Positions 1-64,000 of a stretch of DNA of 64,000 bases are shown one piece after another. The DNA lies in assembly GCA_035461305.1 (NCBI GenBank), contig DATHVN010000090.1, positions 1 through 64,000 on the forward strand. Direction: 5' to 3'. The position numbers and the translations under genes were made by a program. The notes beneath the pieces are model-generated. The model searched no databases. It was not told the DNA's origin and saw only the letters and a program-made list of their open reading frames with translations. Origin of the DNA: Euzebyales bacterium (lineage in GTDB: Bacteria > Actinomycetota > Nitriliruptoria > Euzebyales > JAHELV01). Positions within the stretch are counted from its first letter, which is position 1. Each line of letters starts with the position of its first letter.

Positions 1-535
1 GGCACGGCGGCATCGTGGAGGAACATGGCCCGGTTGAGCGGTTGGGACATGATGAGCCAGTTGAAATGCGTCGCAGCGACGAGCGGGTCGTCGCAGTACA
101 GCAGACCGCGAGCGGTCAGACGCTCGAAGGTCTCAGCAAGCGCGTTGATGATGCGTCCAGGTCCCTGCTCGTAGAAGGCGAGCCCGAGTTCGGGGAACCG
201 GTCGACCTCGCTGATCACCAGGCGCCGTACACGAATGATCCGCGGCTGCATGACGAGCGCGAGCTCACTTCGGGCGAGATCTCGTAGGTCAGCAGCGACA
301 TCGCCAGTGTCCCGTAGGCGCTGCACCTTCCCGTGCACAGGGTCGCTCACGGCCTTGACCGTGGCGACGACAACCTCGACGAAGAGTCGGTCCTTGTCGG
401 AGAAGTGCGCGTACAGTGCGCCTCGACACGCCAGCGGCTGCGGCGATCTCGTCCATGCTTGTTCCGAGGAACCCGGTGTCGAGGCATGCCGCGGTAGCGG
501 CGTCGGCAATCGCCTGCCGCTTGCGCTGTGAGCGT
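1..535 (-). pseudogene. TetR-family regulator, frameshifted and cut by the left edge
   Basis: Read on the minus strand, a typical TetR N-terminal helix-turn-helix (RQAIADAATAACLDTGF, then SMDEIAAAAGVSRR) begins near 530. At about 417-420 the frame is lost. The expected continuation (LYAHFSDKDRLFVEVVV) resumes in another frame and stays open as a helical ligand-binding domain to the left edge, where the gene is cut. The HTH frame also has no ATG, GTG or TTG after its upstream stop, so the start is lost or a second indel exists. It is divergent from the flavoenzyme at 655, the usual layout for a TetR local repressor. A sequencing error is possible, but the neighbour is broken too. Confidence 0.75.
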
Positions 536-620
536 CCCTGTCGCCCAGCCGCGACCGCACGGTCTCAACGCTACGCGGAGGTGCCACTTCGGCGTCTCGA
601 CGTTGGCGGCAACGTTGAAT

Positions 621-635
621 ACTACACCGTGCAGT
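621..635. promoter_or_regulatory. Near-perfect 15-bp palindrome, candidate TetR operator
   Basis: The sequence reads ACT-a-CAC-c-GTG-c-AGT, symmetric except for the centre and one base on each side. It lies between the divergent TetR gene and the flavoenzyme, 20 bases before the latter's GTG. Size, symmetry and place fit a TetR-family operator that would control both genes. That it is bound by this regulator is inference. Confidence 0.5.
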
Positions 636-654
636 TTACATGACAGGAGGGAGC

Positions 655-1072
655 GTGTCGTTCACGGAGGAAGAGATCGAGTACCTGCGGTCCCAGCCAC
701 TGGCCAGGCTCGCCACAGTGGCACCTGGCGGCCAGCCGGACGTGACCCCCGGTTGCCTTCGAGTTCGACGGCACCCACTTCTGGATCGGCGGCGGGGACA
801 CCGTCCTGGCAACCCGCAAAGTCCGAAACGTGCAGCACGGCCACGCCACCGTCGCACTCGTCGTTGACGACCTGGTGTCGTTCGACCCGTTCATCGCACG
901 AGGCATCAGGGTCTACGGCACCGCCGAGCAACCGATCGAGCGTGTCGGGATGGTTGGACCTGGCCGCTACATGCGCATCACTCCTACCGTGTCATGGAGT
1001 TGGAACATGCAGGGCGAGCCAGTCGGCGAGACGTGGTACCGCTCCCGTAAGGCCGTTCACACCGTCGCCTGA
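655..1072 (+). pseudogene. PPOX-fold (pyridoxamine-oxidase-like) F420/FMN enzyme, one frameshift
   Basis: The N-terminal part (SFTEEEIEYLRSQPLARLAT, then APGGQPDVTP) matches small split-barrel PPOX proteins that reduce substrates with F420 or flavin. After TP the frame shifts by one base in the run at 746-751. The next frame gives the expected VAFEFDGTHFWIGGGDTVLA and continues to a stop at 1072. The repaired product would be about 138 residues, normal for the family. The GTG at 655 is the better start, because CAGGAGG at 643-649 sits six bases upstream; an in-frame ATG at 640 lies ahead of that site. The gene is divergent from a broken TetR gene. Real decay or a one-base sequence error are both possible. 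Confidence 0.7.
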
Positions 1073-1206
1073 TCTGGGCCGCAACTCCTGGTTGCGTCTT
1101 CCCTTGGCGACGTGCGCACGGACGTGACGAGGACCGCACAACACGCTGTGGTCCGGCCGGCCCCTGAGCATGCCGAGGGCGGGTTGCAGCCTGGCCACCG
1201 CCGGAC

Positions 1207-1957
1207 TCACCACGTGGGCGCCTTCTCCACCGCCACGGCCGCGGGCAGCTCGGGCAGCCCGGCCCGCAACAGCCCACGGCATCGACGATGCCGACGCCGT
1301 AGTCGCCGCCCCACCCGTTGCCGACCCAAACCGGACGGCACCCGGTGACCCCCGCTGCGCAGCAACGTCAGGAACGCGTCCTGCACCCGTGCGGCACCGT
1401 ACTGCCCCGCGGACACGGTCGGGTCCGTGATGGGCCAGCCACAGCGCCGCGACCCCGGCCAGGACGAGACCGCGAACGACGTGCCGCGGCGGCAGTTCCC
1501 ACGCCACCTGCGCACCGACAGCATCAAGCGCCAGGTCACCTCAGACGAGCACGCCAGGTCGATCACACCCCACCCGCATCCGCTCGCAAGTGACGCCCCC
1601 ATCACGACGTCGCGGCCGAACGCGCTCGACCGCAGATCCGGCTCGACCACGCCGGACTCCCGAGCCAACCTCATGGCGGGGTCATACGCGACGCGGCTGA
1701 GGCCGTTGCTCGGTACAGATGGAACTGTGCCGCTCACCGCCCACCACGGCGCCAACACGTCCGGTGCAACGGTCCCCGAACAGCCGCGCCGCAACCCTCA
1801 ACCTCGCCGACCGCGGTCCACATACCCAGACGGCGACGCACACCATCGGTCAGCATCTCACCCTGCGCCTGCCGCGCAACGCCCGCGGGCAACCCCACCA
1901 GCAACCGGAGCGAGCCCACAGACCGATCACCTAGCCGCACCGTCACATCCTCCACGC
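1207..1957 (-). pseudogene. Subtilase (S8 peptidase) remnant with frameshifts and internal deletion
   Basis: Pieces of a subtilisin-like protease lie in order on the minus strand in changing frames. First comes an N-terminal propeptide-like part (VTVRLGDRSVGSLRLLVGLP near 1950, then RLARESGVVEPDLR near 1650). Next is the catalytic-serine motif GTSFA near 1475, followed by AGVAALWLAHHGP, then VQDAFLTLLRSGGHRVPSG, then WGGDYGVGIVDA near 1300, and a stop at 1207. Only about 60 residues separate the propeptide end from GTSFA, where a subtilase needs roughly 200, so the segment with the catalytic Asp and His is missing. At least three frame changes are needed. I infer a dead gene. Family assignment rests on motif order only. 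Confidence 0.55.
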
Positions 1958-2168
1958 CCACCGTCGAACCACGATGGCATTCGTGGCCGACGCCTGCTCG
2001 CGCGCGTTTCGGCTGGTCCGGGGGCACACCAGCGTCGGGCGTTGTGGGCGCGGGCGCACAGCCGTCGATGCTGGTCAAGCCGTGACGACCGACGGGCGAC
2101 CGGGAGAATGCTGCGTTCGCGTGCGGCGGTTGTGCCAGGCTCTCGGCCATCGCAGCGGTGACGGATCG

Positions 2169-3026
2169 TCACGGGTAGCGGAAAGACCGCCGGATGTCTC
2201 CGTGCGGGTCGACGAGGAAGGCAGCGCCGCCGATCGCGGTCTGGTCGTCGGTGGGATCGAGGAACCGCTCGCTGGTCGCACCCCAGTAGTGGGTCCGCCC
2301 GCTCCGGGTGCCGCTTCCGGAGCGCAGGATCAGCCTCCTGCCCGGCGGGACCCTGGTGCCGCTGGGGAACACGTAGCGGTCCGGACTGGCGTTGCGGACC
2401 CACCACCCCCCGAGCCGCAGCGTCTCGTCATCAAGGTTCGTGATGGTCACGGACTCAGCGCTCAGGTCGCCGACGAAGTTCACCCGCAGTTGGATCTGGA
2501 TCCCTGCCTGTGGCCCGCTCCCGCACGCGTTCTTGTCCCAGATCCGTCGACCCAGCGCCTTTCTGCTGTCCTCGATCCTGCGGTACTCGCTGTTGCGCCC
2601 CCATTCGTCGGTGAGCGCGGAGGCATTGGCGAGGCTCGACCCAACCAGCCGATTGGCGAGGTTCTTGAAGCTGCCGTCCGGTTGTCGCGCGTAGACGGTG
2701 CGGCGCATCCGGTCGCGACTGTGGCTTGCGACGTCAATCGCGTACAACCGCGTGACGCGGCCGAGGGTCAGGGCCCTCGCACGCGCGGTTGCCGCCGCCG
2801 CGTGGCACTCGCCGATCTCGTTGGCATTGACGCCGGTCAGCCGCACCTTCCTCGGCCTGTTCGTCCCGTCCCCCCAGATGTCGACCCTGATCGTATCCCC
2901 GTCGACGATGCCGACGGTGCGCCCCCGCTCCTGGAGCGTCTCGCCGATGCCGGATGCCGGCTGCGCGACTCCCAGCAGCGCAGCCGATACGCAGACCAAC
3001 AGACCTGCACGCAACGATGCCCCCAC
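2169..3026 (-). CDS. Secreted thermonuclease-like protein with lamin-tail domain
   Basis: This 285-residue protein starts at a GTG with a signal peptide (residues 1-26, ending near QPASG). A staphylococcal-nuclease domain follows at about 35-160. VDGDTIRVD, then KVRLTGVNANEIGE, then RRTVYA supply the Asp, Arg and Glu positions expected of the Ca-dependent active site. Residues about 185-285 form a lamin-tail (LTD) beta fold (SVTITNLDDETLRLGGWWVR). SNase-LTD proteins are exported nucleases that cut extracellular DNA or RNA. The gene stands alone, divergent from the penicillin-binding protein. A second LTD nuclease lies at 15.9-18.8 kb. The family is clear; the substrate in vivo is inferred. 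Confidence 0.88.
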   Translation of the reverse strand: MGASLRAGLLVCVSAALLGVAQPASGIGETLQERGRTVGIVDGDTIRVDIWGDGTNRPRKVRLTGVNANEIGECHAAAATARARALTLGRVTRLYAIDVASHSRDRMRRTVYARQPDGSFKNLANRLVGSSLANASALTDEWGRNSEYRRIEDSRKALGRRIWDKNACGSGPQAGIQIQLRVNFVGDLSAESVTITNLDDETLRLGGWWVRNASPDRYVFPSGTRVPPGRRLILRSGSGTRSGRTHYWGATSERFLDPTDDQTAIGGAAFLVDPHGDIRRSFRYP

Positions 3027-3314
3027 CGCTCACCCCGCCTGTGCTGTCTCCGCACCGTGGTTACGTTCTACACAGCGCGGAACCGGACGTCACCTGTTTC
3101 TTGGCTACGCTGGCCACCGTCCGGGTGTGCGTCATCGGGGGGGATTCGCTGCGAACCGGCCACGCCGTCGCCTGCGCCGCGACACGAGGTGCCGGGTGCC
3201 GGGGACGGGACATCTCCGCCCATGACACAATCGCGGCCCGCCGGTGACGTCGCCGGGCCCGTGGCGGCCACGGGGTCGCCATCCGGATCGTCCTACGTAT
3301 TCGTGAGCCCGTCC

Positions 3315-5201
3315 ATGGACACCGCACGCCGCCTGAACCTTGTGCTGCTCGTCGCGCTGCTCGCCGCCGCGTGCGGGTGCGCCGTGCTCGATCGCACGCC
3401 CGATCCGCAGCCGGTCGCCAAGGCGTTCGCGTCTGACCTGCGCAACGGCCGCGTCGACGGAGCGGACCTGGTGCGTCCCGGCGACGCCGACGCCGCCGTC
3501 GAGATGCTGGCCGATGTCACCGACGAGCTCACCACATCGCCGTCGGTTGGCGTGATCGGTCCGGTCGAGGTCATCGAGAGCACCTCCGTCGACGGCACCG
3601 CAACCCGCGCACTGGCTCACCTGCGCATCTCGTGGGAACTGCCGACCGGGACGTGGGCGTACGACGCACGACTCCCGTTGCTCCTCGTCGACAACGGGTG
3701 GAAGGTCGACTGGAGCTCCACCATCGTGCACCCTCGGCTCGGTGATGGCCGGGCACTGCGCCTGCGGACGACGGCACCGGCACGCGGGCCGATCCTGTCG
3801 GCCGATGGCCGGCCACTGTTCAGGCGGCGGCCGGTCGTCACCGTGTACGTCCAGCCCCGCCGGATGCGCAGCGCGGAGCAGGTGGCGCGGGCGGCCCACC
3901 GGATTCTGGGCGTCGATCGCGCGTCGTTGCAGGTGCGGGTCGACGACGCCGACCCCGACGAGCTGGTCGAGGTCATCACGCTGCGCATGGACGACTACGC
4001 ACCGCTGCGCGCCACGCTGCAGCCGGTGCCCGGTCTGGTCTTCCGACGTGGCGACCTGCCGCTGACCCCCGACCGGGCCTTCGCCCGCTCCGTGCTCGGC
4101 CGGGTCGGGCCTGCGACCGCCGAGGTGCTCGAGGAGGCGGGCTTCGGGTTCGACGCCGCCGACACGCTCGGGCTATGGGGGCTCCAGCGGCGGTTCCAGC
4201 GGGCGCTCGCCGGGACGCCCGGCGTCAAGGTCGAGGTCGTCGAGGTCGGCGGAGAACCCGTCCAGACGCCGCACCGGACGCGACCGGAGGACGGGGAGGC
4301 CCTGCGGACCACGCTGGACCCATCGGTCCAGCGTGCGGCAGACCACGCGCTGTCCACCGTCGGCGGGCCCTCGGCGCTGGTCGCGCTGCGCGCGTCGACC
4401 GGCGAGGTCCTTGCGGTCGCCAACGGTCCCGACGGCGGATCCGAGAACCGGGCGTTCACCGGCCGGTACCCGCCCGGATCGACGTTCAAGGTCGTGTCGG
4501 GCGCGGCGCTGCTGGTCGGCGGCATGGAGCCGGGCACGCGGGTGCACTGTCCGCGCTCGGCGACCGTCGGCGGGCGCACGTTCACCAACGCCGGCGGGTT
4601 CGCGCTGGGCACGACGACCCTGCGAGGCGCGTTCGTTCGGTCGTGCAACACCGCCTTCGTCCAGCTCGCCGACGGGCTTGATGACGGCGCGATCATGACG
4701 ACAGCCGACGTGCTGGGCTTCGGTGGGACGTGGTACTCCGGCATCGACGCCTACACCGGGCAGGTGCCGGCTCCCGAGGACGACGTCGAACGCGCCGCGA
4801 CGACGATCGGACAGGCCCGTGTGCTCGTGAGCCCCCTCGTCATGGCCTCGGTCGCCGCGGCGGTTCAGGACGGCACCTGGCGGCCACCGACGCTGCTACC
4901 CGACCACGCCGCACCCGGCGACACCCCGCCCGCGCTCGACCCGTACGTCCTGCCGACCATGCGCCGGATGATGCGCGGCGTCGTGACCGACGGTACCGGC
5001 CGGGCGCTGGCGAGCGTGCCGGGTCCACCGGTCCGCGCCAAGACCGGGACGGCGGAGTACGGCTCGGCGGATCCACCGCGCACCCACGCGTGGGTCATCG
5101 CGGCACGCGCCGACGTCGCCGTGGCGGTGCTCGTTGAGGACGGCGGCGGTGGCGCCGAGGTCGCGGCGCCGGTGGCGGCACGGTTCTTCCGCTCGCTGTA
5201 G
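3315..5201 (+). CDS. Lipoprotein penicillin-binding transpeptidase (class B, MecA_N type)
   Basis: The ATG at 3315 gives 628 residues with an N-terminal hydrophobic segment and a lipobox-like LLAAAC, so it is probably a membrane-anchored lipoprotein acting outside the cytoplasm. Residues about 25-145 look like the NTF2-like MecA_N domain, 150-270 like the dimerisation region, and about 345-625 form the transpeptidase. The three active-site motifs are intact: STFK (Ser389, Lys392), SCN (443-445) and KTG (576-578). It should cross-link peptidoglycan and bind beta-lactams. A GTG at 3303 is an alternative start. The open frame continues far upstream, but that part is not protein-like and is antisense to the nuclease. 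It is followed 53 bases later by a GNAT gene. Confidence 0.92.
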   Translation: MDTARRLNLVLLVALLAAACGCAVLDRTPDPQPVAKAFASDLRNGRVDGADLVRPGDADAAVEMLADVTDELTTSPSVGVIGPVEVIESTSVDGTATRALAHLRISWELPTGTWAYDARLPLLLVDNGWKVDWSSTIVHPRLGDGRALRLRTTAPARGPILSADGRPLFRRRPVVTVYVQPRRMRSAEQVARAAHRILGVDRASLQVRVDDADPDELVEVITLRMDDYAPLRATLQPVPGLVFRRGDLPLTPDRAFARSVLGRVGPATAEVLEEAGFGFDAADTLGLWGLQRRFQRALAGTPGVKVEVVEVGGEPVQTPHRTRPEDGEALRTTLDPSVQRAADHALSTVGGPSALVALRASTGEVLAVANGPDGGSENRAFTGRYPPGSTFKVVSGAALLVGGMEPGTRVHCPRSATVGGRTFTNAGGFALGTTTLRGAFVRSCNTAFVQLADGLDDGAIMTTADVLGFGGTWYSGIDAYTGQVPAPEDDVERAATTIGQARVLVSPLVMASVAAAVQDGTWRPPTLLPDHAAPGDTPPALDPYVLPTMRRMMRGVVTDGTGRALASVPGPPVRAKTGTAEYGSADPPRTHAWVIAARADVAVAVLVEDGGGGAEVAAPVAARFFRSL

Positions 5202-5254
5202 GACACCCCGTTCAGGCTGCGGCCCAGCACCAGCGGCTGCTAGCGTGCGCCGCC

Positions 5255-5797
5255 ATGCAGCCACCCGAGCGGTTCACGACCGAGCGTCTGCACCTACGAC
5301 CCGTGACCGTCGCCGACGCCGACGCGTTGTTCGACGTCTACGCCGGCGACCCCCAGGCGACCCGCCACCTCTCGTGGCGCACCCACCAAGGCGTCTCCGA
5401 GACCCGCGAGTTCCTTGCGGGTGCGCAGGCCAGCTGGCACGAGGGCACCGAGTGGGTCTGGGTGCTGCTCGTGCGCCCCGAGGATCGACCGGTCGGTGCG
5501 ATCAGCGCCGCCAACACCCCCCACGGCATCGAGATCGGCTACGTCCTGGGACCGCAGTGGTGGGGACACGGCCTGATGTCCGAGGCGCTCGAGCAGATCC
5601 TCGGTTGGTTCCGCTCACAGCCTGACGTCCACCGCGTCTGGGCCTACTGTGCTGTCGATCACGTGCGCTCGGCACGGGTCCTCCAGCGGTCAGGTATGAC
5701 GTATGAGGGCACGTTGCGGCGCTGGGTTGTCCTCCCGAATCTGGCGGAGGAGCCGTCGGACGCCAGGGTGTTCAGCTGGGTCCGGGAGGACGTATGA
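5255..5797 (+). CDS. GNAT acetyltransferase, RimJ/RimL-like
   Basis: The 180-residue protein opens with TERLHLRPVTVADADALF, the standard start of RimJ/RimL-type N-acetyltransferases. It keeps the acetyl-CoA loop (GYVLGPQWWGHGLMSEALEQ) near residues 90-110 and the C-terminal N-x-x-S-x-R-V-L-x-x-x-G pattern in a variant form (HVRSARVLQRSGMTYEGTLR). It should transfer acetyl from acetyl-CoA to an amine, either a protein N-terminus or a small molecule. The substrate cannot be read from the sequence. It lies just after the penicillin-binding protein on the same strand and 39 bases before the cold-shock gene, so co-transcription is possible. Confidence 0.88.
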   Translation: MQPPERFTTERLHLRPVTVADADALFDVYAGDPQATRHLSWRTHQGVSETREFLAGAQASWHEGTEWVWVLLVRPEDRPVGAISAANTPHGIEIGYVLGPQWWGHGLMSEALEQILGWFRSQPDVHRVWAYCAVDHVRSARVLQRSGMTYEGTLRRWVVLPNLAEEPSDARVFSWVREDV

Positions 5798-5836
5798 GGC
5801 TGGGTCACGACGTCGGCGCCCCGGGGGGGATAAGTG

Positions 5837-6085
5837 ATGGCAGCGAAGACCGCGCCGGACGCGTCGGTCCGCGTGACCGGTCACGTCCGCTGGTTCTCCC
5901 ACAAGGGGTTCGGCTACCTCGCGACCGACGGTGGACACGACGTCTACGTGCACCACTCCGCGATCGTAGGCAGCGGGTTCCGTACGCTGCCGACCGACGC
6001 GCGCGTCAGCTTCTCGATCGTCCAGACGCGCCGCGGACCCGAGGCCGTGGACGTCCGCATCATCGACGGCGACGACGTCGGGTAG
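5837..6085 (+). CDS. Cold-shock domain protein
   Basis: The 82-residue product carries one cold-shock domain. RNP-1 is KGFGYL (23-28) and RNP-2 is VYVHHSAI (36-43). The RNP-1 consensus KGFGFI is slightly changed, and the usual Gly-Thr-Val-Lys opening is GHVRW. Such proteins bind single-stranded RNA or DNA and act as RNA chaperones. A GTG lies three bases upstream (5834), but the ATG at 5837 has the G-rich site at 5823-5829 at better spacing. It is convergent with azlD. Confidence 0.88.
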   Translation: MAAKTAPDASVRVTGHVRWFSHKGFGYLATDGGHDVYVHHSAIVGSGFRTLPTDARVSFSIVQTRRGPEAVDVRIIDGDDVG

Positions 6086-6106
6086 CGGCTCGACGCCCGC
6101 CAGGCC

Positions 6107-6415
6107 CTACGCCAGGGCGCGTACCACGGCGGTCGCCGCTGCGGCGCCCAGCACGACGACGACGAACGGTGCACGCAGCCCCAGCAGCGCGGCAGCGACG
6201 ACCAGCGCCGACAGGCGGGCGTCGACCACGAGGGCGCGCCCGGCCGTCACGGTGCTGGTGACCACCAGCGCGGCCAGCAGTGCGGCGGGCAGCAGGTTCG
6301 CACCGCGCGCGAAGACAGCGGGGACGTCACGCCGCCCCAGCAGCAGCGGTCCCGCAGCCTTCAGCACGTAGGTCCCCGCCGCCAGAACGACCAGGGTCAC
6401 CACCGCGGTGCTCAC
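6107..6415 (-). CDS. azlD: AzlD-like branched-chain amino acid exporter small subunit
   Basis: The 102-residue hydrophobic protein has about four membrane segments and the AzlD-type core (TYVLKAAGPLLLGRRDVP, then GANLLPAALLAALVVTST). With AzlC it forms a two-component export system for branched-chain or related amino acids. The GTG at 6415 is chosen because the frame upstream is not protein-like. The usual direct coupling to azlC is missing here: a 169-base gap filled by a tandem repeat lies between the two genes. Confidence 0.85.
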   Translation of the reverse strand: MSTAVVTLVVLAAGTYVLKAAGPLLLGRRDVPAVFARGANLLPAALLAALVVTSTVTAGRALVVDARLSALVVAAALLGLRAPFVVVVLGAAAATAVVRALA

Positions 6416-6420
6416 GTCTC

Positions 6421-6591
6421 GCCGCTCCGGGCCCGCGCAACCACAGCGCACCGGGCCCGCGGGACCGCGACGCGCCCGACCTGGGGGGCGAGCACGCGCC
6501 CTACGGAGCACACCGTCCCAGGAACCACGAGGCGCCCGACCTGGGAAACCAACACGTGGCCCACGATGCACACCGTCCCCGGGTTCACGAG
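6421..6591. repeat. 60-bp tandem repeat between azlC and azlD, about three copies
   Basis: Three units of exactly 60 bases line up end to end (about 6421-6480, 6481-6540, 6541-6591). The last two share CGCCCGACCTGGG, GCACACCGTCCC and CACGAGG; the first is more diverged. The array starts at the 3' end of azlC. The period is a multiple of three, so both strands give 20-residue repeats in shadow reading frames, but no start or ribosome site supports a gene. Confidence 0.75.
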
Positions 6592-7310
6592 GTGGAGTGC
6601 GTCGGGCGGGTCCACAGCACGACGGGGACCGCGGCGGCAGACAGGATGATGGGCAGGCCGGCGGGCAGCAGCGGCACCAGCACGAGCGCGACCAGGCCGC
6701 CGAGCAGCGCGACGCGCCGCTGCATCGTGTCGGCGAGGCGCGGCCACACCAACGCGAGGAACGCCGCAGGGATCGTCGCGTCGATGCCGAGGTCGGTGAC
6801 GAAGGTGCCCGTTCCCGAGACCAGCAGCGCGCCGGCCAGCGTCGAGACGTTCCAGGCCACGAACACCCCGAGGCCGCCGGCCAGGTAGCCGAACCAGCGC
6901 AGGTCGGGCTCGTCGACCGATGTGCCGACTGCCATCGCCTCGTCGATCATCAGCTGCGAGGCCAGCGCCCGGCGGGACCACGACCTCGGGAACACCGGAG
7001 CCATGACCAGGCCGATCGCCAGGCACCGGACGTTGAGGAGCAGCCCGGCGAGCACCGCCGCCGCGACCGTGCCGCCGCTGCCGAGCACCGCCGCCGCGAC
7101 CGTGCCGCCGCTGCCGAGCACCGCGACCGCCGCGAACTGCGCGCTGCCGGTGAACACCAGGACCGATAACCCTAGGGCGGTCAACGGGTGCAGGCCCGCT
7201 TGGGTGCACAGCACGCCGAAGGCCAGCCCGAAGGGCGCCACGGCCGCGGCCAGCGACAGCGCTCGGCCCAGCAGCCGGCGCCGCGCCGGGTCCGAGATCG
7301 CCGCCGTCAT
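6585..7310 (-). CDS. azlC: AzlC-like branched-chain amino acid exporter large subunit
   Basis: The 241-residue membrane protein shows the AzlC signature (PFGLAFGVLCTQAGL, then VFTGSAQFAAVAVL) and five or more hydrophobic segments. It is the large partner of AzlD in amino-acid export. The start is set by an ATGA overlap with the stop of nei at 7307-7310, which implies translational coupling. A 33-base tandem duplication at about 7059-7124 gives GSGGTVAAAVL twice in a row inside a membrane region, so the protein is 11 residues longer there than a single-copy version would be. Confidence 0.88.
   Translation of the reverse strand: MTAAISDPARRRLLGRALSLAAAVAPFGLAFGVLCTQAGLHPLTALGLSVLVFTGSAQFAAVAVLGSGGTVAAAVLGSGGTVAAAVLAGLLLNVRCLAIGLVMAPVFPRSWSRRALASQLMIDEAMAVGTSVDEPDLRWFGYLAGGLGVFVAWNVSTLAGALLVSGTGTFVTDLGIDATIPAAFLALVWPRLADTMQRRVALLGGLVALVLVPLLPAGLPIILSAAAVPVVLWTRPTHSTS
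7059..7124. repeat. 33-bp perfect tandem duplication inside azlC
   Basis: The 33-base unit beginning GAGCACCGCCGCCGCGACCG is present twice without change, followed by the first nine bases of a third copy. It is in frame and adds 11 residues (GSGGTVAAAVL) to AzlC. The exact match suggests a recent slippage event. Confidence 0.85.
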
Positions 7311-8122
7311 GGCCGGCCCGGCCCCTGGCACGATTGACACCAGTAGGTCAGCCGCCCCTGGTCACCCTGCCTGGCCACGGCGATCGGGCGCTGGCACCGC
7401 GGACACGGGCGTCGGCTCCTGCCATACACGTGCAGGTCCCTGCCCGCCCCCGTCGCCGCGGTCGTGACCCGGCGCGCCTGGCCGGGCCGCACGTTGCGTC
7501 GCAGCAGCTGCACGGCCGTGTCGAGCAGCGCGTCACGCGTCTCCGGGTCGACCTCGGCGACCGGCGTCCACGGGTCCACCCGGTGGATGAAGAGCACCTC
7601 GTTCTTGTAGACGTTGCCCACGCCGGCCAACACGCGCTGGTCCAGTAGCGCCTCGCCAATCGTCATGTCGCCGCCGGCGTCCAGACGCCAGCGCACCTCG
7701 GCAAGGTCCGGCTGCTCCCCCAGGGCGTCGGGTCCCAGCGCTGCCAGCGTCGGGTGACGCGCGACCTGGTCAGCCGACAGCAGCTCGATGACCGGCGCCG
7801 AGAAGCACAGCGCCAGCCACTGCGCGGTCTCGAGGCGGAACCGCAGCAGGTGGCGCGGCTTGCGCCAGCGCTGGCCGTGGCGGTACAGGTGCCACGACCC
7901 GGCCATGCGCATGTGGCTGTGCAGTGCGAGCTCGCTCGGTGAGAACCAGATCACCAGGTGCTTGCCACGCGGCTCGACGGCACCGACGGTCTGGCCGACA
8001 AGGCGCTGCTCCCCCAGCGCGCGCACCTGCCCGACGGTCGTCGCCACGGCGGTGACGGTCTCGCCCTCCAGCGCGTGGCGCAGCGCCCGCGCCGCCCGGA
8101 AGATCGTGTCACCCTCGGGCAT
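7307..8122 (-). CDS. nei: Endonuclease VIII-like DNA glycosylase
   Basis: The 271-residue protein begins MPEGDTIFRAARALRHALEG. After Met removal, Pro2 is the Schiff-base nucleophile and Glu3 the acid of the Fpg/Nei family. The H2TH region (LLDQRVLAGVGNVYKNEVLF) is at about 165-185. A zinc finger ends the protein (CPRCQRP, then YWCQSCQ). It excises oxidised bases and nicks at abasic sites. Its start lies just after the lhr stop at 8126, and its own stop overlaps azlC. The lhr-nei neighbourhood is also known from mycobacteria, which supports a shared repair role. Confidence 0.93.
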   Translation of the reverse strand: MPEGDTIFRAARALRHALEGETVTAVATTVGQVRALGEQRLVGQTVGAVEPRGKHLVIWFSPSELALHSHMRMAGSWHLYRHGQRWRKPRHLLRFRLETAQWLALCFSAPVIELLSADQVARHPTLAALGPDALGEQPDLAEVRWRLDAGGDMTIGEALLDQRVLAGVGNVYKNEVLFIHRVDPWTPVAEVDPETRDALLDTAVQLLRRNVRPGQARRVTTAATGAGRDLHVYGRSRRPCPRCQRPIAVARQGDQGRLTYWCQSCQGPGRP

Positions 8123-8125
8123 CGC

Positions 8126-11100
8126 TCAGCCGACCAGCCGCCCACCCGTCGGCCGCTCCGCACCGCGCCGCCGGATCAGCCCCCGCGGGTGGTCGACGAA
8201 CCCGGCAGCACGCAGGTGGTCCAGGACCGGCTGGTCCTGCGGTGCATCCCCATCGACCCGTTGCAGCTGGAGGCGATCCACCCGGCCGTCGTCAACCAGG
8301 TCCGCGAGGGCGGCGGCGGCCGCCGCCAGCGCCTCGCCGTCGTCACTGAAGGTGAGCAGCGACCGCCCGCCACGCTCCACGAAGACGGCCAGCGCACCGG
8401 CGACGAGCACGACGTGCGCGCCCGCCGCCCGCTTCGGCAGGTGCCGGCTGTCGTGGAGAGGCGCCGGCCAGTCCAGCGCGGCACCGTACGGGTTCGCCGG
8501 GTCGGTGGCGGCCAGCACGCGCGTCGCGGCGTCCTCGCCGGCGACGTCGGGCGTGCGCACCGCCCGCAGCCGGTCGACCGCGCCTGGCACGGCGAACTGC
8601 GCCCCGCCGAGGCCCTCGACGAAGTAGCCGCGCCGGGTGCGGCCGGACTCCTCCATCGCTCGCAGCACGCCGTAGACGGCACTGAACCCGCCCACGACGT
8701 CCTCGGCACGGACCGCGTCCCGGGTCAGCACCCCGTAGCGGTCCAGCAGCTGGGCGGCCAGCGCCGTCGCCCGCTCGGTCGGCGTGGCGCCATCGCCGAC
8801 CAGGTCCGCTACCAGCGACCAGCGGCCCGCAGCCCGTGGAGGGCCGGTGCGGGTCGCTACGCGCCCGGGGCGGCGGCGCCGCGACGACCCGGCGCGGCGA
8901 GGTACCCTCCCGCGCAGAGCGCGCAGAGGCTGGAGGCTGTCGTTGGTCACCAGGCCGGCCCACACCAGGTCCCACAATGCCTCGACGACGGCCGGCTGTT
9001 CGCCGCCGCCGGCCGCGATGTACAGGTCCGGCCAGAACGACGCACCCCGCGCGTGCAGGTGCGTCAGCAGCGCCTGGTGAACAGGGCCGCCGAGCGGTGC
9101 CTCCAGCTCGTCGGGCGGATGCGGGACGAGCAGCGGTGCCTGGTCGCGAAGGTACAGCGCCACGCGTCCGTCGTCGGAGCCCAGCGGTCCCCGCCCCACC
9201 CACACGATGTCGCCCGTCGCGGTCAGCTCGTCGAGCCACGCGCTGCGGTAGTCGGCGACCCGCAGGGGCAGGATGTCAACCTCGAGCACGCTCGCGGGCA
9301 CGGGCGCGGCCTGAAGCTGCTCGACCGCCTCGAGTGTGCGGTCGACACCGCGCGCGCGGCTGCCGACGCCCTGCCACCCGGGCAGGAAGCGCGCCAGCGC
9401 CTCGGGCTCGACCGGCTCGACCTCACGTCGGAGCGCGGCCAGCGACCTGCGCCGCACGCGACGCAGGACCTCGGTGTCGCACCACTCGCGGCGCACGCCT
9501 CCGGGCCGGAACTCGCCGCGGGTGACCCGTTCCTCGCGCTCGAGCTCGGCCAACGCCAGGTCGACCGCGTCCGTGGGCAGGCCGAGCCGGTTCGCGACGT
9601 CGGCGGCGTGGAACGGGCCGTGGGTGCGGGCGAAGCGGGCGACCAGGTCGACCAGCGGGCGGCGCACAGGCTCGAGGAAGGCGTCGGGCAGCCCGGACGG
9701 CGGGGGGATGCCCAGACCGTCGCGCAGCCGGCCAGCGTCCTCGGCGGCGACCCACCGGTGCTCGCCGCCGATCCCGGTCTCGTACACCCTGCGGGAGCAC
9801 GCCAGGTCGTCCAGCCACGCGTGCACCCGCTCCTCCTCAGCCGCCGTCCGGGCGACGACCTCGTCGGTGCGCAGGTCGCCGATGGCCCGCAGCAGGTCGT
9901 GTACGCCGTCGGCGTCCCGCGCGCGGCGGTCGGGCACGAGCCGTTGCAGCTCAAGCTCGAGCTCGGCGAGTGCGTCGGCGTCGATCAACTCGCGCAGCTC
10001 CTCGCTGCCGACCAACTCGGCGAGCAGCTCGCGGTCCAGGCTCAGCGCGGCGGCCCGTCGCTCGGCGAGCGGCGCGTCCCCTTCGTACATGTAACTGGCT
10101 ATGTAGTTGAACAGCAGCGACGATGCGAACGGCGACGCGACGGGCGTCTCGACCTCCACCATGCGGATGCGCCGCGCGGCGATGTCGCGAAGCAGGGTGG
10201 CCAGCGCCGGGACGTCGAAGACGTCGCGCAGGCACTCGCGGTACGTCTCGAGCAGGATCGGGAACTGGCCGTACCGGCTGGCGACGGCCAGTAGGTCGGC
10301 GGCACGCTGGCGCTGCTGCCACAACGGGGTCCGTCCGTCGGGGCGGCGCCGAGGCAGCAGCAGCGCCCTCGCCGCGCACTCACGGAACCGCGAGGCGAAC
10401 AGGGCCGCGTTTGCCAGCTCACCGACGACCAGGTCGTCGATGTCGTCGGGGTCGATCGCGACCAGGTCGAGCAGCGACAAGTCGGTCTCGGTGCCGTCGG
10501 GCACGCGGATCACGATGCCGTCGTCGGCGTGCATGGTCTGCACCGGTACGCCGAAGCGCTCCCGCAGGCGCGCTTCGATCGCCAGCGCCCACGGCGCGTG
10601 CACCCGGCCGCCGAACGGCGACAGCAGGCAGATCCGCCAGTCGCCGATCTCGTCGCGGAAGCGCTCCACCACGATCGTGCGGTCGCTCGGGATCACGCCG
10701 GTGGCCTCGACCTGCTCGCCGAGGTACGCCGTCAGGTTCCGTGCGGCCAGCACGTCCAGCCCGTAGTCGGTGGTCAGTGCGTCGCCCGCAGATCCCCGCG
10801 CCGCGTCGGTGAGCTCACGCAGGAACACACCGACCGCACGCCCCACCTCGATGGGGCGTCCCAACCCGTCGCCGTGCCAGAACGGCAGCTTCCCGGGCTC
10901 CCCCGGCGCGGGCGACACCAGCACCTGGTCGCGCGTGATGTCCTCGATCCGCCACGTCGTCGAGCCGAGCGTGAACGTCTCGCCGGGACGGGTCTCGTAG
11001 ACCATCTCCTCGTCGAGCTCTCCAACGCGCCGACCATCGCCCTCGCCGGCGATGAACACGCCGTACAACCCGCGGTCGGGGATGGTCCCGCCGGAGGTGA

Positions 11101-12667
11101 CGGCCAGCCGCTGCGCCCCGCGTCGACCGTCGATGCGGTCGGCGACGCGGTCCCAGTTGATCCGCGGACGCAGCTCGGCGAACTCGTCAGAGGAATAGCG
11201 GCCGCTGAGCATGTCGAGGACGCCGTCGAGCTGCGCGCGCGGCAGGTCGGCGAAGTTCGCCGCTCCGCGCAGGCACGCGAGCAGGTCGTCAACGGCCCAC
11301 GCGTCCATCGCCGACATGGCCACGACCTGCTGGGCGAGCACGTCCAGCGGCGTGCGCGGGTAACGGGTGTGCTCGATCTCGCCGTCGAGCATCCGACGGA
11401 CGACGACGGCGCACTCGACGAGGTCACCGCGGTACTTGGGGAACACCTTGCCGACGCTGACCCCACCCACGTGGTGACCGGCGCGGCCGATGCGCTGGAG
11501 CCCGCTGGACACCGACTTCGGCGACTCGACCTGGATGACGAGGTCGACGGTGCCCATGTCGATACCCAGCTCCAGCGACGACGTCGCGACGACGCAGCGC
11601 AGCTCACCGGACTTCAAGCCCTCCTCGATCTGCAGCCGCTGCTCGCGCGCCACCGACCCGTGGTGCGCACGGGCCAGCGGCGGCGCCTCGGGGTCCTCCT
11701 CGCCGGCGAGGTCGTTGAGCCGGGAGCACAGCCGCTCTGCGAGCCGCCGCGAGTTGGCGAACACGATCGTCGAGCGGTGGGCGCGAATCAGCTCGAGGAT
11801 CCGCGGGTGGACCGCCGGCCAGATGCTACGCCGCACTTCGGTGCCGCCGGCTGCGGGACCGGTCACGGGCTCGTCGATGATGTCGCCGAGGCTGCCCATG
11901 TCCTCGACGGGCACGACGATCTCGACGTCGAGCGGCCGGTGCGCAGGTGCCTTGACGATGCGCACCGGGCGTGGCGTCCACTCCGCGCCCGACGCGTCCC
12001 CACCGCCCAGGAACCGGGCGACCTCCTCCAGCGGCCGCTGGGTGGCGGACAGCCCCACGCGCTGCATCGGAGCCACGGCCCCGCGCGCGCCGCGCAGGTG
12101 CTCCAGTCGTTCGAGGCTGACAGCCAGGTGGGCGCCGCGCTTGGTGTTCGCGACCGCGTGCACCTCGTCGACGATCAGAGTCTCGATCGCGCCGAGCACC
12201 TCACGCGCCTGCGACGTCAACAGCAGGTACAGCGACTCGGGAGTGGTGATGAGGATGTCCGGCGGCCGGCGCGCCAGGCGGCGACGCTCGTCTGCCGGGG
12301 TGTCCCCCGTCCGCATCCCGACCTCGACAGGGTGCGCCGCGACGCCAGCTCGCTCCGCCGCGTAGGTGATGCCGACCAGGGGGGCGCGCAGGTTGCGGTC
12401 GACGTCGTAGGCCAGCGCCTTGAGCGGTGACACATAGAGCACGCGGGTGCGGCGGGCCCCGTCGGGCGCGGGCCCGAACAGCAACCGGTCGACGCCCGCA
12501 AGGAACGCCGCGAGTGTCTTGCCCGACCCGGTCGGGGCACTTACCAGCACGTTGGCGCCGGCGCCGATGGCCTCCCAGGCGCCCAGCTGCGCCCGGGTCG
12601 GCGCGGCGAACGACGACGTGAACCAGGTGCGGGTCGGCTCGTGGAGGTGGTCGGGAAGGTCGGTCAT
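8126..12667 (-). CDS. lhr: Lhr-type large ATP-dependent DNA helicase
   Basis: From the ATG at 12667 the product is 1513 residues, typical for full-length Lhr. It has a Q-motif region (PTRAQLGAWEAIGAG), Walker A SAPTGSGKT (Lys50), a DEVH box (IVDEVHAVAN near 160), SATQ, and later a helicase C domain ending in QRIGRAGHHVGGVS. The long winged-helix and Lhr C-terminal part follows. Lhr is a 3'-5' single-strand DNA translocase and RNA:DNA helicase linked to repair. An in-frame ATG at 12694 is an alternative start. It begins a minus-strand unit with nei and azlC. The reading frame is intact over 4.5 kb. Confidence 0.94.
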   Translation of the reverse strand: MTDLPDHLHEPTRTWFTSSFAAPTRAQLGAWEAIGAGANVLVSAPTGSGKTLAAFLAGVDRLLFGPAPDGARRTRVLYVSPLKALAYDVDRNLRAPLVGITYAAERAGVAAHPVEVGMRTGDTPADERRRLARRPPDILITTPESLYLLLTSQAREVLGAIETLIVDEVHAVANTKRGAHLAVSLERLEHLRGARGAVAPMQRVGLSATQRPLEEVARFLGGGDASGAEWTPRPVRIVKAPAHRPLDVEIVVPVEDMGSLGDIIDEPVTGPAAGGTEVRRSIWPAVHPRILELIRAHRSTIVFANSRRLAERLCSRLNDLAGEEDPEAPPLARAHHGSVAREQRLQIEEGLKSGELRCVVATSSLELGIDMGTVDLVIQVESPKSVSSGLQRIGRAGHHVGGVSVGKVFPKYRGDLVECAVVVRRMLDGEIEHTRYPRTPLDVLAQQVVAMSAMDAWAVDDLLACLRGAANFADLPRAQLDGVLDMLSGRYSSDEFAELRPRINWDRVADRIDGRRGAQRLAVTSGGTIPDRGLYGVFIAGEGDGRRVGELDEEMVYETRPGETFTLGSTTWRIEDITRDQVLVSPAPGEPGKLPFWHGDGLGRPIEVGRAVGVFLRELTDAARGSAGDALTTDYGLDVLAARNLTAYLGEQVEATGVIPSDRTIVVERFRDEIGDWRICLLSPFGGRVHAPWALAIEARLRERFGVPVQTMHADDGIVIRVPDGTETDLSLLDLVAIDPDDIDDLVVGELANAALFASRFRECAARALLLPRRRPDGRTPLWQQRQRAADLLAVASRYGQFPILLETYRECLRDVFDVPALATLLRDIAARRIRMVEVETPVASPFASSLLFNYIASYMYEGDAPLAERRAAALSLDRELLAELVGSEELRELIDADALAELELELQRLVPDRRARDADGVHDLLRAIGDLRTDEVVARTAAEEERVHAWLDDLACSRRVYETGIGGEHRWVAAEDAGRLRDGLGIPPPSGLPDAFLEPVRRPLVDLVARFARTHGPFHAADVANRLGLPTDAVDLALAELEREERVTRGEFRPGGVRREWCDTEVLRRVRRRSLAALRREVEPVEPEALARFLPGWQGVGSRARGVDRTLEAVEQLQAAPVPASVLEVDILPLRVADYRSAWLDELTATGDIVWVGRGPLGSDDGRVALYLRDQAPLLVPHPPDELEAPLGGPVHQALLTHLHARGASFWPDLYIAAGGGEQPAVVEALWDLVWAGLVTNDSLQPLRALRGRVPRRAGSSRRRRPGRVATRTGPPRAAGRWSLVADLVGDGATPTERATALAAQLLDRYGVLTRDAVRAEDVVGGFSAVYGVLRAMEESGRTRRGYFVEGLGGAQFAVPGAVDRLRAVRTPDVAGEDAATRVLAATDPANPYGAALDWPAPLHDSRHLPKRAAGAHVVLVAGALAVFVERGGRSLLTFSDDGEALAAAAAALADLVDDGRVDRLQLQRVDGDAPQDQPVLDHLRAAGFVDHPRGLIRRRGAERPTGGRLVG

Positions 12668-12724
12668 CGTCGTGGTCAGCGGCCACCCCGTCATGCGCGG
12701 TGCAGCGCGGGATCCGCCACTCGG

Positions 12725-12922
12725 TCAGGTCGCCTGGCTGGACTCGGGCGAGGCCTCCCGCGCGATGCCCTCGAGCTGGGTGGCGATGTCGGCCAAGTGC
12801 ATCGCCGCCATGTGCGCTTCGGACTCCTCCGCCTCGCGGGACAGCCCGAGCATCGAATCGCCGAGCTCGCGCAAGCGGTCCGACGCAAGGCCGCGGAAGT
12901 AGGTGTTGATGTCGATCGCCAT
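12725..12922 (-). CDS. Small hypothetical protein (65 residues)
   Basis: ATG at 12922, preceded on the minus strand by GGAGATGAG, opens a 65-residue acidic protein (MAIDINTYFRGLASDRLREL at the start). It is mostly helical, has no cysteines and no membrane segment. I do not recognise it. It lies between lhr (same strand, downstream) and the divergent anti-sigma/sigma pair. The reading frame continues upstream to 13051, but that part overlaps the promoter side of the divergent gene and lacks a good ribosome site. Confidence 0.6.
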   Translation of the reverse strand: MAIDINTYFRGLASDRLRELGDSMLGLSREAEESEAHMAAMHLADIATQLEGIAREASPESSQAT

Positions 12923-13029
12923 CTCATCTCCACGGAGCCCTGCCGCAGCGGGCTCCCATTGTCGGTCATACAACGGTACGTGCGTGGTCAGATCGGTATT
13001 CTTCTTCCCGCTGGCCCTCGGAGGACCCC

Positions 13030-13428
13030 TTGGACGCACCAACTGTGACACTGCGTGTGCCGCCGCTCGCGGATCATCTCACGCTACTACGGACGGTCGT
13101 GAGCGGAATAGCTGCCCGGCGGGACTATACGCTGGAGCAGGTCGACGACCTACGAATGGCTGTAGAGGAGGCGGCGGTGCTGCTTCTACGTCATGGGGAT
13201 GGAACGCCGTTGGAACTTCGGGCCGCGGTCGACGAGTACCAGTTGCAGGTCGAGCTGTCGACCAAGGTCTCGACACCCGAGACCGTCATCGATCCGTCGT
13301 CGTTCAGCTGGATGATCCTGCAGGCGCTGACTGACGGATTGTCCACCACGGTCGAGGGCACGACCGCCAGCCTCACACTCGTCAAGCAACGCCATCACGC
13401 CGACCACCACGCCGAGGGCCAAGGTTGA
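13030..13428 (+). CDS. RsbW-like anti-sigma factor / serine kinase
   Basis: The 132-residue product carries a GHKL (Bergerat) ATPase fold in its short anti-sigma form. The N-box is QVDDLRMAVEEAAVLLL (about 37-53), with a helical N-terminal part before it. The start is TTG at 13030 with GGAGGA just upstream. The stop overlaps the sigma-factor start by four bases (TTGA), so the two are very probably made together and bind each other. The glycine-rich ATP lid is weak, which is common in these proteins. No anti-anti-sigma (RsbV) gene lies nearby, so that partner must be elsewhere. Confidence 0.82.
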   Translation: MDAPTVTLRVPPLADHLTLLRTVVSGIAARRDYTLEQVDDLRMAVEEAAVLLLRHGDGTPLELRAAVDEYQLQVELSTKVSTPETVIDPSSFSWMILQALTDGLSTTVEGTTASLTLVKQRHHADHHAEGQG

Positions 13429-14189
13429 AGACGAGCTACACGCGCGACGACACCAAGGACCTGTTCGCGCAACTGCGCGAGACTGGTGATCCCGAGATCA
13501 GGGCCACGCTCGCCCGCCTGCACCTGCCCCTGGTCGAGTACCTGGCGAAGAGGTTCCGGGACCGCGGTGAGCCGCTCGACGACCTGATCCAGGTCGGCAG
13601 CGTCGGCCTGCTCAAGGCGATCGACCGCTTCGACCTCGAGCGCGGCGTGGAGTTCTCGACCTACGCCACCCCGACGATCGTCGGCGAGCTCAAGCGCTAC
13701 TTCCGCGACAAGGGCTGGGCGATCCGCGTCCCGCGCCGGCTGCAGGAGCTCAGCCTGCGACTCAACAAGGTCGTGGCGACGCTGACCCAGCAGCTCGGGC
13801 GCTCGCCGACGGTCAGTGAGATCGCCAACCACGCCGGTGTGAGCGAGGAGGACGTGCTCGAGGCCCTCGAGAGCGGTCAGGCGTACTCGACGACCTCGCT
13901 GGACGCGCCGTCGGGCGCCGACGACGCCGACTCGCCCATGCGCCTCGACCGCATGGGCGAGGACGACATCGCGCTCGACAACCTCGAGTACTTCGCATCG
14001 CTGGCGCCGCTGATCGCGGAACTGCCCGAACGCGAGCGCACGATCCTGTTCCTGCGGTTCTTCCGCGGCATGACCCAGTCCCGCATCGCCGACCACGTCG
14101 GCATCAGCCAGATGCACGTGTCCCGCCTGCTCACACGGATCCTCGAGTTCCTGCGGCGGGGCATGGACAACGGCGACGCGAGCTTCTGA
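13425..14189 (+). CDS. RNA polymerase sigma factor, SigF/SigB family
   Basis: The 254-residue protein has region 2 (DDLIQVGSVGLLKAIDRFD, then FSTYATPTIVGELKRYFRDK), region 3 (RRLQELSLRLNKVVATLTQQ) and region 4 with a clear helix-turn-helix (GMTQSRIADHVGISQMHVSR). These are diagnostic of stress or developmental group 3 sigma factors (SigF, SigB, SigG). It starts at TTG 13425 inside the stop of the anti-sigma gene. Its regulon cannot be read here; a GTTT-N-GGGTAT promoter is the family pattern in other actinobacteria. Confidence 0.92.
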   Translation: MKTSYTRDDTKDLFAQLRETGDPEIRATLARLHLPLVEYLAKRFRDRGEPLDDLIQVGSVGLLKAIDRFDLERGVEFSTYATPTIVGELKRYFRDKGWAIRVPRRLQELSLRLNKVVATLTQQLGRSPTVSEIANHAGVSEEDVLEALESGQAYSTTSLDAPSGADDADSPMRLDRMGEDDIALDNLEYFASLAPLIAELPERERTILFLRFFRGMTQSRIADHVGISQMHVSRLLTRILEFLRRGMDNGDASF

Positions 14190-14217
14190 GAGGTCGGGAG
14201 AGGGCGAGGCGGACGCC

Positions 14218-15126
14218 GTGCGTGCGCTGCTGCTGTACAACCCCACCGCGACGACCACAAGCGCCGCGGTGATCGACGTCATCACCCGGGCGCTGGGCGG
14301 CGCGCTCGACCTCGAGGCGGTACCGACGAAGCGCCGCAACCACGCGGGGTTCCTTGGCGCCGGCGCTGCCGACGAGGGCTACGAGGTCGTCATCGTGCTC
14401 GGGGGCGACGGCACGGTCAACGAGGTCATCCAGGGCATCGCGAGGACCGGCGTCGCGCTGGCGATCATCCCCGGTGGCTCGACCAACGTGCTGGCCCGCA
14501 GCCTCGGACTGCCCAACGAGCCGATCGCGGCCACGACGGCCATCCTGCGCCACCTGGCCGACGACGAGGTGCGCACGGTGAACCTCGGCCTTGCGAACGA
14601 CCGTTATTTCGCGTTCCACGCGGGGTTCGGCTTCGATGCCGACGTCGTCCGCCGGGTCGAGCAGCGCTACCACCTCAAGCGGACCGTCCGACAGGCGTCG
14701 TTCATCTGGTGCACGCTGCAGGCCGTCGCCGAGTCGTCCTCGACGCGCCGCGCACGCATCCGGGTGCGGACGGTGGACAACCCTCTGCTGTCCGAGCAGC
14801 GCTGGGTGGTGTGCGCGAACGCGCGGCCGTACACGTACCTGGGGCGCCGCGCAGCCGACCTGTGCCCGGTCGCGGACATCTCCGCCGACCTCGCCCTGAC
14901 CGCCCTGTCACGGCTGTCGGCCATGGTGCTGTTGCGCGTTGCTCGGACCGCGCTGACCTCGGACGACGTCGGCCGGCTGCGCTTCGTCGACCTCCTTTCG
15001 GACCTGCCCGAGGTCATCTGCGAGTCGGACCGGCCACTGCCGCTGCAACTCGACGGCGACTACGTCGGCGAGACGGATCGTGTGGCGTTCCGCAGCGTCC
15101 GCGACGCGCTCCACGTGGTCGCCTGA
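14218..15126 (+). CDS. Diacylglycerol/sphingosine-kinase-family lipid kinase
   Basis: The 302-residue protein begins RALLLYNPTATTTSAAVIDV and contains the catalytic nucleotide loop VIVLGGDGTVNEVIQG (about 60-75) and IPGGSTNVLARSLGLP, the signature of the DAGK/YegS family. It phosphorylates a lipid such as diacylglycerol at the membrane face. The C-terminal beta domain ends QLDGDYVGETD, also typical. It starts at GTG 14218, 28 bases after the sigma-factor gene, so it may be its operon partner. Confidence 0.9.
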   Translation: MRALLLYNPTATTTSAAVIDVITRALGGALDLEAVPTKRRNHAGFLGAGAADEGYEVVIVLGGDGTVNEVIQGIARTGVALAIIPGGSTNVLARSLGLPNEPIAATTAILRHLADDEVRTVNLGLANDRYFAFHAGFGFDADVVRRVEQRYHLKRTVRQASFIWCTLQAVAESSSTRRARIRVRTVDNPLLSEQRWVVCANARPYTYLGRRAADLCPVADISADLALTALSRLSAMVLLRVARTALTSDDVGRLRFVDLLSDLPEVICESDRPLPLQLDGDYVGETDRVAFRSVRDALHVVA

Positions 15127-15279
15127 GATCGGCCCGCCCGATCCACGGACCAACGGCACCGGGCTGGGAAACCGTGCCAGGCCCGGTTCGCACAATGAAC
15201 GGGAGGTCGGGCTCCGCCGGACACAAAACCGGTCAACGTAGCATACGTCTCATGGGGGGTATCGGCCGAAAGAACAACC

Positions 15280-15308
15280 TTTACGGTCCTCCGAGGCGGG
15301 AGTACAGT
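15280..15308 (+). promoter_or_regulatory. Candidate promoter for whiB
   Basis: TTTACG at 15280-15285 and TACAGT at 15303-15308 are separated by 17 bases, close to the actinobacterial -35 and -10 pattern. This would place transcription start near 15315 and leave an untranslated leader of about 115 bases before whiB. The rest of the gap from 15127 holds no gene I can support. Confidence 0.45.
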
Positions 15309-15430
15309 CATCCACACAACGGGCTTGTGCTCCGTTTCACAAGGGATCGAGGGTCTGCGACGACCCGGAGACACCGGTCGCCACCACTCGATCCCGACAC
15401 TGACTCTGGTGAGAAAGCGAGCATTCCGCT

Positions 15431-15682
15431 ATGGACTGGCGACAGCGAGCTGCCTGCCTCGACGAGGACCCCGAACTGTTCTTCCCGGTGGGATCGACCG
15501 GGCCGGCGTTGGAGCAACTCGAGCGGGCCAAGCACGTGTGCCACGGGTGTGACGTCATCGAGGCCTGCCTCGAGTGGGCCCTCGAGACCAACCAGGACGC
15601 CGGTGTCTGGGGCGGGTTGAGCGAGGACGAGCGGCGGTCGCTGCGTCGCAGCCGTCAGCGTCGACGCCGTCTGGCGAGCTGA
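15431..15682 (+). CDS. whiB: WhiB-family iron-sulfur transcription factor
   Basis: The 83-residue protein has the four cluster cysteines at 9, 37, 40 and 46 (AACLDEDPELFFP, then HVCHGCDVIEAC). The WhiB turn DAGVWGGLSEDERRSL and a basic C-terminus (RRSRQRRRRL) for DNA or sigma-factor contact follow. Members bind a 4Fe-4S cluster and usually act with the primary sigma factor. The short form without N-terminal extension resembles WhiB1/WhiB2-type proteins, but I cannot place it more exactly. It is followed by strong hairpins at 15706-15871. Confidence 0.95.
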   Translation: MDWRQRAACLDEDPELFFPVGSTGPALEQLERAKHVCHGCDVIEACLEWALETNQDAGVWGGLSEDERRSLRRSRQRRRRLAS

Positions 15683-15705
15683 CGCCGACGGCCACGATCA
15701 CCGAC

Positions 15706-15747
15706 AGGGACTGGCGGCCGCGCGGCGGCCGCCAGTCCCTCTTCCTT
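15706..15747 (+). terminator. Strong hairpin after whiB
   Basis: A perfect 16-base stem (15706-15721 with 15725-15740, AGGGACTGGCGGCCGC and its complement) with a three-base loop is followed by CTTCCTT. It lies 24 bases after the whiB stop and fits a transcription terminator, with a pyrimidine tail rather than a clean T-run. Confidence 0.75.
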
Positions 15748-15840
15748 GGCGACATCGGCTGGGGATCCATGCAGCCCAGGGATCCGCGGCACCTCTCAGG
15801 CGCCGCGGCCCGCCGGTCATCCACCGGGTCCGTGGGTGCC

Positions 15841-15871
15841 GGCGGCCGGCGTGATGATCACGCCGGCCGCC
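15841..15871 (-). terminator. Palindromic hairpin after the secreted nuclease gene
   Basis: GGCGGCCGGCGTGAT (15841-15855) is the exact complement of 15857-15871, leaving one central base. It ends ten bases from the stop of the convergent minus-strand nuclease gene and probably ends that transcript. Confidence 0.65.
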
Positions 15872-15880
15872 CTGCCCGGG

Positions 15881-18778
15881 CTACGGGATGGCGGTGGCGT
15901 CGAACTGGGGTCCATCGTCGACCGCGTCGCCCCCGCGTCCGACGGGCACGGCCACGGTCATCTCGCCGCTGCAGCTGCCACCGGACGTGTCCGTCGCGGT
16001 GAAGCCGATCGTGTAGACCCGGCCGTTGCCGCCACCCACGCGCTCGGCACGGACCTCGGCCGTCCCGGTGCCGATCCCCCGGCCGTCAGGAGCGGTGTCG
16101 CCGCTGTCCGCCGCGTCGACCGCTTCGTCGGAGAAGATGCTGTCGACGGTGATCGTGACCGGGTCGCCCTCGGGGTCGGTGACCGCCTCCACGGTGATCG
16201 GGACGAACCGGTGGTTCGGCGGGAACAGCCGGTCTGGATCGGCCACAGCTGCGTCGCACACCGGTGACGCGTTGAGGTCCAGCCCCACGATCACCGGGTC
16301 GTGGTCCGACGACCGGTACGCGTTCGGTTCGTACAGTGCGTCCTGCCCGTCACTCTTGAACGTCGTGTCGTAGTCGAGGAGGTCGGGCTCGTCGGCGTTA
16401 ATGTGCCACGCCGTGGCGTCCACGACCTGCGGGGTGAGCGTCCCGCTGGACAACGCGTAGTCGAGGTAACCGAGCAGCCCGTCGAACACGTACGTGTAGG
16501 CGAGCTCACCCTCGTAGGCGAAGAGCAGGTCGGTGTGGTCGTCGTCGGTCCCAGACACGTCGTCCGCGCCGTCGCGGACCGCGTCGATCGGGTCCTCCTT
16601 GTCGTAGCTGTTGAGGTCACCGACGATCAGGGTGTCCGCGTCGCCACTTCCGGTCGGGTCCGTCGCCAGCCAGTCGACGAGGGCCTCCGCGGCCTGCGTG
16701 CGGGTCTGGTTGCAGTTGCCCTGTCCGTCGCCGACGTCGGGGTCGCCGACGTCGTTGCAGTCCGAGCCCTTCGACTTGAGGTGGTTGACGGCGATCGTGA
16801 ACACCCCGCCGTCACCGTCGGCGAAGGTCTGTGCGAGGACCGGCCGGTTGAACGTGCCGAGGAACCGCGGATCGACCGACGAGTCGAGGATCGCGAAGTC
16901 ACCGACCGGCGTGACCGCCGCCGGCTTGTAGATGATGCCGACCTTGATCGCATCCGTGCCGATGGTGCCGGTGTCGATGTAGTCGTACGTCCCCGCACCG
17001 AGCTGGGCGTTCAGGCCCGCGACGATGTCGGCGAGCGGCGACACATCGGTCGTGTTCTCCATCTCGATGAGCCCGAACACGTCGGCCTCGACCTCGGCCA
17101 GCGCGGCCAGGATCTTGGCGCGCTGGCGCTCGAACTCCTCCGCATCGTCGGCGCCGCGGCACTCCTGGTCACGGAGCGGCCCACAGATGTCGTTCACTCC
17201 GTCGTCGAGCGTCAGGAAGTAGTTCAGCACATTGAACGTCGCCACGGTGACGTCGCCGCCGATGTCATCCGGCGCTGCGGGCCGTGGGTTCTCGACCGTG
17301 TGCTCCGCGGGTGCCGTCGGCTGGACGCGGTACAGGCCGAAGGTGTCGTCGATCACGCCGATCGTGCCGGTCAGGGTGTCGCCGCCGCGGAACCGGTTGG
17401 ACAGCGAGAACGGCTCCCCGTTCGGATGGCGCGTGGCGGGGGGGTTCTGGACGCTCAGACCGTCGTCGAGCGTGATCCGGCGCAGCGCGATCTGCTTGGC
17501 GAGCGCGACAGCCGCAGACCCTGGCTCGACGACTGCGGTCGGCTGGAACAGGCGATCGTCGCCCAGGTCCGGGTCGTCGAACGGCAGCGACAGCACGATC
17601 TCACCGAAGCGGTCGTAGTTGAAGTACTCCGAGATGACGAGGTCCTGGGGGAAGGTCGCGCGCATTCCCTCGTAGCGCTCGTAGGCGTCCGGTGAGGAGA
17701 CCGGCAGCTGCGCCGTCGCCGGCGTCGGAAGCGACGCCTCGCCACAGACCTCGAGCCCGCTCACGCCAGTCAGCTCGGTCAGCGACGACGCGCCGCCGGA
17801 CGTCTCGAACTCGACCACGCTGACCAGCATGCGCACAACGTCGCCGACCGCCACGGCCGCGTCGTCGTCGAAGACGAACACACCCTCAGACGTCGCCGGG
17901 TCGTCGTCGGTGTCGTCCTCCTCTTCCTGGACGTAGAACCCCCCGAGATCGCCGTCCTCGCCGGTCGCGCCGGTCTGGAAGTCGCCGACCACGACTCCCT
18001 CGACAACGGCTCGCGCACCCACCAGCGGGCTGGTGGCGCCGTCGCCCTGCACGTCGTGGATGAGCGTCGCATCGTCGCCGCACGCACCCAGCACGACGCC
18101 ATCGTCGAGCTCGGTCGTGTTCTCCGCGCCAGGCGTGTTCACCGCCTCGCCATCCTGCAGGGTGCCGGCGAACCCGGGGATGCCCGCGAGCTCGAAGTCG
18201 TTGCGCGTCCAGTCCGCGACCGCGTCGGTGTCGGTCGCGTCCGGGATGCGCGATGCGCCACCCGGCGCGAAGGACATGCCGTCGAAGCCCGATGTCAGCA
18301 CCACATCGGTGTAGGTCCGGTCGCCGCTGCCGCCATCGGACGCCGCGACGGCGTCGACCAGCGTCGTCCACGGCGTCGTGTCGACCGTGCCGTCGTCGTC
18401 GGCGTCGAGGTCGTCGCCCAGGCTGCCACTGAAGCCCGCGACGAGCAGCAGCGTCACCGTGCCATTCTCGATCTCATTGTCCAAGAAGCCCGTGGTCCAG
18501 TAGCCGTCGGCGTTGGGGGCACCGACTGGGAGCACGGCGTCGACGGTGCCCGTGCCGCCGCCGTCGCCCTCGACCTCGAGCACCGTCAGGTCGCCGGGAC
18601 CGTCGGACGCCAGTGCCGTCACCTCGACGTACTCGAAGGTGTCGGCCCCCGTGTGGTTCGCGACGAACTCGTTGATGACCGGACCAGCCGTCTGCGCGCT
18701 TGCCGCCCCCGGCAGCATCGTCGCCACCATGACGAGCGCCGTGCCGATGACCACGTGCACGGTCCGCCGAACACCCAT
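15881..18778 (-). CDS. Secreted ExeM/NucH-like extracellular nuclease
   Basis: From ATG 18778 (GGGGAG upstream) this is a 965-residue exported protein. It has a signal peptide (1-28, ending GAASAQ), a lamin-tail domain (about 33-190, INEFVANHTGADTFEYVEVT) and an OB-fold-like part (about 225-365). The endonuclease/exonuclease/phosphatase domain runs from about 500 to 850: VATFNVLNYF, LIEMENT, VNHLKSKGSDCNDVGD, and the terminal catalytic SDHDPVIVGLDL. A beta-rich tail (FPPNHRFVPITVEAVTDPEG) follows. ExeM-type enzymes degrade extracellular DNA in biofilms or for nutrition. No sortase or membrane anchor is visible, so it is probably released. It stands alone between two terminators and a divergent dehydrogenase. 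Confidence 0.92.
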   Translation of the reverse strand: MGVRRTVHVVIGTALVMVATMLPGAASAQTAGPVINEFVANHTGADTFEYVEVTALASDGPGDLTVLEVEGDGGGTGTVDAVLPVGAPNADGYWTTGFLDNEIENGTVTLLLVAGFSGSLGDDLDADDDGTVDTTPWTTLVDAVAASDGGSGDRTYTDVVLTSGFDGMSFAPGGASRIPDATDTDAVADWTRNDFELAGIPGFAGTLQDGEAVNTPGAENTTELDDGVVLGACGDDATLIHDVQGDGATSPLVGARAVVEGVVVGDFQTGATGEDGDLGGFYVQEEEDDTDDDPATSEGVFVFDDDAAVAVGDVVRMLVSVVEFETSGGASSLTELTGVSGLEVCGEASLPTPATAQLPVSSPDAYERYEGMRATFPQDLVISEYFNYDRFGEIVLSLPFDDPDLGDDRLFQPTAVVEPGSAAVALAKQIALRRITLDDGLSVQNPPATRHPNGEPFSLSNRFRGGDTLTGTIGVIDDTFGLYRVQPTAPAEHTVENPRPAAPDDIGGDVTVATFNVLNYFLTLDDGVNDICGPLRDQECRGADDAEEFERQRAKILAALAEVEADVFGLIEMENTTDVSPLADIVAGLNAQLGAGTYDYIDTGTIGTDAIKVGIIYKPAAVTPVGDFAILDSSVDPRFLGTFNRPVLAQTFADGDGGVFTIAVNHLKSKGSDCNDVGDPDVGDGQGNCNQTRTQAAEALVDWLATDPTGSGDADTLIVGDLNSYDKEDPIDAVRDGADDVSGTDDDHTDLLFAYEGELAYTYVFDGLLGYLDYALSSGTLTPQVVDATAWHINADEPDLLDYDTTFKSDGQDALYEPNAYRSSDHDPVIVGLDLNASPVCDAAVADPDRLFPPNHRFVPITVEAVTDPEGDPVTITVDSIFSDEAVDAADSGDTAPDGRGIGTGTAEVRAERVGGGNGRVYTIGFTATDTSGGSCSGEMTVAVPVGRGGDAVDDGPQFDATAIP

Positions 18779-18932
18779 GCCGCCGCTCCCCTGCTCCCGC
18801 TGGTGGGCGCTGACCGCACGCCCTGGCGTGGGGCACCATAGCAACCCGACCCGGCCGTTTGGTCAACTCCCCCGCGACGTACGCTGAGCGCAGCCGGTCA
18901 CGCCGCTGACCGCGCCGCACCGAGGAGACCCC

Positions 18933-20075
18933 GTGAGCCTGTCGTTCGCCCTGGCACCCGAGCAGGAGGAGTTCCGCGCCGTCGTCGGCGACTTCGCCGA
19001 CGAGGTGATCGCCCCAGTCGCCGACGACATCAACGCACAGGGCCGGTTCCCCACCGACATCGTCCGCCGCATGGCTGAGGTGGGCTTGTTCGGCATCCCG
19101 TTCGACGAGCGTTACGACGGCATGGGCGGGGACTTCCTGACGCTGTGCCTGGCGATCGAGGAGATCGGCCGCGTCGACCAGTCCCTGGGCATCACGCTCG
19201 AGGCCGCGGTGGGGCTCGGAGCGGCGCCGCTCGACGGGTTCGGCACCGACGAGCAGAAGGAGCGCTGGCTGCCGGAGCTGTGCCGCGGCGAGCGGATCGG
19301 CGCGTTCGGGCTGTCCGAGCCGGGCGGCGGATCCGACAACCTCGGCGGCACGACGACCCGTGCGGCGCGCGACGGCGACGACTGGGTCATCAACGGCTCG
19401 AAGGTGTTCATCACCAACGCGGGCACCGAGCTCACATCGATCATCACGGTCACGGCGTGGACCGGCGACGACGAGATGACCGCGATCATCGTGCCCGCCG
19501 GCGCGCCGGGGCTGACCGTCGCACCCCCCTACCGCAAGGTGGGCTGGCACGCATCGGACACCCGCGAACTGGCGTTCAGCGACCTGCGCGTCCCGGTCGC
19601 CAACACACTCGGCGAGGTCGGCGCGGGGTTCCGCCAGTTCCTGCAGATCCTCGACGACGGGCGCATCGCCATCGCGGCGCTGGCGACCGGCCTGATCCAG
19701 GGCTGCATCGACGAGTGCGTCCGCTACGCCTCCGAACGCACCGCGTTCGGACGCCCGATCGGCGAGCACCAGGCGATCGCCTTCAAGATCGCCGACTTCG
19801 AGGTCGCCGCGCAGGCATCACGGCACCTGTACTACAACGCCGCCTGGCGCCGGGAACAGGGCCTGCCCTACAAGAAGGAGGCGTCGATCGCGAAGCTGTA
19901 CTCGTCCGAGCAGGCCGTCACGGCCGCGCGCGAGGCCACGCAGATCTTCGGCGGCTACGGCTTCATGACCGAGTCGCGCGTCGGTCGCTTCTACCAGGAC
20001 GCCAAGGTGCTCGAGATCGGCGAGGGCACCTCGGAGATCCAGCGCATCCTGATCGCCCGCGAGCTCGGCCTGTAG
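18933..20075 (+). CDS. Acyl-CoA dehydrogenase
   Basis: The 380-residue flavoenzyme has the family layout. There is an N-terminal helical domain, then the FAD/substrate motif (GAFGLSEPGGGSD near 123-135, WVINGSKVFITNAG near 149-162). The C-terminal bundle contains RTAFGRPIGEHQAIAFKIAD, QIFGGYGF and EIGEGTSEIQRILIAREL. The catalytic Glu of most short-chain and butyryl types is in the EGTSE loop. It oxidises an acyl-CoA to the enoyl-CoA; chain length cannot be read. It starts at GTG 18933 with GAGGAGACCCC before it. No other beta-oxidation gene is next to it. Confidence 0.93.
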   Translation: MSLSFALAPEQEEFRAVVGDFADEVIAPVADDINAQGRFPTDIVRRMAEVGLFGIPFDERYDGMGGDFLTLCLAIEEIGRVDQSLGITLEAAVGLGAAPLDGFGTDEQKERWLPELCRGERIGAFGLSEPGGGSDNLGGTTTRAARDGDDWVINGSKVFITNAGTELTSIITVTAWTGDDEMTAIIVPAGAPGLTVAPPYRKVGWHASDTRELAFSDLRVPVANTLGEVGAGFRQFLQILDDGRIAIAALATGLIQGCIDECVRYASERTAFGRPIGEHQAIAFKIADFEVAAQASRHLYYNAAWRREQGLPYKKEASIAKLYSSEQAVTAAREATQIFGGYGFMTESRVGRFYQDAKVLEIGEGTSEIQRILIARELGL

Positions 20076-20094
20076 ACCCGCCTCCGACCCAGAC

Positions 20095-20275
20095 CCCCGC
20101 CGCCACGATCGGCCCGGACCCGACCCCCACCCCGCCGCCAGATCGGCCCGGACCCGACCCCCACCCCGCCGCCACGATCGGCCTGGACCCGAGCCTCACC
20201 CCGCCACGATCGGCCCGGACCCGACCCTCACCCCGCCGCCACGATCGGCCCGGACCCGACCCCGCCCACGCCCGG
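20095..20275. repeat. Intergenic tandem repeat of about 34 bp, five copies
   Basis: Five copies of a unit close to CGCCACGATCGGCCCGGACC plus a GACCCCCACCC tail follow one another, with GATC anchors at 20107, 20141, 20176, 20208 and 20243 (spacing 34, 35, 32, 35). It fills most of the gap between the acyl-CoA dehydrogenase stop and the convergent gene. The spacing is not a multiple of three, there are no unique spacers, and no gene is supported. The remainder of the gap to 20432 holds nothing I recognise. Confidence 0.85.
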
Positions 20276-20432
20276 ACCGGACCCAGGTGCACTTCGGGTC
20301 GGATGCGACCTGATCCGCACCGGGGGCGCACGTCGGGCACGCGCGCCCATCGCCGCCACAACCGCCCCGGGTGCCCTACCGGCATACCTGACCACGCCCG
20401 CACTCAGGCGCATCCTCGGCACGTCGGCGGGC

Positions 20433-21374
20433 TCACGGGCCGAGTGCGGCGCACACCCTGGGCCACTCTTCCAGCGCCTGCCGCACCGCTGCGACGAAGC
20501 CCGGCCAGTCGCGGTCGTAGCGACGCCAACCGACACGCAGGCATCGCCACCGTGCCGTGGTGTATGCGTGGTCCTTGCGATGATCGAGATCGAGGGCACG
20601 CTGGTCGGCGTGGTGTGCCAGAGAGTCGCACTCGATGCACACCCGGGCCGAGGCGAACGTGATGTCGGGATGCAGCCGTCGCCCCTCCACGGTCACCGGT
20701 GTCGGTGTCGGGTCCGGGCTGAGACCATCTGCTACCAGCCGCCGGTGGACGAGGTCGGACAATACCGAATCGGCCCCGACCTCGGTGACGGCCGCGATCG
20801 CGTCGAGCAGCCGGCGGCGGCCGGGCAGCGTCGGCGTGGCCAGCGCCGCTCGTTCGCCCACCTCCGCCGGTTGAGCGATGCCGCGCTGACGGGCGTCGAT
20901 CAGCATCGCGCGCAGTTCTGGGTCATCCAGGGTCGCGGGCGCCGCGTCGAGGAAGGCCCGCGGGGGTGTGGTGCACCGGAGGCCGCGCACGACGGTGATG
21001 TCATCAGTGCGCAGCGTGCGCGACCGGACCACGTCCACGGCATGCAGCCTCCGGGCCCGGCGGCCGTGCGGTACGACCAGCATCAGGCGCGCCGGCTGGC
21101 GGTCCACGACCCCATGCACGTGGAGTGCGGTCACACCGGTGGCCGCGGCGTGCGGGCCGACGGCCAGCAGTGCGGCGCTGAGACGCGGCATCGGCCCCCA
21201 GATCGCGCCCGGGACCACGTACACACCACGATGTGGCTGCTGCCACCGTTCGGATCGGACACGACGGGTGAACGTGCGGTCGTTGATCCCCCGCTGTCGA
21301 GCCTGGGCTCTCGCGATCACGCCCCACTGGTGCGTGGCGAGTTCGAACAGGGCGATCCACGAGTTGTCCGGCAT
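20433..21374 (-). CDS. AbiEi-like N-terminal and DUF559-like endonuclease-fold protein
   Basis: The ATG at 21374 gives 313 residues. Residues about 1-110 resemble the AbiEi antitoxin/winged-helix start (ATHQWGVIARAQARQRGIND, RWQQPHRGVYVVPG). The last third resembles a Vsr-like DUF559 PD-(D/E)XK fold (LHPDITFASARVCIECDS, then DHRKDHAYTTARWRCLRVGW). The usual IEVDG core is IECDS, so catalysis is uncertain. Such proteins are common, often in many copies, in actinobacteria and have no settled role. No toxin partner lies next to it. The open frame continues upstream to 21845 into a pseudogene and is not part of this protein. Confidence 0.75.
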   Translation of the reverse strand: MPDNSWIALFELATHQWGVIARAQARQRGINDRTFTRRVRSERWQQPHRGVYVVPGAIWGPMPRLSAALLAVGPHAAATGVTALHVHGVVDRQPARLMLVVPHGRRARRLHAVDVVRSRTLRTDDITVVRGLRCTTPPRAFLDAAPATLDDPELRAMLIDARQRGIAQPAEVGERAALATPTLPGRRRLLDAIAAVTEVGADSVLSDLVHRRLVADGLSPDPTPTPVTVEGRRLHPDITFASARVCIECDSLAHHADQRALDLDHRKDHAYTTARWRCLRVGWRRYDRDWPGFVAAVRQALEEWPRVCAALGP

Positions 21375-21703
21375 GCCGCGCGACGATGCCCACTCTCGCG
21401 GTGGACGTCGAGCGCCGACCGCCTCTGGCCGTGGACAAGTGCGCGCCACAACAGCACCCGGGCGCGCTCCGAGCCAGATCCGACCGCAACCGCACCCGGG
21501 TACGGTTCGGGCGCCCCGGCCGGCGGGCGGGCAGTTCAGCGGGCGTGGTGGGACGTATGGCAGGTGGGTGGCACTTGCGCCGGCCGGGCTCGGCGACTGG
21601 CCGGCGTGGCGGAGGCGAAGCAGCGGGGGTAGCGGGACGCAGCGACGGGCCGGCGCAACGCGGCACGGGGACGCCCGCCGGGAGCGGGCGTCCCCCCGTC
21701 GCC

Positions 21704-22242
21704 CTACCGGCCGCGCAACCGCGGCCGCAGGATGAACAGCCCGCGATCCATGCTGCTCACGCCCCACGATCCCCTCCTGACGGAAGTAGGGGTAGTTGCT
21801 CCACGGCCCGCCCTCGAACGTCGGGCTGTCGTTCTCCGGATACATGTCGAAGTACGCGACCTGTGGCAGCTCTCCCTCAGCGACGTTGCTGGTATCGAAG
21901 ACGCGATAGCCCGACGTCTAGTTCGCAGCGTGCAGGTAGCGGCCCTCGGTGTACTCGTTGTGCCCGATCGACGTGGTGCCGTGGTTGACATGCGGCGGCT
22001 CGCTCAATGTGTCAAGGTCGCGCACGTCGAAGATCCGGTCCGTCGTGCCCGCGACCTGCCCGAACTCCTCGTCGAGTTCGTCGTTGTGCAGGAAGTACTG
22101 CTGATCCGGCGTCAGCCACCCCTGATGGATGTAACCGTCATCTTCGTACTCGTACCGCGCCAGCGGCACCGGGTTGTCCTTGTCGGTGACGTCGACTAAG
22201 GATCATCGACGCCACGACGAACATTGCCAGTCGTTTCCGCAT
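21704..22242 (-). pseudogene. Choice-of-anchor-B / LVIVD-repeat protein, internally deleted and broken
   Basis: A start with a signal-peptide opening (MRKRLAMFVVASMIL, ATG 22242) is joined after 15 residues, out of frame, to the C-terminal part of a choice-of-anchor-B-type secreted protein (DVTDKDNPVPLARYEYEDDG, HQGWLTPDQQYFLHNDELDE, TTDRIFDVRDLD). The body, several hundred residues in intact relatives, is missing. Further on, the codon after YLHAAN is TAG at about 21918, where a tyrosine is expected. The frame resumes as TSGYRVFDTSNVAEGELPQ to YPYFRQEG, then shifts by one base near 21770 before the last part (GVSSMDRGLFILRPRLRGR) ends at 21704. This is a decayed gene, not one sequence error. 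Confidence 0.8.
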
Positions 22243-22393
22243 GTGAAGCCCCCTTGGCGAATGGTGCGGATCGCGCAGCTGATCATCAGGTACCAGGCGC
22301 CACTTGATGACAACACTTCGTTGAACCCGACGCCACACGAGTGAACCTGTGGCACGTCCATGACACGGCCCGTGCGGACCGCCGGAGGCTGGA

Positions 22394-23869
22394 TCAGGCC
22401 GTGACCGGGCGCAGGGGGACGCGCAGCTCGACGATCGTGCCGGGGTCACCGCGGCACACCTCGAAGGTGCCTCCGAGCTCGGTCTCCAGCAGCGTCCTGG
22501 CGATCCGCAGGCCGAGGTTGGCGATGTCGTCGAGCGAGGTGCCTTCCGGCAGCCCCACGCCGTTGTCGGCGACCACGACGCGCAGCTCGTCGCCGCCGCG
22601 GTCGAAGTGGACCGACACGTGGGCGTCGCCCTTCGGCGGCTCCTGGTCGTAGGGGAACGCGTGCTCGACGCAGTTCTGCAGCAGCTCCGCGATCACGAGC
22701 GCCAGCGGCGTCGCCACCTCGGCCGACAGCTCGTCGGGATCACCGGTCAGCTCGAACTCGATCGGCATGTCGGGGCCGACCAGTCCCTGCGCAAGCATGT
22801 CGACGATGCGGTGGGTGATCTTGATGAACGGCACCCGCTGGCGCGCCTCCTCGCTCAGCGTCTCGTGCACGAGCGCGATCGACGTGATCCGCCGGACGCT
22901 CTCGCTCAGCGCGGCCCGCGCCTCGTCGCTCTTGAGCCTTCGAGCCTGCAGCCGCAGCAGCGCCGCGACGGTCTGCAGGTTGTTCTTGACGCGGTGGTGG
23001 ATCTCCCGGATCGTGGCGTCCTTGACCATGAGCGCACGCTCGTGCTGGCGCAGCTCCGTCACCTCGCGCACCAGCAGCAGCGCGCCGATGATGCGGCGGT
23101 TGGCGATCAGCGGGATGAACCGGCGGATGACGACGGCGTCGTTGACCTCGACCTCGGCGTCGACGGGGATGCCCGTCCGCAGGCTCTCCAGCAGCTGGCG
23201 GGGCTCGGGATCCAGCCGCTCGATGTGCGAGCCCATCACCGAATCGAGGCTACCCAGACGCCGGTAGGCCGAGATGGCGTTCGGCGACGCGAACCCGACC
23301 ACGCCGTCGGCGTCCACGCGGATGATGCCGTCCCCGACCCGCGGGGCGAGCTCACGCTCCTCGCGGCTGGCGTCCGGGTGCGGCAGCGTGCCCTCGGCCA
23401 TCATCTGGGCCAGCTCGCCTGCGGTCTGCAGGTAGGTCAGCTCGAGCTGCGACGGCGCGCGGGCGGTCGACACGTTGGACTCCCGCGTGATGACCGCGAT
23501 CACCTCACCGCGGAAGCGAATGGGAATCGCCTCCTCACGGACCGGGACACCGGTGGACCAGTCAGGGTCGGCATCGCGGATGACGCGCTGCTCGACCAGG
23601 GCCCGACCGACCATGGGTCGCGCGCTCGTCGGGAACACCTGGCCGACCAGGTCCTCGGTGTAGATCGTCTGGGTCGTGTAGGGCCGCATCTGGCCGACGC
23701 ACAGGTACGCGGGGCTGCCGTCCGCTAGCTTGCAGCGCACCCACAGCAGCAGGTCGGCGAAGGACATGTCGGCGAGCGTCTGCCACTCCCCCAGCAGGGC
23801 CTGCAGGTGGTCGACCGCGTCGGCCGACAGCGCGCTGCGGTGCGCCAGCAGGTTCTCCAGCAGCGTCAC
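22394..23869 (-). CDS. pdtaS: PdtaS-like cytosolic sensor histidine kinase
   Basis: The 491-residue soluble kinase has an N-terminal GAF-like domain (about 1-155), a PAS domain (about 178-275) and the HisKA_2 box IREIHHRVKNNLQTVAALLR with the phosphorylated His at 291 or 292. An HWE/HATPase_c domain follows (about 375-490, LVIAELLQNCVEHAF, VVVADNGVGLPEG). This is the domain order of mycobacterial PdtaS, which phosphorylates PdtaR, an antitermination regulator of the ANTAR type. No response regulator is next to it, so PdtaR should be elsewhere. There is no membrane segment. Confidence 0.92.
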   Translation of the reverse strand: MTLLENLLAHRSALSADAVDHLQALLGEWQTLADMSFADLLLWVRCKLADGSPAYLCVGQMRPYTTQTIYTEDLVGQVFPTSARPMVGRALVEQRVIRDADPDWSTGVPVREEAIPIRFRGEVIAVITRESNVSTARAPSQLELTYLQTAGELAQMMAEGTLPHPDASREERELAPRVGDGIIRVDADGVVGFASPNAISAYRRLGSLDSVMGSHIERLDPEPRQLLESLRTGIPVDAEVEVNDAVVIRRFIPLIANRRIIGALLLVREVTELRQHERALMVKDATIREIHHRVKNNLQTVAALLRLQARRLKSDEARAALSESVRRITSIALVHETLSEEARQRVPFIKITHRIVDMLAQGLVGPDMPIEFELTGDPDELSAEVATPLALVIAELLQNCVEHAFPYDQEPPKGDAHVSVHFDRGGDELRVVVADNGVGLPEGTSLDDIANLGLRIARTLLETELGGTFEVCRGDPGTIVELRVPLRPVTA

Positions 23870-23887
23870 GTCGCCACCCTCCCGTGT

Positions 23888-25162
23888 CTACTCACGCCAG
23901 CCACCCGCCGCGCTCGTCCGCTCGGGGCCACCGACGACTCGCACGACCTCGTCAGAGCCCGGCCGCCACAGGTACAGATCACCGACGAACGGCGACAGGC
24001 CCACGTGGTCCAACGCCGGCCACATGCCGTCGAGGGCCACCGTGACGGTCGCACTCACCGCGTCCCCGATCAGCCCCTCCGTTGGATGCACACCGCTGGG
24101 CAGGTCGACCGACAGGATCGGTGCGGTGTGAGCCCGCAGCGCCAACATCATCTCCAGCGGCGTCCCCCGCAACCGTCCCTGCAGTCCACCGCCGACCAGC
24201 GCGTCGATGAACAGGTCGGCCCCGGGCAGTGTGCCGGTGAACGGCACGGCAGGCGAACCGGCGTCCGCGGCCGCCGTGACGACGCTCACCCGCGCGCCCG
24301 TCGCGATCAGGAGGCGTGCGGCCGCGAGGCCGACCGCACCGGTCCCGCCTGTCCCGGCCAGGACCACGATGTGCCCCGCCGGCTCTGGCAGGCGGCCGAC
24401 CGCCGCCGCGACCGCGCGTCCGGCGGCGTCGACGTTGGCGAGCGCGGGAGGTCCCGGCGCTGTGAGGCCGTGCCGCGGGCGGGTGGCGGTGCCGGGCAGA
24501 CGCGCCGGGGCGACACGGCGCTCGAGGCGGGGATCCAGCCAGGGCATCACCTCCTGCTCGTCGGGCAGGTCACCTGGATCGGTCCCAGCGCGCCAGTCCG
24601 GTTCGAGCACGTCGAGCAGCACCGTCACGACCATGCCGGTGGCGCCCCAGAGGGTGTGGTCACCATCGAGCGCCCACGCCCACGACCAGCCGGTGGCCGA
24701 CAGCCTGACCTTGCGCCAGCGTGACCGGTGGGTCAGGGCCGACAGCGGCGCGTGGACGATCGCCGCGACCTCCGCCTCCTGCGCCTCCAGCGGGTGAGGC
24801 GCGTGCCACCTGGCGACGACCGGCGCCATCCAGAACCGCGAGGGTGGGATGAAGAACGCTGGCAGGCGCCCGACGACCTCCACCGTCGAAGGCCGCAGAC
24901 CGATCTCCTCGGCGGCTTCGCGCAGCGCCGCCGACCGGGTCGTCTCCCACGACTCCCGTCGCCCACCGGGGAACGAGACCTGCCCGGGATGCGTGGGCAG
25001 ATCGTCGCGGCGGCGGGTGAGCACGAAGACCAGGTCGTCGTTGCGCTCCTCGAGCAGCACGAGCACCGCGCCGACCCGGGCGGTCGTCGCGCCGACATCC
25101 GTCGCACGCAGCTCGGCAAGGCCTGTTCGCAGCCTGTGCCACCGGCGCGCGTTGGCGCTCAC
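23888..25162 (-). CDS. Fusion of NUDIX hydrolase and YjeF_N (NAD(P)H-hydrate epimerase-like) domain
   Basis: GTG 25162 overlaps the stop of the next gene upstream (GTGA), which fixes the start and gives 424 residues. Residues about 25-190 are a NUDIX domain of the CoA-pyrophosphatase type (VSFPGGRRES, then AALREAAEEIGL; the G-x5-E-x7-REAAEEIG box is complete). Residues about 240-415 match the YjeF_N epimerase fold (AGTGGTGAVGLAAARLL, DALVGGGLQGRLRG, SVDLPSGVHPTEG). The epimerase's NNGGDG loop is GTGGTG here, so the acidic residue is gone and activity may be lost or changed. NUDIX and epimerase are both metabolite-repair activities on nucleotide cofactors, so the fusion makes functional sense. 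It is last in the cluster ftsB-GNAT-DUF501-ppx. Confidence 0.85.
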   Translation of the reverse strand: MSANARRWHRLRTGLAELRATDVGATTARVGAVLVLLEERNDDLVFVLTRRRDDLPTHPGQVSFPGGRRESWETTRSAALREAAEEIGLRPSTVEVVGRLPAFFIPPSRFWMAPVVARWHAPHPLEAQEAEVAAIVHAPLSALTHRSRWRKVRLSATGWSWAWALDGDHTLWGATGMVVTVLLDVLEPDWRAGTDPGDLPDEQEVMPWLDPRLERRVAPARLPGTATRPRHGLTAPGPPALANVDAAGRAVAAAVGRLPEPAGHIVVLAGTGGTGAVGLAAARLLIATGARVSVVTAAADAGSPAVPFTGTLPGADLFIDALVGGGLQGRLRGTPLEMMLALRAHTAPILSVDLPSGVHPTEGLIGDAVSATVTVALDGMWPALDHVGLSPFVGDLYLWRPGSDEVVRVVGGPERTSAAGGWRE

Positions 25163-26112
25163 GTCGCTCCGTCGATGGCCGCTGGAGGCCACGCGTCGGC
25201 GCCGACGCGTCGCGCGATGCCGTCGAGCAGGTCGGCGACCCGGACCTCGACCGCGTCGAAGCCGAACCGCGCCAGCAGGCGGCTGAGCAGCAGCGCACCC
25301 GCCACAATGACGTCCTCGCGGCCGGGGACGACGGGAGGCAGTGCCAGGCGCTGCGCGGCCGGCACCCAGGCCAGGTCCTCGATGACCTGCGCGACGTCGA
25401 CGGACGACAGGACGGTGCCGTCGACCGCGTCGACGTCGGGAGCCGTCGCGCCGACCGCCACCGCGGCCACGGTCAGGGCGGTGCCCGCCACCGCGATCTG
25501 CGGGTGGCACCCGACGGCCGTGAACGCGTCGTCCTGGCGGGCGAGCACATCGTCGATCCCGTTCACCAGCGCCGCGTACTCGGCCACCGACGGCGGGTCG
25601 CCGTGCAGGTGTCGCTCGCGCAGGCGGACGCTGCCCACCTGCATGCTGACCCATCGGTCGACCCTGCCGTCGCCGCTGATCAGCTCGGTCGACCCACCGC
25701 CGATGTCACACACCACCCGGCGCCCGCTGGTTCCGGCCGTGGCCCCCTCGAAGGTCAGAGCCGCCTCCTGCGCACCGGTCAGGACCGTGACGTCGGCGCC
25801 CGTGATGTCGCGCACGGTGGTGAGGAACACCGCGGCGTCGGTCGCGTCGCGCACCGCACTGGTCGCTGTCATCGCGACGCGCACCGCCCCGGCGTCGCGC
25901 CACTGCCGGGCGTAATCGGCCAGCACGTCACCGACCCTGGTGATCGCGGCCTCAGACAGGCGTCCGGACGCGTCGACGCCAGCGCCCAGCCGTGTGAGCG
26001 CGGTTCGCCGCACGAGCGGATCCACGCCGCGGCCGTCGACGTGGGCGAGCAGCAGGCGCGTCGAGTTGGTACCGCAGTCGACGGCGGCCACGACGCGACG
26101 GTCAGCCGTCAT
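25159..26112 (-). CDS. ppx: Ppx/GppA family exopolyphosphatase
   Basis: The 317-residue protein has the ASKHA ATPase pattern: VVAAVDCGTNSTRLLLA (phosphate 1), AMTATSAVRDATDAAVFL and RRVVCDIGGGSTELISG (phosphate 2). It is of the short single-fold Ppx type found in actinobacteria and should split polyphosphate or pppGpp. The ATG at 26112 lies inside the end of the DUF501 gene (11-base overlap), and its stop overlaps the NUDIX-YjeF start. The eno-ftsB-DUF501-ppx order is a common actinobacterial arrangement. Confidence 0.92.
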   Translation of the reverse strand: MTADRRVVAAVDCGTNSTRLLLAHVDGRGVDPLVRRTALTRLGAGVDASGRLSEAAITRVGDVLADYARQWRDAGAVRVAMTATSAVRDATDAAVFLTTVRDITGADVTVLTGAQEAALTFEGATAGTSGRRVVCDIGGGSTELISGDGRVDRWVSMQVGSVRLRERHLHGDPPSVAEYAALVNGIDDVLARQDDAFTAVGCHPQIAVAGTALTVAAVAVGATAPDVDAVDGTVLSSVDVAQVIEDLAWVPAAQRLALPPVVPGREDVIVAGALLLSRLLARFGFDAVEVRVADLLDGIARRVGADAWPPAAIDGAT

Positions 26113-26656
26113 CGGCGTCGTCGCCAACGCACGGACCGGGACACGGCATCGGCTCGTTCTGACGCGCAGCCCATGCTCCGACCGGGTTGTCCTGGGTCGC
26201 GAGGTGGTGTGCGTACAGCGCGTGCAGGCACTTGACCCTGCCGGGCATGCCGCCCGCACTGGGATCACCAGGGACTCGGGGTCCGAGCTCGCTGCGGAAC
26301 GCCACGTAACGTTCGTGTGCCGCACGGTACGCGTCAGCGAGCACCTCGTCCTCTCCGAGCTGGGCGGTGAGGTCGCGCATGATCCCGCTGGCCTCGAGCC
26401 GCCCCATGGCCCGGCTCGCCAGCGGACAACTGAGCCAGAACACCGTCGGAAACGGCGTGCCGTCGTCGAGCTGCGGATCGACCCGCAGCACGGCGGGCAG
26501 GCCCCACGCGCACCGCACCGCGGTGGCCGACCGGCCCCGCAGCGGACGGCCGATCATGCGCGCCGCCAACTCGGCTTCTTCGGGGTCCATGGGTGCACGG
26601 GCCAGCTGCGCCGCGTACGACGCGTCGTCGGCCGGGCGGAGGGCGTCAGGGATCAT
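26102..26656 (-). CDS. DUF501 domain protein
   Basis: The 184-residue protein matches DUF501 in its core (MIGRPLRGRSATAVRCAWGL, PFPTVFWLSCPLASRAMGRL, VKCLHALYAHHLATQDNPVG). Conserved cysteines and histidines suggest metal binding, but the family has no known role. ATG 26656 overlaps the GNAT stop by four bases (ATGA). It sits between ftsB-like/GNAT and ppx, its usual place in actinobacteria. Confidence 0.9.
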   Translation of the reverse strand: MIPDALRPADDASYAAQLARAPMDPEEAELAARMIGRPLRGRSATAVRCAWGLPAVLRVDPQLDDGTPFPTVFWLSCPLASRAMGRLEASGIMRDLTAQLGEDEVLADAYRAAHERYVAFRSELGPRVPGDPSAGGMPGRVKCLHALYAHHLATQDNPVGAWAARQNEPMPCPGPCVGDDADDG

Positions 26657-27141
26657 CCGGACCACCCGTCGCCACCCGGGTCCCGTCGCATCGGGACGTG
26701 GGCGATGCCGTCCTCTACGAAGGCGGGGCCGTCGACGACGAAGCCGCGCCGACCGTACCAGCCGGTCAGGCGCGCCTGCACCGCAGCGACCACCGCGCCC
26801 GGCGCGGCCTCAACGGCGTGGCGGACCAGACAGTCCGCGAGGCCCTGCCCGCGCAGCTCCGGTGCGGTCACGACGCGCCCGATCCGCGTGACGTCGCCGC
26901 CCTCGTCGAGCGTCCGGACGTAGGCGCCCACCGCACCGTCGCCGCCGGCGATCCACAGGTGCCGCGTCGTCGGCTCGGTGTCACGTCCGTCAATGTCACG
27001 ATAGGTGCACCGCTGCTCGACCACGAACACGTCCGAGCGCAGCCTCAGGATCGCGTACAGGGTCGCGACGTCCAGCTCGGCGAACGTCGCGGACCGCACC
27101 ACCGTGTCGGCGGTCACCGGATCGCGCGCCGATCGTCTCAT
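26653..27141 (-). CDS. GNAT acetyltransferase, ElaA-like
   Basis: The 162-residue protein shows the ElaA start (TLYAILRLRSDVFVVEQRCT, YRDIDGRDTEPTTRHLWI) and the acetyl-CoA motif IGRVVTAPELRGQGLADCLV near 88-107. It should acetylate a small amine; the acceptor is unknown. It begins eight bases after the ftsB-like stop and its own stop overlaps DUF501, so it is embedded in this operon. GNATs are not a fixed part of the eno-ppx cluster in other actinobacteria, so it may be an insertion that kept coupling. Confidence 0.87.
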   Translation of the reverse strand: MRRSARDPVTADTVVRSATFAELDVATLYAILRLRSDVFVVEQRCTYRDIDGRDTEPTTRHLWIAGGDGAVGAYVRTLDEGGDVTRIGRVVTAPELRGQGLADCLVRHAVEAAPGAVVAAVQARLTGWYGRRGFVVDGPAFVEDGIAHVPMRRDPGGDGWSG

Positions 27142-27148
27142 CGTCCGG

Positions 27149-27595
27149 TCACGAGGGCAGCATGTCGACGACCGCGTCGAGCAGCCATCGGTACCACGCG
27201 CGGTGTCCGGCGCTGTCCGGTGGCTCGCCGTCGGTGCGCAGTTCGTCCTCGGGCGTCACGACCACGTAGGCCGATTCGCCGCGCCGCACGAGGCCGAACC
27301 GGCTGCGCGCCAGCAGCTCGATGTGCTGGCGGTCCTGCAGCCCGGCCTTGCGGTGCTCGAGATCGGTGATGCTGGCGGTCAGCTGCGCCCTCGTGGCGCG
27401 CAGATACTCGACGCGCTGGGTGGCGGCGTCCAGGCTGCGGATCGGGGCCGCGGCCATGAAGCCGAGCAGGGCGAGCAGCGCCACCAGCCCGAGCACGAAC
27501 CGCCGAGACGCGCTGACGGCGGCGACCAGCCGACGGCCCGCCGCCAGCGCGTGGCCGCGTGCCCGGTCGATGATGGAGCGGAGGGAAGAAGCCAT
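27149..27595 (-). CDS. ftsB: Septum formation initiator (FtsB/DivIC family)
   Basis: ATG 27595 with AGGAGCG upstream gives 148 residues. A basic N-terminus is followed by one membrane helix (FVLGLVALLALLGFMAAAP, about 33-51) and a coiled coil (about 58-90, VEYLRATRAQLTASITDLEH). The FtsB/DivIC end (ELLARSRFGLVRRGESAYVV) follows. The protein bridges FtsL and FtsQ in the divisome on the outer membrane face. It is located directly downstream of eno, as in most actinobacteria. The N-terminal cytoplasmic part of about 30 residues is longer than in E. coli FtsB. Confidence 0.88.
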   Translation of the reverse strand: MASSLRSIIDRARGHALAAGRRLVAAVSASRRFVLGLVALLALLGFMAAAPIRSLDAATQRVEYLRATRAQLTASITDLEHRKAGLQDRQHIELLARSRFGLVRRGESAYVVVTPEDELRTDGEPPDSAGHRAWYRWLLDAVVDMLPS

Positions 27596-27638
27596 GAGGC
27601 CGCGCTCCTGTCGGTTTCTGTCCGGCGGAGCCTCCCCG

Positions 27639-27700
27639 GACCGTTGGAAGTCGAGCGTCAGCGAGACGACCAGGGCTCGTGGAACCAGGCTCCGCGAAGT
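27639..27700 (+). repeat. Two-block dispersed repeat, copy 1
   Basis: Block B (27639-27672, core GTCGAGCGTCAGCG) and block A (27676-27700, core CGTGGAACCAGGCT) lie three bases apart between eno and the ftsB-like gene. Both blocks recur near 42.5 kb, where A keeps its orientation and B is inverted. Block A contains CGCGAAG, part of a small palindrome in the other copy. No terminal repeats or gene are present. Confidence 0.7.
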
Positions 27701-27704
27701 GTTC

Positions 27705-29081
<1,377 letters not shown>

Positions 29082-30230
29082 CTAGTAGAGGAACATCGGC
29101 TTGCCACTGACGTGCCGGACCTTTGGCTGATACTGCTCCACGTCGTACAGCGCGTCGACGTCGACGCGCTTCGCGCCCTCGCCGGTCACCCCGATGGGCA
29201 CGTTTGTGTAGGTCCCGCTGCGCAGCGCGACGAGACGTCCGCGCGAGCCCTCGACGGCCAGGTCGGCCGCCATCACCGCGTAGTTGGTCGCCACCATGAG
29301 GTCCAGCGAGTCCGGGGCACCGGATCGCATCAGGTAGCCCAGCGTCTGCGCCACGATGTCCTCACCGGTGTGGGCCTTGATCTCGGCGCCCAGCACTTCG
29401 CCGATGCCCCCGAGCTTGCGGTGCCCGTACGCGTCCGCCTCGCCGGAGACCAGCATCTGGCCGCCCTTGATCGTGGCGCCCTCCGACACCGTGACCATCG
29501 CGTAGTTGCTCGGGTTCGCACGCTTGTCGGTCATGAGGAGCTGCGAGAGCCTGTCGACATCCACCGGCACCTCCGAGATCACGGCGCGGTCGACGCCGGC
29601 CAGGTAGGCCGAGACCAGCGAGGTCTCACCCGAGTAGCGTCCGAACAGCTCGACGACAGCGATGCGCTCGTGCGAGCCGGTAGACGTGCGCAGCGAGTGG
29701 ATGAACTGCACGCTGCGCGTGACCGCCGTGGAGAAGCCGATGCAGTAGTCGGTGCCGTGGACGTCGTTGTCCATCGTCTTGGGGATCGCGACGACCGGCA
29801 CCCCCTCCTTGTGCATGCGCACCGCATAGGACAGCGTGTCGTCGCCTCCGATCGGGATGAGCGCGTCGATGCCGAGGCTCTCGATGACCGACAGCACGTG
29901 AGGCGTGAAGTCGAACGGACCGTCGCCGTCGGCCTGACCGGCCAGGAACGTCGGGACCTCCTTCGGTCGCACCCGGCCCGGGTTGGTCCGCGACGTATGC
30001 AGGAAGGTGCCGCCGGAGCGATCGACGCGCCGCACCACGTTGCGGTCCAGCGGCAGTGTGCTGTCCTTGATCGACATCGGATCGTCGGGCTGACACGCGA
30101 GCAGCCCGCCCCAGCCACGCCGGATGCCGAGCACCTCGTGGCCGTCGTCGATCACGCGGTTGACCACCGCCTTGATGCATGGGTTCAACCCTGGAACGTC
30201 CCCCCCACCCGTGAGGATCCCGATCCGCAT
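29082..30230 (-). CDS. 6-phosphofructokinase, PPi-dependent type by motif
   Basis: The 382-residue protein starts [20 protein letters not shown]. The donor-specificity sites read GGDD (128-131) and PKTMDND (150-156). In the PFK family, Asp after GGD and Lys before T-x-DND indicate use of pyrophosphate, while ATP enzymes have GGDGS and PGTIDND. So it is probably a reversible PPi-dependent phosphofructokinase, as in Amycolatopsis. It lies 84 bases upstream of eno on the same strand. Substrate residues (SGETSLVSA region, [12 protein letters not shown]) are present. A second PFK of ATP type is 1.2 kb away. Confidence 0.9.
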
Positions 30231-30362
30231 GCCACCGTCCTTCGTCTGAGTCGTCTCGCGCGTCCGCTCGGTCGTGCACGCTACACCGCGCCGCCGTCGG
30301 GGCCGACCCTCGGCGTCGCGGCCACACCGCTGGCCGCCTCGCGGTACCGCTACGGTGGCTGT

Positions 30363-31382
30363 GTGACAGCCATCGACTGGTTGGGTGGACCGAGGCCGGT
30401 GCAACCGGTGACCGCTGTCGCCGCAACCGTACCCAACGGGGTGCCCGTCCTACGCGATGGGATCCAGACGATCATGCGACGGGTGTTCGGCGCCCGCCGC
30501 CCCAGCCCTCCGGGTGACCATGACCCGGGCCTGTGCGGGCCAGGGTCGCCGTCGTGGACGATCATCGCCGAGCCCGCGGCGATCGCCGGTGGCGTCCGTG
30601 CCCTGCTGCTCCAGACGCTGCACCCGCTCGCGATGGCGGGTATCGCGAGCCACTCGCGTTACCGCGAGGACCCGCTGGCGCGGCTGCAGTCGACGTCGCG
30701 CTGGGTGACCACGTCGACCTTCGGCACGACCGCCGAGGTCCTCGGCGCGGCACAGGCCGTGCGCCGGGCCCACCGTGTGGTCCGGGGCACGGCGCCGGAC
30801 GGCCGCCCCTACCGCGCAGGCGACCCTGCGCTGCTCGGGTGGGTGTCGATGGCCCTGACGTCGTCGTTCCTCACCGCCGACCGCCTGTGGTCGCCCGACC
30901 CGGTGGGGTCCGACGCGGCGGACCGGTTCGTGGCCGAGCAGTCGCGGATGGCAGCCCTGCTCGACGAGCGGGTGCCGCTGGCGCCGTTGCTGCGCGCCCC
31001 CGACGCAGCCGACCTGCTGCGTGCCGGTGACGTCGATCTGCCCCTGCTCGACGAGCTGCCGCGGACGGTGGCCGAGCTGACGACCGCACTGGACGACATC
31101 GCGCCGGAGCTGGCGGTCGGTGTGCAGGCCCGCGACGCGGTGCGCTTCCTGCGCTGGCCACCCCTTGCACCCGCTCTCCGCGCCGCCTACCTGCCGCTGT
31201 TCGCCGGTGCCGCCGGCTCGCTGCCGGGCGTCCACCGCAGGATGCTGCACCTGTCGGCGGGCCGGCTCGCGGCGCGCGTGGCTGTCGCCAACGCCGGTAA
31301 CCTTCTCGGCGTGCTGCGCTCTGCGGTGGGCCGCTCCCCGGCCTACACGTTCGCGACGGCGCGGGTGACGACGGCCGCCTGA
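30363..31382 (+). CDS. DUF2236 oxygenase-like protein
   Basis: GTG 30363 opens a 339-residue protein with the DUF2236 core ([20 protein letters not shown], then [20 protein letters not shown]). This family includes the latex-clearing protein and fungal MpaB, haem- or metal-dependent oxygenases with conserved His and Arg; His residues are present in [13 protein letters not shown]. The substrate is unknown. No signal peptide or clear transmembrane anchor is visible. It is the only plus-strand gene between two PFK genes. The open frame extends far upstream across eno and pfk, but that part is an antisense shadow. Confidence 0.85.
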
Positions 31383-31425
31383 CCGGACGCGGCGGCGCTC
31401 CCGGTCGGCGACGGATCGGCACGGG

Positions 31426-33660
31426 TCACGGGGCCGTCCCTCCGACCATGACCCGGGCGAGCGGTCGGCGGCGCATCCACCGCTGCTCGAGGGGGCGCTG
31501 GACGCCGGTCTCGACGAGCGTGGGATACGAGGTGAGGTCGGTGAACTGCACCCTGCCGGACTGCAGGCCGATCATGGCCCCCGCGCGTCCCTCCGACTCC
31601 AGCTGCTCGGTGAGGAAGTCGATGCACCTCGCGGTCAGCCGCGTCGCCTGGATGCGGTCGAACGGTGACGGGTCCCCACCCTCCTGGACGTGGCCGAGGA
31701 TGGCCTCGCGGGCGTCGAACAGCTCGCCGCCCTCCTTGGCGAACAGCGCGTGGATGAAGCCGGTCGTGTACACGGGCTCGGCGTTCTCGCCGCGGATCAC
31801 CAGACCGAGGCGCTTGCCGCGGCGGAAGCCGGCCGCGAGGGCACCGACATCGGTCGCGAGATCGGCGAGCGTGATGCCCTCCTCGGGCATGTACACCCGT
31901 TCCGCCCCAGTCGACAGCCCACTCATCAACGCCAGGTAGCCGCAGTCGTGGCCCATGACCTCGACGACGAAGCACCGGCGCGAGGCGACTGCGGACTGCT
32001 TGATCTTGTCGACGTCGCTGACGATGCTGTTGAGCGCGGTGTCGCTGCCGATGCTCAGCTCTGACGCGGGCAGGTCGTTGTTGATCGAGGCCGGCAGGCA
32101 CACGATCGGGATGTCGAGCGCGGCGTGCTGCCGGCGTGCCGTGTGGAGCACGTGCGCGGCCTCGTATCCTGCCCATCCGCCGACCATCAGCAGCGCGTCG
32201 ATCCGGTGCGCCGCAACCTGCTCGGCGATCCGCACGACCGCAGCGCGGTCCGGGACGTAGCGGTTGGTGCCGATCTCGGCACCCCCGTGCGACACCCATC
32301 CACTGACGCTCATCCACTCCATCTCGTTGATGTCGCCGTCGTGCAGCCCTCGGAAGCCGTTGCTGACCGCCAGCATGGTGTGGCCGTGGTTGAGGCCGAG
32401 GCGCACGGCGACCCGGACCGAGGTGTTCATGCCGGGCGACGGTCCCCCGCCGTGGACGACGGCGACGCGGCGTCGACGTCCGGCAGTCGCGGGCGCCCGC
32501 GGGGTGGCCTGCACGAGCGTCCGCAGGATGCCGAACGACTCCCGGAAACTCCCCCCACGCAGCCGCATCGCGATGTCGTAGTCCTGCTTGTCGATGAGGT
32601 CGGCGACGGCATGGGTCCGCTCGACGCAGTCCATCAGCGGCGAGCTGATGACCTGGTGCTCCCGGATGCCGATGAGCTGCGCCGGTGCGCCCGGCGCGTC
32701 CCTGAGCAGCTGCTCGACGGCCGCGTACCCGAGCAGCGTGCTCAGGTAGCGGTCGAACGCGCTCGGCGCGCCGCCGCGCTGGACGTGGCCCAGGATCGTG
32801 ATCCGCACGTCCTCGCCAAGTGTGTCCTCGAGGATCCGCTTGACATCGTTGGCGGTGATCGGGTTGCCTTGGCGGTCCTGCGCGCCCTCGGCGACCATGA
32901 CGACGTTCTGCCGCCTGCCGATGCGACGTCCGGCCCGCAGCGCCGCGCACATGACGTCGGCCCAGTCGTCGGTGTCCGGCGGATGCTCGGGGATGAGGAC
33001 CCAGTTGGCGCCGGTCGCCAGCGACGCCATCAGCGCCAGGTAGCCGCAGTGGCGCCCCATCACCTCCACCACGAAGGTGCGCTGGTGGCTAGACGCGGTG
33101 CTGTGGAGGGCGTCCAGCGCCTCGGTGATGCGGTGCAGCGCGCTGTCGGCGCCGATCGTCATGTCCGTGCCGAACATGTCGTTGTCGATGGAGCCGACGA
33201 GCCCGACCAGGCGCAGGAACGGATGCGCGTCGGCCAGATCGGCGTCGGCCTGCCCCGCGTCGACGAGCTCTGACAGCAGGCCCGGCCATTCCTCACGGAA
33301 CAGGTTGGCGCCTGTCAGGCTGCCGTCTCCTCCGATCACCACGAGCGCGTCGATGCCGTGCTCGAGCAGGTTGCGTGCCGCGTGCAGCCGACCCTGTCGC
33401 TCACGGAACTCGGCGGACCTCGCCGTGCCGATCACCGTGCCGCCGCGGTGCAGGATGCCACCGACGTCTGACGATGCGAAACGCTTGATGGCGGGACCGC
33501 CGTCCACCAGACCGCGGTACCCCTCGTAGATCGCGTACACGTCGACCCCGTGGTGCAGTGCCGTGCGGACCACCGCGCGCACGGCTGGGTTCATCCCCTG
33601 CGCGTCGCCGCCACTGGTGAGCACGGCGATCCGCGTCGGGGGCCCTGCAGCCTCGCTCAT
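31426..33660 (-). CDS. Fused two-domain 6-phosphofructokinase, ATP type (eukaryote-like)
   Basis: The 744-residue protein is two PFK folds in tandem. The first half (about 8-385) is catalytic: TSGGDAQGMN, GGDGS (110-114) and GSIDND (156-161), the ATP-type signatures. The second half (about 395-735) keeps the fold (VAVVHGGGPSPGMNTSVRVA, LPASINNDLPASELSIGSDT) but reads VGGWAG at the donor site. This matches the allosteric half of eukaryotic PFK, where effectors bind. So this looks like a fused PFK with one catalytic and one regulatory half, a form rare in bacteria. The ATG at 33660 is preceded by GGGAGGAG. It is convergent with DUF2236. Confidence 0.92.
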   Translation of the reverse strand: MSEAAGPPTRIAVLTSGGDAQGMNPAVRAVVRTALHHGVDVYAIYEGYRGLVDGGPAIKRFASSDVGGILHRGGTVIGTARSAEFRERQGRLHAARNLLEHGIDALVVIGGDGSLTGANLFREEWPGLLSELVDAGQADADLADAHPFLRLVGLVGSIDNDMFGTDMTIGADSALHRITEALDALHSTASSHQRTFVVEVMGRHCGYLALMASLATGANWVLIPEHPPDTDDWADVMCAALRAGRRIGRRQNVVMVAEGAQDRQGNPITANDVKRILEDTLGEDVRITILGHVQRGGAPSAFDRYLSTLLGYAAVEQLLRDAPGAPAQLIGIREHQVISSPLMDCVERTHAVADLIDKQDYDIAMRLRGGSFRESFGILRTLVQATPRAPATAGRRRRVAVVHGGGPSPGMNTSVRVAVRLGLNHGHTMLAVSNGFRGLHDGDINEMEWMSVSGWVSHGGAEIGTNRYVPDRAAVVRIAEQVAAHRIDALLMVGGWAGYEAAHVLHTARRQHAALDIPIVCLPASINNDLPASELSIGSDTALNSIVSDVDKIKQSAVASRRCFVVEVMGHDCGYLALMSGLSTGAERVYMPEEGITLADLATDVGALAAGFRRGKRLGLVIRGENAEPVYTTGFIHALFAKEGGELFDAREAILGHVQEGGDPSPFDRIQATRLTARCIDFLTEQLESEGRAGAMIGLQSGRVQFTDLTSYPTLVETGVQRPLEQRWMRRRPLARVMVGGTAP

Positions 33661-34069
33661 GATCTCCTCCCGGTCCTGCCGTCAGGGACGGTGCTCAGTT
33701 GGGGGTACGATCGCACAGCTCCGCGTCGCCCGCGCCGCGCTGGGGTCTTCGTACCCGAGGTGCCGACGCGCCACCCACCGAGCCGGACGCCGCGTGCGCC
33801 AGCGCATCCCCGGCTCGCCCCACGGGCACGGGTTCAGGGCATGCGGAAGCATCCCGCTGACGCTGTCGGCACAAGCGTCACTCCCCTCGGGATGGACGAT
33901 CCGCCGGCGGCGCCCGGCGGTGCCTGGCCAAACGCCGTGCCACTCGTCCGCCCTGCGCCGCGTCGTTCGACCGTGGACACTTCCCGCGGTCGGTCGACAG
34001 GGGCGGCGGCGACCGCGTGGAACGCGACGCGGCCACCGACCGATCACGCACGACGACACCGAGGAGGAG
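33661..34069. other. Intergenic stretch without a supported gene
   Basis: This 409-base gap lies between the divergently placed fused PFK and the damaged dienelactone hydrolase. The open frames in it have no convincing start, ribosome site or protein-like composition. It should hold the promoters of both neighbours, but I cannot point to one with confidence. Confidence 0.5.
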
Positions 34070-34789
34070 ATGGCCACCAGCGACGTGACGGTCGCCGCGG
34101 GCACCGAGGTCGTGCCCGTCCACCTCGCCACACCGCCGGGCACCGGGCCGTGGCGCGGGGTCGTGCATCCACGACGCGCTGGGCATGACGACGGACCGGC
34201 GCAACCAGGCGGGCTGGCTGGCGGACGCCGGATACCTCGCGGCCGCCCCGGACCTGTACCACCGCGGTGGGCGGCTGCGGTGCATGTTCGCGACGATCCG
34301 GGACGCTGCCCGCCGTTCCGGTCCCGCCTTCGACGACCTCGACGCCGTCCGGTCATGGCTGGCAGCGCGTGACGACTGCACCGACCGGGTCGGTGTGATC
34401 GGGTTCTGCATGGGCGGCGGGTTCGCGCTCCTGCTCGCAGCAGCCCGCGGCTACGACGCCTCGAGCGTGAATTACGGGTCGTGGCTGACGACGCCGAGGA
34501 GCTGCTGCGCGGCGGGTGTCCGATCGTCGGCAGCTTCGGCGCGCGGGACCCCTCCATGGGTGACGGACCTCGGCGGCTGGAGCACGCGCTGACCGTCAAC
34601 GGCGTTGACCACGACATCGCGACCTACCCCCGCGCGGGCCACTCGTTCCTCAACGACCACGATCCCGACGAGATGCCACGCTGGGCGCTGGTGGCCGGTG
34701 CGCTGGCACGGTCGGCGTACCACGAGCCGTCTGCCCGCGACGCACGACGGCGCATCGTCGCGTTCTTCGACGCGCACCTGCGGGAGTGA
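34070..34789 (+). pseudogene. Dienelactone hydrolase family protein, two frameshifts
   Basis: ATG 34070 with GAGGAGG upstream starts an alpha/beta hydrolase ([20 protein letters not shown]). Near 34164 two bases appear to be missing. The next frame gives [27 protein letters not shown] and the nucleophile elbow [12 protein letters not shown] with Cys as expected for dienelactone hydrolases. Near 34478 one base is missing, and the third frame gives [20 protein letters not shown], the catalytic region YPRAGHSFLND, and a stop at 34789. Joined, the product would be about 240 residues, normal for the family. Two indels in one short gene favour decay over chance error. It lies next to gerW in convergent order. 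Confidence 0.78.
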
Positions 34790-34790
34790 G

Positions 34791-35138
34791 TCACGCCGCG
34801 CGTGCGGAGCGCCGGCGCCGCTCCCGCGACACGGCGAGGATGAGGACGATCAGCACGATGTTGCCCCAGACGGCCAGGCGCGTGACGTCGATGGCGGGCC
34901 GCCACGACACCTGTCCATCGCTGATCACGTAGGCGCCGATCGGCCGGCCACCTCCGCCGAAGCCGCCGCCCTCGCCCCTGCCGCCATGCTCGGGGTCATC
35001 GCCGCTGCCGCCACCCGCGCCGGCCCCCACGGCAGCGACGGGGATGACGGTCACACCATCGCGGACGTAGGGCTCACCGAACACCCGCCGCACGTCGATC
35101 GCCTGCTGGACCCGCTCGACCATGTCCTCGAACGCCAT
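34791..35138 (-). CDS. GerW (YtfJ) family protein with C-terminal membrane helix
   Basis: The 115-residue protein matches the GerW/YtfJ pattern (VERVQQAIDVRRVFGEPYVR, GVTVIPVAAVGAGAGGGSG, then GRPIGAYVISDGQVSWRPAI). It ends with one hydrophobic helix (WGNIVLIVLILAVSRERRRR). The family is best known from spore formers, but it is common in actinobacteria that do not sporulate, and its role there is unknown. ATG 35138 is chosen for AGGTGA eight bases upstream; GTG 35147 is possible. It is convergent with the broken hydrolase, stop to stop within two bases. Confidence 0.82.
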   Translation of the reverse strand: MAFEDMVERVQQAIDVRRVFGEPYVRDGVTVIPVAAVGAGAGGGSGDDPEHGGRGEGGGFGGGGRPIGAYVISDGQVSWRPAIDVTRLAVWGNIVLIVLILAVSRERRRRSARAA

Positions 35139-35350
35139 GCCGGTCACCTCACTGGAACGACCACCCGCACGGAGTATCGATCGGTGCGCACCTGGCGCGC
35201 AGGGGCGAACGTCACCCTCAGTCAGGACCATCGGGGCCGCCGGTCGGCACCGGGGGAGCCGCACGCCGACCGGCGGGACCCGGCATACAGTGGTGGATTG
35301 CCGCCTCGGCCCGCGCCGCCATCCTCTCCCGGAAGGTCGCTTCCGCACGC

Positions 35351-37195
35351 ATGTCCCCGTCGATCCGCCCCGCCACGGTCGTCCGGACCGGCCTGCGTGT
35401 GGTGGCCGCGCACGTGCGCGGCCGTCCGCGGCCGTTCGTGGTCGCACTCATCGGGTCGCTGCTGTTCGCCGGTGGCATCGTCGCCTCGTCGCTGGTGCTG
35501 GGATGGGTCACGGACGGGCTGATCGTTCCGGTGACGCGCGGTACGGGCGATCCCGGGCGGATCAGGCTCGCGGTCGCTCTGATCGTCGGCGTGGGCATCG
35601 GCAAGGCGGTGGGCGTGACGATGCGCCGTGCAGCCGCCGCGGCGTTGCAGTACGGGACCAAGAACGACCTGCGGGAGCGCATCGTCGATCACCAGCTCCA
35701 GTTGACCATGCGTTGGTACGAGCGGCATGCGACAGGCGACCTGCTGTCGATCGCCGAGGCCGACACCACACAGGCCACCTACGTGCTGGCCCCCCTGCCC
35801 TACGGCGTCGGCGCAGCGGCGCTGCTCGTCGGGTCGGCGGCGCTCATCACCGCAACCGATCCCTGGCTCGGCGTCGCGGCGATCGTGTGGGTCGCGGTGA
35901 GCGTCGCCATCAACGTGCGCGGCAGCTGGCGGATGGCACATCTCGGCCAGCAGGTCCAGCGGATGCGCGGCACGGTGGCCACGACCGCCCACGAGAGCTT
36001 CGACGGTGCGCTGACCGTCAAGGCGCTCGGACGCGAGGAGCACGAGGTCGCTCGCCTTCGTCACGACGCGGAGGGGCTCCGCGACCACCTGGTCGACCTG
36101 GGCATCCTGCGCGCGTGGTTCAACGCGGCGCAGGAGGTGCTGCCCGGGCTGATCACCGTCGTGGTGGTGGTGCTCGGCGCCTGGCGGATCTCGGTCGATG
36201 CGATCACGGCCGGTGAGCTGGTCCGGGTCACCTTCCTGTTGTCGCTTGTGCTGCTGCCGTCCCGGCTGATCGGGTTCACGCTGTGGCAGCTGGGCGACAG
36301 CGTGCCGGCGTGGGACCGCGTGCAGTCCGTGCTCGGGGCCGACGACCGCATCGCCTATGGGCAGCGCCGGGCGACGCCGGGCACGGGCCCGGCACCCGTC
36401 GCCAGCGTCGACGTCGGCTTCGCCTACGGCGACGGCCGCGCCGTACTCGACGGTGTCTGCCTGGACATACCCCCCGGCAGGACGGTCGCCGTGGTCGGCC
36501 CGACCGGGTCCGGCAAGACCACGCTGACCCTGCTGCTGGCCCGCCTGTGGGATCCTGTCTCCGGCGCGATCAGGGTGGACGGGCGCGATGTGCGGGAGTT
36601 CGCTCCAGGTGAGCTCGCGCGCGAGCTGGCGTACGTCGCCCAGGACGGCTTCCTGTTCGACGACACGGTCCGCGGCAACATCGCCCTGCACCACGACCTG
36701 GCCGACGACGAGGTGCGCGCCGCGGCCGGGCTGGCCCGTGCCGACGGCTTCGTCATGGCGCTGCCCGACGGCTACGACACCCGCATCGGCGAGCGGGGCG
36801 TGGCACTGTCTGGCGGCCAGCGGCAGCGCCTCGCACTCGCGCGGGCGCTGGCGCAGCGCCCGCGCCTGCTGATCCTCGACGACGCGACCTCGGCGGTCGA
36901 CCCCTCGATCGAGGCGGAGATCCTGCGTGGCCTGGGCGACGCCGAGCTGCCGGCCACGGTGTTGATCGTCGCCTACCGCCCGTCGAGCATCGCGCTCGCA
37001 GACGAGGTCGCCTTCGTCGACGGGGGCCGGATCGTCGCGCACGACCGCCACGAGGTGCTCCTGCGCGAGGTGCCCGCGTACGCCCGGCTACTGCGCGCCT
37101 ATGAGCACGACGCGCTGCGCCGCGCGCGCGACGGCGCTGGACGCCCGGCCGCGCCCCTCGCGATGCCGGGGCCCGATGGGCGTGGTGCGCCGTGA
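35351..37195 (+). CDS. ABC exporter half with degenerate ATPase site
   Basis: The 614-residue half-transporter has a six-helix membrane domain (about 25-325) and a nucleotide-binding domain (about 350-590). Walker A is GPTGSGKTT (Lys389), Q-loop AQDGFLF, signature LSGGQ (486-490) and Walker B LLILDD. The residue after Walker B is Asp511, where catalytic Glu is expected, and the switch His is Tyr542 (VAYRPS). This is the pattern of the non-hydrolysing site in heterodimeric exporters such as TM287/288. Its stop overlaps the start of the partner gene at 37192. The substrate is unknown; multidrug or lipid export is typical. Confidence 0.92.
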   Translation: MSPSIRPATVVRTGLRVVAAHVRGRPRPFVVALIGSLLFAGGIVASSLVLGWVTDGLIVPVTRGTGDPGRIRLAVALIVGVGIGKAVGVTMRRAAAAALQYGTKNDLRERIVDHQLQLTMRWYERHATGDLLSIAEADTTQATYVLAPLPYGVGAAALLVGSAALITATDPWLGVAAIVWVAVSVAINVRGSWRMAHLGQQVQRMRGTVATTAHESFDGALTVKALGREEHEVARLRHDAEGLRDHLVDLGILRAWFNAAQEVLPGLITVVVVVLGAWRISVDAITAGELVRVTFLLSLVLLPSRLIGFTLWQLGDSVPAWDRVQSVLGADDRIAYGQRRATPGTGPAPVASVDVGFAYGDGRAVLDGVCLDIPPGRTVAVVGPTGSGKTTLTLLLARLWDPVSGAIRVDGRDVREFAPGELARELAYVAQDGFLFDDTVRGNIALHHDLADDEVRAAAGLARADGFVMALPDGYDTRIGERGVALSGGQRQRLALARALAQRPRLLILDDATSAVDPSIEAEILRGLGDAELPATVLIVAYRPSSIALADEVAFVDGGRIVAHDRHEVLLREVPAYARLLRAYEHDALRRARDGAGRPAAPLAMPGPDGRGAP

Positions 37196-38973
37196 GCGGC
37201 GCGACCCGAGCCGACGACGCGCCGATCAGCACGACCGCCGCGCTGCGCCGCGCGCTCGCGCTGGCACCGACGCTGCGCAGGGGCCTGCTGGCAACCGTCG
37301 CGTTCGGGTTCGTCGGCGCGATCGGCCGCCTGGTGGTGCCTGTCAGCCTGCAGGTCGTCATTGACCGGTATGTGCTGGCGCCGGATGGGGTCGACATCCG
37401 TGCCGTCGCGGCGCTCGGCGGCGTCGCGCTGATTGTGCTCACGCTGACAGCGTTCGCGAACCGTCACGCACAGGTGCGCATGAGCACCGCATCGGCCAAC
37501 GGGCTCTGCGAGCTGCGCGTGATGACGTTCGCCCACCTGCACCGCCTGTCGCTGCTGCACGTCCAGGGCGAGCGGCGCGGTGCGCTCGTCGCCCGCGTGA
37601 CTTCGGACGTCCAGGAGATCCAGCAGTTCCTCGGGTGGGGCGGCATCAACCTCATCCTGGGCGTCCTGCGAGTCACTCTGGTCATGGCGGTGATGCTGGT
37701 CTACCGCTGGGAGCTCGCGCTGGTCGTCGCCGGCATCACGTTCGGCTACGGCCTGGTGCTGCGCTGGTTCCAGCGGATGCTGCAGCGCGCGTACGACCAG
37801 GTCCGCGTACGCGTCGCCGACAGCATGGCCGCGATCGGCGAGGCGATCGCAGGCCTGCCGACCGTGCGGGCCTACGGCGCGGAGCAGCGCACGCGCCGGC
37901 GGCTGCGTCACCGGCTGACCGCCCAGTTCACAGCCGAGTACCGCACGCACCGCACCGCGGCGGCACTGTTCAGCAGCGGCGAGATCTTCTCCGCGCTGGT
38001 CCAGGCCATGGTCCTCGTCGTCGGCCTGTTCGCCGTCGAGGTGTCCGCCGGCACGCTGATCGCGTTCCTGTTCCTGGTCAACCAGTTCATCGAGCCCGTC
38101 CAGATGCTGGTCGAGACGCTCGATCAGGCACAGGTGGCGGCGTCGGGCGTGCGCCGGATCCTGCGGGTGCTCGACATCGCGCCCGACCTCGACGAGCGCG
38201 AGGACGGGCGCGACCTTCCCAACGGTGGGCTGTCGGTCGTCGCCGACGGCGTCGGCTTCGCCTACGGCGCCGGGGTCGAGGTCCTCCACGACGTGAGCGT
38301 CGACATCGCGGCGGGCGATCGAGTCGCGATCGTCGGCGAGACGGGCTCGGGCAAGACGACGTTCGCCAAGCTGCTGGTCCGGCTGCTGCGACCCGGCACC
38401 GGTCGCATCCTGATCGGCGGCGTGCCGCTGGACGAGGTCGGGTCGGCCGCACTACGCGAGCACGTCGCGTTCGTCCCGCAGGAGGGCTTCCTGTTCGACG
38501 GCTCGCTGGCCGACAACGTCCGCTACGGACGTCCCGGTGCCACCGACGAGGAGGTCCGCCGGGCGTTCACCGACCTCGACCTCGACGACTGGCTCGGCTC
38601 GAGGGGCGGCGGCATCGACAGCCAGGTCGGGCAGCGCGGCACCCAGCTGTCGGCCGGCGAGCGGCAGCTGGTCGCGTTGGTGCGGGCCTGGATCGCCAAC
38701 CCGGACGTCCTGGTGCTCGACGAGGCCACCTCGGCCGTCGACCCGGCGCTGGACGTCCAGCTGCGCCGCGCCATCGAGCACCTGACATCAGGACGGACGA
38801 GCATCACGATCGCCCACCGGCTCGCGACGGCAGAGAGCGCCGACACCGTCATCGTCTTCGACGCCGGGCGAATCGTGGCGACCGGAACGCACGCCGACCT
38901 GCTTGCCGGCAGCGACGTCTACCGCGCGCTCCACGCCGACTGGACGGCCGGCACCACCCTCGCGCCGTCCTGA
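37192..38973 (+). CDS. ABC exporter half with consensus ATPase site
   Basis: The 593-residue partner has the same layout, with its membrane domain at about 25-310. Its Walker B Glu511 and switch His542 (IAHRL) are intact, and Walker A is GETGSGKTT. Its signature, however, is LSAGE (486-490) instead of LSGGQ. In a heterodimer this altered signature would face the first subunit's Asp/Tyr site, and that subunit's LSGGQ would face this subunit's Glu/His site. That gives one dead and one active site, so the two genes almost certainly encode one transporter. GTG 37192 overlaps the upstream stop. Confidence 0.93.
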   Translation: MSGATRADDAPISTTAALRRALALAPTLRRGLLATVAFGFVGAIGRLVVPVSLQVVIDRYVLAPDGVDIRAVAALGGVALIVLTLTAFANRHAQVRMSTASANGLCELRVMTFAHLHRLSLLHVQGERRGALVARVTSDVQEIQQFLGWGGINLILGVLRVTLVMAVMLVYRWELALVVAGITFGYGLVLRWFQRMLQRAYDQVRVRVADSMAAIGEAIAGLPTVRAYGAEQRTRRRLRHRLTAQFTAEYRTHRTAAALFSSGEIFSALVQAMVLVVGLFAVEVSAGTLIAFLFLVNQFIEPVQMLVETLDQAQVAASGVRRILRVLDIAPDLDEREDGRDLPNGGLSVVADGVGFAYGAGVEVLHDVSVDIAAGDRVAIVGETGSGKTTFAKLLVRLLRPGTGRILIGGVPLDEVGSAALREHVAFVPQEGFLFDGSLADNVRYGRPGATDEEVRRAFTDLDLDDWLGSRGGGIDSQVGQRGTQLSAGERQLVALVRAWIANPDVLVLDEATSAVDPALDVQLRRAIEHLTSGRTSITIAHRLATAESADTVIVFDAGRIVATGTHADLLAGSDVYRALHADWTAGTTLAPS

Positions 38974-38997
38974 CCGGCAGGGGCTCGCGTCAGGAGG

Positions 38998-39570
38998 TCA
39001 GGCGCCGACCCTGGTGTGGCTCCTGGTGTACAGCCGGACGCGCTCGAGGCTTTCGCGGTCCACGACGTCGGCCACCGAGCGGTGGCCAGGCAGCGCGTAG
39101 ACGCCGGCGACGCGGTCCCAGCCGGCGGGCCGCACGCCGAGCTGCTTGCCGAGCAGGGCGATCAGCACCCGTGCGGTGTGGTCGTTGAAGCCGGGCAGCG
39201 CCCGCACCGTTCGGTACACCTGCCGTGCGTCGACAGCACCTTCCCACAGCGCTGCGGGGTCACCGCCATGATGCACCGCCAGGTACGTGCACAGCGCGTG
39301 GACGCGGCGCGCCATGACCCCCGGGGAGCGGTGCAGGACCGGCGGGCGCCGGAAGCACGACTCGATCTCGCTGACCGGTAGGGTGGCGACGGTCCGCGGG
39401 TCCAGCGGAGCGAACAGGCGCCGGGACAACTCGTAGGGCGCGGCGTAGGCGCGCTCCATGGGCACCTGATGGTCGAGGACCAGCCCGATCAGCAGCGCGA
39501 GCGGATTGGTGCTGAGGTAGGAGTTGGCCTTCTCGTCGCCCGTGAAGGACAGTGTGGTCATCGTTCCCAT
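38998..39570 (-). CDS. HhH-GPD base-excision repair protein
   Basis: The 190-residue protein begins with GDEKANSYLSTNPLALLIGL and MERAYAAPYELSRR, like the small HhH-GPD proteins annotated as base-excision DNA repair in actinobacteria. The helix-hairpin-helix region is ALPGFNDHTARVLIALLGKQ (about 135-155). Asp of the GPD segment is likely in PAGWDRVAG. It should remove damaged bases, but this subgroup lacks studied members. Starts at 39570 (MGTMTT) and 39561 (MTT) are both possible. It overlaps the end of the membrane protein gene upstream. Confidence 0.8.
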   Translation of the reverse strand: MGTMTTLSFTGDEKANSYLSTNPLALLIGLVLDHQVPMERAYAAPYELSRRLFAPLDPRTVATLPVSEIESCFRRPPVLHRSPGVMARRVHALCTYLAVHHGGDPAALWEGAVDARQVYRTVRALPGFNDHTARVLIALLGKQLGVRPAGWDRVAGVYALPGHRSVADVVDRESLERVRLYTRSHTRVGA

Positions 39571-40463
39571 CGGGGTGGACTCCAGTGACGTCCCGATCCG
39601 ACGTCATGGTCGTACCGGTCATTCTGGGGCACGTCCTCCGACGTTGACCACTGCTCTTGTGGCCGATGGTCCATCGCCGGATCCGCGACGCCGTGCCAAC
39701 CGGCGGTCAGCTCGTCGAGGCGGTCGTTGAGCGCGTCGAGCTGGGCGCCGACGGCCAGGAGCGCCTCGTCGTCGGCCGCCCGGCCGGCGAGCGGCAGCTG
39801 GTCGAGCCGCCGATCGATCGCCCGCAGAGCCAGCTGATCGCTGCCGTCGAACATCATCGTCGCCACCACCCCGGCCGCGGCGGCGAGCCACAGCAGCAGC
39901 ACGGACACGACCAGCGCGGCGCCCAGCGACAGGTTGAAGGCGACCGCCGGCAGGACGAGCGGCGGCAGCACGAACAGCGCGGTCCGCAGCGGGACCGACG
40001 CCCGGACCCTCGGCGTGAGCCGTGCCACCGCCTCCCGCAGCCGCTGCGCGACGGACACCGCGTGCTCGACCTCGTCGGGTGCGCGGCGAGCCGGTGCGTC
40101 ATGGTCGTCCCGTGCAGCGGCGTCCGGGGCCGGAGGCGGGTCGGCGGACGTCGGCGCCCCGGCATGCTCCGGCGCGAGCGGTGGCGGTGCGTGGGGTGGG
40201 ACGTCACGGTGTGCTGCGGACCAGGTGGCACGATCGTCTGACGGCGCGCTGTCGGCCCACGACGACGCGTGCCGGTCGTCACCGGCCACGGCCGCCTGCC
40301 ACGGGTGTGGTGCGGGCGGGACCGCACGCACCTGGCGGTCGTCCCCGTCGCCAGGCTCGCCGGTGTTGCGGGGCCGTAGGACCCGGTCGTCGAGCCGAGA
40401 CCACCGGGCCGTCTCCGGCCATGCCGGCTCGTCGGCACCGGGCCGTGGGTAGGCGTCGCTCAC
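39558..40463 (-). CDS. Hypothetical membrane protein with long acidic-proline N-terminus
   Basis: GTG 40463 with GGGAG upstream gives about 301 residues (ATG 40487 is an in-frame alternative). Residues about 1-130 are low-complexity (rich in Pro, Asp, Ala and His) and probably disordered. Two hydrophobic helices (LRTALFVLPPLVLPAVAFNL and GAALVVSVLLLWLAAAAGVV, about 165-210) are followed by a short coiled-coil-like tail (QLDALNDRLDELTAGW). I do not recognise it. It overlaps the HhH-GPD gene by some bases. Confidence 0.6.
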   Translation of the reverse strand: MSDAYPRPGADEPAWPETARWSRLDDRVLRPRNTGEPGDGDDRQVRAVPPAPHPWQAAVAGDDRHASSWADSAPSDDRATWSAAHRDVPPHAPPPLAPEHAGAPTSADPPPAPDAAARDDHDAPARRAPDEVEHAVSVAQRLREAVARLTPRVRASVPLRTALFVLPPLVLPAVAFNLSLGAALVVSVLLLWLAAAAGVVATMMFDGSDQLALRAIDRRLDQLPLAGRAADDEALLAVGAQLDALNDRLDELTAGWHGVADPAMDHRPQEQWSTSEDVPQNDRYDHDVGSGRHWSPPRWER

Positions 40464-40614
40464 CGTCTGGTCACTCCCTTCGACCATGGGCGGGGAGCAC
40501 CCACGATCTCATGACGTCGAACCCGGGTGGCGTTCCCCCAGGGACGCGCACGCGTCGGTGAAGATGCTGCACGGCGCACGCGCTCCCGTCGTCACCGCAG
40601 GGATGGCCGACCGG

Positions 40615-41775
40615 TCATGTCACGTCGGCGCGCGCGTCGTTCCAGAGCCTGAGCCACTCGGCCGGCGAGATGTCCTCCGGTGCGCCGGCAGCCAGCTCGA
40701 GTGCTCGCGCGAAGCGCACGCGGAACCGCGACGCGCTCGCACGCAGCGCGAGCTCGGGATCGATGTCGAGCTGCCTCGCGACGGCGATCACGGCCAGCAG
40801 CAGATCACCCAGCTCATGCGCCTGGTGCACGTCGGCGGCCTGCTCGAGCTCGGCGAGCTCTTCGTGGACCTTCGCGAGCGCGTCCCTACTCCCCGGCCAC
40901 GCGAACCCGTGGTTCTCCGCGCGCCGCTGCAGCGCGACCGCCAGCGGGATCGCCGGCTGGCCCTCGACGATGCCGTCGAAGACACCGGCGCGTTCGGGCT
41001 TCTCGTCGGCTTTGAGCTGCTCCCAGTTGGCCATGACCGACGCGGCGTCGTCGACGGTCACATCGCCGAAGACGTGGGGGTGCCGGCGCACCAGCTTGTC
41101 GACGATGCCCCTGGCCACGGTGTCGATGTCGAACCTGCCGTGGTCCGCTGCGATCTGCGCGTGGAACACGACCTGCAGGAGCAGGTCACCGAGCTCCTCG
41201 GCGATGTGGTCGTCGTCACCGCCCGCGATCGCCTCGAGCAGCTCGTAGACCTCCTCGACGGCGTAGCGCGCGAGCGTCGTGTGGTCCTGCTCGCGGTCCC
41301 ACGGGCACCCTCCGGTGCCGCGCAGCCGCTGCTCGACCGCGACGAGCTCGAGCAGGCCGACGCCGGTCGGCGCCACGCCGAAGTACACGACCTCGACCTC
41401 GACCTGGCTGCGCGCGGCCTCCATGCCCAGCGCCCGGGTGAACGCCTCGGTGTCGGCGGCGCCGTACAGGTACGCGACGGCTCCGGCCTGGCGGACGCGG
41501 TCGACGATCCACGCGACGCGTGCGCGCTGCAGCGGATCGACGCCGCTGAGCAGGTCGCGACGGCTCAACGCCGCCGGCTCCTCGGGCTCGGGCACCACCT
41601 CGTGCCGCAGGTCGGCATTGACCAGGTGATCCACCATCGGATGGCCCGCATCACCAACGAGGACGAGGTCCGTGCCCGACAGCGCCGTCCACGCGTGCAG
41701 TGGCAGCAGTCCTGGGAGCTGGTCGACGGTGTCGATCAGGACCAGGCGGGGCTGTGCCGACGCCGAGCCGGTCAA
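40615..41775 (-). CDS. mazG: MazG nucleoside triphosphate pyrophosphohydrolase with N-terminal extension
   Basis: TTG 41775 overlaps the upstream stop (TTGA) and gives 386 residues. The C-terminal two MazG folds are complete. GTGGCPWDREQDHTTLARY leads into EEVYELLEAI and EELGDLLLQVVF (the E-E-x-x-E and E-x-x-D metal sites), and a second copy (VHEELAELEQA, ELGDLLLAVIAVA) follows. The N-terminal ~155 residues (LVLIDTVDQLPGLLPLHAWT, VLVGDAGHPMVDHLV, VAYLYGAADTEAF) resemble the divergent actinobacterial extension and may be a remnant of a tetrapyrrole-methylase fold. MazG hydrolyses NTPs and limits mutagenic or stress nucleotides. It is next to mfd, as usual. Confidence 0.9.
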   Translation of the reverse strand: MTGSASAQPRLVLIDTVDQLPGLLPLHAWTALSGTDLVLVGDAGHPMVDHLVNADLRHEVVPEPEEPAALSRRDLLSGVDPLQRARVAWIVDRVRQAGAVAYLYGAADTEAFTRALGMEAARSQVEVEVVYFGVAPTGVGLLELVAVEQRLRGTGGCPWDREQDHTTLARYAVEEVYELLEAIAGGDDDHIAEELGDLLLQVVFHAQIAADHGRFDIDTVARGIVDKLVRRHPHVFGDVTVDDAASVMANWEQLKADEKPERAGVFDGIVEGQPAIPLAVALQRRAENHGFAWPGSRDALAKVHEELAELEQAADVHQAHELGDLLLAVIAVARQLDIDPELALRASASRFRVRFARALELAAGAPEDISPAEWLRLWNDARADVT

Positions 41776-42392
41776 GGGCCGTCGCTCGCCGCGGCCTCGG
41801 CGCCGCCTGCGACGGCCAGCGGGTCGTACGGTGCGACCGACAGGCTCGCCTCGTCCCACTGCCCGTACCGCGGGTTGACCTCGATATCGACATCGGCGAT
41901 CTCGTCGCGGATGAACGCCGCGAGGTCCTCCGACGCTCCGATGCTGTCCTGCAACAGCGCCTGCGTCTGCTGGTCGCGCAGCTGCTGCAGTACGAACTCC
42001 TCCGACAGGCCCTGCTCGGCGATGCGGTCCTCGAACGCCTCGGCGCCGCCGAGCTGGTCGACCAGCTCGTCGCGGGCCCGCGCGACCTCGTCGTCGGACA
42101 CCGCGATGTCCTGCCGGTCGGCGACGACGTCGAGAATCTCGGACCGGATGAACGACGTCACGACCTGGTTCTGCGCGTCGAGGACGAACTGCCCGCTGGT
42201 GTCGCCCTGGGCCTGCTGCTGGAAGGCCGAACTGCCGCGGATCGACGCGAGGGTCTCGTCGATCTCGGCTGCCGGGATCGACCGGTCGCCGACGGTCGCG
42301 GCGGTCCCGGGGTCGCCGGTACCCGTCAGCGAGCACGCCGTGGTCAGCGACACCACGGTCACGACGGCCAGACGACGGGCAAGCGTGGTCAC
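41772..42392 (-). CDS. SurA N-terminal-domain lipoprotein
   Basis: GTG 42392 is chosen because AGGAG lies six bases upstream; an ATG at 42413 precedes that site. The 206-residue product has a lipobox (VVSLTTAC, Cys about 19), then AATVGDRSIPAAEIDETLAS and a helical SurA/PpiC-like N-terminal domain (VVTSFIRSEILDVVADRQDI, DEVARARDELVDQLGG, EFVLQQLRDQQTQALL). The rotamase domain is absent. Similar lipoproteins beside mazG in actinobacteria are thought to be envelope chaperones. The overlap with mazG suggests one transcript. Confidence 0.83.
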   Translation of the reverse strand: MTTLARRLAVVTVVSLTTACSLTGTGDPGTAATVGDRSIPAAEIDETLASIRGSSAFQQQAQGDTSGQFVLDAQNQVVTSFIRSEILDVVADRQDIAVSDDEVARARDELVDQLGGAEAFEDRIAEQGLSEEFVLQQLRDQQTQALLQDSIGASEDLAAFIRDEIADVDIEVNPRYGQWDEASLSVAPYDPLAVAGGAEAAASDGP

Positions 42393-42719
42393 GGATCGCT
42401 CCTGTGTGCGCATGTGCCGCGTCAGTGTAGGCCGTGTCCCTCGGACCGGCCGAGCGCTTGGTCGTCCCGCTGACGCTCGACTCCCAACGTCCCAGGGAGC
42501 CCAGGGCACGGCGACCAGGGCAGCTGCGCCCGCCTCGTATGGCACGGTGACGGTCGCACACCGGGCCTGGACATCTGTCCGGCGTAGCCGGTCCACGTCG
42601 TGTTTCGTGGAACCAGGCTTCGCGAAGTCGTGCGAGCGCACGCCGCGAGCCGGGATGCAGACGCGGCTGAAGCCGGCTGGAGCCGGGAGACACGGCCTTG
42701 GGGTGAGCAGCGGCTCGGC
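42393..42719. other. Intergenic region between mfd and the SurA-like gene
   Basis: The 327-base gap contains both blocks of the dispersed repeat, B inverted at 42459-42491 and A at 42604-42628, and no supported gene. Short open frames here give AWFHE-type peptides that are shadows of the repeat. Confidence 0.6.
42459..42628. repeat. Two-block dispersed repeat, copy 2
   Basis: Block B (42459-42491) matches the complement of 27639-27672 with a few differences. Block A (42604-42628) matches 27676-27700 directly with two differences in 25. The blocks are 112 bases apart here but three bases apart in the other copy, and B is inverted. Confidence 0.7.
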
Positions 42720-45700
42720 TCAGCGGCGGCGCCGCCCAAGGACCGCCTTCAGCTCACGCGCGACCCACCCGATCAGCTCCACGTCGGCCGACGGCATCGG
42801 CAGCTCCAGGGCCCCCGCGGCCTCGTTCCACAGCGCCTGTGGCCGCTGGCGTCGAAGCCTCACCTGCTGCGACTCGGAGAGGTGGACCGGCAGGACCCTG
42901 ACGGTGCGGCGCGGCGTGATCCCGATCTCGGTGATCCCCCACCGGCGGGCGGCCGCCCGCAGGGCGGCGACGGTGATGAGCCGCTTCGCCGCCTCGGGCA
43001 GCGGCCCGTAGCGATCGGTCAGCTCATCGGCGACGTCCCGCGCGCCGGCACCGTCGCGGATCCCGGCGATGCGCCGGTAGGCCTGCAGCCGCAGTCCCTC
43101 GTCGGCGATGTAGTCCGGCGGCAGGTGCGCGTCGACAGGCAGGTCGATCGTGATCTCGGCGGCCTCGGCACGCTCGCGGGCTGCAGCCGCCGGGTCATTC
43201 AGCTCCGCCATCTCCTCACGCATCAGCTGGGCGTAGGCCTCGAAGCCGACCGTGGCGATGTGGCCCGACTGGTCCGCTGACAGCACACTGCCCGCGCCAC
43301 GGATCTCAAGGTCGCGCAGCGCGATCGACAGCCCCGAGCCGAGGCCGGTGTGGGTCGCCACCGTCTCGAGGCGCTTGTAGGCCTCCTCGGTCAGCGCCCG
43401 CCGCTCGGGGTGGAACATGTACGCGTAGCCACGCACGACCGATCGGCCGACGCGGCCGCGAAGCTGGTAGAGCTGCGCCAGGCCGAGCATGTCGGCCCGC
43501 TCGATGATGAGCGTGTTGGCGTTCGGGATGTCCAGGCCGCTCTCGACGATGGTCGTGCACACCAGCACGTCGAAGTCACGCTCCCAGAAGCGGATCATGA
43601 TCCGCTCGAGCTGCGACTCGGCCATCTGCCCGTGGGCGATCTCGACCCGTGCGTCCGGCACCAGGTCGCGCACCGCCTGCGCCGCCGCAGAGATCGTCGC
43701 CACCTGGTTGTGCAGCCAGAACACCTGACCCTCGCGGAGCAGCTCGCGCCGGATCGCCAGCGCGGCCATCGATTCGTCGTGCGGTCCGACGTGCGTGACG
43801 ATCGGCTGGCGCTCCTCCGGTGGCGTGTCGATCGTGGACAGGTCGCGGATGCCGGTGATCGCCATCTCCATCGTCCGTGGGATGGGCGTCGCGGTCATTG
43901 TCATCACGTCCACGCTGGTCCGCAGCTGCTTGAGCTTCTCCTTGTGCGCGACGCCGAAGCGCTGTTCCTCGTCGACGACGACGAGCCCGAGGTTCGCGAA
44001 CTCGACGTCGCCCGACAGCAGCCGGTGCGTGCCGATGACCAGGTCGACCGTCCCGTCGGCCACACCGTCGAGGACCGAGCGCTGCTGCGCCGGGGTGGCG
44101 AACCGCGACAGGGTCTCGACCCGGACCGGGAAGCCCGCGAAGCGCTCGGAGAAGGTCTCGCCGTGCTGCTGGGCGAGCAGCGTCGTCGGCACCAGCACCG
44201 CGACCTGGCTGCCGTCGAACACCGCCTTGGCTGCAGCGCGGACCGCGATCTCGGTCTTGCCGAAGCCGACGTCGCCGCAGATCAGGCGGTCCATGGGGAC
44301 CGGCGTCTCCATGTCGCGCTTGACGTCGTCGATCGCCGCCAGCTGGTCGGGCGTCTCGACGTGGGCGAACGCCTGCTCGAGCTCACCCTGCCAGGGCGAG
44401 TCCGGCGCGAACGCCATGCCGGGCGCGTGCATGCGCGCCTGGTACAGCCGCAGCAGTTCGCCGGCGATCTCGCGGACCGCCCGTCGGACCTTGCCCTTGG
44501 CGCGCTCCCAGTCGGTCCCGCCCATCCGCATGATCCGCGGGTCCTCGCCCCCGATGTAGGGGGCGAGCGCGTCAACGTTGTCACTCGGCACGAACAGCCG
44601 GTCGCCGCCCGCGTACTCGACGATCACGTAGTCGCGGGTCAGGTGGCCGGCGGCCTGCCCGCCGACGCTCGACGTCGGCCCGCGCAGCTGCCGGGTCGTG
44701 ATGCCCCGGTACGTGCCGACGCCGTGGACGGCGTGCACGATCGGATCCCCGGGGGTGAGGTCGAGCACCGTGGCCTGCGCGGTCCGCTTGCTCGGCAGCC
44801 GGCGACTCGCCCGCGACCGGCGGGGGCCAAACAGATCCCACTCGCCGAGCAGCGCGACGCCGAGCTCGGGCGAGACGAACCCGTCGCGCAGCGGTGACTC
44901 GGTGATCGCGATGGGCTGGTCGGTGACGGTTGCGACGACCGGCGCTGCGACGCCGTGCTCCCGCAGTACCTCCCCGAGGCGCATGGCCGGGCCATGCCCG
45001 GGCGTCGTCAGGACGACGCGCACGCCGTCGCGCGACAGCTCGGCCACCCTGCGCGCGGCCTGGACGACGTCGCCCCGGAACGAGTCCCACGGCCGGCCCG
45101 GGATGTCGGGCGGACCGAACGGGTCCAGGGTCCACTGGTCCCCGCCGAAGCGGTCGGTGACCTGCTTGTACTCGCCGAAGCCGACACCGTCGTCGCGGAT
45201 GATGCCGCCGCCGGCCTCGGACCAGCCGGCGATCGCCAGCGCCTCGGCCTGCTCGCGCAGCTCCGCGCTGCGCCCTTCGAGCCGGACCGGGTCGACCAGC
45301 ACGATGCCGGCACCCGCAGGCAGCAGGTCCAGCAGCCACGCTGGCGCCGGATGCATCGCGGTGATCAGCGACTCGGCGCCCTCGAACACGATCCCGTCGG
45401 CGAGCATGCCGAACTGGTCGGCGAGGTCGGGGATGCGTGAGGCGAGCGCGCGGGCCGTGCCGGCGGTCTCGTCGTCGAGGACCAGCTCCCGCGCCGCGTA
45501 GATGTCGACTGTGTCAACCGGTTCGAGTGCCCGTTGGTCGGCCACGCCGAACCAGCGCAGCTGATCGACGTCGTCACCCCAGAACTCGACCCGCAACGCG
45601 TGGTCGTGGGAGGACCCGAAGATGTCGACGATGCCGCCGCGCACGGCGAACTCACCGCGTTGGGCAACGAGCGTCGTGCGGACGTAGCCGAGCGTCGCGA

Positions 45701-46157
45701 GCTGGTGTACCAGGTGGTCCAGGCCACCGTCGTAGGCGGGTGACAGGACGATCGGACGCCGCTCCCCCAGCCGAGGGTCCATCGGCTGCAGCAGCGCGCG
45801 CACGGGTGCGACCACGGCGTGCAGGTCGTCGGTGCCGAGCCGGTCGAGCGCCCGCAGGCGCGTCCCCACCGTCGCCGGCTGGGGTGACAGCCGCTCGTGC
45901 GGCAGCGTCTCCCACGCCGGGAACAGCGCGACGCGGTCGGTGCCGATGAACGCGCCGAGCCCGTCGACGAGCTGCTCGGCGTCGCTGGCTGTCGGGGTGA
46001 CGATCAGCAGCGGTCGCGCGCGTTCGCTCAGCAGGGCACAGGCCAGGGGGCGCAGCGCAGGACCCACGTGCAGAGCACCCGGCACGAACATGTCAGTGTC
46101 GAGTGAGGAACGGACGTGGTCCAGCAGCCCCGACAGGGGCGGGCGGGGCGTGCTCAT
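42720..46157 (-). CDS. mfd: Transcription-repair coupling factor
   Basis: From ATG 46157 the product has 1145 residues, the normal Mfd length. It has a UvrB-like N-terminal part (about 30-350) and the RNA-polymerase-interacting CarD-like domain near 470-560 (GDPIVHAVHGVGTYRGITTR). The translocase follows, with Walker A GDVGFGKTEIAVR near 625, VVDEEQRFG near 728 and TATPIPRTMEM, then a C-terminal TRCF domain. It removes stalled RNA polymerase and recruits UvrA. The frame runs to 46295 upstream, but that part overlaps the divergent yihY promoter and is not Mfd-like. The position next to mazG is conserved. Confidence 0.96.
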   Translation of the reverse strand: MSTPRPPLSGLLDHVRSSLDTDMFVPGALHVGPALRPLACALLSERARPLLIVTPTASDAEQLVDGLGAFIGTDRVALFPAWETLPHERLSPQPATVGTRLRALDRLGTDDLHAVVAPVRALLQPMDPRLGERRPIVLSPAYDGGLDHLVHQLATLGYVRTTLVAQRGEFAVRGGIVDIFGSSHDHALRVEFWGDDVDQLRWFGVADQRALEPVDTVDIYAARELVLDDETAGTARALASRIPDLADQFGMLADGIVFEGAESLITAMHPAPAWLLDLLPAGAGIVLVDPVRLEGRSAELREQAEALAIAGWSEAGGGIIRDDGVGFGEYKQVTDRFGGDQWTLDPFGPPDIPGRPWDSFRGDVVQAARRVAELSRDGVRVVLTTPGHGPAMRLGEVLREHGVAAPVVATVTDQPIAITESPLRDGFVSPELGVALLGEWDLFGPRRSRASRRLPSKRTAQATVLDLTPGDPIVHAVHGVGTYRGITTRQLRGPTSSVGGQAAGHLTRDYVIVEYAGGDRLFVPSDNVDALAPYIGGEDPRIMRMGGTDWERAKGKVRRAVREIAGELLRLYQARMHAPGMAFAPDSPWQGELEQAFAHVETPDQLAAIDDVKRDMETPVPMDRLICGDVGFGKTEIAVRAAAKAVFDGSQVAVLVPTTLLAQQHGETFSERFAGFPVRVETLSRFATPAQQRSVLDGVADGTVDLVIGTHRLLSGDVEFANLGLVVVDEEQRFGVAHKEKLKQLRTSVDVMTMTATPIPRTMEMAITGIRDLSTIDTPPEERQPIVTHVGPHDESMAALAIRRELLREGQVFWLHNQVATISAAAQAVRDLVPDARVEIAHGQMAESQLERIMIRFWERDFDVLVCTTIVESGLDIPNANTLIIERADMLGLAQLYQLRGRVGRSVVRGYAYMFHPERRALTEEAYKRLETVATHTGLGSGLSIALRDLEIRGAGSVLSADQSGHIATVGFEAYAQLMREEMAELNDPAAAARERAEAAEITIDLPVDAHLPPDYIADEGLRLQAYRRIAGIRDGAGARDVADELTDRYGPLPEAAKRLITVAALRAAARRWGITEIGITPRRTVRVLPVHLSESQQVRLRRQRPQALWNEAAGALELPMPSADVELIGWVARELKAVLGRRRR

Positions 46158-46246
46158 GGCCCTAATGGTGACACACTGCCGCGTCGCCGGAGTGCGGATG
46201 CATCGGTTGTCGGGGCAGCACCGGGACGTGCTGCCACGATGGGCCC

Positions 46247-47098
46247 ATGCTCGCTCGATGGTTCGATACGGCGCTTGCGCTCGTGCGCGCCACACGTGAC
46301 CGCGCGGCGGGACACGACCTGATGCTGGTGGCCGCCGGCCTGACCCTGTATGCCGGCATCGCCATCGTGCCGCTGCTCCTGCTCGGCCTGTACGGCGCCG
46401 GCCTGGTCATCGACCCGGATCGCGTCGCGATGCTGGTGCGGGACCTCGCGACGTTCGTGCCACCCACGATGGGCGTGCGGCAGATCATCCGTTCCCTCGC
46501 CGACGCCGGCCCGAGGCTGGGCATCGGCTCCCTGATCGCATCGGTGCTCGCCGCGACGACGTACGGCGAGGGCATGCTGCGCGCCGTCGACGTGCTGGAG
46601 GGCCAGCAGCGCCGGAACCGGACGCTGGCGGGGCGCATCCGGGTGCTGCCGTACGTGGGGGTGTTCCCGCTCGTGACGGTCGCGGGCCTGCTGACAGTCG
46701 CCGCGCTACCGGACATGCTCGGCGGCGGGACGATCGGGCAGGTCCTCGGGGTGTACCTGACGTTCTGGATTGGCTGGCTGTCGGCGACCGCCCTGCTCGT
46801 CGTGCTGTACCGGCTCTTCTCCGTCCAGCGCCTGCGCTGGCCCGCGACGGTATGGGGTGCGCTGGCGACCGGGTCGTTCCTGGCGGGGATGTCGCTGGGC
46901 TGGGTGCTCGTGCTGCGCTACGGCGTTGCGGTCGGCCGCGCGTTCGGCGGCTCGGTGGACGTCGGCAGGGTCGTGTTGTTCACCGTGTATCTGCTGCTGG
47001 TGCAGGTCGCCGTCCTGCTCGGCTACCTGCTGGTCCTGTCGATCGACGCGCACCTCACCTCCCCCACGCCGGACTCTGACCCCCACCCCGAAACCTGA
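46247..47098 (+). CDS. YihY/BrkB family inner membrane protein
   Basis: The 283-residue protein has about six membrane segments and the YihY/BrkB pattern (LMLVAAGLTLYAGIAIVPLL near 25-45, LGGGTIGQVLGVYLTFWIGW, WGALATGSFLAGMSLGWVLV, VYLLLVQVAVLLGYLLVLSI). The family is often named ribonuclease BN by mistake; its role is unknown, possibly lipid or solute transport. It is the only plus-strand gene in the 40.6-58 kb block, divergent from mfd and convergent with pth. Confidence 0.88.
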   Translation: MLARWFDTALALVRATRDRAAGHDLMLVAAGLTLYAGIAIVPLLLLGLYGAGLVIDPDRVAMLVRDLATFVPPTMGVRQIIRSLADAGPRLGIGSLIASVLAATTYGEGMLRAVDVLEGQQRRNRTLAGRIRVLPYVGVFPLVTVAGLLTVAALPDMLGGGTIGQVLGVYLTFWIGWLSATALLVVLYRLFSVQRLRWPATVWGALATGSFLAGMSLGWVLVLRYGVAVGRAFGGSVDVGRVVLFTVYLLLVQVAVLLGYLLVLSIDAHLTSPTPDSDPHPET

Positions 47099-47216
47099 CC
47101 CCCACCTCGTGCACCGAACGTCGAGGTGGGGAGCAGAAGGCGGACGCAGCGCGACCAATCACCCACACCCCGAAGCTGACGCCCAAAGGTGAGGAGCGAA
47201 CGTCGAGGTGGGGAGC
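47083..47216. repeat. Degenerate 82-bp tandem repeat with hairpin between yihY and pth
   Basis: CGAACGTCGAGGTGGGGAGC occurs exactly twice, at 47115-47134 and 47197-47216 (82 bases apart). A weaker repeat of CACCCCGAA-CTGAC precedes each. In the first unit CCCCACCTCG (47100-47109) pairs with CGAGGTGGGG (47122-47131), a ten-base stem with a twelve-base loop. It lies between convergent stops and may serve as a terminator for both genes. Confidence 0.7.
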
Positions 47217-47235
47217 GAAGTACGGGACGGGGGCG

Positions 47236-47826
47236 TCAGGCGGGGTGGGGGGCATGGTGGATGTTCTGGGCCGGTTCGAGACCCTCGGCCACCAGGTCGC
47301 GCGTCGCCTCGGCGGCGCGGCGGACCGCCGCCAGCGCGTCCTCGCGCTGCGCCGCGGGGATGCGTGCCAGGACGTGGGTCGCGGCGTTCTGCCGTCCGGG
47401 CGGGCGGCCGACGCCGATGCGCACGCGGACGAAGTCACGCCCCCCGCAGCGGTTGATGATGTCGCGCACCCCGTTGTGGCCCCCGGGGCCACCCCCGCGC
47501 TTGAGGCGGACGACCCACGGCTCGAGGTCGATGTCGTCATACACGACGACCAGGCGCTCCAGTGGGACCTTGTAGAAGCGCAGCGCCCGCTGGACCGGCC
47601 CGCCCGATGTGTTCATGTACCCCCCAGGCACGAACAGCGTGATCGGCGGGCCGTCGGGTCCGAGACGCCCGTCGGCGGCGACGCCACCGGCGCGGTGCCG
47701 GGTCATGCGCAGGCCGAGCTCCTCGGCGAGCAGGTGCACCGCGTCGGCACCGAGGTTGTGGCGGGTGCCGGCGTACTCCGCGGCCGGGTTGCCCAGGCCG
47801 ACGATCAACGTGCGCTCGTCGTCCAC
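47236..47826 (-). CDS. pth: Peptidyl-tRNA hydrolase
   Basis: The 196-residue enzyme has TLIVGLGNPAAEYAGTRHNL with catalytic His at about 23. FVPGGYMNTSG follows, then VVVYDDIDLEPWVVRLKRGG with the catalytic Asp, and GGHNGVRDIINRCGGRDFVR. It frees tRNA from peptidyl-tRNA dropped by ribosomes. It starts at GTG 47826, 18 bases after the rplY stop, the common rplY-pth pair. Confidence 0.95.
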   Translation of the reverse strand: MDDERTLIVGLGNPAAEYAGTRHNLGADAVHLLAEELGLRMTRHRAGGVAADGRLGPDGPPITLFVPGGYMNTSGGPVQRALRFYKVPLERLVVVYDDIDLEPWVVRLKRGGGPGGHNGVRDIINRCGGRDFVRVRIGVGRPPGRQNAATHVLARIPAAQREDALAAVRRAAEATRDLVAEGLEPAQNIHHAPHPA

Positions 47827-47844
47827 GACGAAGGTGCGGGCGAC

Positions 47845-48543
47845 CTACTCGTCTCTGCCGCCGCCGGTGCCGCCACCCTCCTCCGTGGCCTCGGCCTCGC
47901 TCGCGTCAGCCGGCACGGGCTGGCCCTCGGCTCCGAGCGCCTTCTCGAGCTCCTCGCCCTCGGCGACCTCAATCTCGGGCACCTCGACCTGCGGGATGTA
48001 GACGGACACGACGGCGTGCTCGGGGTCCTCGAGCAGTTCGACGCCCTCGGGCAGGTCGAGGTCGTCGAGGCGCTTGACGTCGCCGACCCCCATGTCGGAG
48101 ATGTCGAGCTCGAGGCTGTCGGGCACCTCCAGCGGTAGGACCTCGACCGGCACGTCGAACCGCACCTGGTCGACGACGCCGCCCTCGTCGGCGCCGGCTG
48201 CCTCGCCGGTGAGGTGTATCGGGACGTCGACCGTGACCTTGCGGCTGCGGTCGACGACGACGAAGTCGACGTGCATGATCTCGCGCCGCACCGGGTGTCG
48301 CTGCAGCTGCCGCGCCAGCGTCAGGTGAGTGTCCCCGCCGACCTCGAGGCGGATCAGGGCATTGAGCCCGGCGTCCGTGCGCAGGGCGTGGTAGAGCTCC
48401 AGCGCGTCGACCGACACCGGGGTTGCATCGAGGTCCGCGCCGTAGGCGACCGCGGGCACGCGACCAGCTCGGCGGAGGCGACGACCCTCGCCCTTGCCGC
48501 GGCCGTCGCGCGCCTCCGCGGTGAGCGTCACCTGGTCAGCCAT
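47845..48543 (-). CDS. rplY: Ribosomal protein bL25 (Ctc form)
   Basis: ATG 48543 with GAGGAG upstream gives 232 residues. Residues 1-95 are the 5S rRNA-binding L25 domain (TLTAEARDGRGKGEGRRLRR, GRVPAVAYGADLDATPVSVD). Residues about 100-195 are the TL5/Ctc beta domain (VTVDVPIHLTGEAAGADEGG, VPDSLELDISDMGVGDVKRL). An acidic, glycine-rich tail closes the protein, common in actinobacteria. It lies between the LysM gene and pth. Confidence 0.95.
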   Translation of the reverse strand: MADQVTLTAEARDGRGKGEGRRLRRAGRVPAVAYGADLDATPVSVDALELYHALRTDAGLNALIRLEVGGDTHLTLARQLQRHPVRREIMHVDFVVVDRSRKVTVDVPIHLTGEAAGADEGGVVDQVRFDVPVEVLPLEVPDSLELDISDMGVGDVKRLDDLDLPEGVELLEDPEHAVVSVYIPQVEVPEIEVAEGEELEKALGAEGQPVPADASEAEATEEGGGTGGGRDE

Positions 48544-48685
48544 CGCCTGCACTCCTCTTGGTCACTGCAGGAAGAAGAAGATCGAGATCCGCTGTGCGGA
48601 CAAGCGAAGACGCGTCCGGCACCGGCGACAGGCCAGTCTAGGCAGGCCGCGTGATCGCCACAACTTCGTGCGAGGAGCGGTGTGC

Positions 48686-49072
48686 CTATTCGGGCGCGGG
48701 GATCGTCAGCTCGAGCCCGACGCGCAGCGGCGCCGACGGGTCGATGTCGTTCGCTTCGGCGATCGCCGGCCATCCGTCGGACGTGTCGTAGAACTGCTCG
48801 GAGATCTTCGTGCCGGTGTCGCCTGCCACGACCTCGTACGTGACGGGGAACTCGTCACCGCCACCACCACCTCCGCCACCCTCGTCTGCCGCAGCGTCGC
48901 CGCTGGCGACCTCCGATGGCGCCGCCGCGGTCTCGGATGGCGCGGCGGTCGCGTCCTCGCCGAACACCACCGTGTCGCCGATGGTCTGCAGCAGCATCGG
49001 CACGGCGATGAGCACGACGACGAGCATGACGGCAAGGGCGCCAAGCCAGCGCAGCGGGGGCGACAGCTCCAC
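48686..49072 (-). CDS. Membrane-anchored LysM protein
   Basis: The 128-residue protein (GTG 49072) has one N-terminal membrane helix (ALAVMLVVVLIAVPMLLQTI, about 12-31), an Ala/Ser/Gly linker (about 40-75) and a C-terminal LysM domain (YEVVAGDTGTKISEQFYDTS, WPAIAEANDI). LysM binds peptidoglycan glycan chains, so the protein probably tethers membrane to wall. It is short, with no enzyme domain. It lies between prs and rplY; this place in the cluster is not one I know from other actinobacteria. Confidence 0.85.
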   Translation of the reverse strand: MELSPPLRWLGALAVMLVVVLIAVPMLLQTIGDTVVFGEDATAAPSETAAAPSEVASGDAAADEGGGGGGGGDEFPVTYEVVAGDTGTKISEQFYDTSDGWPAIAEANDIDPSAPLRVGLELTIPAPE

Positions 49073-49126
49073 GTGTTCTCCTCTGGCTCGGGCGTGCGCG
49101 CCGGCATCCAGTGTCCCCCGGCGACC

Positions 49127-50095
49127 CTACTGGTTGCGATCGTCGAACAGCTCGCTGACCGACTCGTCCTCGAAGATCGCCTTCATTGTGCTCGCGACGA
49201 TCGCCGCGATCGAGACGACCTCGATCTTCGCGCAGTCGCAGTCGGCCGGGATCGGCATGGTGTTGGTCACGACCACGGTATCGATGGCCGAGTCCGAGAG
49301 CCGCTCGCAGGCCGGACCCGACAGCACGGGGTGGGTCGCGGCGACCACGACCCGGGCGGCGCCGCGGTTGACCAGGGCCTCGGCGGCACCGCAGATCGTT
49401 CCCGCGGTGTCGATCATGTCGTCGACGAGCACGACCGTACGGCCCTCGACGTCGCCGACCACGGCCAGCGTGCGGGCGACGTTGTGGGCCTCGCGAGTCT
49501 TGGCGAGGAACGCCATCCGCGCGCTGGGCAGCAGCGCCTGGTACTTCGAGGCGAGCTTCACGCCGCCGGCGTCGGGCGACGCGATCACCAGGTCGTCGTC
49601 GGCGAACCGTTCGGCGAGCCAGCTGACCAGCAGGGGTAGGGCCGTCAGGTGGTCCAGCGGCTTGTTGAAGAACCCCTGGATCTGGCCGGTGTGCAGGTCG
49701 ACCGACACGACCCGGTCAGCACCCGCCGTCGTGAGCATGTCGGCGAGCAGGCGGGCGGTGATCGCCTCGCGCGACCGGGCTTTGCGGTCGGCGCGGGCGT
49801 ACCCGTAGTACGGGCAGACGGCGATGATGCGCTTGGCGGACGCGCGCTTGGCCGCGTCGATCATGATGAGCTGCTCGACGATGTTGTTGTTGACCGGCGA
49901 GCAGTGGGTCTGGATGAGAAACACGTCGCTGCCACGCACGTTCTCCTGGTACCGCACGTACAGCTCGCCGTTGGAGAACTCGTGGATGTCGACCGAGCCC
50001 AGGCGCATCCCCAGGTGGTCGACGACCTCACGCGCGAGCTCGGGGTACCCCCGGCCGGTGAAGACCTGCATCCGCTTCTTGGTCACGACTTCCAT
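49127..50095 (-). CDS. prs: Ribose-phosphate pyrophosphokinase
   Basis: The 322-residue class I PRPP synthase shows FSNGELYVRYQENVRGSDVF, NNNIVEQLIMIDAAKRASAK, the flexible loop (YYGYARADRKARSREAITAR), VVSVDLHTGQIQGFF and the ribose-5-phosphate loop VVLVDDMIDTAGTI. It makes PRPP from ribose 5-phosphate and ATP for purine, pyrimidine, His and NAD synthesis. ATG 50095 follows glmU by 12 bases, the normal glmU-prs pair. Confidence 0.96.
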   Translation of the reverse strand: MEVVTKKRMQVFTGRGYPELAREVVDHLGMRLGSVDIHEFSNGELYVRYQENVRGSDVFLIQTHCSPVNNNIVEQLIMIDAAKRASAKRIIAVCPYYGYARADRKARSREAITARLLADMLTTAGADRVVSVDLHTGQIQGFFNKPLDHLTALPLLVSWLAERFADDDLVIASPDAGGVKLASKYQALLPSARMAFLAKTREAHNVARTLAVVGDVEGRTVVLVDDMIDTAGTICGAAEALVNRGAARVVVAATHPVLSGPACERLSDSAIDTVVVTNTMPIPADCDCAKIEVVSIAAIVASTMKAIFEDESVSELFDDRNQ

Positions 50096-50107
50096 CGCGG
50101 TGTGTCC

Positions 50108-51484
50108 TCAGGTCTCGTTCGACGCCCGTCGGCGTTCGGCGTACCCCTCGATGATGCGTTGCTGGTTGCGTTCCAGCGCGAGCGCACCGGGCGGTACGTC
50201 ACTGGTGATGACCGATCCCGCACCCGTGTACGCATCGTCGCCGACCTTGACCGGGGCGACCAGCATCGTGTCGGCCCCGATGCGCACCCGGTCGCCGATG
50301 GTCGTCTGGTGCTTGCGGTAGCCGTCGTAGTTGACCGTCACGGTGGCCGCGCCGATGTTGGAGCCGGCGCCGATCACGGTGTTGCCGATATAGGACAGGT
50401 GCGGCACCTTGCTGCCCTCACCCACGACCGACTGCTTGATCTCGACGAAGGCGCCGGCCTTGGCGCGGTGGGCGAGCTCGGCTCCGGGACGCAGGTAGGT
50501 GAAGGGCCCGACGTTCGCGTCCGGCCCGATGTGCGCCGACAACGCCACGGTGTAGGTGACGGCCGCACCCGCCTCGACGGTGGTGTCGATCAGCCGGGTG
50601 TCTGGGCCGATGACCGCGCCGGAGGCGATGCTCGTGGCCCCCTCCAGGTGGGTGCCCGGCAGGAGCGTGGCGTCGGCCGCGACCACGCAGCCTGCGCCGA
50701 CGTAGGTCGTGGCCGGGTCGACGACCGTCACGCCGTCGCGCATCAGCTGGTCCAGCATGCCTGCGCGCAGCACGGCGCCGGCCGCCGCCATCTCCGCGCG
50801 GTCGTTGACGCCGCGCACCGTCGCGGCGGCCGCACGCACCGCGGCCAGCCCCTCGCCGACCAGTGGCTCGACGACATCGGTCAGGTACTCCTCACCCTGG
50901 GCGTTGTCGGTCCCCAGGCGTCCGATCTCGCGACGCAGGGCTGCGGTGTCGAACACGTACATCGACACGTTGACCTCGCGCACCGCCCGCTCCTCAGGAG
51001 TGGCGTCGCGCTCCTCCGCGACGCGTAGGACCGCCCCGTCGTCGTCGCGTAGGATGCGCCCGTAGCCGGTGGGGTCATCGAGCACCGTGGTCATCATCGC
51101 CACCGCGTTGCCGGGCTGGACCTCGAACATCCGGTCCAGCGGCGCGCCAGCGACCAACGGGGCGTCCCCAGGGACCACCATGACGATGTCGATGCCGTCC
51201 AGGGCACCCGCCTCGAACACGACCCGCACAGCGTGGCCCGTCCCCCGCTGCTCAGCCTGGTGGACCGTGACCAGCTCCAGGCCGGGCACCTGCGCGGCGT
51301 CGGCGGCCACGTCGTCACCCTGGTGGCCGACCACCACCACGACACGGTCGAGCTCGAGAGGACGCAGCGCGGACAGCACCCACTGCAGCAGCGACCGACC
51401 GGCGACCTGGTGCAGGACCTTCGCCAGGTCGGACTTGAAACGGGTGCCTTTTCCGGCTGCCAGGACGACGGCTGCACGGCTCAT
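50108..51484 (-). CDS. glmU: Bifunctional GlmU (GlcNAc-1-P uridyltransferase / GlcN-1-P acetyltransferase)
   Basis: The 458-residue enzyme has an N-terminal pyrophosphorylase (AAVVLAAGKGTRFKSDLAKV, then GTGHAVRV) and, from about 250, a left-handed beta-helix of hexapeptide repeats. Its acetyltransferase region includes PGAELAHRAKAGAFVEIKQS and GSNIGAATVTVNYDGYRKHQ with the catalytic His. It makes UDP-GlcNAc for the cell wall. The common MKSDLPKVLH reads FKSDLAKVLH here, a mild change near the uridine site. A tRNA-Gln gene lies just upstream. Confidence 0.95.
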   Translation of the reverse strand: MSRAAVVLAAGKGTRFKSDLAKVLHQVAGRSLLQWVLSALRPLELDRVVVVVGHQGDDVAADAAQVPGLELVTVHQAEQRGTGHAVRVVFEAGALDGIDIVMVVPGDAPLVAGAPLDRMFEVQPGNAVAMMTTVLDDPTGYGRILRDDDGAVLRVAEERDATPEERAVREVNVSMYVFDTAALRREIGRLGTDNAQGEEYLTDVVEPLVGEGLAAVRAAAATVRGVNDRAEMAAAGAVLRAGMLDQLMRDGVTVVDPATTYVGAGCVVAADATLLPGTHLEGATSIASGAVIGPDTRLIDTTVEAGAAVTYTVALSAHIGPDANVGPFTYLRPGAELAHRAKAGAFVEIKQSVVGEGSKVPHLSYIGNTVIGAGSNIGAATVTVNYDGYRKHQTTIGDRVRIGADTMLVAPVKVGDDAYTGAGSVITSDVPPGALALERNQQRIIEGYAERRRASNET

Positions 51485-51531
51485 TTGGGTGTTGTCTCGG
51501 ATTGGTCGACGGCTCAGCGGGCTGCTCGGTG

Positions 51532-51605
51532 TGGCTGGGAGGGAAGGGATCGAACCTTCAACTCCGACTCCAAAGGACGGCGTGATGCCATTTCACCACC
51601 TCCCA
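51532..51605 (-). tRNA. tRNA-Gln (anticodon TTG)
   Basis: On the minus strand the acceptor TGGGAGG (from 51605) pairs with CCTCCCA, the T stem GAAGG with CCTTC, and the anticodon loop CTTTGGA gives TTG for Gln. CCA is encoded after G73 (51532-51534). The anticodon stem CCGTC/GTCGG has one T-T mismatch at 30-40. Its place next to glmU is known in mycobacteria as well. Confidence 0.9.
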
Positions 51606-51643
51606 TCGCCCCCGCGGCGGAGCACGCGCACGAGAGATGGCGC

Positions 51644-52651
51644 TTACTCTAACGTCCGCAGCAGCGGGCCCGTGTCGGACAGCCCGGCGTCGCGTGACAG
51701 CTCCGGGCCACCGGCCGGCGACGTCGCGACGATGGCCTGCGGGCACCAGTGCTCGATGGCGCGGGCGAGGGCGCGCGCGGCGGCTTCGTCCGGGGCCAGC
51801 GCCAGCAGCGTCGGGCCGCTGCCGGCCAGGACCGCGGCCAGCGCTCCCGCCTCCAGCAGCTGACGCTTGCGGCTGCGAAGCTTTGGGCGCAGCGAGAAGG
51901 CGGCGTCCTCGAGCTCGTTGTCGAGCGCGGCCGCGAGCCGGCCGGGATCGGTCGAGCGGACCGCGTAGAGCACCTCGTCGGCGCGTGTGTCCGCTGGGCG
52001 CGACCGGTGGTCCCAGGCGCGGTAGACCGCCGGCGTCGACAGGGGCTCGGGGTCGGGGCAGATGACCCAGTGGAACGGTCCGCGCGCCAGCACCGGGGTG
52101 ATGTCGGTGCCACGGCCGGCGCCGAGCGCGGTGCCCCCGGTGACGCAGAACGGCACGTCGCTGCCAAGCTCGGCGCCCACCGACCGGAGCTGTTCGACCG
52201 ACAGGCCACAGCGCCACAGGCGGTTCAGCGCGACGAGCACGCCCGCGGCGTCGGCCGAGCCGCCGGCCATGCCGGCCATCACCGGGATGTGCTTGTCGAG
52301 GTCGATGATCGTGCGGACAGCGTCACGGTCGGTGCCGCTCTCGGAGGGCACGATGCCGCTGAGTTCCCCGAGGCGCAGCGCAGCGCGCAGCGCGAGGTTG
52401 TCACGCCCCTGCGGCAGGGTTGGATCGGCCCAGAGCTCGACGCGCATGTGCCTGCGGGCCGCCGGATGGTGGCGTCTGCCCGGGAGGCCGAGGAGCGCGA
52501 CCCGCAGGTCGTCGTACACCGAGACGGTCTGAAACACCGTGACCAGCTCGTGGTAACCGTCCGCCCGCCGGCCGCGGATGGCCAGGAACAGGTTCAGCTT
52601 CGCGGGAACGCGGACGCGCAGCGCGCTGCCGTCGATGTCCTCGGCTGCCAC
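51644..52651 (-). CDS. ispE: 4-diphosphocytidyl-2-C-methyl-D-erythritol kinase
   Basis: The 335-residue GHMP kinase phosphorylates CDP-ME in the MEP route to isoprenoids. It has VRVPAKLNLFLAIRGRRADG with the catalytic Lys, the ATP loop PVMAGMAGGSADAAGVLVAL and a C-terminal AAVLAGSGPTLLALAPD. The usual glycine-rich P-G-x-G-L-G-G-G-S-x-D reads M-A-G-M-A-G-G-S-A-D, still within the family. It is somewhat longer than E. coli IspE because of an insertion near 60. Order rsmA-ispE is conserved. Confidence 0.94.
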   Translation of the reverse strand: MAAEDIDGSALRVRVPAKLNLFLAIRGRRADGYHELVTVFQTVSVYDDLRVALLGLPGRRHHPAARRHMRVELWADPTLPQGRDNLALRAALRLGELSGIVPSESGTDRDAVRTIIDLDKHIPVMAGMAGGSADAAGVLVALNRLWRCGLSVEQLRSVGAELGSDVPFCVTGGTALGAGRGTDITPVLARGPFHWVICPDPEPLSTPAVYRAWDHRSRPADTRADEVLYAVRSTDPGRLAAALDNELEDAAFSLRPKLRSRKRQLLEAGALAAVLAGSGPTLLALAPDEAAARALARAIEHWCPQAIVATSPAGGPELSRDAGLSDTGPLLRTLE

Positions 52652-52726
52652 CGATGCGAACTCCCGGACCTCGGTGATCGTCGTGGCCCGAGCGGTGCGA
52701 CCGCGTCGATCAGGGTGGACAGCGAG

Positions 52727-53599
52727 TCATGGTAGGGGCAGCGACGCTCCGTCGGCAATGTGGCGGTCGCGCAGCGCGTCAGCCAGCTCACACCATGTCG
52801 TCAGCGGGAGCTGCTCTGCGCGGACGTCGGGTGCCAGGCCGACCGCAGCCAGCGCCACGTCGACCCGCGCGGTGTCGAGCAGTGGCGCGAGCGCGTTGCG
52901 CAGACGCTTGCGGCGCTGGGTGAAGCCCTGGTCGATCAGGGCTACGACCGTCGGGCGCGGTATCGCGCGCTCCCACGGCCGTGGCTCGAGGTGCACGGTC
53001 ACCGAGTCGACGCCCGGCACGGGCTGGAAGGCCCGCCGACTGACCCGCGCGACCACGCGAGCGTCGGCGTAGGCGCCGATCTTGAGGCTGACCGCACCGA
53101 ACTGGGGATCGCCGACCTCGGCGGTCCACCGCTGCCCGACCTCACGCTGCACCATGAGGTGCAGCCGCGAGAAGTGCTCCAGCGCCAGCGTGTCCAACGT
53201 GACTGACGTGCCGATCGCGTACGGCAGGTTGGCCACGACCAGCGCGGGAGCCGGGATCTCGGCGACGAGGTCGACGTCGCGTACGTCAGCGTGGATCACC
53301 CGCACCATGGGATCGTCGCCGACGACCTCGGTCAGCGCCCGCACCATCCCGGCGTCGACCTCGATCGCCGTCACCCGCGCACCGGCCGTGCGCAGCGCGA
53401 GCGTCAGGCTGCCCAGGCCTGGCCCGATTTCGCACACCTGGTCCCCCGGCCGCACGCCCGCATCGGCGACCATACGGCGCAGGGTGTTGTGGTCGATCAC
53501 GAAGTGCTGACCGAGCCGGCGGTTCGGTGCCAGGCCATGACGACGGAGCAGGTCGCGCAGCTCGGTGACGCTGAGCAGGCGGCCGGTCCGGCCGTTCAC
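52727..53599 (-). CDS. rsmA: 16S rRNA dimethyladenosine transferase
   Basis: The 290-residue enzyme has LGQHFVIDHNTLRRMVADAG, the SAM motif VCEIGPGLGSLTLAL and NLPYAIGT (motif IV). It dimethylates two adjacent adenines at the 3' end of 16S rRNA; loss gives kasugamycin resistance. GTG 53599 overlaps the tatD stop (GTGA). It lies in the common order metG-tatD-rsmA-ispE. Confidence 0.95.
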   Translation of the reverse strand: MNGRTGRLLSVTELRDLLRRHGLAPNRRLGQHFVIDHNTLRRMVADAGVRPGDQVCEIGPGLGSLTLALRTAGARVTAIEVDAGMVRALTEVVGDDPMVRVIHADVRDVDLVAEIPAPALVVANLPYAIGTSVTLDTLALEHFSRLHLMVQREVGQRWTAEVGDPQFGAVSLKIGAYADARVVARVSRRAFQPVPGVDSVTVHLEPRPWERAIPRPTVVALIDQGFTQRRKRLRNALAPLLDTARVDVALAAVGLAPDVRAEQLPLTTWCELADALRDRHIADGASLPLP

Positions 53600-54375
53600 G
53601 CCGCGTCGGCCGGCGCGGGCAGCGCGAACGCGCGACGGGCATTGGCGCTGGTGAGCTGGCCCATCTGCTCGCCCGTCATGCCGTGCAGCTCGGCGAGCGT
53701 GGCGGCGACGAGCGACACCCGCGACGGCTCGTTCGTCTCACCGCGGTGGGGGTGCGGCGACAGGTACGGCGCGTCGGTCTCGGTCAGCAGCAGCTCGGGG
53801 GGCACGGTGGCCGCGGCGTCGCGCAGGACCGGTGCGTTGAGGAAGGTCACGGTACCCGAGAACGACATGTACCAGCCGTTCGCGGCGCACCGCTTCGCGA
53901 ACTCGGTGTCGCCGGAGAAGCAGTGGAAGACCACGCGCTCGGGTGCGCCCTTGTCGTCGAGGATGTCCAGGACGTCGGCATGGGCGTCCCTGCAGTGGAT
54001 GACCAGCGCCTTGTCGAGCTGCTTGGCAAGGTCGATGTGTGCCCGGAACGCCGCGCGCTGCTGGTCGTTGGGCGAATGGTCACGGTAGTAGTCGAGCCCG
54101 GTCTCGCCGATGCCGACCACCCGCGGATGCTCCGCGAGCTGCGCGAGGCGGCCGATCACCGCCTCGGTCGCTTCGATGGCGTTGTGCGGATGGATGCCCA
54201 CGACAGCCCACACCACGGGTACGGCACCCGCGGTCTGCACGCACTCGGCCGACGACGCGAGGTCGACGCCAACGGTCAGCATCGTGTCGACCCCGGCGTC
54301 GATGGCACGTTCGACGACGGCGCGGGGGAACTCCCCGTCAACCATCTCGAGGTGACAGTGCGTGTCGATGTACAC
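53596..54375 (-). CDS. tatD: TatD-family metal-dependent DNase
   Basis: The 259-residue protein opens YIDTHCHLEMVDGEFPRAVV with the first metal His pair, followed by GIGETGLDYYRDHS, VIHCRDAHADVLDIL, FHCFSGDTEFAKR and TETDAPYLSPHPHRGETNEP, all TatD metal or active-site motifs. TatD enzymes are Mg-dependent 3'-5' exonucleases. A resuscitation-promoting-factor gene often stands between tatD and rsmA in related groups; it is absent here, and the two genes overlap. Confidence 0.95.
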   Translation of the reverse strand: MYIDTHCHLEMVDGEFPRAVVERAIDAGVDTMLTVGVDLASSAECVQTAGAVPVVWAVVGIHPHNAIEATEAVIGRLAQLAEHPRVVGIGETGLDYYRDHSPNDQQRAAFRAHIDLAKQLDKALVIHCRDAHADVLDILDDKGAPERVVFHCFSGDTEFAKRCAANGWYMSFSGTVTFLNAPVLRDAAATVPPELLLTETDAPYLSPHPHRGETNEPSRVSLVAATLAELHGMTGEQMGQLTSANARRAFALPAPADAA

Positions 54376-54494
54376 CGGTGCCGGACCCTCCGTCCGGATC
54401 GCTCGAGGTCGCGGGTGGCTCAGGCCCGCAGGAGCGGAAGCCTAGCAGCGCCCACCGGCCCGTCCGGGGTGGCCGGCGGTTTCCTGCCTACGCC

Positions 54495-55763
54495 TCACTC
54501 GTCGCCGATGAACGCCAGCAGGACGGACGCGGCGACGAGCACGACGGCGCCGACGACCCACGCGGTCGGGATGCCCGCAGCGGCGGCGACTCGGGTCAGG
54601 GCGATGCTCGCGATGACGTTGCCGACCTGCTCGGTCAGCGATTGCGCTGACACCATCGTCGCGCGGCGTTGGGCGGGCACCCGCTCATGGAGCATCTCGG
54701 CCTCGGCGACGCTGCGCAGCGCGCCGAGGGCGTAGACGCCGACGAAGGCGGCGGAGGCCGCCGCGAACGTTGGCGCCGCCGCCAGACCGGCCAGAGCGGC
54801 GGCAGACAGGGCGGTGGCCACCGCGGCCATACGTCCGGCGTGGCGGGCGATCGCGCCCGGCAGCCGGTCCGCGAGCCAGGCGCCGGCCGCGGCACCCAAG
54901 CTCATGGCGACAACGACGTAGCCGAAGGTCCTGGTCGCCCGTGACGCGCTGCCCAGCAGATCGGTGAACCGCGGCTGCCACAGCACCTCCACGCCGACGT
55001 AGGCGATGGCCGCCAGGACGAATGCGCCGAACAGCCGCCGCAGGTCGCGCGCGCCTGCGGCGGCGCGCAGGCCCTCGACCACGATCGCCGGGACCGCGCG
55101 GACACTGGCGCGCCATCGGCCCGCCACCCGCGGCCGGGACTCGTGGACGAGGACGAGCACGGCCGAGAAGCTGAGGACCTCCGCGACGAGCCCGCCGTAG
55201 ACCGGCAGCGTCAGCTGCGAGACCGGTCCGTCCAGCGGCAGGCCGGCGCCGAGGGTGGGCAGCAGTGCAGAGAGCAGGGCGCCTGTAGCCAACGCGATGC
55301 CCTCGGCGAAGCCGGCGGCGGACAACCCGGGACGCAGCGCCGTGGCGGGATCGACGACCCGCACCGTGTCGACGTACCACGACTCGAGCGGGCCGGTCAA
55401 CAGCGCGCGGCCCAGCCCGCCGACCACGGCACCGGCGAGGAAGTGCCATGCCGTGGTGCCGAACCCGAGTGACAGCAGCAGGCCGGTGTCGGCGACCGTC
55501 GCAACCAGAAGCACCGGCCGCCGGCCGAGCGTGTCGGCGAGACCGCCGGTCGGCAGCTCCAGCAGCGCCGTTGTCAGCCCGTAGGCGGCGAACATCAGGC
55601 CGACGGTCGGCAGTGCCAGGCCCCGCTGGGTCGGCACCAGCACCAGGATCGGGATCACGAACCCGATCGGCAGCCACCGCAGGCCGTGGCAGACGAGGAA
55701 CGCACGCGTGATCCGGCGCGTCGCTCGGGGGGTCTCGGGCACCAGCGGCTCAGCCGTCGTCAT
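54495..55763 (-). CDS. MFS transporter
   Basis: ATG 55763 gives 422 residues with about 12 membrane helices. The loop after helix 2 carries the MFS A-motif in the form GGLADTLGRRPVLLVATVAD. Charge distribution and lack of a long central loop suggest a DHA-type drug or metabolite exporter. Its start lies inside the end of the upstream ArsR-type gene (14-base overlap), so that regulator is the likely local sensor. The open frame upstream of 55763 belongs to that gene's other frame. The substrate is unknown. Confidence 0.88.
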   Translation of the reverse strand: MTTAEPLVPETPRATRRITRAFLVCHGLRWLPIGFVIPILVLVPTQRGLALPTVGLMFAAYGLTTALLELPTGGLADTLGRRPVLLVATVADTGLLLSLGFGTTAWHFLAGAVVGGLGRALLTGPLESWYVDTVRVVDPATALRPGLSAAGFAEGIALATGALLSALLPTLGAGLPLDGPVSQLTLPVYGGLVAEVLSFSAVLVLVHESRPRVAGRWRASVRAVPAIVVEGLRAAAGARDLRRLFGAFVLAAIAYVGVEVLWQPRFTDLLGSASRATRTFGYVVVAMSLGAAAGAWLADRLPGAIARHAGRMAAVATALSAAALAGLAAAPTFAAASAAFVGVYALGALRSVAEAEMLHERVPAQRRATMVSAQSLTEQVGNVIASIALTRVAAAAGIPTAWVVGAVVLVAASVLLAFIGDE

Positions 55764-56412
55764 CGTCGTCGACCGTGGTGCGCGGCGTGCGGGCCGGTCC
55801 GGGGGTCGGCGGTACGACCCGCACACCAGCCACCTCGTGCATCGGGAAGGCCAGCAGGTGCAGGCGCACGTGCTCGGCGTCGCCAGGGATCGGTGCGGCA
55901 CCGTCGCGCCGCGCGATGGTGGTCGCCAGCGCGGCCTGGATCGTGTCGTGCAGCGCCGTGACCAGAGCGTGCAACTCGTCGGCCGTCGCCAGCAGGTAGT
56001 AGTCCGAGCGGTCGGCCGCGTCACGCCACGCCTGGGACCAGTCGCCACGTTCTGCAGTCCACGTGGCGGCCTCGCGCTCGCGCGCCCGGTCGCCGTACGA
56101 CTCGAGCCATGCGGCCGCCGGCGCCCCCTCGGTATCGTCGAAGTCGGTCGACTGGAACGAGCTGAGGTCGTGGGCGGCCCGCCACCAGCGGTCCCGCCGG
56201 GTCCCACGCTCGGGTTCCTCCTCCACGAGCCCGGCGGCGGCGAGCATGCGCAGGTGGTAGCTGGTCAGACCGCTGGACTCGTCGAGCTGGTCGGCCAGCC
56301 TGCTGGCCGTCGACGGTCCGGTGATGCGCAGCGCACCGAGGATCCGCAGCCGCAGCGGATGCGCGAGTGCCTTGAGCCGCTCGGTGTCGAGGTCCGCGTG
56401 ACGAGGTTCCAT
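55750..56412 (-). CDS. ArsR-type winged-helix regulator
   Basis: From ATG 56412 the product has 220 residues. The N-terminal winged helix (LKALAHPLRLRILGALRITG, TASRLADQLDESSGLTSYHL, MLAAAGLVEEEPERGTRRDR) is ArsR-like without the metal-binding cysteines. The C-terminal ~110 residues are helical with a His/Pro/Asp-rich tail. It overlaps the MFS gene and probably represses both. Two GCAAA-TTTGC inverted repeats stand just upstream at 56430-56460. Confidence 0.87.
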   Translation of the reverse strand: MEPRHADLDTERLKALAHPLRLRILGALRITGPSTASRLADQLDESSGLTSYHLRMLAAAGLVEEEPERGTRRDRWWRAAHDLSSFQSTDFDDTEGAPAAAWLESYGDRAREREAATWTAERGDWSQAWRDAADRSDYYLLATADELHALVTALHDTIQAALATTIARRDGAAPIPGDAEHVRLHLLAFPMHEVAGVRVVPPTPGPARTPRTTVDDDDDG

Positions 56413-56429
56413 GCCTGCAGGGTAGAACT

Positions 56430-56460
56430 GCAAAGATTAGTTTGCAAAAATTGTCTTTGC
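56430..56460. promoter_or_regulatory. Paired inverted repeats, candidate ArsR-type operator
   Basis: GCAAA-6-TTTGC (56430-56445) is followed, sharing two bases, by GCAAA-7-TTTGC (56444-56460). The site begins 18 bases upstream of the regulator's ATG in an AT-rich patch that stands out from its surroundings. It fits an operator at the promoter of the regulator-MFS pair. Confidence 0.6.
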
Positions 56461-56502
56461 CGTTGTCCCGCGGGCATGCACGTGCTAGGTGCCCGGATGC
56501 CC

Positions 56503-58044
56503 CTATGCGTCCTCGAGGCGGGGGAACAGCAGATCGCCACGCGTCGTCGCCGCGCCGACCGGCATCGCGCCCTGAGCCGCCGCGTCCGGAAAGCGCTGGT
56601 CGTCCAGGTCGGCGTCGATGCCCAGCCTGGACCACAGGGCCTCGGCCGCGTCGGGCATCACCGGCAGGATCAGCACGGCGATGATGCGCAGCGCGTCGAC
56701 GCAGGTGTACAGCGTTGTGTGCAGGCCGTCGATGTCACCGGCCTTGCGCTGCGCCCACGGCGCGCGCGCCTCCACATAGCGGTTGACGCCGGACACGAAC
56801 GTCCACAGCGCCTGCAACCCCGCCTTGAAGTTGAGCCTGTCGAACGCCCGGAGGCCGTCGGTGGCGACCGCGAGGTCGTCCGCCAGCCGCCGCTCGGGAT
56901 CGCCGGACGCGCCGGTCGGCTCGGGTACCGCGCCGTCGCAGTACGAGCCGACCATGTTGAGCACCCGGTTGACCAGGTTGCCCAGGTCGTTGGCGAGGTC
57001 GGCCGTGTACCGATCGGTCATCGACTCCCACGAGAACGTGCCGTCCTGCCCGAATGAGATCTCCCGCAGGAAGTAGTAGCGATAGCAGTCGCGGCCGAAG
57101 TGGTCGACAAGCTGCGAGGGGGCGATGCCGGTGGCGTTGGACTTGCCCATCTTCTCGCCACCGACCAGCAGGAACCCGTGCGCGTAGACCTGCCGGGGCA
57201 CCTCGACGCCGGCGGCCATCAGCATCGCGGGCCAGTACACGGCGTGGAATCGCAGGATGTCCTTGCCGATCAGGTGGACGTCGGCCGGCCAGCGGCGGTC
57301 AAACTCGTCGCTGTCGCCGTAGCCCGCCGCGGTGATGTAGTTGAGCAGCGCGTCGAACCACACATAGAAGACGTGACCTGGCTCCCATGGCACCGGCACG
57401 CCCCAGTCGAAGGCGCTGCGCGAGGCCGAGATGTCGGCCAGGCCCGACGCCACGAAGGACCGCACCTCGTTGAGCCGCGCGGCCGGGCGCACGAACTCGG
57501 GGTGCTCGTCGTACAGCGCGAGCAGGCGGTCGCCGTACCGCGACAAACGGAAGAACCAGTTCTCCTGCTCGAGGCGCTCGACCGGCCGGAGGTGGATCGG
57601 GCACAGGTCGTCGCCGACGAGCTCCTCGACGGTGTAGTACGCCTCACAGCGCACGCAGTAGGGCCCCGCGTAGGTGTCGGTGTACAGGTCACCCAGGTCG
57701 TACAGGCGCTGCATGAACTCCTGCACGCGCTTGGTGTGACGTGGCTCGGTCGTGCGGATGAAGTCGTCGTTGGAGATCCGGAGCAGCTTGTTCATCTCGT
57801 GCCAGCGCGGGTTGATGCCGTCGACGAACGCCTGTGGGGTCGTGCCCTGTTCCGCGGCGGTCTGAGCGATCTTCTGGCCGTGCTCGTCGGTACCGGTGAG
57901 GAAGAAGACGCGGTCGCCGTTGAGCCTGCGCCATCGGGCCAGCACGTCGGCGGCGACTGTCGTGTAGGCGTGGCCGATGTGCGGGTCGTCGTTCGGGTAG
58001 TAGATCGGCGTCGTGACGTAGAACGTGTCCTTGTGGGCAGTCAT
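56503..58044 (-). CDS. metG: Methionyl-tRNA synthetase
   Basis: The 513-residue class I synthetase (ATG 58044) has HIGH (22-25), an inserted zinc-knuckle-like segment (YCVRCEAY, then DDLCPIH), the Met pocket region and VGGEKMGKSNATG, where KMSKS reads KMGKS. It ends after the anticodon-binding helical domain, without the C-terminal dimer extension. It charges tRNA-Met. The upstream open frame to 58359 is not MetG-like. Position before tatD is conserved, although an MFS and its regulator are inserted between them here. Confidence 0.95.
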   Translation of the reverse strand: MTAHKDTFYVTTPIYYPNDDPHIGHAYTTVAADVLARWRRLNGDRVFFLTGTDEHGQKIAQTAAEQGTTPQAFVDGINPRWHEMNKLLRISNDDFIRTTEPRHTKRVQEFMQRLYDLGDLYTDTYAGPYCVRCEAYYTVEELVGDDLCPIHLRPVERLEQENWFFRLSRYGDRLLALYDEHPEFVRPAARLNEVRSFVASGLADISASRSAFDWGVPVPWEPGHVFYVWFDALLNYITAAGYGDSDEFDRRWPADVHLIGKDILRFHAVYWPAMLMAAGVEVPRQVYAHGFLLVGGEKMGKSNATGIAPSQLVDHFGRDCYRYYFLREISFGQDGTFSWESMTDRYTADLANDLGNLVNRVLNMVGSYCDGAVPEPTGASGDPERRLADDLAVATDGLRAFDRLNFKAGLQALWTFVSGVNRYVEARAPWAQRKAGDIDGLHTTLYTCVDALRIIAVLILPVMPDAAEALWSRLGIDADLDDQRFPDAAAQGAMPVGAATTRGDLLFPRLEDA

Positions 58045-58118
58045 CACAGCCTCGCGGTCGAACGGTGGCGTGCGGGGTGGAACGGTGCGAGGTTGGGGCG
58101 TCCGGCGGCGCAGCGGCG

Positions 58119-58238
58119 CTAGTGGAGCGCGGCGACGGTCCGACGGGCGCCCGAGGGCATGACCATGCCGTCCCGACCGAGGTGCATCCGCGCAGCATGG
58201 GCCGGCACCATCGTGCGGCCCTGGTCGTCGACTGCCAT
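58119..58238 (-). CDS. Possible 39-residue protein upstream of metG
   Basis: ATG 58238 preceded by AGGAGGT (11 bases before) opens a 39-residue frame starting AVDDQGRTMVPAHAARMHLG. It ends 74 bases before metG on the same strand. The perfect ribosome site and even codon use make it credible. The V-D-x-x-G-R-x-x-V-P opening is faintly like an AbrB swapped-hairpin fold, but I cannot assign it. Confidence 0.45.
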   Translation of the reverse strand: MAVDDQGRTMVPAHAARMHLGRDGMVMPSGARRTVAALH

Positions 58239-58554
58239 CCGGGGTTGCACCTCCTGTCGCGCCAGTGTAGGACCCCGGGGCGCGGAGAGGCGACCGCGCG
58301 GCGCACCGGTGGGCCCGGCGCTGTTCGGCCGGGCTGCATCCGCCGTTCACCTGTCCCACACCAGCCGTTTTCCGCGCTCCTCCAACGGCCCGGCGGCCGT
58401 GCAGGAACGCTGCCGGTTCACCGGCGAAAGTGCGCTCGATGACACCATGCCGTCACGCCGTACGCTGATGCCACTCGCCGCGGGCACGCCTGGCTGACCT
58501 GCAGATGGACGTGCGCTACGACTGCTGGCACGAGCCGTCGAACACGAGCGACAA

Positions 58555-58698
58555 CGGGAAGTCCGCGGAGGTCGTCGCGCCGGGCTGTTCCGCCGGTACT
58601 TCCTGCGCGCGACCGTCGGGCTCTCGGCGGCGGGGCTCAGCACGATCGCCACGCGAGGCGGCGCACAGACGGCGGCGGACATGATCGTGCCCTTGAGG
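58555..58698 (+). pseudogene. Possible remnant of a Tat-exported protein start
   Basis: On the plus strand an open segment reads RRAGLFRRYFLRATVGLSAA, then GLSTIATRGGAQTAADMIVP. This resembles a Tat signal peptide (RR-x-F-L, hydrophobic core, A-x-A-like end) cut off where the 61-bp repeats begin. There is no clear start codon or mature domain. I treat it as a fragment. Confidence 0.35.
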
Positions 58699-58835
58699 CG
58701 CGTCCCCACCAGGAGCGGGGGGTGCGCTTCTGGGACACCAGCCCGACTCCGCGTTGGTGCGCGTCCCCACCGGGAGCGGGGGGTGCGCTTCTGGGGACAC
58801 CAGCCCGACTCCGCGTTCGGGCGCGTCCCCAGACG
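58698..58835. repeat. 61-62-bp tandem repeat after rsmI, two full copies and a part
   Basis: Units start at 58698, 58759 and 58821. The full units share GCGCGTCCCCACC, GGAGCGGGGGGTGCGCTTCT and ACACCAGCCCGACTCCGCGT. Each begins with a G/C inverted element (GCGC-CCCC with GGGG-GCGC). The array lies just downstream of the rsmI stop and may act as a terminator. The rest of 58239-58863 holds only the Tat-like fragment. Confidence 0.75.
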
Positions 58836-58863
58836 GGTGGGGTCAGGGGGCGCGCGGCGTTCG

Positions 58864-59721
58864 TCAGGCGTCGCGCGCGGCCACGATCGCATCGTAGACC
58901 CGCGCCCTCCGCGCCCCTGTCGCCCGCGCGACCGCCGCGATGGCGGCGTTCGTGGCCATCCCCGTGGCGATCAGGCCGCGGACACGCTCGACGAGCTCGG
59001 CGTCGTCGAGCCGGTCGACATCCGCCGCTCCCCCCGGGGCAGGTGCGCCGCCGACGACCAGGGTCAGCTCGCCGCGCACACCTTCGCGGCGGACGGTCGC
59101 GGCCAGCGTGTCCAGGGGGTCCCGGAGCACCTGCTCGTGCAGCTTCGTCAGCTCCCTGGCCAGCGCGGCGGGGCGTGGGCCCAGCGCCGCGGCCAGGTCG
59201 TCGAGCTCGTCGGCGGCCCGGTGCGGGCTGAGGTAGCACACGAGCGTGCGGGTCTCGTCGGCAAGGGCCGCGACGCGCCGCCGCCGTTGCGCGGCGCGTC
59301 GCGGGAGGAAGCCCTCGAACACGAACCGGTCTGTCGGCAGGCCGGACAGCACCAGCGCATGGACCGCGGCGACCGGTCCGGGGATCAGCTCGACCGGCAC
59401 CTCCGCATCGATCGCCGCGCGCACCAGCACGTATCCCGGATCACTGATGCCGGGCGTTCCCGCGTCGGTGGCGACGACCACCGTCTCGCCGGCGGCCGCC
59501 CTGGCGACCAGCCAGGGAGCACGCTCGGCCTCCGTGTGGTCGTCGAGGCGGACCATCGGCCGCCCCAGGCCGTGGTGTGCCAGCAGCCGCCCGGTGTGCC
59601 TGGTGTCCTCGGCCGCGACGACGTCGGCGGCCGCGAGCGCGTCGAGGGCGCGCGGGCTCAGATCACCGAGGTTTCCGATCGGCGTGGCGACCAGCACGAT
59701 GCGTCCTCCTGCCCCAGCCAC
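58864..59721 (-). CDS. rsmI: 16S rRNA 2'-O-ribose methyltransferase RsmI
   Basis: GTG 59721 with AAGGAGGA seven bases upstream gives 285 residues. IVLVATPIGNLGDLSPRALD, VVAAEDTRHTGRLLAHHGL, DAGTPGISDPGYVLVRAAID and IPGPVAAVHALVLSGLPTD are the standard YraL/RsmI (tetrapyrrole-methylase fold) motifs. It methylates C1402 of 16S rRNA with SAM. It is divergent from pmt, a pairing common in actinobacteria. The upstream frame to 59769 lies in the shared promoter. Confidence 0.95.
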   Translation of the reverse strand: MAGAGGRIVLVATPIGNLGDLSPRALDALAAADVVAAEDTRHTGRLLAHHGLGRPMVRLDDHTEAERAPWLVARAAAGETVVVATDAGTPGISDPGYVLVRAAIDAEVPVELIPGPVAAVHALVLSGLPTDRFVFEGFLPRRAAQRRRRVAALADETRTLVCYLSPHRAADELDDLAAALGPRPAALARELTKLHEQVLRDPLDTLAATVRREGVRGELTLVVGGAPAPGGAADVDRLDDAELVERVRGLIATGMATNAAIAAVARATGARRARVYDAIVAARDA

Positions 59722-59787
59722 GTCCGTCCTCCTTCCGCCCCCGGGCTCCCGGGGACTGCACAGCTGCACAGCTAGACTGCACCATCC

Positions 59788-61461
59788 ATGGCACTCGACC
59801 TCGGCGCGGCCGACACGACCGCGGACGACACCCCTGACGCCACCGGACCCAGGGCCGCTGCCGGTGCCGGATCGCGCCGCGCGTCAGTGGCCGGACTCCT
59901 CCTGGAGCCCGAGCGCCTGCGCTGGCTGCTGCCGCTCGTGGTGATCGCCTTCGCGGCGTGTCTGCGCTTCGCGTACCTGCCGCATCCGGAGCGCATCTAC
60001 TTCGACGAGACCTACTACGCGACCAACGCGGCACAGCTGCTCGACTACGGCGTCGAGGCCGAGCCGCGTGTCGAGAGCGATCCTGCGCAGGGCGTGGACC
60101 CCGTGTTCGTCGTGCACCCGCCGGTCGGCAAGTGGCTGATCGCGGCCGGCGTCGCGGCGTTCGGCGACGACGCGTTGGGCTGGCGGTTCTCATCGGCCGT
60201 CGCCGGCACGCTGTTCGTGGCCGCCACGTACTTCATCGCGCTTCGGCTGTTCCGCCGGCGTGGCGTCGCCGCGCTGACCGCGTTCCTGCTCAGCATCGAG
60301 GGCCTGGCGCTGACGATGAGCCGCATCTCGATGCTCGATATCTTCCTGGCGCTGTTCGTCGCGCTGGGCGTCTGGGCGCTGCTGATCGACCGTGACCACA
60401 GATGGGCGCTGGTCGCCGGCACCGAGAGCCTGCCCGACGAGGGGACGGTCGCCCGACTTCACGCCGCCCGGACCGTCACCGGCGACCGCGATCCGCCCTT
60501 CGGGTCGGACGCCCACGCGTCCGACGGTGCCGCTGCACCGGACCGCAGCGCCGGCGTCCGCCTGCGGCGACTCCCGCGCATGCCGCGTACGTACGTGTGG
60601 CTCGCAGGCGTGGCGCTCGGCCTCGCGCTGGCAACCAAGGTGTCAGCGCTGCTGGCCATCGCAGCGGCCGGGCTGTACCTGCTGTGCAGCGAGCTGGCGT
60701 GGCGGCGTGCGCTGACCGGCACGTGGTGGCGCCAGCCCTGGAGGCTGGTCGGCCTGGGCGTCGGCGCACTGCTCGTCGTCCCGGCCGTCGCGTACGTCGT
60801 CTCGTACGCCTCGTGGTTCGCCAACTACGAGCGCACGCGGCCGGGCGCGGAGGCGTGCAGCGTCGAGCGCTGCGACGTGGGCCCCGTCGACATGGCGCGT
60901 GGCTGGATCGGCGAGCAGCAGGACATCCTCCGCTTCCACCGGGACCTCGAGGTCACCCATGACTACCGCGCGCCGGCGATCTGGTGGCCCCTGACGCGAC
61001 GCCCGGTCGTCTATTACTACGAGTCCTGCCTGGACAGTCGCGAACCCGACCGCGCGTGCGACGTGCCACCAGGGACCCTCGAGGAGATCATCGGCCTGGG
61101 CAATCCGGCGATCTGGTGGACCGCGCTCGCCGTCTACCCGTTCCTGCTGTACGCCGCCGTCCGTCGACGTGACCGGGTGGCCGCGACAATCGCGGTGTTC
61201 CTGCTCGGCCAGTACCTCCCCTGGCTCGGGCCTGCGCGGCCACTGTTCTTCTTCTACGCCCTGCCGATTGTGCCGTTCGTCGTGCTCACGCTCGGGTGGG
61301 CGGCCGCCCTGCTGCTGGCCCGGCGCGGCGTGCGGTGGGTGCCGATCGGCGCGGCCTCACTCGCGCTCGTGGCGTTCATCTGGTGGGCGCCCGTCTACTA
61401 CGGCATGCAGCTGAGCGAGTCCGCCTGGCGGATGCGCATGTGGTTCAACAGCTGGATCTGA
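59788..61461 (+). CDS. pmt: Protein O-mannosyltransferase (PMT family, polyprenyl-phosphate-mannose dependent)
   Basis: The 557-residue GT39 protein has about ten membrane helices. The first outer loop carries YFDETYYATNAAQLLDYG with the catalytic Asp-Glu pair, and further on come HPPVGKWLIAAG and LSIEGLALTMSRISMLDIFL. It moves mannose from polyprenyl-phosphate-mannose to Ser/Thr of exported proteins during Sec transport. A basic, disordered insert (about 215-260) sits in the middle. It starts at ATG 59788 and is divergent from rsmI. Confidence 0.93.
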   Translation: MALDLGAADTTADDTPDATGPRAAAGAGSRRASVAGLLLEPERLRWLLPLVVIAFAACLRFAYLPHPERIYFDETYYATNAAQLLDYGVEAEPRVESDPAQGVDPVFVVHPPVGKWLIAAGVAAFGDDALGWRFSSAVAGTLFVAATYFIALRLFRRRGVAALTAFLLSIEGLALTMSRISMLDIFLALFVALGVWALLIDRDHRWALVAGTESLPDEGTVARLHAARTVTGDRDPPFGSDAHASDGAAAPDRSAGVRLRRLPRMPRTYVWLAGVALGLALATKVSALLAIAAAGLYLLCSELAWRRALTGTWWRQPWRLVGLGVGALLVVPAVAYVVSYASWFANYERTRPGAEACSVERCDVGPVDMARGWIGEQQDILRFHRDLEVTHDYRAPAIWWPLTRRPVVYYYESCLDSREPDRACDVPPGTLEEIIGLGNPAIWWTALAVYPFLLYAAVRRRDRVAATIAVFLLGQYLPWLGPARPLFFFYALPIVPFVVLTLGWAAALLLARRGVRWVPIGAASLALVAFIWWAPVYYGMQLSESAWRMRMWFNSWI

Positions 61462-61619
61462 GCGCGCGTTGTCGTCCCCGCGCGGCGCGACGACGCAACC
61501 CGGCGTGGGGGCGGACGACAGCTCAGAACCGGTCCGGAGTGGAGTCGCAGGCCCCAACGGCTACACCCGCGTGTGCGTGGTGCCGAGGGCAGGCCGCGGC
61601 GCCGAGGAGGAAGCGTTCG

Positions 61620-62379
61620 ATGGCCGACGCGCCGATGCGCGGTGTGCTGATCGGTGCCAGCAACGACGCCCGCCTACCACATCGACGCGTGGAACCGGCT
61701 GCCTGACGTACGCATCACCGCCGTCTGCGACGTCGAGCCGATCCGCGCCGACGACCTCGCGCAGCGGCACGGCATCGCTGCGCGGTTCACGGACCGGCGC
61801 GGGATCGTCCACGTGCACGAGCCGGACCTCGTCGACTCGTCACACCGCCGGACGTCCACGCCGACCAGTGCCGCCACGCCGCAGCCCGCGGGCGCACATC
61901 ATCTGCCAGCGCCCGCTCGCGCCGACCGCCGCCGAGGCCGCCGAACTGGTCGCCGACCTCGGCGATGCGCCCATCAGGCTGATGGTCAACGAGAACTGCC
62001 GCTGGCAGCCCTGGTACCGGGTGGCCCACGATCTGCTGGCCGCCGGCAGCATCGGCGACCCGACCACCCTGAGCGTACGCATGCGCACCGGTGAGCACTG
62101 GGGTGACGACGCGTACGCCGACATCGGCCGGTCGTCCGCGCCTGCTGCCGCACCAGGTCGGCGGCCACGTCGCCGAGGCGTTCAGCCTGCTGCAGGGTCA
62201 GATCGCCTGCTGTACGCCGGCACCCACACACAGCAGCCTCACGTCAGGGGCGAGGACGCGGACGTCGTGGTGTTCCGCTTCGAGGACGGCTCCACCGGAT
62301 CCTCGACGCGAGCTGTGTCGAGGTCATCGAGGCCACCTACACGTCGGCGGCGGCCGGCCAGGCGGTCGTGCTGAGCTGA
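61620..62379 (+). pseudogene. Gfo/Idh/MocA-family oxidoreductase, many frameshifts
   Basis: ATG 61620 (GAGGAGG upstream) starts a Rossmann opening (MRGVLIGAS). The frame changes near 61668, then gives AYHIDAWNRLPDVRITAVCD and DDLAQRHGIAARFTD. Later pieces in other frames are EPDLVD, VTPPDVHADQCRHAAARG, HIICQRPLAPTAAEAAELVA (holding the usual E/Q-K-P-like site as CQRP), RLMVNENCRWQPWYRVAHDL and VGGHVAEAFSLLQG. The stop is at 62379. At least five indels are needed, so this is a dead gene. Confidence 0.75.
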
Positions 62380-62431
62380 GACGACGGCGTGCGCCCACGC
62401 GCCACGCCACGCACGCCACGGTGTAGGATGC

Positions 62432-62575
62432 TCGGTGCCGCCGGATCTGCCCAGCGGTACCGTCGCGGTCAGCGAAGTCCGGTGTGAGTCCGGCGCTGTC
62501 CCGCAACTGTCAGGCCCCGCACGGCACGCACCACGCGTCCGGAACCGGGGACGAGCCAGGTCGCCTGCCTCGACG
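62432..62575 (+). promoter_or_regulatory. Cobalamin riboswitch
   Basis: The B12-box core is clear: GCGAAGTCCGGTGTGAGTCC followed by GGCGCTGTCCCGCAACTGTC, then GAGCCAGGTCGCCTGCC downstream and GGTGCC upstream, in the order and spacing of the adenosylcobalamin aptamer. The aptamer ends about 95 bases before the btuF start, which leaves room for an expression platform. It should turn down the vitamin B12 uptake genes when B12 is plentiful. Confidence 0.92.
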
Positions 62576-62669
62576 GTCACGGACCAGCTCTCGGATGAAG
62601 GGCAGTTCGTGTGGCGAACCCCATCGCCCTCGAGCGGCTGTTCATCCCTCCTGACACGGAGGGACATCG

Positions 62670-63653
62670 ATGATCCGCACCGCCGACGCCTGTCGGTTCC
62701 TCTGCACGCTCCTGGTCCTCTTTACGGTCGCCGCCTGCGGTGGCGCACAGACGTCGGACGACGCTGCGCCCACGCCGGAGGCCACGGCCTCGAGCGCGCC
62801 ATCCGAGGCGGCCACCGACCGGGCGCCGTTCCCCGTCACCGTCGAGGCCGCCAACGGCGAGGTCACCCTCGACGAACAGCCCACGTCGATCGTCTCGCTG
62901 TCGCCGACCGCGACCGAGATGCTGTTCGCAATCGACGCTGGCGACCAGGTCACGGCCGTCGACGAGTTCTCCACCCATCCGTCCGAAGCGCCGACCACCG
63001 ACCTGTCCGGCTACGAGCCCAACGTCGAGGCGATCGCCGGCTACGAGCCCGACCTGGTCGTCATCGCCGACGACGGTGCCGACCTGTCGACCGCGCTCGG
63101 CGAGCTGGACATCCCGGTCATCGTGGCGCCCGCCGCGCAGACGCTGGATGATACGTACGCCCAGATCGAGCAGCTGGGCGCGGCGACGGGACATGAGGCC
63201 GAGGCCGCCGGCCTCGTGGAGCAGATGCACGACGACATCGACAAGATCACCGGCGACCTACCGGAGACCGACCGCCCACTGACCTACTACCACGAGCTCG
63301 ACGACACCTACTACAGCGTGACCAGCGACACCTTCATTGGGCAGATCTACGAGCTGGCCGGGCTGACGAGCATCGCCGACGAGGTCGACGACGACGCGAG
63401 CGACGGCTACCCGCAGCTGTCCGAGGAGTTCATCATCGACGCCGACCCGGGGCTGATCTTCCTGGCCGACACCATCTGCTGCGGCCAGACGGCGGAGACC
63501 GTCGCCGAGCGCCCCGGATGGGACCAGATCGCCGCGGTGCGCGACGGCGCCGTGGTCGAGCTCGACGACGACGTCGCGTCGCGGTGGGGGCCACGGATCG
63601 TGGACCTCCTGCGGACCATCGGCGACGCGGTCGCCGCGCACGCGGGCAGCTGA
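62670..63653 (+). CDS. btuF: Vitamin B12 ABC transporter substrate-binding lipoprotein
   Basis: The 327-residue protein has a lipobox (LFTVAACG, Cys about 23), a Thr/Ala/Pro-rich linker and a class III periplasmic-binding fold (SIVSLSPTATEMLFAIDAGD, AIAGYEPDLVVIADD). The lone CC pair (TICCGQTAETVAERPGW) is unusual for the family. The riboswitch upstream identifies the ligand as cobalamin or a corrinoid rather than iron-siderophore, with which the fold is shared. The permease gene follows seven bases later. Confidence 0.92.
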   Translation: MIRTADACRFLCTLLVLFTVAACGGAQTSDDAAPTPEATASSAPSEAATDRAPFPVTVEAANGEVTLDEQPTSIVSLSPTATEMLFAIDAGDQVTAVDEFSTHPSEAPTTDLSGYEPNVEAIAGYEPDLVVIADDGADLSTALGELDIPVIVAPAAQTLDDTYAQIEQLGAATGHEAEAAGLVEQMHDDIDKITGDLPETDRPLTYYHELDDTYYSVTSDTFIGQIYELAGLTSIADEVDDDASDGYPQLSEEFIIDADPGLIFLADTICCGQTAETVAERPGWDQIAAVRDGAVVELDDDVASRWGPRIVDLLRTIGDAVAAHAGS

Positions 63654-63660
63654 GGCCGTC

Positions 63661-64000
63661 ATGAGCCTTACGGAACCCCGCCCGACCACCACCGGCTCCG
63701 GTGGCGGTCCGGGTGCCGGCGCCCCGCCGCCACCCGGCAGGCCCGCCGGCCGTCTGCGCCGGGAGTGGCTGGTCGCCGGGGTCGTGGCCGTCGTCGCCAC
63801 GGCCGCCGCGGGCATCGCCGTGGGCCCGGTGGACCTGCCGCTGTCCGCGGTCGCGCGGGCCCTGCTCGACCGGTTGCCCCTGGTCGACCTGCCGTCGGGG
63901 CTGTCCGACCGCGACCTGGCCATCCTGTGGCAGCTGCGCGTCCCGCGCGTCGCGCTGGGCCTGCTGGTCGGTGCCATGCTGGCGACCGCAGGTGCCGGGT
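63661..64000 (+). CDS. btuC: B12 ABC transporter permease, N-terminal part (cut by right edge)
   Basis: ATG 63661 opens a FecCD-type permease. A Pro/Gly-rich cytoplasmic start (about 1-35) is followed by the first membrane helix (LVAGVVAVVATAAAGIAVGP) and the family signature ILWQLRVPRVALGLLVGAML. The window ends inside this gene. It lies in one operon with btuF under the cobalamin riboswitch. Confidence 0.9.
   Translation, partial: MSLTEPRPTTTGSGGGPGAGAPPPPGRPAGRLRREWLVAGVVAVVATAAAGIAVGPVDLPLSAVARALLDRLPLVDLPSGLSDRDLAILWQLRVPRVALGLLVGAMLATAGAG

Follow-up and report, generated by a model that had tools for sequence, protein, structure and literature searches.

The locus described here raises the question of what is done by a single bacterial protein that joins a NUDIX domain to a YjeF_N domain, the fold of the NAD(P)HX epimerases, and whether both of its halves still act as enzymes. 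The gene lies in a stretch of 64,000 nucleotides from a Euzebyales bacterium (the window), and a first-pass annotation had proposed that it might couple two cofactor-repair steps in one chain. The features needed for the following analysis are given here in window coordinates, (-) denoting the reverse strand.

23888..25162, (-): NUDIX-YjeF_N fusion gene, GTG start, 424 aa (ORF, Pfam, profile search)
24593..25081, (-): NUDIX domain with C-terminal extension, residues 28-190, CoA-pyrophosphatase/NUDT7-like fold (Pfam, structure model, Foldseek)
24896..24964, (-): complete Nudix box, residues 67-89, G-x5-E-x7-REAAEEIGL (sequence)
23963..24442, (-): YjeF_N domain, residues 241-400 (Pfam, structure model, Foldseek)
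24329..24355, (-): loop GTGGTGAVG, residues 270-278, replacing GPGNNGGDG (alignment)
24203..24205, (-): D320, the Asp of DALxGxG, kept in 29/29 fusions (alignment)
24104..24106, (-): D353, the Asp of DxPSG, kept in the window protein (alignment)
24020..24022, (-): W381, where the catalytic Lys is expected (alignment)
25159..26325, (-): ppx/gppA-type phosphatase ORF, upstream, conserved neighbour with 4-nt overlap (Pfam, synteny)
26102..26665, (-): DUF501 gene, in the conserved synteny eno-ftsB-GNAT-DUF501-ppx-fusion (Pfam, synteny)
22394..23869, (-): PdtaS-type histidine kinase, downstream, a neighbour only in the window's genus (Pfam, synteny)

The fusion ORF runs without interruption from its GTG start at 25162 to its stop at 23888, and its first 4 nt (25159-25162) take in the stop codon of the upstream ppx. 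Pfam analysis of the window protein recovered both domains above their cut-offs, NUDIX at residues 31-135 (E 2.1e-13) and YjeF_N in the C-terminal half (E 1.9e-20), and both families were matched by all 28 aligned fusion relatives. The single-chain AlphaFold2 model, calculated for the window protein with these 28 relatives, reached a mean pLDDT of 90.7 and a pTM of 0.89. Furthermore, the profile search found both halves in one match in 50 of the 66 class genomes, single-contig genomes included (in 2 of the 50, one in-frame stop was counted within the match). Evidently, the fusion reported by the first-pass annotation is real. Nothing was found in favour of an artefact joining two genes, and an assembly or frameshift origin is ruled out for all practical purposes by the occurrence of the single-frame fusion throughout these genomes; the sequence error between two genes, against which the annotation had cautioned, does not agree with a fusion conserved across the class, at one locus in all cases examined.

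Across the phylum, 396 genomes were sampled; among the matches listed, full-length fusion matches occurred only inside the class, whereas the 358 same-phylum genomes outside it held, again among the matches listed, separate halves only, with matches covering the NUDIX half or slightly more. A single contig scan of named public genomes returned only a distant Flavobacteriales YjeF-like match, and no plasmid record covered 80% of the fusion query, the matches listed there being to the NUDIX half only. The idea that the fusion joined genes which are neighbours in other genomes was considered and rejected, as no YjeF gene was seen within ~1.5 kb of the standalone NUDIX gene at 12 loci outside the class. 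Two single genomes may be mentioned here: a congener carries an extra YjeF_N match in a 416-aa frame (G002:C4:7039-7524, reverse strand) besides its Nnr and its fusion, and a genome of the same order (G004, 2.1 Mb, 96% complete) has neither a YjeF_N match nor the fusion.

The fusion was found downstream of DUF501-ppx in 16 of 16 class loci examined, with eno and ftsB also present at most of them. What lies between ppx and the fusion differs from locus to locus, often amounting to 0-5 kb of unrelated genes. The true ppx start probably lies downstream of the first codon of the ORF. The conserved neighbours eno, ftsB, DUF501 and ppx pointed to no specific function. On the downstream side, congeners share 89-93% identity in the PdtaS-type kinase, compared with 68-70% in the adjoining fusion, which is a strong contrast in constraint. 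Farther downstream (20433-21845, reverse strand) lies an ORF, its true start probably internal, in which an AbiEi_4 antitoxin-type domain is accompanied by a weak match of the C-terminal part to the restriction-endonuclease-like MTES_1575.

In the YjeF_N tree all fused domains form one clade (98/92*), and by this topology the fusion arose once. Their sister is a standalone YjeF_N family of the same class, and the two together are set apart from Nnr (98/95*). The standalone proteins (L046, L051-L053, L055, L056 and L058) carry the loop GPGGNGGGG, in which the first Asn and the Asp are already lost as in the fusions; unlike the fusions, they keep the catalytic Lys and have no NUDIX domain attached. 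From the tree and the alignment columns we infer that the loop was lost first, and the Lys later and more than once. In L051 and L052 the standalone YjeF_N gene adjoins what looks by eye like a glycogen-debranching-type enzyme.

In several genomes of the class (G016, G024, G019, G007 and G011) the NUDIX half stands alone at the fusion locus, in G007 and G011 with ppx just upstream. Such NUDIX-only ORFs end after about residue 220-250, with a VOC/glyoxalase-like frame next in several; L093, L094, L095, L096 and L097 are among the class members whose NUDIX gene ends before the YjeF half. In the NUDIX-half tree the NUDIX-only orthologues are nested among the fusions, the starred branches forcing at least two changes and the best tree containing three, which indicates that the YjeF half was lost in at least two or three lineages after a single gain. 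The lineages concerned dropped the YjeF half and kept the NUDIX half, which fits an accessory role of the former.

The Nudix box of the window protein contains the RExxEE catalytic residues of Nudix hydrolases, and E73, R81, E82, E85 and E86 are invariant in 28/28 fusions of the alignment. By sequence, the solved relatives of this half are the D. radiodurans CoA pyrophosphatase 1nqy and NUDT7, and Foldseek on the model placed its fold nearest to NUDT7 (E 2e-12) and the CoA pyrophosphatase 1nqz. By both fold and sequence this half is thus nearest to the solved CoA pyrophosphatases (NudL/NUDT7), in agreement with the CoA-pyrophosphatase type given to it in the first-pass annotation. With NUDT7, the NudL/PRK10707 model and 1nqz it has in common the fold, the Nudix box, the GQ.SFPGG region and the C-terminal WGATA segment. 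It differs from them in the attached YjeF_N, in the 76 bits that the window protein scores against the NCBIfam CoA pyrophosphatase model PRK10707, under the cut-off of 134, and in the NuCoA signature, which we take to be LLTxR[SA]x3Rx3Gx3FPGG. The strict signature was found in 0/28 fusions, where the [SA] residue is replaced (TRRR) by Arg or another residue, and in 5 of 12 standalone NUDIX relatives outside the class. CoA specificity is therefore uncertain, and to judge from the sequence the substrate would likely be CoA or another nucleoside-diphosphate-linked (NDP-X) cofactor.

For the YjeF half, TM0922 is the solved relative by sequence, and Foldseek matched mouse AI-BP (5e-9), yeast YNL200c, TM0922 and, more weakly, human Edc3 (1e-5); Pfam and Foldseek thus agree on the YjeF_N fold of the NAD(P)HX epimerases. 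Residue states were read after aligning the fusions with E. coli YjeF and with 21 Nnr proteins from the class. In register, the window's GTGGTGAVG faces GPGNNGGDG, with the first Asn changed to Gly, the second to Thr and the Asp to Val, and therefore GTGAVG, not GTGGTG, faces NNGGDG. The loss of the acidic loop residue noticed in the first-pass annotation thus stands, while its register has to be corrected and both Asn residues are gone as well as the Asp. Across the fusions the first Asn is kept in 0/29, the Asp in 0/29 and the second Asn in 17/29, compared with all three in 21/21 class Nnr proteins, a loop count that is partly circular because these 21 were chosen by a regular expression demanding an NNGGDG-type loop (the Lys and pocket counts are not affected). 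Two Nnr proteins beyond the 21 (L060 and L061) also retain the loop Asp. NCBIfam also matched the loop weakly to short-chain dehydrogenases, hits to which no weight was given.

The position of the catalytic Lys, K192 of E. coli YjeF in the numbering of PMC5938422 and, by our own matching, presumably K197 of the RefSeq sequence, is occupied by W381 in the window protein. Lys is found there in 2 of 29 fusions (L024 and L031, both from genus g23, which branches early within its family) versus 21/21 class Nnr proteins. The pocket Asp of DxPSG is present in the window protein as D353, which was equated by hand residue counting with D147 of TM0922 and D188 of AI-BP, positions described in PMC4059234. 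Since this position is Asp in 22, Glu in 6 and Ala in 1 of the 29 fusions, the pocket is not strictly kept; the class Nnr proteins keep loop, Lys and pocket Asp residues alike. D320, P355, G357 and the glycine frame of the loop are near-invariant in the fusions. Among four congeners of the window's genus dN/dS amounts to 0.20-0.55 in the YjeF half, the NUDIX half lying at 0.17-0.32. Neither half is therefore decaying, which rules out a pseudogene, and by this measure both halves are under purifying selection.

The window genome furthermore encodes its own separate and complete Nnr of 504 aa, with the epimerase motifs and a dehydratase half (the latter recognised by eye). With the Nnr/YjeF epimerase-dehydratases and NAXE/AI-BP the fusion has the YjeF_N fold and the DALxG and DxPSG motifs in common, but it lacks the NNGGDG loop and the catalytic Lys, and compared with the bifunctional Nnr also the YjeF_C dehydratase. 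The proposed coupling of two cofactor-repair steps is unlikely because repair needs the epimerase residues that have been lost and because the intact Nnr of the same cell performs it. A bifunctional repair enzyme with an active NADHX epimerase could appeal to the clear YjeF_N fold and to the Lys retained in the two g23 members; the window protein, however, has none of N, N, D and K, and K192A alone removes at least 95% of the epimerase activity of E. coli YjeF (PMC5938422), making such an enzyme highly improbable. The first-pass annotation had also been wary of a full-length second YjeF accompanied by absence of the fusion in relatives: the former exists as Nnr, whereas the fusion is conserved. 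Its suggestion that the YjeF half binds rather than converts nucleotides describes the likelier role, as the residues needed by epimerases are gone.

Other functions have to be weighed for either half. The YjeF half might still be an enzyme that uses its kept Asp residues for another reaction on an NAD-related or other nucleotide; the invariant D320, the mostly kept D353 and the constraint on this half would suit such an activity, as would the reports that Edc3, not a known epimerase, modifies NAD in vitro (PMC4059234) and that a suspected second YjeF function is linked to vitamin B6 (PMC5938422). We nevertheless regard this as unlikely, with both loop and Lys gone and the YjeF half repeatedly discarded while the NUDIX half was kept. 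Somewhat more doubtful still is a structural or dimerisation piece without any ligand, for which the requirement of Edc3 for its YjeF_N in dimerisation (PMC4059234) can be cited and to which the variable loop and Lys positions, suggestive of relaxed constraint on the pocket, would correspond, but the near-invariance of D320, P355, G357 and the loop glycines speaks against it. For the NUDIX half, guanosine polyphosphates might be the substrate, with the Ppx/GppA phosphatase next door as its partner; this reading is suggested by ppx at the same locus in 16/16 cases, overlapping in the window, and by the guanosine-polyphosphate activity included in the CoA clade of Nudix proteins (PMC5389931). 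Given that the order eno-ftsB-DUF501-ppx is conserved in its own right and that unrelated genes often separate ppx from the fusion, we attach hardly any probability to it.

With moderate confidence, we favour the reading that the protein is a NUDIX pyrophosphohydrolase whose YjeF_N is a pseudo-epimerase, binding a nucleotide-like ligand and/or mediating dimerisation and thereby tuning the NUDIX half. The CoA-diphosphatase-type half would cleave CoA or another nucleoside-diphosphate-linked cofactor; the YjeF half, with fold and pocket Asp kept and its epimerase function presumably gone, may bind a nucleotide-like ligand, by analogy with Edc3, and/or assemble the protein, and either action could tune the NUDIX half. 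The tuning role is proposed because Edc3 shows that a YjeF_N can matter even when it is no epimerase. Edc3 acts with the NUDIX enzyme Dcp2 in eukaryotic mRNA decapping. It binds NADH with a Kd of about 163 uM, requires its YjeF_N for dimerisation and is altered in function by mutation of the pocket Asp (PMC4059234). As in the fusion, a non-epimerase YjeF_N with the pocket Asp kept is paired with a NUDIX; the likeness, which consists of the fold match to 3d3k and the kept Asp, is one of logic and not of membership. Edc3 and Dcp2 are separate proteins, and Dcp2 is of another Nudix type. The plant epimerase-PPOX is likewise a YjeF_N fused to an enzyme of cofactor metabolism, but its partner is a B6 salvage enzyme and its epimerase is biochemically validated (PMC5938422).

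The literature search found no paper joining YjeF_N, Nudix and fusion, the genome sampling covering one phylum; in the passages covered of one paper that has both NADHX and Nudix, no link between them was found. In NUDIX-YjeF_N, known domains are combined in a new way, and the pattern of loss is informative. By analogy, and only tentatively, it may be a single-chain metabolite-sensing NUDIX, in which YjeF_N would sense NAD(H), NADHX or another nucleotide and switch a cofactor pyrophosphatase; if true, bacteria would have evolved their own counterpart of the Edc3-Dcp2 pairing independently. It has been suspected that YjeF_N domains have another function in addition to epimerising NADHX (PMC5938422). 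A fusion spread across a whole class, in which the epimerase residues disappeared stepwise, the domain is under selection and Nnr is present in the same cell, isolates this second function, which is thereby confined to one small testable protein, with the lineages without the YjeF half as natural controls.
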